Shown here: positions 1 through 64,000 of the stretch, one piece after another
Layout of the letters: the number at the start of each line of letters is the position of its first letter
Position numbering within the stretch: position 1 is the stretch's first letter
Source: Tubulanus polymorphus
Taxonomy: Eukaryota > Nemertea > Palaeonemertea > Tubulaniformes > Tubulanidae
Assembly (NCBI RefSeq): GCF_964204645.1
Contig: NC_134029.1
Location: forward strand, 1,497,001-1,561,000
DNA: 64,000 bases
Reading direction: 5' to 3'
Made by a program: the position numbers and the translations under genes
The notes under the pieces: model-generated
Databases searched by the model: none
What the model saw: only the letters and a program-made list of their open reading frames with translations
Told to the model about the DNA's origin: nothing

Positions 1-727
1 GGGTGATTAAAACCTGACTAATATCTGAAATCTGTCATACGCCGATTCCCCGACCTCGCGCTGTCTGTAAAATCGCTTTAAGTCTATACCATAAATCACG
101 ATAAAAAAAACTGTCCACAATGTTTTGTGTAACGCTTATCTTTATATAATATCATTGTACATAGATAGATAGTCGATATATACGAACGAACTGCGTAGCA
201 GTTTTTGTACTGCTTAATGCGTACTTTATGATCCTCGGTGAATTTAGAGAATTCCTTTGTTGTTAGTTTTTGCCGTGATTTTACAACAGAAATCGAACAC
301 GCTGCTGTCCCGAAAATTGTCCCGAACACGTGAGATCGAGTCCTATCTAATTAGTGTCGTTGTCTTAATTACTAATGGTGTCAGATACTCACACCCAAAC
401 AATGGATAGATACTTAATAGGTGTCGTATTTTCACAAGTACTCGCTGTTTGTTTGTCTTAATGTTTGTTTCCAGTTTGTTCTTGTTTTGATTGAGATTTG
501 ATTATTAATATTACATAGCTCGTTATACGTACTATAGCGTTTATATATTAGACCTGATGAGGAACGGGGAATTTTGAATTCAGCGAAATTCGATCGTAAT
601 ATCAAATTTTGGATTATTCAACGATTAAGTTATTAATCGTTGTGATTGTTTTTCTGGTTTTACAAATCTTTTAACTCACTACCGAAAGTTTATTACAGCT
701 CGATTCGTCTTTAATTTCAATTTGCAG
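1..727. other. upstream non-coding sequence of the RhoGAP gene
   Basis: AT-rich sequence with no open frame that I can tie to a family. It ends in a good splice acceptor (pyrimidine-rich, TTTGCAG at 721-727) that begins the first recognised RhoGAP exon. It is therefore probably an intron, possibly with an untranslated or upstream coding exon beyond or inside it. A short minus-strand frame at 96-329 shows no recognisable features and is not called. Confidence 0.5.
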
Positions 728-3700
728 AACGGTGAAATGATTTACGTCGATGACGAATTCAACGACGAAGACGATTCTTCGACGGAATCGGAAAAGTTAC
801 GGATGAAAGAAGCGAGTAAGAAGATCTTCACGCACTACACCCGACGAAGCCCGCATTCCGAAGATAACTCCGATATTTTTCCGACCGGTAGCGTTTCCGA
901 CGAGAGGTAAATCAAAAACGAACAAGAATTCACAAACGAGATTTAATGAAATAAAATCCCATAAAATCGATTCGTAGATTCGATATGTTTTACTATCAAA
1001 TAATGAATCATCGATCAGAGCGAATCCGCGCGCATATTTCTATAGAAATAATCGCAATTTAATGTTGTTTTCCTACGCGAAGGAAGGTTCGTTATTTAAG
1101 GCGTTGTAAAATGATTCATTTATTGTGTATTCGGCCTCTCGTCTGTAGATTGCTTCGTGGAGCCACAGATGCTGTAAAAAATCGCCGCAGCGTTAAATAT
1201 CAAAACCAGAACAACTCAACCGCAAACCACGACGAGAATGATGACGTGAATGTAAGTAATCAGTGATAGAACTGAGAGGAATTATTCGAGGAGCTGTTTT
1301 AATCAACCCGGTGTCAAATCATTACACGTGAAAACAGGTCGTACTGTGAAGGTTAACTTGATTTTATTTTTGGTAAGAAGAGCTTTCGCTGCTAGTGCAT
1401 TGTAGCTTCATCCGGTAAAGTGACGAAGCTACATCATTTACACGATGAAGCTACAATGCACTAGTTACTATAAAGCTTGTTATTAAAGTTAAGGTTAACT
1501 AAAAAGAACTACCTGTTTTCTACCTTTACTGAAGTGAGATAAATGATGACCTTAAGACCATCGTTGGGGTCCTGTTCCGCTGTTTTAGTTAATCGAGTTA
1601 ATAGTTGAAATAAAATCACTTAATTTTCACTCAGAGTCAAATCATATCTCACAACCGTGGAACCGAATCCCGATGTGGAGAAATACTTAAAACGATGAGC
1701 TTTTTTATGACAGTCTGAAGTGCGAGCACCCCTCGAAAATATCACGCCTGGAACTGAGTCGAATTCATCCTCGTAGTTCAATCCTATTATTTTAATCTCG
1801 AAATTCGACGAAATTCCATCCGCCAAGTTGACATTTTTTTTAGTCAGTATCTGACACTTCGACACACGATCTCTGATGAGATTATCAGTGAAAGGGTCAA
1901 GGTCGAATCGTTCCCGACGGAGAGCGGATTGACTGATTCAAAAAGTATGGAACGAAAATTCAGACGTAGCAGAATCAATTCTAATGAGGAAAATATAACT
2001 AATTATTTATCATTCTCTGTTAGTTCGAAATATTTGTACAGATTGAAATGAGTGTTTTTCGATTCTAATGAATATCATAAAATGTCTATGAATATTATGA
2101 ATTTCTAGGATAGTGCAATGGTGACGATGCGTCGTAGTACAGTCGGTACGAAATTCTCGGATCCAGTCGCCGCGACGACCGATAACTCGTCGTCAACCTA
2201 TTCATCAGTGGACGACCAGGATCGAGACAGTATCAAAACACACGAGTCTTACGAGTAAGTATAGATTCAGATAGGCCGGGTACGTTCCCAAACGTACAGC
2301 TCTTTCAACGGGTACACAAAGAATTCATTTCCAAAATCTGCTCCAAATCTGTAACTAGAATCTAGCACTAAGAATGAAATGAAAAGTTGACTGAACTCTA
2401 GCTCAAGGAAACTTTTTCTTGACTCTATTTTTTGCATACGACCAGCTGCAAGCGGTCGCCAGCCTAATATCGCATTTATATCTTAGAAAATGTTGGTCAC
2501 AAGACTCGTGGGTCGATAACTATTGATAAACAACTAAACAATTCTATACTTGTCAATCCTAGGAGTTGTCAGAGTGATGTATTCGTCCCCGATGCTCGGA
2601 GCAGTCCCGTCAACGAACTGGACACATCGGCACCTAAAATCAACCCAGAGAAAGTGAAATTTTTGTTTACGGATGACGTACCGAGACCAATCATCAAACG
2701 ACGCAAGTAAGTCTCCTAAAAAACCTGTAGATTTGAAAGTCGATTTCTCGCCCCTGCGGTGAAAACTAATTTTTGTCAATGTTTGAATATAACAGGGAGC
2801 GGTCGCAGAGTGTTACTGATCTGTTTCGAGGTGTTGCAGACAATGACGACGAATTACCAAACCGTCAACATTTACAAGTTAGTTTCTATAAACCCTTACC
2901 GTAGACCGATATACACGGTCACCTAATGCTAAATTCTAGAAATTCGTCTTTGTTTCAATTAGAAAGATAAGGATGTTAATGTTTATTTGTTACTTTACAG
3001 AGACGACGTAAGATCAGCTCCCGAATAGGAGCGAGGAGGGTCGTGGCTCCTTTACAACAGGAGCCTCCTCCTGATATTACAATCACTAAAGTATACAGTG
3101 CATCTACCAGCAATCTGCTAGACCTAGTAAGTCTATCAAACAACTGACTATAGAGAAACTTATTCATTTACAATGAAACGACGTACTATATTTATTTGGA
3201 CACTTGCTCTTCTCTCTCCATCATCTCCAACTTTCTCTCCTCCCTTCCTCTCCCCTCCGTCCGTCCCCCCATTATCCACACCTCTCTCCACCGCACCTTT
3301 CAATCTCCGGAGATTGAAATGTCATTCGCTTCCGTTTGGAAAAAGTTCGCTTAAGAACAATGCAACACTGGCACGACTCAAGAAAACACCGTGAGCGTAA
3401 ACTGCGAAGTCCACTGTCAGAGACAACGTCAAAATACAATATACAAAATACAATAATATTGTTTTGGTTGAACAGATATATATTTATTTAAACCCTTTGC
3501 TCCCGAAAAACAAAACTGACATTGACAATGAGAACTTTCATCTCAGAATTTGCATTCAGAGCGAGTAAATTCTGATGATTCGGGTATGATTTATCGCTGG
3601 AGTCTTTCAGATCAGGGTTGAACGTGGGTCATTTTTATGTCGTAATGCGAAATGCATTTATTTACCCACATATTATACAACAAATTATATTCAACCCGGA

Positions 3701-6700
3701 ATATAAAAACGCATCTCTATAAACGAGATAACCATATATTACCACCGACGTAGATAGATATAGCTGTGACAAAACTGCATAGATTCAAATACGCGTAGGA
3801 ATTATATTTGAAATGTCAGATGTTTACGAGGATGAGGTACGTACATATCGTGGCAATACCTAGTTAAGAGACTTGATTTAAAAATAGAATTCAACTCAGT
3901 CTTTAGATTTAGACTTAAATCTCGATTTTGAACGACGTCGGACCCGAATTTGTTACACGACAATCATGATGAGTTCAGGGCCTGTGTTTATATGGTGTTT
4001 GCGACTGGGAGCCTCGGTACTGTTTTCGTATTCATGCAATGTCCCCCAACCTTAAACCTTACCCTTTAACTTTTATTCTGGTTTAGGAATATCAATTCCG
4101 GATCACAAACTCTCTACCGGCCGCTTCTATCGGGTTTATAGGTTTAAAGCGTATTCTGGTCAAAATCAGAAGAGAATTCCAGAATCGCTAGAGACCAATC
4201 AAAACCTGCCTTTAAGATTTCTTTGAATTTCCTTTGTTCAACAGGCGACCAGCTCCGCACTGGACGAAGAACCGAAGACGCCCGATCAAAGTTTAGAAAG
4301 TTTGGACGATATCGACGAAGCTGAAAGTGGAAACGAAGGACATCATCACAGCGGACTGAAACGTAAAAAGAGTAAGAGATTACTGTTCTCAAACACGCGG
4401 CTGATGCAGTTTAAAACTCAGGAATGGTGGAACAAATCTATACGTCGAAGTACGTCGAAGTTAACTGTTGACATCGATCAGTTAGTTACAAATTTGATTG
4501 ACATTTTGTCTGATATGATATGAATTATTTTAACCTGATTAACTTTGATCGCATTTGATTTTTCAGAGCACTCTGGTCAATTGCCTAAACAAACTTTCAA
4601 TTCGTATTCCCCAACTGAAACGAAACCAGGGGTAAGTGTTCGGCCTTTACAACCACGTGGGATACAGTTCCACAGTTCAGAATCCAGTTCCGCAGTTCAG
4701 AATCCAGTTCCACAGCTGTGAGTTAAGATTTTACTGAGAGTTAAATCAACGAAAATGTACAAATTTCCGCTCAATAGTTAGTTGATTGTAACTGGAATTG
4801 GATAATAAGTTCACAGTTGACTCTAGCTCACACTGTGGAACTGGATCTCATGTAATAATGACTCGGATTGACAACATTTCAGGAATGCGATAATCCAAAA
4901 GATATTAACGCTACGTTCTCTTCATTCTATTATTACAGAAAATATTTGGCGCGCGGTTATGTGATCAGATAGAACAGTGTGGAGATGTATACGGTGTATT
5001 CATCAAACTGATCGACGCTATTGAAAACAGTACAGAAGGGTTAGAAAGTCACGGTATCTACCGTATAGGGGGCGCTATGCCCGTCGTGAAAAAACTGAGG
5101 GCTCTTATTGAAGAAGGTGCGTGTTTCAATGCGTTAATCATGAGGTCTTTCTTCAAACTAGGACTCAGTTACACAGGTTCTATGTTTCCAATCTCAATTG
5201 CTGTGGATCTAGGTTCATGGGTCATTTGCAGGACAGCCAATGCTTAGATTTAAGACTTACTTAAGCCTTATATTGTGGTTCTATAACGAATCTAACAATT
5301 TAAGACCAGTCTTCGAATTTAAGACTACGTAACATTTGACTCCTTAAGTCATGCAACCGAGCTCAGAGTTCACGGGCTCGTGGTGCAACGGACAAGAACC
5401 AAGCATCAAAGCGATAATCATTTTTGTTTGTAGATTTTTCGACTGTAGAATACGATGAATATTCAGTGACGGTTCTCACTTCGATTCTGAAATCTTTCCT
5501 TCACGATTTACCGGAAACGCTGTTGACAGACGATCTGTACGACGAGTTCATCACGACGGCCGAGGCTGAGTCCGATCAGCAGGCTTTATGCCTTACAATT
5601 GTGATGAACAAATTGCCAGAAACGAATCGAAAAATTCTCGACCATCTTTTGACTCATTTAGCGAAGTAAGTTGAATATCCGTAACATGAAATCTCGACTA
5701 AGGAAGAATAAAGAATTCGAAAAGTTTCCTTGGGCTAGAAGTTAATTCGCCGTTTCGACTATCATCTTCATCGGGATTCCTGAAGATGAATAAGTATGAA
5801 TTCCTTATGATGACTATTGCTATAAAGTCGAAACATCGTATCATTCATAATGTCAACGACCTCTTTTGGAGCCTGACTTTCTATCTTAGGGTTGAATATC
5901 CTCGTTACAAAAGGGACTTATGCGATGCTTATCATGGTGTTCACAATGTCATTCTAAGCACATATTCTTGACGAATTATTCATTTCATTTGACAGAGTTT
6001 GTTCGAAGATCGAGAAGAATTCGATGGGACCGAGAAACGTAGCGATCTGTTTCGCACCGAATTTATTAACGAAACGTCAAATCGATATGCAAGAAACGTC
6101 CGAGCACAACGACAAGTTAATCAAGTAGGTTTTATTAGAAATTTGGAAATATTAGAATTATCTAAGAGTTGTAACGGAGAGTCGCTTTTGAATAACATGA
6201 AATCGTTAGCTTGATCTGGTAAATTTCAGGTCAATTATTTACCTTATGAAGCTACTGCACTAGTAGTGAAAGCCTGTGATTTCTAATAGAATCAAGTTAA
6301 CCCTACAAGTACTACATGTTACTCATTTAATCGGGGATATCAATGTATATAGTGTTTGAAAGCCATACGTTTCGTTCCTGGGTTTGCGACACTAATATAT
6401 AATAGATTAAGAATTTTGGGAGGGGCTGTTTTACAGAACGACAGCGGTCTGAGGCGCCATTAATCATCGCAATAACGCAATACTAATGAAACTTTATGAG
6501 ATCATTTGGTCGACTACTAAATAGACCCCTATAACACGATGGTCTGGTGCTGCTATATTAGAGTATGGCGTTTCTTTATCGTGTCGTTTCTATACTTTTC
6601 AGAATCCTATCCGTGTTGATAGAGGATAGGCTACAAAAGTTAATACGAACTGGTGAAATACGTATTGAAGTAGAACAGGAAATCGTTGATGTGATGGAGG

Positions 6701-7446
6701 ATTTGTTACAAAAACTAGAGACAAATGAAATACTAGTAGAGGAGGGTGAACAGAGTGACGTTGATGGAGGTCAGGATCAACTGTCTCCTACCACTATCAG
6801 CGCTATTATTCTAGCGAGTAAAGCTATTCTGGACGATTACGAGAGTATGTTTAAGCCGAAACCAGACACCGAAATCATGTTCGATCTTTTCGATATCGTT
6901 AATTCGGAAGAAGAGGCCGTTGTCTCGAGCGACGATGGTGGCGCTGATGATATCGTCAGGGGTTTGTTGGAAGAGATTCTGGAAGCCGTCGCTGAAAAAT
7001 GCAATAACTGTGATTCGATATTCAAAGATGTGAACGGGAATAATGAGACATTTTCTGAATTGACTTCAGCAGTTTCTGACGTGAATCCGGCGGCCGTGCA
7101 CTTGTCGACATCTTCCGAACAGAGCGGCTCTAATTACGAGGACGTTTTGAATGATGATATTTTCGAGGATGCCCGCGCGCGTATTCGAGGTTACGAGGGC
7201 CCGTTATCGTTACGGGATAGTAACGAATTCAGTCCGTCATCGGTTTCGAGTTTATCTGACGTTTCGACGAGTGAGAAAGCGACGGTAATTAATGACGTAA
7301 AACCGATTGAAATCGAGTCGGATTCGATTAGAAATGTTACCGCCGGGGATATTCACGATATTCCAGTGACGTCTGATTCGCCGTCAGACGGTGAAGATGA
7401 CTTTCTAGATTGTTCAGATGATAAACTTTGTTTACTCAAAAATTAA
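728..7446 (+). CDS. RhoGAP-domain protein (ARHGAP21/23-like, tentative)
   Basis: GTPase-activating protein for Rho-family GTPases. Exons by GT-AG and phase: 728-906, 1149-1251, 2109-2254, 2563-2706, 2796-2877, 3001-3126, 4245-4449, 4567-4631, 4939-5116, 5434-5665, 5996-6124, 6603-7446. The join is 811 codons including the stop. The first exon opens at an acceptor, so either translation starts at ATG 737 or more exons lie upstream. The RhoGAP fold runs from KIFGARLCD (about residue 348 from that ATG) to about 540. It has the arginine finger in HGIYRIGG (about residue 389), then FLHDLPETLLTDDLYDEF and NSMGPRNVAICFAPNLL, both diagnostic RhoGAP blocks. The flanks are acidic, Ser-rich and apparently disordered; an N-terminal basic stretch precedes the domain. 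No PDZ or PH domain is visible. The RhoGAP call is firm; the subfamily is a guess from block similarity. Confidence 0.85.
1329..1535. mobile_element. inverted-repeat element with hammerhead-like motif (family A), RhoGAP intron 2
   Basis: The arms begin GGTTAACTTGAT at 1351 and end AAGTTAAGGTTAAC near 1499, with outer complementarity reaching GAAAACAGGT/ACCTGTTTT. The left arm read on the minus strand (1378-1414) contains a GATGAAGCTAC...GCAGC stem followed by GAAAGCTC. This matches the family seen intact at 56949-56986, except that the CTGATGA core reads CGGATGA. The right arm is more decayed. It is a foldback insertion in an intron. Confidence 0.6.
3205..3305 (+). repeat. pyrimidine-rich (CT) tract in RhoGAP intron 6
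   Basis: About 100 bases almost free of purines between exons at 3126 and 4245. It looks like a strong polypyrimidine tract in front of CCGGAG at about 3319. I tested an exon starting there, but neither phase joins in frame to its neighbours, so it is recorded only as a low-complexity tract. Confidence 0.5.
5690..5860. mobile_element. decayed hammerhead-like inverted element (family B relative), RhoGAP intron 10
   Basis: Minus-strand reading near 5742-5775 gives GATGAAGATGATAGTCGAAACGG. Plus-strand reading near 5806-5840 gives a GACT...AGTC stem followed by GAAAC. Both halves resemble the family B motif found at 27622-27836 and 55332-55589, but the core is mutated. Confidence 0.4.
6231..6305 (+). 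mobile_element. partial family A hammerhead-like repeat, RhoGAP intron 11
   Basis: Sequence at 6243-6275 (TTATGAAGCTACTGCACT...AGTAGTGAAAGCC) followed by AATCAAGTTAACC matches one arm of the 1351-1499 element. The core is degraded (TTATGA for CTGATGA). Confidence 0.45.
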
Positions 7447-7519
7447 TTGGACGAGTCTTAAGCCTCCCCCGCTTATAGGAGCTCGGTTTATACACAAATT
7501 GGCGCGAGCTTCGGTGGAT

Positions 7520-7690
7520 GTAACCAGCCTCTGGTAAGCGAGGATGCGAAACATCGATTGCCAGCAGAAATCAATGAATGAACGTCACTATCCCTCTCCC
7601 GACTAGGATTCGAACCGGAGGCGTCGCTACACTCAACGAGTCTCGATGCCATCAGGTTCGAATCCCCGCCGAAGGAGGATGAAACGTCGC
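7520..7690 (-). mobile_element. tRNA-derived SINE-like repeat
   Basis: Contains RNA polymerase III B-box-like GGTTCGAATCC sequences on both strands. CTGGTAAGCGAGGATG at about 7530 recurs as CTGGCAAGCGAGGATG at about 62421. ATGCCATCAGGTTCGAATCC at about 7653 recurs at about 59590. Such dispersed sharing of tRNA-like T-arm sequence indicates a SINE family. The boundaries are approximate. Confidence 0.55.
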
Positions 7691-8446
7691 CTCACATCGA
7701 AAGAAACGACCGTAGGTTTTGAGTGCAACATCCTGCCATCTGTGTGAATCCTTGCAATTACGCTGTGGGCATATCTCTGAAACGTGCTGTCACCTTGCAG
7801 CGAAAGGTGTAACTAATAGATGTACAGAATTACATTCCATGACATTGTACAATAAATCCATGTTAAATGTTTTATCTTTACCTTTGAAACCTATCTTTCC
7901 TGCTCTGAACATAGAAAAAATACAGCATTTATTCGACTTAATTTAAATGTATTCAGTCGAGGAGAGACTGAGATACAGTGTATATAGAATCCGTTAATTA
8001 GAAAATATTCTATATTTAATTATTCAATATCCTGTGCAAAATATTAAAATACGAAAATCTAAACGATATATAAAGAATTGAATAAATGAAATAATTCGAA
8101 TCATTATCAGTAAAAAGTTGTTTTTATCTAAGTTAGAAAGTTATCAATCAACAGAGGTCAGAATGCAGTTCAGGATCTATTTCCACAGCTTAGTTTCATT
8201 TTCGAATTCCAGTCGTTTTTCCAGTGATCCAAAACTAATTGATGAACTGAGGGGCGGATCCAGGAGTGGACTGATGCATGGTCCAGTGTCATTGGCGGAC
8301 AGTGCGTCAGGGATCTTTCCCCGAGGAAAATTCGATGGAGCCCGGGGATTTTGATGTTTTATGACTGTATGCGCTCAAATGAATTGGTGCTGATTTTCCT
8401 GGCATTTTTAGGGGTGCGTGTAATAGTGGGGGCTAGTGTAAGGCTG

Positions 8447-8530
8447 CCCACAGGTGTGTATGGGAGGTGGGGTAGGCCCACAGGTGTGTGGGAGGTGGGG
8501 TAGGCCCACAGGTGTGTGTGTGGGGGGTAT
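8447..8530. repeat. short tandem repeat, about 28-30 bp unit, three copies
   Basis: CCCACAGGTGTGT begins at 8447, 8477 and 8505, each followed by a GGGAGGTGGGGTAGG-type G-rich stretch. Confidence 0.8.
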
Positions 8531-8590
8531 GATGAATGAGGGTAAACACGAAATACACGTTATTACTAACATAACGCGGTCGGTATAACA

Positions 8591-11105
8591 GTAAACTATA
8601 TAAGCCCTATCTCTATCACTCTCGACTCGCTATATTTTACCGTGCCATCCTTCATGTATATCTTATCTACGCAAAATGCTCTAACAAAAAACCTACTTAT
8701 GTTAGTAAATAATACGAGTGTATTCGCGCCAGTGGGGACGTTAGATTTCCTTACGGTTTCGCAGTCCGTATCGCGCACTGGCGACTCGCTGTCTGTAGTA
8801 TGAAGATAACAACTACAACAACGCGTGTCACCGTCATCCAGCAAAAAACGAAATAATTTCCGTCGACGGCAAAAAACGGCAACGATTTCATTCAATGATT
8901 TCATTCGAAAACGTTCTATTATTTGTGATTACTGGCGACTCTATTGTGTTAATTGTAAATAGAAAAATCGGAACTACAGGAAATACGCAGTGGTTCCACG
9001 AAACCGTCTGCCCAACGATCGATCGATCGGTCACGCCGTCGACTCTGACAATGATGAAATTGAAGAAAACCGCACAATACGAAGAAAATGAAGTCACAAT
9101 CGTAGTCAAAACGTCACTACTCTCTTAGTTTTGAGAATGGCTCATAGAATTGAGTCTAAACGTCACTGCTCTCTTAGTTTTGAAAATGGCTCATAGAATT
9201 GAGTCTAAACGTCACTACTCTCTTAGTTTTGAAAATGTCTCATAGCATTGAGTCTAAACGTCACTACTCTCTTAGTTTCTCTACTGAAGTTTTTAATTGA
9301 ACTATGGACGTGGGAACCAACCACTGATACTTCGTAGTTATCGTCATCCTTTACTTGTGACCTGAAATCTATGTCAAAATACCATAAGTATTGCCGCCCA
9401 CGAGACGGTTTATCTGATAAGCTTCTAAAAGCGGGCGATTTAGATCGTATCGGAATCGGGGATCAGAAAAAAAGACTAACTTTTCGATGAATTGCGCTTA
9501 GATTTTTCAAGCTATTGTTCGCTCGCTACAAACAGATGGTCTGGATTTTACGAGTGTCGCAACTCGTGCCGATGGGTGACACCAGACGGATCAAGCCGTT
9601 CTGTCATTTTTGTGGATTTTGAAACTAGATTATTAAAACGGTATGTGCGTTGTATAGCGTTGGCCGATATGGTGACAAAATGACTTCAGACCGCTGTTCC
9701 CGTTAACATTTTCAGATCCCAGAGCCATTGAGTTCGCATGAAGCTCTCGCTAGTTAATTTCAAAAGTTTGGAACTCAATAGACTGTGAAATGAAACCGGG
9801 ATTCAATCCTAACACGCTTTGATTGACTATTTTTGCCACCAATCGTCTCAAAGATGAAAGAGTAAGTCGAATAAAACACTCCAATTCGTGTAAACTGCAG
9901 ATAAATGAAGACATCACATTTCAAAACGGTAGAATTTCTAAAAATGAAACCACAACGTTACGGCTGTTGACAAACACAAAAATCATCTATGACTCCTTCA
10001 TTTATCAAACGGTATATAAAGGTAAATCAGCGATGGCTTCTGATTCACGTAGTTTCAGTGAGAGATGATGCAGTAGTTTTAATCATCGAATCACTCACCG
10101 GAAAATCAACTCAATTCATCTGAGATAATCGATTCATGAGCGATGACATCGACGCCACAAATTGAAAAATTAATCACGATATCTTTAATCTCATCCGACC
10201 CCTCCCCTCTCATTCTCCTCTCCTCTCCTCCCTCTCTCAACATCTATTAACAACCAATAATAATTCACTATAACTTCCTTCTTTCAGTCTCAGCAGTGTA
10301 CAGGTTTACGTAGTTCCTCGCGGATGGAATCCATACTATCGCCACAATTTCTACATGGCACCGTATCTATAAACACCATGGCACGTCATTTTTAGAGTCG
10401 TATCATCGAGATGGATTTCTGCCACCCCGAGATCCACGGCCATGTTTGACCATATTTTCAATAATAATCAATGTAATCAACTTGTCGAAGATGATTACTC
10501 CAAGCATCTACTAAAATCAGTGCTTGAGAAGCGTGTTTGGATGTATTCCATTCTAAACAATAGTCGAAGATCCCGTTCTTTCAGTTCGAAAAAAAAATAT
10601 TGCCAATTATAAAAAGATATTAATACAAAACTGTGAATATATTTCGACATTTGTATGTTTTATTTTTTACAATAGAATATATATAATATATTTATATTTT
10701 TTGCCTATTTATAATATTATACATTTCTGGTCCTTACAACCAGTTTGATCACAATAAAGAAAATAAACGATTTATACATGTATTATTATAATATATTGAC
10801 AGCAGACATAATAAACATCGACGAACATTGAATTCTTATCATCAGTTTTCAATTCGAAGATAGTGTTTTGAAGAAAAGACTATTCAATAAAATATTACGA
10901 ATTAGAATTACTTTTCAGTCTAAGGAATTGTTTTTGTATACGATACAACCAGCAGATAAAGATGTATTAGAAAAATTGCTTGCTCTAATCTCAGAAGGTA
11001 AGGTCCACGCTTTCTCCACGCGACCTTGTTATACCCGAAATCCGAAAACCCACTCATCCCCACCGAAAGCGACACATTAAAAAGAGTTGATTAATTTCGG
11101 TATCA
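8591..11105. other. intergenic region between RhoGAP and HAND genes
   Basis: Holds a 49-bp tandem repeat (9111-9278) and AT-rich sequence near 10620-10820. The latter has minus-strand AATAAA-like signals that could serve HAND. Overlapping short frames on both strands at 8596-9128 show no domain I recognise and are not called as genes. Confidence 0.4.
9111..9278. repeat. 49-bp tandem repeat, about 3.4 copies
   Basis: ACGTCACT recurs at 9111, 9160, 9209 and 9258, exactly 49 bases apart. The intervening CTCTTAGTTTTGA and GGCTCATAGAATTGAG are nearly identical between copies. Confidence 0.9.
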
Positions 11106-15603
<4,498 letters not shown>

Positions 15604-15649
15604 CTTTGAACACAAACCAGAGTTTAGAGTTTGATAACTAAAACACAAC

Positions 15650-18600
15650 CGCGTCTGACAGCTATAACCGAGACTGCTATTATACTATTGAACGAGGTAC
15701 AAAGTGGTCCCAACTGCAAGTAGTCCGATATCATCACACTTTGACACCACCGAGTAAATTGCCAGGCTCAGACGACGCCAAACTGATTTTAAAATACTAT
15801 CCAGATTTAGAGGCAGTTTGCTTCGAAAAAAATAATCTGTCTCGCGCTGTTGAACGCTAAACGGAAGGTCTGCAATCGATAACGACCAATTAGCTCCCTC
15901 GGCTGAGCTACTGGGCGGGGCTTGTGGTTAGGTTGTTTATTTATTTGCGCCGCACAGTCGACGGTTTTATGTAAATTGTTTTGGTTTATAATGACTGTAC
16001 TGACGCCTACGGGGTTATCGTTCGTCGTCCTTTAGAATTCATTCATCAAACCGCGCACCGAAGACCACGAACTTCGGAGATCACATCGCGCGATAAGGGC
16101 CAATAAACGATAACTTCCGGGGCCGTTAAATCATTTGAATTACAAACAGAATTTACAATTCAATCATAACAATTCAAACTCCACAGTCTCCGGGAAAAAA
16201 AACACACAAATTAGATAAATTACGTCGTAAAGCAATTATCATTTTTTTACGTTATAGCATTCCAAAGAAAAAGCGCGTATTCAATATATATCGACGCGGG
16301 ATGAAACGGAACTGCGAAGGCATGACGTCACTGTCGCCCGAGGACACTTGGCAGTCGGAAGACTTGAAGTTCAACTTCTGCAAATGGAATATATTATTTG
16401 TCCTTAAATAACTACATATTTTGTATAGTTTAACAACTTGAGCTATCTGATCTGAGTTCTCCTTGGTTTAGCAGGCGGTCTCCCACATTGGCACATTTCA
16501 TCCTAGTAAGATATAAAACTGGGAATGAATTGTTATAAAGTTTGATGTTGTGGACTAAAAACGGCCGTCAGTTTCCACTGGTTTTTCTAATGAGCTTTCA
16601 TCACAGTTTTTAATGCCTCTGGTAACTGTACATTTCTCAGGTTGAGCTGCGTATAGGTCTCACTCGCAAAGATCTTCTCATTTTTGTATCTCGACGCAGT
16701 AGCAACTCGTGAATGTATTCGTTATTCTATATGTTTATCGTTTACTTAACTAATTAAGGCCAAACACATGTTAGAAATAGTTAAGCAGGTTTATATTCCT
16801 GACAGCTCAACAATTTATCCCAACACTTTTCACCGTCAGTCTTCATTATAACCAATAATCTATTTGTCATTTTTGAAGCGTGGTGCCAGAGATCGCGTTC
16901 CCTTCCACTATGGGGGGAAGCGGTAAGATCATTTGTCACTGGAAAAATGTGGTAGAGCCTATGGCGTTCTCGTGATGCGCAGTGAGGATTGAGAATGCCA
17001 CTAAATTTAGATATCAAATACTTTAATTACAATAAATAAGATTTGCAGTTTCGATTCAGGATTTGTCAACACTTTATTCAAACGCATCTTGTGCCATTTG
17101 ACGTAACTTTTGATGTGCAGCCCACGTGCGTGTGCCAGTGCGTCTATATTACGTAACTGGGTTTGGCGGGGGTCCCGCTGAAAGGCTTATTGCTGAAAGA
17201 GATATATCAATTTTGGCGGGAAACTTTACATCTCAGACTCATCTCATGATGTTTGAAATTCCTAGAATAGATTTATGTAACTTTTTGTATATACGTAATT
17301 TTTCACGCAATAAGTTTTTCTCTCTAAGTCTTTATCTCAGTTACATAGCTTTCGCAGAGGGTGGCACTCGGCAGCGAAATCATCTTTGAACAATTTATTC
17401 ATTACCTGAACCCTGTTTGAAGAGCTTTATAGAGTGGAGGAGGATTTTTTAAAATCTCGTTAAAAGACGGCGGTTGATATGATGTAAACAGAAGGTAGCT
17501 ATGCTGTAAATGTTTACGTGTGGCACTTAATCGTTTTTGAAATTGATGGTGCCAGAAATGCTTCACGCGCGTTCGCTCTTGTTATGACTACAGAATAAAT
17601 GTTATCATTTCGAGCAATAACTGTTTTCATAACGCCGCATAATATTAGACGGATTCGTCTGTTTCTTTTTTAATCCACGAGCGATTTTGCCCAGCGGGTT
17701 CGAATCCCGCGGTCGACTCGCATTTTTAGACGCGTTAAAACGAATATAATCGAATAAAGAATTATAGAATTAAAGAATAATTAGATTATCTATCTTTAGA
17801 AAACACAATTTTTTAAAACAATTTAAACAACTGTCAGTGCAATTTTAAAATGTCACATTTGAGTGAATTTCACCAATCCTTTGTTCAATGAAGCGATGTC
17901 ATGCGTTAAATAAGAAATTAGAATACAATCGTTCATTTCAGTAACTTTTTACTTTTAAAGACGCATTCAATCTAATGAATAATGATTATCGAATCCTTCA
18001 AAATAAAAAGAAAAATCCACTTTAATATATAGGGCCAGGGAAGGGATTGTCACCTCCTTTCTGTTAAGGATAAGAGATAACCTCAAGTGGTGGGATGGTT
18101 CGATAAAGGCTTTTGAGTGAATTTAATCCTCATGGGAGAATTTATCTAATAGAGAGGTGACCTCTAATAGTTTATCACACAGAATTTACTTGAACTCGAT
18201 CAGATCGTGGGAAGAACGATTCCCAGATTATAAATCATTCAACTTTAGCAGCAGTCAGCCTCCAATCCGGATTAGATCAACAGTCACCCGTAATCTTCAC
18301 ATTCAGAACGATCCTTTGTTTGAATTTGAGGGTCACGAAAGAATGGACCAGTTTCGACCGTTTTAGCCTGTGTCACCTAAACAAACTTTCTTTACCTATT
18401 TGATAAATCCTTCATGACACAGTTCGTGATCATTAGGAACATTCCATTCCCACTGTTCCCCATACGGGATTTTGGAGGGGTGTAACATTGTGGACGATAA
18501 ACGCTAAACTTCGGTCAGGGGCTTCGGGTAACCTCATAATAGTGAAACTGGAACCCTGGATAGTACTGACTCTTAAATTGCAATCAATCTCCGAAACTAA

Positions 18601-20240
18601 ACTCAAAACAACATGTATTTTATCTATTCATCAGTTTGTGGCAGTTATGAGTTTCTGTATGTTTAGGACACCTGGATATGAGATTAGGATTAATGTTTGA
18701 ACCCCGGTGCGGGTTATCGCTGAATGAACGCTAATTGAGCTCTATATAGATGCGGCCCGAGCGCTGATCACCTGGTAAATAGTCATTATCTATCTACTGA
18801 TATCTTCGAACATGAAAGTCTACACCAAGTTTCTGAAACGATTGCGATATCGCTTTATCCTAAACATTTATGCCTGATCTGTGGGAATGACGGCGGAAAT
18901 GTCGATTTTTCTGACGATAATCGAAAGAAACTGAATGGGAAACTATTGCGATCGCTTGAAATACGGAATTAATCCGTAATCTTGTAAATAGATGATGATT
19001 TTCTGTATAGTTGAAATCTCTATGTAGTTTATTTATACCTTCCAAGGTGAAAGTTTTATCTCCGTTCTCAGATTTGTAGTAATTCGATTCCAGACTCTTA
19101 CAATTTGAGTGATAAGAATCAGTGTCTATTACTACAGTTTCTAAACGTATAAAACTGTAGAAGCCCTAAAGAGAATTAACTAACATAATATCCATTTTAC
19201 GCGTTAATTTGGATCCAGCCTTAGTTCCCGGCTACTGCGCAGTGAGTCCTACCCAGTCTGTGGCCTGAGATCTTGAAATACCGATCTGCAATCTTGGCGT
19301 CTGAGGGAAGGTAAAATTCAATTTCCAACAAATCCGAAATAAGGAATCTTATCATACTTGAGCTTCGCTCGAATTCACTTCATCGAGTAGGCTACCGCTC
19401 CTGATTTTTTACTCTTACTGCGAAATATCAAAATTCACACGATCACATGGTGAAAGCTACATTATCATCATTACAGACAAACGATATTTTACGATTTTAT
19501 CCTTCGCATGTCTATTTCACCTGTGTTATCTTTCCGAATCGATTTCTTGAGACGTCGAGGAATAAATCAATGGCAACCGATAGGAAAATTAATAGACCAC
19601 AAAATAACCGGACTAAACGATTGCGTGATGTTCTCTGGAGGGATGATCTCCAGTTTCTACCGTAACCCAATCAGAGGAAGGAATCGCTGGTAACAATAGC
19701 CATCTATTTCCCATCATAAACAATACTGATAAACTGCTGATTTCCATCGAAAAATAATCTGGTTCGTGGCAGACGCTTTGACAGACGACAGATGACCTGT
19801 TCCAGTAGCCACAATCGCTGACCAGATTTCCGCTGCTTTCTGTCCACTTCATTTATTTCCGCTACTGGCTGATAATAATTATTCGGTTAATCTAACTTTG
19901 AGCAATAATTCAACCGCATCCGATTTCGGCTCGCAGCACAAGATAAGCCGATAGTGTCGGCATCTAGTGGAACCGAACGTAACTTATATTACAAGCGCGA
20001 TCGAGTCGCCACCTTTCGATTATAGCTTAAGCTACATTGTTAAAAACAGTATAAGATTGTTTTGAATGATCTACCGGGTAATCGATGGTTATTATAAGAT
20101 GTTTTTAGAGACTCATATGTAAATACACGCCAACAAAACTAAGGAGGTGCTTTGACCCCTATAATACATATCTCTAACATAATAAACTAATTAGCAAATT
20201 TTCTTTTTCGATTGTTAAAAAGAGGAATAGTTGAACAAAT
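15650..20240. other. upstream region of HAND; no gene recognised
   Basis: AT-rich sequence divergent from the HAND start. A full palindromic CRE (TGACGTCA) lies at 16323-16330. A T-arm-like GCGGGTTCGAATCCCGC lies at 17694-17710 without a matching 5' tRNA half. Small frames at 16781, 18157 and 19447 have no recognisable content. This is the natural place for HAND promoter and enhancers, but no element can be assigned. Confidence 0.4.
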
Positions 20241-20249
20241 GATGACCAG

Positions 20250-21436
20250 GTTTTATAGTTTCTGTAGTGTTTCAAGAATTTTTCCAGGGGGTCCGGTCCG
20301 GTCCGGCACGCCATTACTGGTGTTATTATTGGTGAGTACGAATACGAATACGAATACGAATATTTATTACACTCCAACCATTTCCATGGTATATGGAGGA
20401 AAAAAAACAGTATTTACAATTATTTACAAAAACAGTAGATAAAAGCACTTTGAAACATAACAAACGTTATATACAACATACTATTTACACACACTACCGG
20501 AGGGATCTATATACATCCAGACCTAATTTGATAAATTTAGCAAGTTTAAAAGTTGGATTTTTTAAAACATCAAGATTCCGAAAGGTATTTGAATTTAGGT
20601 AGCTTTCACGGAATACGGTAAGTAATTTACAGTCAAAAATGAAATGTAGTTCGTCGCCTAAAACGTTACAGGTGGGGCATAATCTATCGGTTCTCGGTGG
20701 ATGGAGATTTGACAATTTATTTACAGGTAGGAGATAAGACCCAATCCTGAACTGGAATAAGCTGGTCACTAAGTCGTCATCAAGCCGATTTATATAGTTT
20801 TCAAATTTGATATCCTTCTTATATTGTCTAAAATTAATGTATAACGGGTTATTATTTAGCCTAAATTCTGTCTCTTGCACATGCTGATCACGGAGTAAAC
20901 GGTGTAATTGTTTTGGAGAAGTCCTAGAGTTTACCATAGATTGTTGTGTCCATATATACGAAAGGCCACAGTCATCAAAAGTCTTCTTAATAAATAACAG
21001 CCAGGGGCTCTTAAACCTATCATTCAGATATAAATTATAAGATATCTTATAGAGAATTGAACTAAGTTTACTTTGTTTGCACTCTATCGTTTTGACCCAA
21101 AAATTAATCATTCTACGCTTTACGCTTATATACATAGGATAACGTCCTAACTCCGCTAATACTTGAAGGTTATGGGAATATTTTGTAACTTTCATGATAA
21201 TTTTACAAAATAAACAGTGGAGGTTTTCTAATAAGTCAAGGTTTTCATATCCCCAGATTTCGCAACCGTACAACGCGATAGGAGCGACGCACATGTCAAA
21301 TAGTTTAAACATTACATCTACTGGAAGTTTCAAACGTCTGCCCTTTTGAATAATAGAAAACATAGCTTTCATAGCTTTATCATAGAGAAATTTTTTTGCT
21401 TTAGCGAAACTACCGTTCCAATTGAATTTGACCAAT
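20250..21436 (-). mobile_element. 5'-truncated non-LTR (LINE) retrotransposon, 3' end
   Basis: A 313-residue frame (21435-20494) matches the C-terminal part of LINE reverse-transcriptase polyproteins. It has the thumb-like YGCEIWGYENLDLLENLH block, VLAELGRYPMYISVKRRM and a terminal zinc-knuckle CPTCNVLGDELHFIFDC. The frame is closed upstream by a TAG about 15 bases before the first usable codon, so the endonuclease and catalytic RT are missing. Downstream of the stop the element appears to end in a GTATTC microsatellite (20335-20362), the kind of tail seen in L2/CR1-like LINEs. The clade call is tentative. It is an immobile fragment. Confidence 0.8.
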
Positions 21437-21439
21437 AAC

Positions 21440-21568
21440 TGCTGCCCCTATATACGTAATAAGCGGTGAAAATGTGAACTAACTCGACTATCATTATATT
21501 CCTACTGTGGCATGTGGGTAATAAGTTAGTTCGCACATTCACCGTCAACTATGTGTATAGAGGCAGCA
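21440..21568. mobile_element. foldback MITE at the 5' edge of the LINE fragment
   Basis: The left arm TGCTGCCCCTATATAC...GCGGTGAAAATGTG and the right arm CACATTCACCGTC...GTATAGAGGCAGCA are inverted and largely complementary. It has no coding capacity. It abuts the truncated LINE and may mark the insertion site or a rearrangement. Confidence 0.55.
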
Positions 21569-21569
21569 C

Positions 21570-24500
21570 TGGACGGTTAAAATTTCACATGCATCGATGC
21601 TCATAAGCGCCAGCCGTTGGTCTCCTCGCTGCAAAGCACCAACGTCTGATCATGTTCAGTAAAGAATTGCTATGGTTTGATCCCGCTCTTCCAGCTGAAC
21701 AGTTCCTTACAGTTTTTAGACAAACTCCACCTCCATCCAATGTAACTCACTCCCTCATTCTGTTGCCCTAGATGCCAAATATTGGCCGAATCAAACATTG
21801 TTCTGATGATGTTTCAAACAGTGAAAAATCAGAAAAAAAACTTACACAAGAAAAGAATCAAATACAATGACATAAGACGCAAGTTTATTTCAATAAGTCC
21901 ACGTAAAACTTACAAACTGCAAAAACAATAGTGAACAAAAAGATTTATATTACAGTCACAAGTTAGTGCGATAAATCCTCAGAACTTAATCAAAGTTACA
22001 AGTGTTGAAAATAGAAACTCGACATCAGATGCTCAAGTTAGAAAATAAATTAATTACATTTACATACATTCTGTGTATGACATAGCAAAGGACTGATGGA
22101 ATTTTCATTTTTTTGTCCAGTTCCACAGTGATATCCACGGTTAAGTTTGACACTATACTACTAATTTCCAATGTTTTTTAACCATAGTGTCAAATTTCAA
22201 ACAGGAAAACAGAATTACAAAATCCTTTCAAATCCAGGGGCCAGTTGCCCAAAAGTTGGTTAAAGATAACTGGCCGTTAAATACCATAGTAACAATAAAA
22301 TTTCAATTGTCACCATATCAACTATCCACTGGTTAACTATAACCAACTTATGAGCAACTGGCCCCAGACCTATTTCAACAGGAAAAATTTACAAAGCTTT
22401 TTAGCGGTCTCAAGGTAATCGGATTTTTTCTCTTAAGTTAACAAATTAACCGAAGATATGTTGATGGTTGATTGAACTTGTTTCATTAAGTAACGAGGAT
22501 ATAAGACACGATGAAGGCGACGTTCCGTACCATTTCCTAATTCAAATACGATTAAAAATACAGCTTTAATTCAGCGAGTATCAGTCGTATAGTAAACAGG
22601 TCGACACCGGTCAGGAAAGGTCAAACGACGACGACGACGACTTTGAAATCGAAGCAAGTATAAAATTAGAGAATCGAAGAAACCTTTTTCTCCACAGGAT
22701 ACAGTTCCATAGTTCTCGGCTATAGTTCAAAACTTTACTCAAAAGTGATAATTTGACTTGGAGTTAAAAAAGAATCAATGAAACTCCTTTTTCAGATGTA
22801 GATGCGCTGAACCCTAGGTTCCACTGTATTAGCTGTTTTTTGTCTCTTTATACATGTATATATATATAATTTCTATATACGTTCTCTGAACTTTTCCTTA
22901 TACATTTTATACAAGCTCCAATTCAACATCTCAATAATAATAATCAACGCATAACCAACTATTCATATGTAAAACATACATACATTCAAAATGATCGTCA
23001 AAATGAACAAATTTCTAAATATCTCTTTCATTAAATTGTGGTAATAAAACTTCTTTTTTTTTCAGTAATTTAATTTTCTTTTCAAAATTGTTCTTTTCCG
23101 AGTCGTCGTACAACGATAATATTCTCACTATATCATCGCTATTATCGTTAATGAAATAATTAATATTTCGAATATTAATTAAATTAAATAAATTATAATA
23201 AATGTAATTCGTTTGTTAATGTTTCGAGTACAAACTTCGTGTAGATTAAAGGTATATAATACAATCTGTGTTTAGATCTACTTTCAGTTTTTCATTTACA
23301 ACAAACACTATAAGCGTATAAATTAGGCATTACATCGAATATGTACAGAATCGTCGTTAGTTTAAGTTATTGTTATTATCTGATTAGTTAGTAGATATAA
23401 AGTGATGAACGCTGTACATTGTAACATATACGCTGTTTTAACAGGATCCAGTTTCACAGTCATTGGGACCTCGTTACAATGAACATAGGATGTCATTCCT
23501 AACAAGAATATTCAAACAATTTCAATACTGGATATAATGAACCATCGAACAATATCGAATTAGATTTGATGTTCACTGTAACGAGGTTCAACTTGACACG
23601 CGGAAGACAAAACACACATAATAACATATGTATGTTCATAATGTTTATATATAGCATACCCAACACGGGCGAGATGAAAATCCACAAAATTGTGAGTGTG
23701 AACTTCATGAACTATCTATTGACGAAATTGTCTTTGAAATCATTCGAAATGTTAATAGATTTTCAAATCTCAAGCCCCGAAAGTTTATTCTAAGAATTAC
23801 AACTGGCAACTGTGAACGTGGATCACACTGGCAACTGTGAAACTGGATCCCGTGTAAGTTTTATCTAAAGAGCTGTATCGAAATGGTAAATAAATTCCAT
23901 GTAAAACAGATATAAACACAAATACTATTGATATGAATGATGATGACTGGAATAAGATTTGTTTTAAATTATGACGATGAGTGAATATAGTAGAGCTATA
24001 TCAAACAGAGTCGAGAGGTGTGTCATATTGTACCAGTTCACACAACTGTTACTAATGGCCAATATATATGGTAGCATTGACAAAATGCCGGATTAGCTTT
24101 TGACCTTGGTTCTAACAAACAAAATACCTATAGAGGCAAGAAGCCTAGTGAACTTAAACTATTTTTCCTGTTTTCACCGAGGTATTGTTGCACAGTCGTG
24201 GCTTCGAGCCAAGAAAATCGCTTTAATTCTAAATCCAATTCTTGCTTAGTGTTAGTTACAAGTTAAATCAACTAAGAATGCTGGTCCCAATTGCACACAG
24301 CATAGTAATTTGGCCGAGGCCGAAAAACAAGCTCATAATACTGATCTTACGCAGTTAGATTGGCTGTAGAATTTGTCTAAATTTAGGCAAGACCGAAATG
24401 TAAGCTTTGACTGTGCAACTAGATCCAGGTACCGTATATCACATCACAACCGGTTTTTCAATAAGCAACTTAACTTAAACTACAAATAAATCCTTTTAAC

Positions 24501-26446
24501 TGGAATATTAACACAAAATGACAACTTCAAAGCTGTTTGTGATGAATTTGTTCAAATATTTTTCTGACTATGAAACCGTAGACAAAACACTACTACGACA
24601 TTGATAGCACATTTAGCATGTTTCAGTAAAAGCAGAGCACATTTAATGTATAAAACATCAAAATCTATACCGATGTTTAACCAACACATACAGAAACAAC
24701 TCCTCAACTCACAACCAGCCAAATATCTCCATGAAACTTGAGATTTTTCAAATTAGCAAATTCTATTTCAGTGTCAGATCCAGACCATATTGGGTATCAT
24801 TGCGACATCGATTTACTAGAGCCCTTCGAAAATACAGAGGTATAAAACTGAACACGTTTTCAACTCAGTCAACAAGTCACCAAAGCACTTGACTTAGAAT
24901 TTTCTGAGGCAGGACTCCACACTCTAGTGTTTATATTTTGGGTCTCTGGTATTTGCTGTCAGGTACAAAAATGGAAAACTCTTGCCCGTTATTGGGTGAA
25001 AATACTGTCACTACTAACCCAGCCTGGATCTGGCCCTGCCTAATTACATCAAGATAGAGTTGAGCAGAGTCAACTGAATACTATTCAAAGATACAGTAGT
25101 CGAATGTGGTTGATCTGAGATGTATAAAATAACATCTGAATATAGAATAGGTTACACCTATAATTGCAGGTAGGTTATACCTACATCGAATATTCACTTA
25201 CAAAAACACAATTATTAAATTTTATAAACGTTAAGATTAATAGCTTCTTTTTACATCAACTTATCGTCAGTTCGAGTCACAAATGACCACATTTTTTTGT
25301 ACAATCGGTTCAATAGACCTTGCATTGATAACTGCTTAGTATGAAATCCGGGTATTTTTCGATTATCGATATTTTTTTAACCGTGTTAAAAATCGCTATA
25401 TGTGAAAAAATTTCTCAAAGTACAAACGCGACAATAATAATAATCGTAATAATCATGTTATTCATTTTACTGTTAATTTACACATCAATAACCAGGAACA
25501 ACAACTTTATGAAGTTTTAATTCTCATTTCTTTGAAAATAACAGCTGTTTTCAGACATATCTATGTCAAACAACATCAAGAAATCATTAGTTTTCAGCCA
25601 AAACAAAATATACATCATAATTTCAGCAACTTTATTCCTTACCGAGACAAATTCAACTTCCGCCTCTCGGAAACCGAAATCCTTTACTCAAAATGCCCAA
25701 CAAATAAAGATATGATCCTGCAACAAAACTTAAAATTTGCTACTTAATACTACGTAAAAATCTACAGACTAAAGAATTTTTCAGTTATGACGGCTTGTTC
25801 AAGCATTTAAATAGCAAGTTGGCGGCAACATCCCCCTCCAAGAAAAACAGAATTTTGTCGTACAACCTCAATTAGCGAACTTTAGTAAACATTTTGACCA
25901 AAATACTAACTAAAATTTGTTCAAGCAATGATAAAGCAGGATCTAGTGCCACAGTTCACAGAGAATTATCCAGAGAATTAAAAGTTATACCGAGAACTGG
26001 ATCCAGGTATCTCCGTACCTGACGTTGTTTACAAAATTGTTCACAAAAATACAAACAACGTCCCTTAACTTCTTATAGAAGCATTTTGATCAAAATACAA
26101 ACAAGAACTCAATCAATAAAGTAGGTCCCAGTTCCACAGTTGTGGGTGAACTCTTCCGTCGAAATCAGTTCATTTTCATAGCGGAACTGGGTCCGGTTAT
26201 CTTCATATCTAAATCCACAATTATTCACACAAAAAATACCCAGAAAAACCCCTGGAATCTCGGTTAAAGAACCTTCTCCTCATATAGAAAGAATTTTGAT
26301 CAAAAACACAAACGATTTTTTTATCATATTTCGAAACGATGCGACAAAAGTAACATCTGACTAGTTCAGAATCCTGCCTCCCTCCTCTGTCATCTCTCTC
26401 TTGATGAATTCGAGCAGTTTTTAATGAAATGGATAAACATTGAAGT
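21570..26446. other. AT-rich region 3' of TFAP4, partly its 3' UTR
   Basis: No coding frame of interest. It contains a MITE at 22237-22365 and decayed copies of a family with GGATCCAGTTCCACAGT-like ends (around 22700-22830, 23440-23850 and 25930-26200). Some of the part nearest 26446 is presumably TFAP4 3' UTR, but no end can be fixed. Confidence 0.4.
22237..22365. mobile_element. MITE family E, near-intact copy
   Basis: 129 bases with terminal inverted repeats GGGGCCAGTTGCCCAAAAGT and the complement of CTTATGAGCAACTGGCCCC, and the internal motif AATACCATAGTAACAAT. A second copy lies at 47838-47950, and a half-copy near 35215-35260 carries the inverted internal motif. Non-autonomous DNA transposon by structure. 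Confidence 0.75.
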
Positions 26447-27281
26447 TTACGATGAGGCGGTATTATGAATAATAACGGTATTCGGTCGATGATGATGAAT
26501 AAACTGCTCGTGACTGATCGTAGGACGGTGTAACAGACGCAACGCCACCGGATATCTCTCCGAATTCGTTAAAACTGTCTGAACGGTTTTCGGCCGAAAA
26601 AACATCGGCGAATCGCGTCCGGAACTTTCCTCGGATTGATCCTCGTCGGGGTCGCTACTCGCAGTGTTTGTATCCTCGCTGTCGTCTACCGCTCGATTGT
26701 TGGTCGTCGTCGTCGACGGTTTTTCGAGCGCGCTCTCGCCCTCGAGATGTCGAATCGCTTCGACGATTGTTTCCAGGTTTCGTCGCGACATCGAAGTTTC
26801 CATCGCGTGATCAGTAACAACGTGATTTGGAATGATGACTGGATTGACTTCAGTTTTGATGACTTCTACTCCCACAGCAGCTGCTGCTGCTTCGGCTGCT
26901 GCTGTTGGCTGCGGAACCGGCTCTATTTCTAAGTGTTGACCATTTTCGGGCTAAAAACCAAATAAAATACACTTGTCATTTATGCCGCGTAAGACCCTCT
27001 TCAGTGGCGCCGGTGCCTTCCCAATTTAAACATATATTTCTCAGCTAACTTAAATGATAATCAGTAACAATTGGTGACTTCCCCTAAGTGTACATACAGC
27101 TATTAAATTGCATGGCGAGAGAAATCAGTAAAATTCAGATTTTGTGCATGGGTACTTTATGAAAAGAGTGCGGAGGTGTTCGTTTTGTATGTGAGGGGAG
27201 ACGGACTACGGTACATACCATTGCTATTTGCTGTTCTCTCTTTATATTTAAAGTTGTCATGATATTTTCTCTAAGATGTTG

Positions 27282-27341
<60 letters not shown>

Positions 27342-29211
27342 TTGCTGTTGCTGGGTTTCCATCGCGTGAACTCGTTCCTCGAATATCGTACGTATTCGGC
27401 GCTCGCGTTCGAACTGACACCGAGATTCCGCCAGTTCCCATCTCAACTGTTCGATCGTCTGGTCCTCGTAATTCATACTGATTCCTTCATCCGACGATTC
27501 TGAAAACGACACTGAAAAATTAACGAACATTTTCTTAGAAATTTCTCAGAACTACATAATCACATGTGGATCGCAATGTTATAAATGACAACATTCTTTC
27601 GGGCGAAATTTACTTAATCTTCACGATTGATAGAACATTATATCCGTGTTGACGCGATGTAGAGAGAATCCCACAATTATAAGGAAAAAGTCCGAAAATG
27701 TAACTTTGAGATCCTTTATCCTAATAGTCATCTTCAGGAATAATGAAGATGACTATAGTCGAAACGTTGAATAAACTACTATCTCAAAGTTACATTTTCA
27801 GACTTTTTCCTTATCATTGTGGGATTCTCTCTACACTTTACTTAATCTTATTTCTAAGGGTTGAATAGATTCGATGTGAAGCGAATAGATACATACCCGT
27901 TTCAGTTTTTTTGCGTTTAGGAGGCGGGGAACTACTCTCGTACGGATGTCCTAATTCAGTTAGTAACTGCCGCAGTTTAGTGTTTTCATTCATTAATTGT
28001 GACCGATCCCTTTCTAGATTGTGAACATAATCAGTTGTTTGTTGTAGAATGGCAGCCTATAAAATACAATTACATCAAATTAACCCTTTCACTCCGAAAA
28101 ACAAACATACTCGCTCAATAACAAGAATCTAGTCTGAACAGTTGATGTTAGGGTCACCCCCTAGATTTGACATCCTCGCTTGCTAGAGTTTAATGGCCTC
28201 CCGCCTAAGACCGTACCAATACCTATACCCTGGTCGCATACCCTTCAATGGTCATACTTTTACAATACCCTGTGTTATCTCAGGGAGAAAATACCAAAAT
28301 TCAAAGAGGTTTTCAATCGTAATATCGACTTATTACAAATTTGCGGTCCATAGGTACTTTACTGATTTTTGCTTTGGGGAGTTTTTAAATGAAGGTGTTT
28401 CAAGGAGTTTTGAGAGAGTAATTTTTCATGAGAGGAGATTCAAGGTCAGTATAGAATGAACCGGCGCGGGTTGTGTGTAGTGGGTAAATGAGGACACGCT
28501 CAAACAAGAAAGTAGTGCGTGTTCGGCGTACAATGATTTAACCATTCACGTAGTGACACATGATACACTTATACACTGCACTAGGATAAAGTAGAGCATT
28601 ATACACGGAACCAGTAGTCAGAGATCCTATTGAATTTATTTACAAACAAAAGCAGACAATGATTTTTATGCTCTACATTTCACCGGGTCCAAAGGTGAAT
28701 ATCGAGCATCTAGGTTAAAATATCAAATCAAAGGTTACCTATCATTTTTTTGAGGTATTTTGAGAGGTTCATTCGACTTTGTATTTTTGTTTCGTGAGCA
28801 GATATTTTCACAAGGAAGTTTTATGATAAGGAGTTCATACACTGTTTAAACTTTCAACCAGTAAAACTCATTTAGTTTTATACTGTTGAAAGACAATTTC
28901 TATTTAGTCTAATGGAGGGGGGGAGAGGGAGAGGGGGGAGAGGGAGAGGGGAGGGGGAGAGGAGTTTGGGCAAAATTCACAATACATCATTTTCAGAAAT
29001 GAACTCGCTGTTCAGTGCACACAGGAATCAGACTTACTTTACTGAGTTTATCACCCTCGTGTTGAGGTAATAAACTCCTCAGAGCCTGGAATCCTGCGTT
29101 GATACTCTGCATACGTCTGCGTTCGTTACTGTTCGCTATCTCACGACGAACACGTTTCTCTTGATCGACGACGACGTGACATTTTGGAGACGATGAAGAC
29201 GTATCGCTGTA

Positions 29212-29242
<31 letters not shown>

Positions 29243-31917
29243 TTAATATTATCATCATCATCATGAGACAGGGTCCATACATATCAGTCATTCCTGTCAG
29301 TCATTCCTGAATATAATGAGTTTTCAAGGAGCAAATTTCACGTTCATAACCAAATTTCAGTAGACTCCCCCAGAATTGGTATTTTCTTTTCTTTAACCAT
29401 TAATTTTCTTTTAAACCATTAATTTGGAGGTTTTGTTTAGCAAACTTTTATCCTATACACTTCCCAAAATTCGGTTTTTAATGCTGTAACTGCCGAACAG
29501 GTAAAAACAAATCCTGATCCAAGCTTAATCGATTGTGCGTAGTTTCAATGCATTGACTAATTAATCTATGATTGTGAACTTTAGATTTTAACCAAAAAAC
29601 ATTTTCAAGGACTGCTAAATTTCAGAGTTCTTGACAAATTTCCAATTTTCCAATGTTTTTAATCACCCCATTTTTTCATCGTGGTCTTGACACTCGCGTC
29701 TATTCACGATACATTGCGAATTTCTGTTTGTTTTCATGAACATTTTGCCCTTATCTACATGTGAAAATTGTTATCAGTTTTAAATGTATTTTAAAGTACA
29801 TTGAATGCAAATTTCAGTTTTTAACCTATTAACATAGGACACTGTTTGGGATTTTGAGGTCCTTTCATAAATTTGTTCCATTGGATCCAGTTCCATATCA
29901 ATCTAACTCTACGTAGGTCTGCATTTTTAAATATGGGCTTAATTGGGTTCGTTCATGTATGGACTATAGTCTACCGGTTCATGATCAAGTCCAACTTCAT
30001 CCTAGAGATACGCTAAAATATTTGGTGAGATCATATTTCGTCACTTGGCTCCATGCAATGCGCGTTTCTATCAGTTGATACATAATATGGCATAAATTAC
30101 AACTACTCGCCAAGATAGACTATTAAACAGCTGACTAGCTGGCACGGTGCCAACTAGGTGTGAGTCAGCCACGCTTGCCAGGAACTACTTTTTCTGCAGG
30201 TAAAGGAGGGCAGGCAGTCAGGCAGGCCAGCTGACATTACTGAAAATCACAACAGCACGTATTCAAGGAGCATTAAATAACTGTACATAAATTAGCTCCC
30301 TTTAAAAAATCCTCAATTCGTAAAGACCCTCATTGCCTGCGCCCGCACTAACATTCCCGTAAAAAATCCCCAACTATTTTCTGAGCATTCATGAATGTAG
30401 CGTTGAAGTGTTTTGCCCCGGTCACGGGACAATGATCAAACATCTATATTTAGATACCGGCGCGGCTGACTAGCCTTGAAAATCGTAGTACTTCCTGATG
30501 ATAACAAAACAAACATCGATTATGATAATAATTTGGCGTCGTTCCAAACAGCTGATGGTGCAGACTAACATCGACTGCAACAGGATCCCCACATCCATAG
30601 CATTTTAGTAACTAACATCATTTGAACTGAGTAATATCGAATTCATATCAAGTTACCACGAAATGTGAACTAAGTAAAAATATTACATTCCTTCAAAATG
30701 TAATGAATGGGACAATTTTCGGTCCAGATCAATTCAACAACCTCCCTCCATGTTTGGTTCCAGCTTGTTACATAAATATGAGTGGGGCTCGTTACATAAA
30801 TATGAGTGGCGTCTTGTCAACGTATTCAATGAAATCGTGGTTGAAGAAAAAAAATAAACAGCCTAAAAGATGTGACTCCGGCATCACCACTTAACCAAAA
30901 ATAGAAAATAAAATGAATGAAGCGCCCGGCTTTTAACAATTCGAAGAGGAGACGTTTACACTAATTAGGCCTATGAACAGCTCCGATAGATTCTCTATAA
31001 GTCACATTGATCAGTCATCGCTAAGTCTGCTCGCTACAAGTATATATCTACATTTCTGTTTCCCAAAACGAAATCAAAATATCTTTTTCGAGCATGCAAA
31101 GAGTTTGTCTCAGTCGAAAAAAAGATTTTTGCCGCCCGGTATGGGACTCGAACCCAGGACCCTCAGGTTAAAAGCCTGATGCTCTACCGACTGAGCTAAC
31201 CGGGCTCATGTGTAATAACGATATGATTCTCCCGAGCCATTCGTACAAAAGCTATTTGATATACCGAAAGAGAAACGCGACCCACGGTAATACTTAGATA
31301 CCACAGGATATCACAGTATGACCTTATTCAACTTTTAATCCACCTATTGTATCATCCCAAGCTCCTAAATCAATTCTAATAGAGTAAAACTATGATGTCC
31401 TCTTCGTTCGAACTACCATGCATTACCGATCTTGGCACGGTGCCAGCAATGCAAGCCAGACCAGACTGCCGATTATTTTAGCTAAATAGCAAATCTATTC
31501 TTTTGTTTCTGTTATTGCAAAAGTAATACTACGATATTAGGTAACATAGAGATTAAGCTTAGTGTATTTCGGGGCCGAATACATTGATAAAACGGGCGAA
31601 ATAACTAGACTACACAAAACAGCTGATCACTACTCCTCAACAAGTAAACAACACATGATTGACACGCCCTAAATAGACTCTTCTAAAAACCACGAATTTA
31701 CCACAAACAACCGATTTATCAGTAAAATAGAAAGCACGCATAAAACCCTTAATTAAAAAGCGACATCAAGGTGAGGAATTAACAAATTAAGCCGGAATTT
31801 TCAATCAATCAGTCACACACACATGGCTGGCGCGTACCTGTCAGCAGTGCCGGTCCGGCGATCAGATTCTTCAGCAATCAGGCGACAAAACTCAGACAGT
31901 CTGTGATGTTTATCCAT
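26447..31917 (-). CDS. TFAP4: transcription factor AP-4 (bHLH leucine zipper)
   Basis: Exons: 31917-31838, 29206-29038, 28056-27897, 27511-27219, 26950-26447. The join gives 401 residues. An in-frame ATG at 31938 would add seven residues, and exon 4 could instead start at 27499 in the same frame. The bHLH, REIANSNERRRMQSINAGF...DKLSK|AAILQQTTDYVHNLERD, is nearly that of vertebrate TFAP4 and is split between exons 2 and 3. A first leucine zipper follows in exon 3. Exon 4 has DEGI and a second coiled coil, then a polyglutamine run (CAG/CAA, plus-strand 27285-27352). Exon 5 carries SMSRRNLETIVEAIRHLEG, another TFAP4 block. The protein binds symmetric CAGCTG E-boxes as a homodimer (family knowledge). 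Exon 1 rests on splice phase and one open frame only, so it is the weakest part. Confidence 0.9.
27285..27352 (-). repeat. CAG/CTG triplet repeat coding polyglutamine in TFAP4
   Basis: A run of CTG with scattered TTG on the plus strand, encoding more than 20 glutamines on the minus strand. It is placed between the second coiled coil and the C-terminal domain and is likely variable in length. Confidence 0.9.
27622..27836. mobile_element. inverted-pair hammerhead-like element (family B) with 13-bp TSD, TFAP4 intron
   Basis: Flanked by perfect direct repeats TTTACTTAATCTT at 27609-27621 and 27837-27849. The two arms are inverted (AGAGAGAATCCCACAAT / ATTGTGGGATTCTCTCT). The right arm carries TGAAGATGACTATAGTC then GAAACGTTGA (27743-27770). 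The left arm carries CCTGAAGATGACTATTAG in reverse and lacks about 25 bases including GAAAC. It has no coding capacity. Confidence 0.75.
28914..28963. repeat. purine-rich (GGGAGA)n tract in TFAP4 intron 2
   Basis: About 50 bases of G and A only, with several runs of three or more G, giving G-quadruplex potential. Lies 75 bases 3' (on the minus strand) of the bHLH exon. Confidence 0.8.
29211..29265. repeat. (TAA)n/(ATC)n microsatellite next to TFAP4 exon 2
   Basis: TAATAATAA repeats from about 29214 followed by ATCATCATC. On the minus strand this supplies the T-rich tract just before the acceptor of the bHLH exon. Confidence 0.8.
31133..31205 (-). tRNA. tRNA-Lys (anticodon UUU)
   Basis: The minus strand folds as a full cloverleaf. 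Acceptor GCCCGGT/ACCGGGC (7 bp) with discriminator G; D-arm GCTCAGTCGGTAGAGC; anticodon arm TCAGG-CTTTTAA-CCTGA with UUU at the centre; T-arm TGGGTTCGAGTCCCA, with its outermost pair mismatched. There is no intron and no encoded CCA, as normal for a nuclear gene. The A-box and B-box are intact. It lies inside the first TFAP4 intron in the same orientation. Likely functional. Confidence 0.95.
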
Positions 31918-31939
31918 ATTTGCGCTGTCATACGGCATA

Positions 31940-33214
31940 CCAATGCACGGACAAGAATATCCACAATCCGATAATCCTAATTTGAGTAGGTAAATTTGTA
32001 GGTGAAGCCGGTATTTTAGAGGAGTACGCGACGGTACGGTGTAGTATTTGGCGGGAAACAGCTGAGAGGTCAATGGCGCGAATTGTATAAATACGCTCAT
32101 TAATAAATACATTCAATTTTACACTGTCCGTATTGTTATCCTTTTTCACATATTTCCATGAACCAAATACCTTAACGCGATTCTAAATTTCAATCAGTTA
32201 CCATCGGGATATTTTAGATTTAGCGCAACTATATGAAACAGCGAGAACTATATATGTGTCGCTCATGCGCTTTAAGTAGGACGCATGTAATCAGGCGGGT
32301 TAACGCGCGTCTCGTGAGAGACTGCGAGAAAGAGAATTTATAATATTCATTCGATTATTATCGCGTTACGAACGAAATCTAACTTTCTTTATGAGTTCAA
32401 TCACGCAAATAGACAGATAAATGAAACCTGATTTATGAAATGTATTTTAGAATGAAAATGCTTCTCTATTCGTGTAGTGAGTGAGATTTTAGATTTCTAT
32501 GCTATTCAATTCTCCACACTATACTACAATGTCTGGAATGTAGCCACGATCGACGCTCCCACGTCAATCATACTTAGAGTAGATGACGCCCACTTTCATT
32601 CTATAAATTGCGGTTTGTTTATCAACATCCCTGAAAATGCAACAATTTGAAGTGATGATTTGTGTTCGGTTTAAGGATGTTGAATTCGTACCTTGTCTAT
32701 CGCCCATTACGTTCTTCAAAGTAAATTAATTTTACTGGGCTTCTCAATTCAACCCGGTTTCAAAATCTTTTTCCAATAGTCACATGATTATTTTGTTCAT
32801 AATAACATGCACGGAAACTATTTTGTAAACGGTCCTGAAAAAGTTATTAAGCCGTTTTCCCTGGTCCTTTTTGCCTTAGGGATTTAGAACTGTCTCCAGT
32901 CCCGTGACGGCGCGTAAGTTTGTGGCCACGGATTAGGAAAGGGCGATCAGTCCGGTCCATTAGCCCGAATCCTGAACAGCTGACAGAGGTCGTGTCTATA
33001 TTGATATGATTGTTTTTTACGCGATAAATTCTTGTCCTTAGAGTAAACCCAAACTATACTCACATTTACCTGGTAGATATCAGTTAATTCTAGTCATTGT
33101 TTCAGTAAAAGCATTCTGACTTATTACGTAAGTACAAGTAACAACTAAAAAAGGCAAAAGAAAAATAATTAAATTCACCTTTTGCTTACAATGTTGTTTT
33201 TAGTTTAGTGTAAA
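31940..33214. other. interval between divergent TFAP4 and GLIS2-like genes
   Basis: About 1.3 kb separates the TFAP4 start (minus) from the GLIS2-like start (plus), so both promoters presumably lie here. No clear TATA box, CpG-like island or conserved block could be singled out. Confidence 0.4.
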
Positions 33215-33897
33215 ATGATGGATATTGGTGATGATGATAGAACTGGTGATGGTTGTTGTTTGACTAATCAATCAGTTGATATCAACAATCTAAGTTGTAT
33301 CGGAGCGGATCTGTATGTGCAAACAGCAGATCATATTGTATTAGGTATGTATGTAATAATAGTCAGTAACCTGTCTGTGGTCGAGTTTTCCAAACCACAA
33401 AAGTATTAGCCCATTCGATTATATCAGCTTACCACCAACGATTAGGTTACAACTAACTATGAAGACAATCCATTTGAACCCACAGAATAACTCAATTCGG
33501 CTTTCAATGCACCAACTACTAGTAGTAGGCTGCTAACAGTGTGCGAGTATTACTTCAAACACTGTGGTCTTGTCACAGACTCAATGAACAGTCCACTATG
33601 GGGTACCGGTACACTTAGTCTCGGGGAACCAACATTCGAATGACCTATCAAAATAAACCGACAAACTCAACTGGAGACAACTGAGTTAAACTAACCGAGG
33701 AATTATGAACTCGATCCATTAATGTTGTTGTGATATTTTTCAGAAGAATGCGGCGCCGATGCTGTTTTCGTATCGACCGACGATAAAGTTTCGTTGAACA
33801 GCGGTTTACAAACTCTGAACAGTAACGAAAATAAACTACGTCTACCGTCGTTAGGCAGTATTTCAGACATCGATATCGGGGACAGTATTCAATCATA

Positions 33898-33928
<31 letters not shown>

Positions 33929-36900
33929 CAGCAGTATCATCACTGTCATAAACAACAGCAGAATAATAACTGTTCAACTATAGATCATCAGTCACTGGCA
34001 GCATCGCAACCAGCAGCAGATCAAAATATTCAGGTTCGATGCGTTGAATCAAATTATCTTCTTTAACAGGGGCAGATCTACGGTCTGCTTCAGATAGGGG
34101 TGCACCGCTAAAATAGGGCAGCCACATATATAATTGGAAGGGCATCCACAAAGAAAACTCATCGGAAAGAATTAACTCATTTTTTGGAAATACAGAGAAG
34201 CAGCTTACGTATCTTAGGTGCCAATTTAATATTTGTCATTTTCCCATAAAATTACAACTCAACATTATAAGGAGATGGTGTCCACCCCTGCACCCTCCCC
34301 TTTGATCCACCCCTGTAAAGAAGAAACTTGCCCAAGATTTTTACAAATTGATTCAAGGATCAGAAAGTCCTGAGACGCAATGAATATCGCGTTAGTTTTG
34401 TATTTCAGATTCGTCCTCTTGTTTTACACACTTGTTTCTGGGAAGGATGTCGTTTATTCTTCGAGAAATTAGAAGAATTAGTTTATCACGTGACGACTGC
34501 CCATGTGAAACTAGATTCAAACATGGAGTATGTTTGTATGTGGGACGGTTGTACGAGGAAGCGTAAAGGTTTTAACGCCAGGTTTGTCCAAGTATTTATT
34601 CCACCTTCTCTTAATTTCGAATTAATTGTAGAATTTGAACTAATTAAGAATGATAAGATAAAATCCCACTATTTACAGATTAAAAGAATTTAAAAACAAG
34701 AATTTATTTATTAAATCTAAAATATTTAAAAGACACGACGTTTCGATCTCACCCTAAAGATCATCGTCAGGTGTGAGAAATAGGCTTAAAACAGGGGTAT
34801 ATATACTTACTCAATTAACCTGTCCTCCTCTGTTTATATACCCCTGTTTTAAGTCTATTTCTCACACCTGACGATGATCTCTAGGGTGAGATCGAAACGT
34901 CGTGTCTTTTAAATATTTTAGATTTAATAAATAAATTCTTGTTTTTAAATTCTTTTAATCTGTAAATAATGGGATTTTATCTTATTATCCGTTCACCACG
35001 TTTGAGTGTGGTTATCGTTCTATTAATTAAGAATGAATTGTATTTTGTAGGTATAAGATTCTAGTACATTTGCGAATACACACTAATGAAAGACCGCATC
35101 AATGTGAAATATGTAAGAAGACTTTCACCAGAGTTGAAAATCTGAAAATTCATAATCGTTGTCACACAGGTATGTGCTGTATTTCCTCACTCGGGCAGGT
35201 CACAGGTACTTAGAAGCTGGTTACATAGCGATAATTAAAAGTTCATTGTTACTATGGTATTAATAATAATAATAATAATTAGTGCTTATATAGCGCCTTT
35301 CCAATGAATGCTCAAAGCGCTGTCACTCAATTATTACCCAGCTTCTGTTACCAATCCAGTACATTCTTACTCTCCCTGGGGAGATGCAACACCGATACGC
35401 TGCAGAGTGATCAAGGCGTCGTCAGCCAGTAGCAATTGTGAATTAATGCCTTGCCTAAGGACACTACAGCACAGCCGGGGTTCGAACACACAACCTCCCG
35501 ATTGGGGGGCGAGCACTCTACCACTAAGCCACACTGCTCCACAAGCCACACTGCTGGTATTTATCCAGCGGTCATCTAGAAATCAACATTTGAGCAATTG
35601 GGCCCTGAATTTTCAGTTTGATGATTAATAATCGTCATTGCGAAGTTTTTGGAAGTAATTTGACTGATAGGTGTTAAATGTATTACAGGTGAAAAGCCGT
35701 ATGTTTGTCCGTATGAAGGATGTATGAAAGCGTACGCGAACTCGAGCGACCGATTTAAACACGTACGTACTCACGCTCTACAGCAGCCATACTGCTGTAA
35801 GATGCCCGGTTGTAATAAACGTTACACCGACCCGAGCACGTTGAGGAAACACGTACGAGCTCATAAACACTATACAACGCGACCGGAAATCGGGGAATCC
35901 CCGCCTAAACGACCGCGTCTCATCGGAGCAGAGATACCGATCTTACCGGCTTCTCAAATCGCTCAACAATTAATGACTGTCGATAATTCGTCTTTCGGTT
36001 CGGGTTTCAATACGAGACACAAGGATTTTACACCGCTCTTAACAGCGCCATCTATTAGTAGAACGAGACGTGATCACATTCTCGAAACGAACGCTTCTTC
36101 AAAAACTAGCGACGAAAATAAAACTGATTTCGTTCGTAAACTGACGTCGTCTCGTTGTAATTCGAGAATCATCGCGACCGAATCGGGTAAAATCGCCGAA
36201 CCTCAGGTGCTCAGTCCGACGTTTATAGTGTTAACCGACGGCACTACGAACACACCGCCAAATCTGACAAACGAAGTTGTCAAAGTCGAAAAAATCGAAC
36301 AAAAACCGTTTGTGAATACTCGTAACGAGTCATCATCGTTTTCATCATCGCAATCATCATCGTCACTTGCAACGACGGAGCAGACGGGTAAGAGTAAAGT
36401 ACGGACAGCGATCAGGTCGCTATTAAACTCGCGCCTGAATACGGACACCGATACAGATACGAGCACCGTGCAATCGGTGATGAAATCATTATTCAACCCG
36501 GTCGTCGACAACAATACAATCAGTTGTTGTTACCCGGCAACGACGACGAGAGAATCGTCGCCGATGTTGTTTAATACGTCAAGCGGGGGTAACCGTGGCG
36601 ACGAGTTAACAATTAGATCGATCATGAGAACGATGTTTACGTCGGAGAATTCGAATAACAGTTCAGTGATATCACAGAACGAGTCGTCGACCGGCGAGTC
36701 GTCGACTAGTGGCGAGTCGTTAACCGTTCATGCTATTCTGAAATCGTTACACACATTCATGGGTTCGTCATCGTTACCTGGTTCTCTGCCCGGTTCATTG
36801 CCCGGTTCTCCGCTACCCGGAATATTCCTTTTGAATTCTGAATCGGATCCAGAAAATAGTTTAGAATCGACGACGACAACTTGTCGAAATGAGGATAAAT

Positions 36901-36980
36901 CTTCACCGTCCCTCGATGAGGATAAATGTCAGGAAATACCGTTAGATTTAACTCAGCAGTTAGCTGAGGATTTTACTTAA
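33215..36980 (+). CDS. GLIS2: GLIS2-like five C2H2 zinc-finger transcription factor
   Basis: Exons: 33215-33344, 33744-34033, 34409-34581, 35051-35169, 35689-36980. The join gives 667 residues. The start is one of two adjacent ATGs before a GATGATGAT acidic run. Exon 2 encodes a Gln/His-rich tract (33900-33965). Five Gli-type fingers start near residue 149: CFWEGC...H-H, CMWDGC with an extended loop ([10 protein letters not shown]), [66 protein letters not shown], the [14 protein letters not shown] linker and CKMPGC favour GLIS2 over GLIS1/3 and Gli. The 370-residue tail is Ser/Thr-rich and disordered, with repeats of [10 protein letters not shown] nuclear regulator by family. AATAAA at about 37289 could end the transcript. 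Confidence 0.9.
34063..34318. mobile_element. possible hAT-type MITE in GLIS2-like intron 2
   Basis: Bounded by CAGGGGCAGATCTAC (about 34063) and the inverted-like end TTGATCCACCCCTG (about 34305-34318), resembling the CAGGGGCGGATCCAG ends of hAT MITEs. Similar ends occur at about 8252 and 38464. The arms are imperfect. Confidence 0.4.
34654..35023. mobile_element. inverted-pair hammerhead-like element (family C) with 13-bp TSD, GLIS2-like intron 3
   Basis: Direct repeats TAATTAAGAATGA at 34641-34653 and 35024-35036 flank the element. The arms, 34654-34804 and 34836-34987, are about 150 nt and almost perfect inverted complements. Each holds the same motif, seen on plus at 34863-34905: CACAC-CTGACGA-T-GATCTC, loop TAGGGT, GAGATC, GAAACGTC-GTGT. 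The minus copy is at 34733-34775 and differs by one loop base. About 36 nt follows the right arm before the TSD. No open frame. Confidence 0.8.
35262..35554 (-). mobile_element. tRNA-derived SINE in GLIS2-like intron 4
   Basis: On the minus strand the head is tRNA-like: A-box TGGCTTAGTGGTAGAG and B-box TGTTCGAACCCC, with the anticodon-arm region between them. A middle part ends in GGCGCTATATAAGCAC, then an (ATT)n tail. A 7-bp repeat TGGTATT lies at both sides (35255-35261 and 35555-35561). The ACACTGCT duplicated near the head suggests slight rearrangement. Confidence 0.85.
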
Positions 36981-38289
36981 TTCAATCGTGTTCACTTTTG
37001 ATTTGCTTTGTCCCCGACATGTATGTTGTTTTCCCGGACTATTCCCTGACATGCACGTTGTTTTCCCAGACTTAATCTGCTAAGAATCCAATCATTTAAC
37101 ACAGTCAATTATATAAGACATAGATGAAAACTGTTTGTATATCTGTGATGTAGCAATCTCAACAGTTTCACGCTCTCGGGCAGGCGTTGTAAACATGGCA
37201 GGCGTTGTAAACATGGAAGGTAGGGGTCGCGTTGTGTTATTCTACAATGGATCTATTATGATTATAAGTTTATATTGTTGTTAATGAAAATAAAGAAAAT
37301 CTTAGTACTTAATTAAATCATATTTTTGATTATCATATGTTCTTATCTAAATGACGTTTTGAGATTTAAGAGACTTAAGAGTAAAGACTGGTCGATAGTT
37401 AAACTAAAAGCCATTGTTTGAGAAAATCACTTTGTTTTATTCTCAATTTTCAATACAATTATATAATATATTATATACTACTGCAATACATTTATAAATA
37501 GATAATTATACAGAATATATATAGAATTATGTTTATATTTTACAAAATTGATGTCATTGGTGCTCGGACAAGAAAAAACACTAACACTACGGTACTCAAA
37601 AATAGGACAAAAATCCAGTGAGTTAGTTACAAAAAATCTACTATTCTAATCATTCGAATTCATGTAAAAATAGAATAGTTCATAATTAAAGATTATATAT
37701 GACAAAATATTTATCAACCTAAACTATAAAATTCATCACAAGTATTTTTGATCTTATGGAGGGTTTATAAAATAGGCTCTCATTATTTGGCATTGCGAAA
37801 GAATTTGGCACATTCCTCATTCAGTGAATCATTGATATGAATAGTTTAGGTTCCAATGTACTGACCTCGGCTTCGAAATATTCATGTACAAAAACTAGTA
37901 GTGTAGAAGTTCAAATAACAACTGACCTGGTCTAAACTACAGGAGACTGCATTTACCCCGCAGTCAATTGCCTCAGATTATTACAATTTTTCATAATTCA
38001 TCGTGATAACAACCCATCCCTGCTCTGACTCCCCGTAATTCACGTTCCTTTAAAGAGAATTTATTGATCCTAAGAGATCTAAGGCAAGCGGAGTCTACTG
38101 TACATATTTACTATATCACATAAAGCTCTCGAGTGTTTAACAAACCTCTATGGAATTATGACGAAGAAAGTTCAAAATATCTAACAGTTCTTTCAGACAC
38201 TCTTTAAGAATGAAATATATTTCTGGATGCAGAAATTGTGAGGAGGATCTGACGAATACTGGTCGAGCACGTAACATTCAAACAGCGTG
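36981..38289. other. convergent 3' region between GLIS2-like and ABCC1-like genes
   Basis: Both genes end towards this interval. Plus-strand AATAAA at about 37289 fits the GLIS2-like transcript. Minus-strand AATAAA (plus 38060-38065) fits the transporter, about 225 nt past its stop. The rest is AT-rich with no gene. Confidence 0.55.
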
Positions 38290-51169
<12,880 letters not shown>

Positions 51170-51599
51170 CTTGTTGATATCAAACAGCGTATTTATAGTT
51201 ATTGAACGTGTTCAGTCACATCACTGAGAGCTGACATTTACTGAACCAGCGTAAAACACACACCCGTGAAATTACCAACCAGCACCGCGTACTGAACTGT
51301 CAAACTTCTAAATTGACTAAGGATGGCTCCCAATATACCAAACCCACAGAATCCATTCGGAGCCGCCCGCATGTCGCGTCGGGTGAATATCGCTTTTATT
51401 CACCTGAGGGCGCTTATTTGTTTACAAATGGCGGACACTAAACTTCCGGTCCAATAACATCGGATTATAAAGATTATCCGATTATCCCGTTAAATTAATT
51501 ACTGTTAATTAATCAGGGTAGCAGCAGCAGCAGCAGAGTAACACCGCTCAATTCAGTAGATCTATCGGTCGTTTCACGAATATAGACCGACTGGACATT
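51170..51599. promoter_or_regulatory. bidirectional promoter region, ABCC1-like / kinesin-like
   Basis: The two start codons (51169 minus, 51600 plus) are 430 bases apart, facing away. Between them CAAATGGCGG (51425-51434, YY1-like), ACTTCCGGT (51442-51450, ETS-like) and CCAAT (51451-51455) lie in one tight block. No TATA box is obvious. These motifs together are typical of bidirectional housekeeping promoters. A small inverted repeat GGTGAATA/TATTCACC sits at 51382-51404. Function is inferred. Confidence 0.55.
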
Positions 51600-54500
51600 A
51601 TGGTAAATACCACCTCAAACAAGTCAAAATAATGACGACACTGTCAGACTGACAACATAAACAAAAAATTTTTTTTTAAATTATTGATGAAAAAAAACAA
51701 TGTCAATGATATACTCTTCCTGCTCTTTCTCCACGGACCCACTCAGCATGAATTTAAGGATAACAATTCAAACAATTGCCCTACTACGCTTAGACTTTTT
51801 CATGAAACTGAACCTCAGCATTGTCATTCAGAACGTAAAAAAATGTTCTATTTTTTTAGCCATCGATTAAAGTTGTCTCCGTGGTTCGACCGTTCACAGA
51901 AGCTGAAGAGAATAAAGCAGCGAAACGAGCTGTAAAAATATCCGGTGATAAAACAACCGTTGAATTCGGTGGAAAGGTCACTATTCGATTCAAAAGTCTT
52001 TATTACTTTCTTCAAGTATATACAACATCCAGTGACACTGATTCAATTCTCTTCTTTTAGGAACAAACATTCGCTTTAGATGGTGGATACTCCTGGGATG
52101 CAAAATTGGTAAGTTCAATGTATAATATAATCAATATTCTATTTGCCCTCTGTTTTATTCTATTACTATCTGGAAAGTCTGTTGAGATGTTTTTGTATGA
52201 AAAAAACTGACTTTTAATGAAAATTATTCTTAAAATATTATTATTATAATTATCTATTTTCATTTGAGTCATTTCCAGTTAAAAAACATTTTACTCTCAA
52301 AGTTGTTTTTTTTTCAGGGTCAAATTTTCAAGGAATGTTGTGAACCATTGGTTCTAAAAGCTTTAGATGGAAATAATGTGACAATAGTTGCTTTCGGTGC
52401 AGTACGTTCTTTTTTAAACCCATTCTAATAATTCAAATATAAAATGTAATGTGAACTTTTAGGAGCCATTCGTACAGTTGTTGTGTGTATATAAAATTTC
52501 GTTGATTTTAGAATTGCAAGAACCTGTAATTTCAAGCTTAAAAATTTTGTATGTACATGTGGTTTGTGAATGGTCCCTTGTTGCAATATTTGAAATTAGG
52601 GAAATGGAATGTTAACTCAGGTTAGGCCTAAGTTTGACTAATGTGTTAGAAAGTTCAAATGTTTTAACTGTCAAACTTTCCCAAGAACTCGGCATCAACC
52701 ACAAAAAGACCCTTTATCTTCACCAGTTTTGGTTAAGATTTGACTCAAGGTTTTTAAAATCCAATCTACCTATTAATCTTCAGAACTGTAATGATTAGAT
52801 AGATGATTTATCTCATCTTAAAAAAGAACATTTTTATTATCTATTTCAATGTGTTTTTGCAGCCTAACTTTTATTGTAAACTGCATTTAGATGTAAATGC
52901 CTATTATCATAATCATTTATCAAAACATTATATCTTCAAATCTTAACTGACGACTATCAAACTGGATCTTAGTGTCTATTGTTTGTTTAAATTCAGACAG
53001 GAAGTGGTAAAAGTGTTCTGTTGCACGGAACTGAAGAAAATCCAGGAATTATTCCATCAGTAAGTCTACAACAGCAGTGAAACTACATACAGTTATTCTC
53101 AATTAACTCACAATCTGCACACATTCTCTTACAGTTGAATCAAAGTTTGTTCAAATCGATCGATGGAACTTCGTCAAAACAATTTTTCGTTACAATCTCG
53201 TTTGTTGAGGTAATCTTTTATTCTTTTTCATAAAAAATGAAATCTGAAACTAAATCAGATGTGAAATGAAGATTTCTCTTGGATAATTTCAGATACTCGA
53301 AAATAAAATGACTGATTTGTTGAATCCACATACCAATATAATGAAACTACGTGAACACGCTCAACTGGGAATGTAAGATATTCTCTTCTATACGATATGT
53401 ATACAGTGTCTATCAGTGAAACTTTCTGCTATAAAGTTGTTGTGATTGTGATGATCATTTTGTTGACAACTTATCTATGATGACTTACACAAATTATGAC
53501 TCAAAAATAGAGATAACTTTCACAATGTGTTGACTTGATTAAAGCGAGTTTGACAGTACAACAACTGAAATCCCACAATAACTCGGCCAAAGATGTTAAG
53601 TTCATGAAAGGAATAACAGCCATCATCAGGCGTACTGATGAGTACTCAAGAACTTAACACTGGTTGAATTATTGTAGGATTTCTCATGTATTCATCTTAC
53701 ACGAGTATTGTGTATCTTCTGGATTGTACAATTAATCTGTGTTGTAGATTTGTAGATGGACTGTGTGAACTGGTAGTTCGAAGTGAAGACGATATTTCGA
53801 GGCTTTATCAACAGGGAAACCGAGCTAGAAAGATGGGAGCTCCGGATATCCGCTCTCACAAACAAAGGTAAAATCAACCACTCTCAATATGAGGGACACT
53901 CAGCCTTATGAAAAGAATATTTTCCTTTGGTCTTCTGAAAAACTATGGCAATTTTTAGGGCAACTTTTCCACACGCAACTAAAAGAGCAGCATGAGATTT
54001 GGGCTTGTATGCCACTGCCTACATTCTCTTTACTGTCAGCCAAGTGGCTGGAGATTGCATAAGGATTTCATAACTTCCCAGATCCCCGTTTTGGTTTGTG
54101 CATAATTGCTCTGCGTGGATACAAATTGCCATTTAACTTTGCCCTTTTCGTGTCTTTATGCTTCTGTTTTCAGTAGAAACATATTTTTTTGTGGAATTTT
54201 AATCAGCGTTTAAACTGCTGATTTGTAATATTTTGATTGTTTAGATCACAAGCTGTGTTTAGTATAACAGTTGAACAGCGGGATGTAAGAAGCAGTAAAG
54301 TAGGTGTGAAGTCAGTAATTCGACTGGTTGATCTGGCAGGAATAGAGAATACTGACGCTGACAGTCCCGACGACGCTAACAGTATGGGAGTGATGCTCGA
54401 TGTTATCAAATGTCTCGGAGATCCAAAGAAAAAGGGTGGACATATACCTTACAGGAATTCCTGTATCACTAGACTTCTGCAGGTACAGTAGACTTAGCTT

Positions 54501-57500
54501 TCTAAATTTGGCCCTACAGTAAAAATTAAACTGTAGTGTTACAACATCAGAAATTAACTAATTTTAATTCTGTGCTCCGGAACTGAGTCTTGTTCGTAAT
54601 GATTGTTGAATTGTTATTATAGGATTCGTTTGGTGGAAATGCGTTAACGTTGATGTTTGCGATGTTATCTCCTGCAAGTCTCAGCTATCAGGAGTCTCTC
54701 AACACGCTGCAGTTCGCTCAATTCACCAGAAACATCAAGAATTCACCGAAAGTGAACCTAGTAAGAATATTGCTAATATTGAATATAACTGCTGTATGAT
54801 TGTCGCTGATCGCTGGTTTCTATTTTAGAGCGAAGTTGAACATATAATTCACAGTTTAAGAGAAGAAATCACGCGTCTTCGAAATAAACTCAATAATTCA
54901 GCGACGATGACTAAAGATGACGTTCTGACTCTTGAGGTATGGTAGGCTACCAGGACACAGCTCGTCAAACCCAACTCACAACTGTGCAACTAGATCCTGT
55001 TAATTATCGATCAGAGTCCAATTCTCTCAATTTAGTTCTATTTGCAGGACATGATTCAAGATTTACAAATTGCCAAACGTCAAACTTGGGAGGAGAAAGA
55101 GAAACTGTCTGAACAGTTCGAAGAAGAAAGGAAAACAAATCTTGCCAATCGGGTAAAAATAGATACTATTGTGATATTCTTATACAGTAGAACCCCGATT
55201 TATTGACCTTGGATGTAACGATTTATCGGTTATTACAAACCTAGAATTTTGTCCGAAATTTTGATGATTTTATCCTGGATATAACAAACTACCGGTTTCA
55301 ACGAATATGTTTTCATTTGTTGAATTGAGGTAGAGAGAATCCCACAATGTTAAGGAAAAACTCCGAAAATGTAACTTTGAGATAGTAGTTTATTCAACGT
55401 TTCAATTATATCCTAATTATTAGTAATAGTCATCTTCAGGCATTATTCCTGAAGATGACTATTAGGATATAATCTAAACGTTGAATAAACTACTATCTCG
55501 AAGTTTCATTTTCGGACTTTTTCCTTATCATTGTGGGATTCTCTCTACATCGCGTTAACACGGAGATAATGTTCTATCAATCGTGATGTTGAATTGAGGT
55601 TTCACTGTATCAACTTTATGAATGTTGTGTTATTTGTACTGATTAACGGCTTGTGTCAACGACAGGGAATATTAGAATGGGTGATGGATTCGATGAACAA
55701 AGGAAATAAAGAACTACAGGAAAAACTGCTATTACTACAGAAAGAAAAAGATCAGGTAAAAATAGTGCATCAGTAACGTAGACGACTCTGCAGTTGACAA
55801 CAGCTAACTCTGGGACAATTCATTGAAATTTTAGTTGACGTTGGCCTATAAGGAAAAACGTAAAGAACTCGATGAAATGAAGGACGACCTGCAAAAAAAG
55901 ATTACAGATTATTCCAAACTTACGGAAAGTGGTAAGAAAATTATTCTGATTAAATCTACATATCAACGGTTCATTGCTCAAAAGCTTGTTTGAGTTATAC
56001 AGTGGATAACAAACTAGCATGAAACGTTATTGCTACCACAATAAGTAATACTTAAACCAACGGCGCCAGAGGAACCGGTTTCAGATATGTATTGAAATTT
56101 CAGGCAAAGCATCCGAAAAAGAAACGAAACAGAAAGTAGCTACAATTCACGAATTGAAGGAGAAATTACGCAACGAAACGGAAGATATAAAACTGATGAA
56201 ACATCGTCTGCGTGAAATACAAGAAAAACAACGAGCTGAGAAAGACGTACGCGCTGCTCGATTACCGGTATTCCTTGCCTAAAATATCAGAAGAGTTTTT
56301 TGATGCGAATGTCCGACGTTTTTGTAGGATGCAAACAGTCAGAATGTTCTGTTGAAAGGTAACATGGAACTGAGACAGAAAGTGATGGAAGAAGAAAGAC
56401 TACGATTCGAAAAAGAGAATAAACTGCTGGTAGCAGAAGAATTAGAGAGGATGAAACTTGAAGTTGATAATGAAAAAGCTGAAATTCAGGTATATAGACT
56501 AAAGGGTCAGAGATACAGTCGGTTTGTATTGTGAGATTTTCATGTAAATGTGTTTGCTTTTATTCAGCTTTTGGCTGCGGAAGGGAAAAAATATTCCACT
56601 GAGGAAGGGTCGGCCTTACAGATGGATCTGGTTGATCTGAAAGCTGAAAGAAGCGTGATTACATTACAGGTTTGTTCGATAAAATGATTTGAACAATTAA
56701 ACACATTGTCTTGAATAAATGTATTCGTGTTTTTATATCAGTTGGAAGTGATACAAAAGGAAAAAGAACATTTGTTGAAGGAACTGAATGAAGTTTACAA
56801 ACAACAAAAAGAGGAACTTGAAATTCAACAATTACAACATTTCCAGGTAAAGAAAACAGATTGAAGACGAGCTGCATTAGCCTGGTGTGAAATCAGTAAA
56901 TCTGATAAGTCGCAGTACGTTGTAGGTTCACTTGATTTCGTTAAAAATACGAGCTTTCGCTACTAGAGTGTAGTATCTTCATCAGATAGTAGATGAGTGT
57001 GATTTATTTACCAGGACCCAGTTCTACAGTCGTGAGTTAGAGTTAACTCTGAGTTAAAGTTAGTTCATTTTCAATGTTTTAACCCAGAGTCAAATCTTAA
57101 CTCAGAACTGTGGAACTGGACCCTGATGAAGCTCTACACGTACTATGCACTAGCAGCAAAAATAAATAAATAAGAATCCTCTTCATGTATTTTTGCTAGC
57201 AGTGCTAGCTTGTGTTTTTGATAGAATCTACATTAAGTGCTATGAATCTTCACGTTATTAAACGATCCCAGCGCTTCGGCGATTCTTCAGATTTCCAGTT
57301 CCTTTCATTGATACTCGTTTCATTTTTAATCAGACTTTCAGAAATTATCGTGAAATGTTCGAGGAGCAGAAAGCGACGATTGAACAACGTTATCGTAATT
57401 TACTCAACGATTCGATACAGGACGCGATATTTCTCTCAACTAGAAACAATGAACTCACGCAGGAAAATATCGATCTCAAACAACGTAAGCGTTAACTCCA

Positions 57501-58394
57501 CATACACTGTGTACACTATAATAATATAATAATAATAATAATATAAGTTTATTTCTTTACTAAAGAGTACTTCTACACTGTAAACCATAGTAAAGAAAAA
57601 GGACAAAAAGGGGGTATACTTTTAATGAAAAAAGTCTAATGCCCTGCGGAATGATTGGACATGAAGTTAAACACAAGTATAATATTAATACAATCCTGTT
57701 ATATGTCTTTTCAAATTCTGCCATAAGATTACTCATCACATTGCTGAAGTCATCTCTATTCTTGAATCTCAATTCAATTTACTAAATGTGTGAATCGTCA
57801 TTTGGGAAAGTCGTTAAATAGAACGATGATCTCAACTACGGCGACTTTAACCAAGTTCATTCCATTATCAATATCTATTTGACTGTTTAGTCACGATCAC
57901 ACAGAGATGATTTGGCTCGGGTTAAAGTGGCCCGAAACAAACCCAAGTGAATGAATTTTGCCCATGTTCAATAAGAGAGCGCGTTCATACATAAATGACA
58001 TCAAAACAATGCCATGGCCTGTGAGGAGAGTCACTTCCAGAACCGACTAGCACCCCCACGGAATAATTTCACCTATGCTAGAATTTGGCACTGGCCTGGT
58101 CTGACGTTTTTATTTTGGCCAAATTTGGCCCCCTTCAAACTGGCACGGACCCATTTATAGCGCCAGTGTGACTTGTTGTCCTGGGTCGAAAAAGGTTGTG
58201 TGATCGCGACTTACGTGAACAGCACCAGTAGAGACCAGCTGGATCTCTTTCAATGTTCTGTTGTCTGGGACTGGAAGAAAATAATCTCATTATCATTTCA
58301 CTGTGGTTTTCTATTTTTAGAATTGGCAGTAATGAAAGATCAAATAAGTCAACTGGGTGGTCGTGTACCGATCATTGGAGATAGTACCGTCTAA
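51600..58394 (+). CDS. divergent kinesin-like motor protein with coiled-coil tail
   Basis: Exons: 51600-51602 (ATG directly before donor GTAAAT), 51860-51976, 52061-52108, 52318-52401, 52997-53059, 53135-53209, 53293-53372, 53748-53867, 54245-54482, 54623-54760, 54829-54936, 55048-55152, 55666-55755, 55835-55931, 56104-56267, 56328-56489, 56568-56669, 56742-56846, 57334-57484, 58321-58394. 707 residues. The motor is about 1-322: start [17 protein letters not shown]-loop GATGSGKS (about 83-90), [18 protein letters not shown], switch II DLAGIE (226-231), [20 protein letters not shown] and LNTLQFA. The tail is Glu/Lys/Leu-rich coiled coil. Switch I lacks the NxxSSRSH consensus (KQRSQAVF instead) and switch II has Ile for Ser. 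I cannot name the kinesin family. The three-base first coding exon is inferred from phase and context. Confidence 0.85.
53568..53685. mobile_element. foldback element in kinesin-like intron 7
   Basis: Inverted arms GAAATCCCACAATAACTCGG / CTGGTTGAATTATTGTAGGATTTC and GTTAAGTTC / GAACTTAAC. The minus reading has CCTGATGATGGC and the plus reading has ACTGATGAGTACTC, which recall a hammerhead core, but no GAAA follows at the right distance. Probably a decayed relative of the other elements. Confidence 0.5.
55332..55589. mobile_element. inverted-pair hammerhead-like element (family B) with 11-bp TSD, kinesin intron 12
   Basis: Direct repeats TTGAATTGAGG at 55321-55331 and 55590-55600. The arms AGAGAGAATCCCACAATG... 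and ...CATTGTGGGATTCTCTCT are inverted, meeting at GGCATTATTCC near 55440. The right arm has CCTGAAGATGACTATTAGG but TAAACG where family members have GAAACG, so this copy is probably dead. The tail CATCGCGTTAACACGGAGAT matches the head of the 27622-27836 copy in reverse. Confidence 0.75.
56930..57200. mobile_element. family A hammerhead-like inverted pair interrupted by a MITE, kinesin intron 18
   Basis: The minus strand 56949-56986 has an intact-looking core: CTGATGA, an A, a stem-II-like GATACTA...TAGTAGC, then GAAAGCTCGT. A second, plus-strand copy begins CTGATGAAGCTC at 57123 but has AAAAA for GAAA. Between them lies a family D MITE (57014-57123) with GGACCCAGTTCTACAGT and ACTGTGGAACTGGACCC ends. 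Confidence 0.6.
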
Positions 58395-59321
58395 AATCAT
58401 TCCAGTTTACTCAGCATTGCTCTGTATTTTCGAGTAGAACGATGTCTTATCCAAATCGATAACATTTGAAAATGGTTCTGTTATAAGGAGGTGTTTATTT
58501 ATTCCATTCACTACATGTATATCAATATTTATTTTAGATAATAGAAATAGCAGTAATCTGCAGTAAACCTCATCTATCTCCGGGCAAACTGGAACCACTT
58601 AATCAGTCAAGGTTTAGGATCAAAGATAGAGTATCAGAAAATGTTTTCTGAATTAGTCAAAAGTCCAAGTATAGGCGAGGTTAACTGTAGAATGAGTTTC
58701 AAGTAGCTTTGAATAAGTCTGTGACTCGCACACAGTAGATTATCTCAGTATTAATTCACTACAATCAGAATATGATTTATAACCTACATAAGTCTAATTT
58801 CTGTTTGAATAACAGATTGATGACATAGTGCAATAATACGTGATCTCGCAATCTATAATGAATTGTTCATACCGGTTTTCAATCAATTGATCATTTGAAA
58901 CTGTAATTATAAAGATGATGAAGGTCGTTGATTTATTTTCAGTCGTGACGTTTTTCTAAAATTCTTGATAATTGTTCATTCACTGCCGGTCAGTGTTTAT
59001 TTACTGTATCACGATAAATCAAATAATAATTATTTACCTAAATAATATGTTTATAACTTAAACACAATGTTTCATGCTGGATCATGATTTAATAATTAAT
59101 ATATTTATCTAATCAATCGTTAATTTAAATAAAAAGTATATCACATTAGTAAAAGATTCGTTCTTCGTTAAATCTGTTTTTTAAGTGGCCATTTTTATTG
59201 CCTGTTCTTCATTCCAAAAGGGATATTTTTCAACTGAAAAAGCAGGGGTCTTGAAACAAGTTTTTTCCATGGATTTTAAGATGACTTAAGATATTGAAGT
59301 ATAGTATATATATATTATAGT
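58395..59321. other. 3' flank of the kinesin-like gene
   Basis: AT-rich. Includes the probable kinesin 3' UTR (AATAAA-type signals are frequent near 59000-59150). No gene recognised. Confidence 0.4.
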
Positions 59322-59541
59322 TCATCCCAATAAACTGATCCAATGTGGCGGGAAGTAATCCTCATGCCTGACATAAGTTGCGTGGCTAATCCTTGTATAG
59401 TGCCATTAGCTAACCAGGCCGCCCACCAACCGAATGTACCAGACGACATGATTACGTGGTCACAAGATGATAATATAGCCATGTCTAAAGCCAGATCTTT
59501 CGCTTTAGAAAAAACCAAATTCGCAGTTTTATTGGATAGAT
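59322..59541 (-). pseudogene. alpha-1,2-fucosyltransferase (GT11) C-terminal fragment
   Basis: The minus strand encodes [41 protein letters not shown], the hallmark C-terminal motif of GT11 galactoside 2-alpha-L-fucosyltransferases (Golgi enzymes adding fucose to terminal galactose). Directly after GT the similarity jumps to another frame, which continues to [13 protein letters not shown] and a stop at 59322-59324. So the original frame is broken by a small indel. The upstream catalytic part (HxRRGD-type motif) is not found in the window, and the fragment starts at the edge of a SINE-like repeat. Most likely a truncated, frameshifted pseudogene; a real exon with a sequencing error is possible. 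Confidence 0.7.
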
Positions 59542-59569
59542 TTCATATTGAATGGGACAGGCAACCAGT

Positions 59570-59655
59570 CTATACCGTGGCAATCTCGATGCCATCAGGT
59601 TCGAATCCCTCCCTGGGGGAGGATGGGCAAAAATCCTCTACTTTTCAACTTCAAG
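59570..59655 (+). mobile_element. SINE-like tRNA-related fragment
   Basis: Contains TCTCGATGCCATCAGGTTCG and AATCCC followed by GGAGGATG, shared with the SINE-like stretch at 7645-7690. It abuts the 5' edge of the fucosyltransferase fragment. Confidence 0.5.
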
Positions 59656-59879
59656 TGAAGAGCTCGTGATTTCAGCGTGTAAATCCAACAAACGATACAT
59701 CAATGAAGCACAACATCTTATATTTTGTTCATAACCAGATTCATCAAATGAACGTATTCTGAGCGTAGGAGAGCAAAATTTGCAGGTCAGGGGCGACTGG
59801 CAGGGTCGGGCTATGGGTAATTTACTGGTAGGGTCGGGCTATGGGGTGATTAACTGGAAGGTTGGAATCATGGGTGATT

Positions 59880-60365
59880 TACTGCTGAATAGAGGATGTA
59901 CACTAGGGGTGTCCCGGGTTTGAAACCTAGTAATTACTGACACTGATTCAGAGTGGTCCTGATGCTGATTAGATGATGTACAGGGGTGTCCCGGGTTCGA
60001 ACCCAGTAATTACTGATAATGATTCAGAGTGGTCCAGATGCTGAATAGAGGATGTACAGGGGTGTCCCGGGTTCAAACCCAGTAATTACTGACACTGATT
60101 CAGAGTGGTCCTGATGCTAAATAGAGGATGTACAGGGTTGTCCCGGGTTCGAACCCAGTAATTACTGATACTGATTCAGAGTGGTCCAGATGCTGAATAG
60201 AGGATGTACAGGGGTGTCCCGGGTTTGAAACCCAGTAATTACTGACAATGATTCAGAGTGGTCCAGATGCTGAATAAAGGATGTACAGGGGTGTCCCGGG
60301 TTCGAACCCAGTAATTACTGATACTGATTCAGAGTGGTCCAGATGCTGGATAAAGGATGTACCGT
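59880..60365. repeat. 76-bp minisatellite, about six and a half units
   Basis: GGATGTAC recurs at 59894, (variant) 59974, 60050, 60126, 60202, 60279 and 60355, spacing mostly 76. Each unit has GTGTCCCGGGTTCGAACCC, whose GGGTTCGAACCC core is a perfect palindrome and also fits a tRNA B-box, and CAGTAATTACTGA, another palindrome. Units differ at a few positions (GATAATG/GACACTG). Confidence 0.93.
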
Positions 60366-60647
60366 GGATTAGCAGATTTTTCATACACTAATGTGAATTG
60401 TCTCTGGCAACCAAGAGTCTACTGCCAGAGTCAGTTCGTGTTAGTTTATGCAAATCCAAGCATAGTGAATCTTAAGAATCGGCAGAACATAGCATCACAA
60501 CCACTGACTAGCGAACTAATTAAGTTAAGAGTAGCTAATTAACTAAACAAACAAAGAGTTTCTAACAATTATATTTACTCTCATACAACAATTATACGAA
60601 ATGCCAGGTGTGCTCGAGGAATTATAACTTAAGATCCTCAAACACGT

Positions 60648-60787
60648 GGACTGTATTTCAAAAACAGTCCAACCATGGACGTATACACTATAAACTAGAG
60701 TTTATACGTCCATGGTCCAAGCATAGACTCTAAAAGAGAAACGTCTATAGCACACCACCATGGACTCTAAACTGTGAGAGTGCATGG
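60648..60787. repeat. cluster of four small hairpins sharing a CATGGAC motif
   Basis: GGACTGT/ACAGTCC (60648-60670), ACCATGGACGTATA/TATACGTCCATGGT (60672-60716), ATAGAC/GTCTAT (60723-60748), CCATGGACTCT/AGAGTGCATGG (60758-60787). The second has 14 perfect base pairs; the fourth has one mismatch. Confidence 0.75.
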
Positions 60788-60789
60788 CT

Positions 60790-63680
60790 CCCCGCACTAA
60801 AACCAGAGATAAACCTGGCCGAATACCCTGGAAAGCGTACGATTTAATAAATCGTTTACCTGGCCGGCCGCCTATCTACCTTAGACCTTACATTACTTTT
60901 TTAAAAATCATGATCAAGCTAACCATAACAGACGCGGCAGATAGAAATTAACTGATTACAAATTTCATTTATTTATGAAATGACCCGGCCGATCAGGAAA
61001 AACAAGGTATTATCATTAGCCTTTTAATGACTAAGATTATCCAAAATATAAGATTACTAGCTTTTAATATCACATATGCTACATCATGGAAGGTATTTCA
61101 AGGTTTTATTCGCCAAAAACATTTCCACTGCAACTGATTCATACGATTTGAATCAATAGGAAAATAACAAAATTACACACAGAAATTGTAAACCTTGATC
61201 CATAAAACACCAACAATTAGGACTAGTCTGAATGTCTAAGACTATTAATTTGACAATTCATGAAGTCACTGGGCATAAGTGACACTTGGTTATTTCATGA
61301 AATATGAAGCATTCAATCATATCAACTATTCAAATGACAATGTAAGAGAGATTTAAGATATTCTGTTTTACAAAAAAAACTGCATAACATATCTTCAACA
61401 TATAAACATTAAAACTGGACATAAAACAAATTCACTCGCTCAAATAATCAATCTCTGATTTCATTTCATTAACATTATTTTTACAAGAAAACTGAAATTT
61501 TGCAAACTTTGCTTTGTATTCAAGGAATTATCATGTAAGTTCTTCATCAACAAATGGGTGAACTGTATTCGAAAAACATAAACAAATTAAAACCATAGAT
61601 AAAACCAACAGATTCACTCTGGAAAGCTTGAGATTAACTAATCAACTAATCAATCTTTATTTTCATTAACATTATTTTACAAGATAACTAGAGTTTTGCC
61701 AACTTTGACTGAGATTTTCAAACATTATCAACGTTATTTTCTCCACATTGTTTCGTTTAATGAAAAGTATTTTGAAGGTTTTTTAATTAAGATATATTGA
61801 GTATCATGATATAGATATTGTTCAACTTTCCATATGAATATAGCTTGGTAAATTACAAATAACTGATTGCTAAAGTATCTACAAGAACACGCGCCAGCAT
61901 GGCCAGTAGCCAGCTGAACAATATCGTAGAACTTTAAGGCCACTGGAGATAAATTACTTGATTCTCCTCAACAACTACTCTCCGAATTTAGCGCCGCCTG
62001 TTTTTAGGCGTTTTTCCATAGTAGAATTGTCCATTGCACCTACTTGTCAGTCATGCTCCGTGTCACATGGAAGCGAATGCGTTCACGGCTTTAAACTGAT
62101 TAAAATATTTATTTGCGAAAAAATGTCTAGCGTGTGAGAATTACAAGTGGAAGGAAAAGGCTACTTCATGTATTTCTAGTCAATGGAGCAAAGCCATTAG
62201 GTTAGTATTGACAAGAAGCTCCAACCCGGAGCGCTTCCCTGTTAGCGTTCAAACATTATGTAGACTGGATACCGGTCTCTATCTTCAATTAGACCGGTTA
62301 CCGGTTATTCGCGAATAGAGTAAAAGATCTCAGCGGGGCGTTATACTTCATTTAGAAAGAAGGCCAGCCTCTTCAGTAGGTAACTAACTGGGATCGATAC
62401 CGACCTTAGCGACCGGACCCCTGGCAAGCGAGGATGGCCAAGGCCGGCACGCGCCGCCGCGTATATGCATTAATTAAAATATTGCTTGGGATTCGAACCT
62501 ACTCTATCTACTGGCCGTTATAGTTATCATAAATAAGTCAACAACTTTTCTTTATTGTGGAGCTGCCAAATTGAAAATGAATGTTGTGAGAGTCGTATTA
62601 TTTCTCTATCAGACGCTCAGTTATGGTTATGGTAGGTACTCCTATAGATTACTAAATTCATTATCAAATAAAATTCAATAGGCTAATTCGTGGAAGATCC
62701 GTGGCTAATTTGGTTTTTGGCAGTGGCCTTTTATAAAACTTTTAAAAGACAAAATTTAAAATTTATTGATACCTAACTTTATGATTATGAACCTGTCATA
62801 CACATGTCAGTTTAAGTCAATGAATGAGACAATTATACAAATATAAACAAACAAGAAAATACAAGATAATTGCGATAAGGAGAAATAAGCCAGAAAAAAA
62901 TGAGATATTAGGTTATTCCTAGCGGATGTATTGTGATCCCTTAGCCATGACGCTACAAATCTCAACTGTATCCCTATCATAAGCAATATGATGGTCCACA
63001 TCCTCAATATCAGACGATGTAACCAGTCTCTCATTTTAACGGTAACTCCTCTTGAGCCTTGTCCTCACAGGGGCCTGATGCATTCTTTAAAGTAGTCCGT
63101 ACAATCTGTCTGTGTTTTAGTTTCACGATCGCATATTTTCACTCCGATTATAAAAGCTTACCACAAACGATTAGGTAGGGCCTAACTAACTATCTTTTTA
63201 AGCCCTAGTATTAAAGTAACCATCTCCTGGTATATCCTACAATTACTAGGGTAGGCCTATAGTGCTGGGGAAAAAATGTTGGCATTTGAATTAAAAACCA
63301 AGGCGCCGTTTGAGTAGTCCTGGCTAGATAGGCCTACTCATCTTGACTTCTGCTATTCTTACCAGTAAGACTTGAACGTGCTGGAGTCTTATAGCCTATT
63401 ATAAGCCTTAAGGCATTGCATCATATCAGATATTTTTGTTGGTAAATGTAATGAAATAGTATCCTACCAGGCTCGTAATAATTTTTATCAAATGCATAAA
63501 AAAAATCAGAAATTGAAAGAGATTGGAGCCGTTCCGAATTTTTTTCACTGAATAGATCAGATAACAGAAAATTTACGATAATTGGATTTTAAAAATTCAG
63601 TAACATTGCAGTTTTGGTTTTCACTCTGATTGGCTGTTCTGTCGGCGGGTTCATTCTGGTCTCACAACTTGACCGATGAA
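60790..63680. other. intergenic region before the GPCR gene
   Basis: AT-rich with a SINE-like stretch at 62385-62500. Short minus-strand frames at 61734-61943 and 62807-63034 show no recognisable domain and are not called. The GPCR promoter or 5' UTR probably lies within the last few hundred bases. Confidence 0.4.
62385..62500 (-). mobile_element. SINE-like tRNA-related repeat
   Basis: On the minus strand GGTTCGAATCCCAAG (B-box) is followed about 60 bases later by CATCCTCGCTTGCCAG, the same order as in the 7520-7690 copy. Confidence 0.5.
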
Positions 63681-64000
63681 ATGAATGATAACTCAACAGC
63701 TAGCGATATATTGATATTTTCGTGGGTCGGTCTGGTAAAACAAGCTGTAGCCTACGTTGTTTTACCGGTCACGTTTGTTATTGGATTCTGTGGTAACGTG
63801 TTAGCGTTGTTAGTACTGACGCACGCGTCCTACTGGAAGATTTCTACCGGTGTTTATATGATCGCCCTTCAACTATTTGACACATGCGTTATACTGATTT
63901 GGTTACCGATTTTATTCGTTCGTATAGTCTTTCAACAACAAGTTCTAACAAAGATATTTTGTCGCGTTTATTTATATTTTAGTTTTACATGTTCGTCATC
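63681..64000 (+). CDS. class A (rhodopsin-like) GPCR, N-terminal part
   Basis: Starts at ATG 63681 and stays open to the window end (107 residues shown). The short N-terminus MNDNSTASDILIF has an N-glycosylation site (NST). TM1 includes VLPVTFVIGFCGNVLALLVL with the class A Gly-Asn pair. TM2 is TGVYMIALQLFDTCVILIWL, where the usual LAxAD reads ALQLFD, keeping the sodium-site Asp. Then comes Cys in KIFCRVYLYF at the expected position before TM3 for the conserved disulphide. The ligand class cannot be told; a neuropeptide-type receptor is plausible. Truncated by the window edge. Confidence 0.85.
   Translation, partial: MNDNSTASDILIFSWVGLVKQAVAYVVLPVTFVIGFCGNVLALLVLTHASYWKISTGVYMIALQLFDTCVILIWLPILFVRIVFQQQVLTKIFCRVYLYFSFTCSS

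Follow-up and report, generated by a model that had tools for sequence, protein, structure and literature searches.

Head-to-head insertions of Penelope-like element 3' ends with a minimal hammerhead motif in Tubulanus polymorphus

The element described here probably arose when the 3' end of a GIY-YIG Penelope-like element (PLE) was inserted twice, head to head, with both nicked target strands priming reverse transcription (RT). It was retrieved from a window of 64,000 nucleotides, the whole stretch of DNA that was analyzed (Tubulanus polymorphus, GCF_964204645.1, NC_134029.1, positions 1,497,001 to 1,561,000, forward strand). A broader reading is that two-site integration is obligate, with RT start sites A and B used one per nicked strand, and that dispersed minimal hammerheads are largely inserted 5' ends of PLE mRNA. 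We put this broader reading forward tentatively, at slightly less than an even chance.

The window element and its parent family

The window element contains 370 bp (34654-35023) between 13-bp direct repeats of TAATTAAGAATGA, as the first-pass annotation of this DNA had described it. That annotation also described two near-identical inverted arms. These were confirmed at 34650-34806 and 34832-34988; they are 157 nt each and 97% complementary, with a spacing of 25 nt. The element contains the following features.

34641-34653, no strand: left target-site duplication (TSD), TAATTAAGAATGA, 13 bp
34654-34806, - strand: antisense arm, a PLE 3' end truncated on its 5' side at reference -36; its outer end is RT start site A, without the tail
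34737-34770, - strand: left-arm hammerhead core, with GATCTT as the 5' strand of stem II and one U.G pair
34807-35023, + strand: sense arm, a PLE 3' end truncated at reference -61, with the tail; its outer end is RT start site B
34833-34840, + strand: TATA-like TTTATATA (TATATATA in the C75 copy), putative role; its first base is 31 nt 5' of the proposed +1
34862-34868, + strand: initiator-like TCACACC, putative role
34864, + strand: proposed mRNA +1, an A that is the first base of stem I
34864-34905, + strand: minimal type I-like hammerhead (stem I ACAC/GTGT, CTGACGA, extra T, stem II, GAAACGTC)
34989-35023, + strand: tail between RT start sites A and B, holding a CCAC...GTGG stem-loop found by eye
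35024-35036, no strand: right TSD, TAATTAAGAATGA, 13 bp

On the + strand the right arm reads ACAC-CTGACGA-T-GATCTC-TAGGGT-GAGATC-GAAACGTC-GTGT, with CTGACGA at 34868. It contains the features of a minimal type I hammerhead: CUGANGA, stem II, GAAA, and UH before stem I. Cleavage would be expected after C 34901. The left arm reads like it on the - strand except for GATCTT in stem II. The stem GATCTC/GAGATC, earlier assigned to each arm, is therefore present in the right arm and not in the left, where the last pair is U.G.

The insertion sits in a short intron (window 34582-35050) of a C2H2 zinc-finger gene, presumably of the GLI/GLIS type. An apparent 3' splice site lies 14 bp beyond the end of the right duplication. 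The intron minus the insert and one duplication would be 86 bp. Two other open frames in the window were identified by eye on the - strand. One (20494-21447) resembles the C-terminal part of a LINE reverse transcriptase, and the other (14962-15684) contains a Hand-like bHLH domain.

From its sequence, we identify the arm as pLTR plus tail, the 3' terminal repeat of a GIY-YIG PLE. In the copy on contig C75 it lies 3' of open frames on the same strand that encode RYVDDILSL, a YVDD-type RT motif, and the GIY-YIG motif GVYKIPCFGCDKIYFGETGR. A link to Penelope elements had been suggested for the window element, together with a genome search for PLE copies sharing the arm, and the C75 copy bears out the link. 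Pfam matched the C75 frames to GIY-YIG at E 0.001 (19.8 bits; cut-off, 22.6) and to RVT_1 at E 0.003 (17.7 bits; cut-off, 29.6). These matches appeared at laxer E, and none was listed for the C75 frames at the default limit of E 0.001. Because both lie below Pfam's cut-offs, the naming of the element rests also on motifs and layout. The traits of PLEs found here are RT plus a GIY-YIG endonuclease in related longer copies, a pLTR with an optional 30- to 40-bp tail, and TSDs at AT-rich sites.

The endonuclease frame had at least 151 matches (150 scored of 1093 candidates). Related copies, which share about 51% identity with the C75 endonuclease, have open frames that reach 841 aa. In many of them the frames are 817 to 841 aa and the scores identical, so they are perhaps recently active. 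The stretch C75:1-9900 is built of head-to-tail units of about 4494 bp, each with a PLE 3' fragment and its pLTR. Each unit holds a degenerate hammerhead-like TTGGGAATGATCTCTAGTAAGAGATGGAAGCGTC (414-447, 4908-4941, and 9403-9436, + strand), on the strand opposite the PLE fragment.

Paired insertions, their ends, and their nicks

Sixty loci (L029-L088) were sampled from 100 exact places listed in order from C1 to C3. They cover 63 of the 100 places (32/32 in C1 and 31/33 in C2), with close pairs counted once; the last two C2 places and all 35 C3 places fall outside the sample. An exact hammerhead was required, so at least one arm of each locus reaches the hammerhead by selection. Positions are counted from the first base of CTGACGA (position 0). 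An end at 110-126 was scored as A, and an end at 140 or more with the tail as B.

A second, inverted arm was retrieved from 42 of the 60 loci (from 2 of them by a short signature beside the duplication). The 42 head-to-head pairs comprised 38 A/B, 3 B/other (89, 105, and 108), 1 scored A/A, and no B/B. By eye, the left end of the pair scored A/A (L041) starts as B with a deletion. Exactly one B end was present in 41 of the 42 pairs (binomial against 0.5, P = 2e-11). Sense arms ended at 110-126 or at 140 or more in 55/60 loci, and at 89, 96, 103, 105, or 108 in the others. No second arm was seen in 18 loci; of these, L073 and L076 extend to the edge of the sequence retrieved for them.

Duplications of at least 9 bp were found in 41/60 loci, and 32 of these are 11 to 14 bp. 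The TSDs are 72% AT and the flanks 65% (34 insertions). The inner junctions vary between loci, with short overlaps or filler. The 18-bp duplication of L061 does not adjoin its left arm; this direct repeat spans the pair and about 250 bp more upstream. L030 has additional same-family arms, inverted in order, near the first pair and about 1.2 to 1.5 kb upstream of its hammerhead. A looser end-scan allowing 4 mismatches gave 25 B/A, 14 A/B, 7 A/A, 1 B/B, and 13 others (n = 60). It was replaced by the stricter scoring because of chance A calls in AT-rich flanks.

Eight extra loci were selected by similarity to the window, outside the sample. They contained 7 A/B pairs (window included) and one B/B pair (L018). 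Repeats of at least 8 bp flank 5 of the 8, and no flanking duplication was found at L018, L027, or L028. L015 was left unscored and resembles a longer head-to-head pair running beyond the sequence retrieved for it. A second family, with a GGCTAAC/GTTAGCC hammerhead, was represented by 5 loci, 4 of them picked for paired hammerheads. By eye, 4/5 are A/B (L089, L090, L091, and L095); in L092 the tail is at the left end and the right side is broken. Flanking repeats are 10 bp at L089, 11 bp at L091, and 11 bp at L095, and none was found at L090. Protein-level neighbors, among the matches listed, were oriented 13 -/+, 4 -/-, 1 +/+, and 0 +/- within 8 kb. Within 15 kb, again among the matches listed, they were 14 -/+, 6 -/-, 1 +/+, and 1 +/-.

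The nicks were aligned in 34 two-armed insertions, oriented with the B end rightward. On the A-primed strand, the first base after the nick (+1) is G in 16/34 and T in 10/34, and the next three positions contain T in 22, 23, and 19 of 34. On the B-primed strand, +1 is T in 15/34 and G in 9/34, and the next three positions contain T in 21, 24, and 15 of 34. The excess of T at +2 and +3 on both strands had P values of 5e-4 to 8e-6 against an assumed background T of 0.33. G at +1 on the B-primed strand was not significant (9/34, P 0.11, with an assumed background G of 0.17). Both nicks are TTT-rich, and G at +1 is marked on the A-primed strand only. The resemblance between the two nick motifs suggests that both cuts are the work of a single enzyme.

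We infer the following order of steps. The endonuclease would make a nick in each target strand, the two lying about 13 bp from each other at TTT-rich sites. From the 3' OH at one nick, RT would start on the element RNA at internal site A, which precedes the tail hairpin; from the 3' OH at the other, it would start at the adjacent internal site B, which follows the hairpin. Each cDNA would extend toward the RNA 5' end, stopping there or earlier. Joining of the two cDNA ends, often through filler or a short run of matching bases, would then leave an inverted pair that has a single tail and short duplications. RT starting about 125 nt (A) or about 160 nt (B) from +1 would explain why the hammerhead arm is only about 125 to 160 bp in most sampled copies. 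The window copy would derive from a longer RNA. If A and B are read strictly one per strand, one RNA hairpin may be held between two subunits of a protein dimer and read twice, and the tail would record which strand was which.

The main alternative for the pairs is self-priming, in which one cDNA (or antisense RNA) folds back and is copied into an inverted repeat. It was proposed for rotifer Penelope elements (Arkhipova et al. 2013, PMC3846280), and the cited part of that paper reads head-to-head pairs and palindromic junctions in this way. Relatedness of the arms was compared in 26 arm pairs, 6 of them from similarity-selected loci and with three-armed L030 excluded. Arms are closer within a pair (median distance 0.029) than across loci (0.064), as self-priming would have it. 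Three of the 26 pairs share 4 rare variants in all (mean 0.5 and maximum 3 in 300 shuffles). Such sharing is expected from arms copied one off the other as well. The paired arm is the nearest neighbor on both sides in 1/26 pairs. Self-priming predicts a repeated tail, whereas 38/42 pairs have the tail at one end and an A end at the other, and it is disfavored by this prediction of equal tails. The TTT-rich motif at both nicks is as expected of primers cut by the element. Single-armed, TSD-flanked insertions ending at A also exist (L055 and L084), which makes A look like an independent start site. We consider self-priming unlikely.

The hammerhead motif and the RNA 5' end

The 34-nt core of the hammerhead had 549 + 526 = 1075 matches in the 268-Mb genome at up to 3 mismatches; its reversed control had 0 + 0 under the same limit. 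For the pattern CTGATGA...GAAACGTC there were 138 + 134 genome matches, compared with 4 + 4 in the control search. Minimal type I hammerheads of PLEs are reportedly treated by Lunse et al. (2017) and by Cervera and de la Pena (2014). The Rfam check proposed with the first-pass annotation gave no support: at the gathering threshold, no hammerhead family matched the whole window, and at E up to 10, 34600-35080 gave no hammerhead, with sub-threshold long-hairpin and other families only.

Covariation was scored in 40 distinct 34-nt cores, 39 from the CTGATGA-pattern matches listed plus that of the window; cores of other lengths were excluded. The bases of the core are set by the search pattern, so their constancy carries no weight. 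In stem II, both sides change in 7/7 pairs. Double-sided changes occupy 49 cells, compared with 14.7 in shuffles. Stem II cells pair in 87.9% (71.2% in shuffles), and the covariation score is 0.545 (0.262 shuffled). None of 500 shuffles reached any of these three values. The number of double-change pairs is not exceptional for stem II in the 40 cores (42/500 shuffles reach it), nor is the number of further pair types (46/500). When the partner strand was slid, paired cells, changed cells, and covariation score dropped at every one of six slides; double-change pairs were equalled at one slide and pair types at another. Both the hammerhead core proposed for the window element and the covariation of stem II looked for among genomic copies are upheld by these scores.

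A T lies between CTGANGA and stem II in 38/40 cores. This extra base had been raised as a reason to doubt activity. That doubt is partly answered: the same extra U is present in the second family, in a third family (L096-L098, fetched 3' end), and in the PLE hammerhead of the anole. A viroid hammerhead with an additional core nucleotide has reportedly been described. Since stem II covaries and the published anole PLE ribozyme has the extra base as well, the hammerhead is real as a motif, and we regard it as a genuine motif of PLEs.

In the folding models, the minimum-energy monomer fold is a plain hairpin (-15.8 kcal/mol), and stems I and II alone give -10.2 kcal/mol. The modeled hammerhead dimer (-21.5 kcal/mol) is less stable than two hairpins (-31.6 kcal/mol). 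Because the lone RNA prefers the hairpin and the dimer is less stable, ribozyme activity in these copies, if any, may depend on protein, as in the anole. These energies, and the missing excess of insertion starts at the cut site described below, would also fit a signature that is a hairpin only, with GACG/CGUC as an extended stem and no ribozyme function. A plain hairpin does not account well for the double-sided changes in all 7 pairs of stem II and in 49 cells. In the cited part of PMC11167929, the anole PLE ribozyme, which shares this layout, cleaves when its protein is present, and conserved minimal hammerheads in PLEs are described in the cited parts of two reviews (PMC7761336 and PMC6155905). 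We judge the hairpin-only account improbable.

Sense arms start at -16 to 0 in 54/60 sampled loci and at -6 to -4 in 33; these starts were taken from the ends of BLAST alignments and are accurate to within a few bases. Long copies contain TATATATA at -35 to -28 and TCACACC around -4, as counted by eye. This is the usual spacing of a TATA box and an initiator. From these sites we infer -4, where stem I begins, as the first base of the RNA. Short copies would be cDNAs running from the RT start to this RNA 5' end. This would put the ribozyme right at the 5' end of the proposed transcript, and cutting there would take off the cap. Partner arms in the sample start anywhere from -16 to 124. They show no peak at the hammerhead cut: 0/38 start at 32-36 and 3 start at 28-37. 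Nested counts in one subfamily at up to 2 mismatches (291, 281, and 267) show no step at the cut. With no excess of starts there, the inserted templates carry no mark of hammerhead cleavage. Among the 38 A/B pairs, the A arm alone reaches the 5' boundary in 19, the B arm alone in 6, and both arms in 13. This count includes starts set by hand for L033 and L044 and three gapped arms counted as reaching, and its P of 0.015 is too weak to order the steps.

A transcript across both arms of the window element contains one sense and one antisense copy and is predicted to fold as a long hairpin (-238.7 kcal/mol), so it carries one hammerhead, not two. The first-pass annotation had taken the inverted arms as the design of a non-autonomous element. 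The pairs read here differ in junctions and arm lengths, so each is taken as a separate insertion product, and that interpretation is not supported. The window element alone, with its TSDs, near-identical arms, and hammerhead motifs, could suggest a retrozyme-like family moving as an inverted unit with two hammerheads acting together, and this is very improbable given that central junctions are not shared among the pairs read, that no transcript has both hammerheads in sense, and that the paired transcript folds as that long hairpin.

Comparison with known systems

Inverted pLTRs with one tail, TSDs, and PLE hammerheads have already been described. The present analysis adds the count of A/B ends, the shared nick motif, and 5' ends that cluster at a promoter-like +1 at the hammerhead. 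In the open-licence PMC papers that were searched, neither a count of A/B pairing nor an explanation of short dispersed hammerheads as insertions of PLE 5' ends came up. The formation of the second end in PLEs has a published self-priming reading and, later, in vitro priming of both strands. Under double priming, the short copies would be a natural record of this second-end step, with one start site per end and like nick motifs. The same reading accounts simply for the short hammerhead motifs scattered through this genome.

Retrozymes, in the cited part of PMC7761336, are hammerhead-bearing and non-coding and form direct or tandem repeats via circular RNA; those of plants are flanked by TSDs. 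The window element is likewise hammerhead-bearing and non-coding, and it is TSD-flanked like those of plants. Unlike retrozymes as described there, it is an inverted pair, without direct tandem hammerhead repeats, and gives no sign of cleaved templates.

The minimal type I hammerheads of PLEs lack helix III, contain a CUGANGA and GAAAC core, and are dispersed by the thousands in animal genomes, according to the cited parts of PMC7761336 and PMC6155905. The motif described here resembles them in all three respects. It differs from those accounts, as far as cited, in that most sampled copies are explained as short insertions of the apparent PLE RNA 5' end.

The Penelope of Adineta vaga has inverted head-to-head pLTRs with a 31-bp tail optional at one pLTR, TSDs of 8, 9, and 10 bp, and a TATA and Inr-like promoter in the pLTR (PMC3846280, in the part cited). 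The copies described here are like it in the inverted pLTRs, the one tail, the TSDs, and the TATA/Inr-like promoter. The cited part of that paper treats individual copies and explains them by self-priming, whereas here 42/60 loci are pairs and their A/B ends were counted. Here the nick motif is also shared, and most hammerhead arms span only +1 to the RT start.

The anole PLE (Poseidon, PAc, Anolis carolinensis) has a protein that both cuts and extends the two strands (Frangieh et al. 2024, PMC11167929, in the part cited). RT begins there at two adjacent internal sites bounding the tail. The PAc hammerhead cleaves when PLE protein is added, and hammerhead mutants inserted equally well in the same source. 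The absence of a cleavage mark in the inserted templates agrees with this result, to the extent cited. Both systems are GIY-YIG PLEs with two RT starts bounding a tail and an extra U in the hammerhead. RT starts 82 to 89 nt after the cut in PAc, as cited, and about 86 nt after it here (site A). In the cited in vitro assay, the RT start did not differ between strands, whereas the genomic products here use one site per end. Strict A/B pairing is therefore not predicted by the anole assay, and the division of A and B between strands is the new point relative to it.
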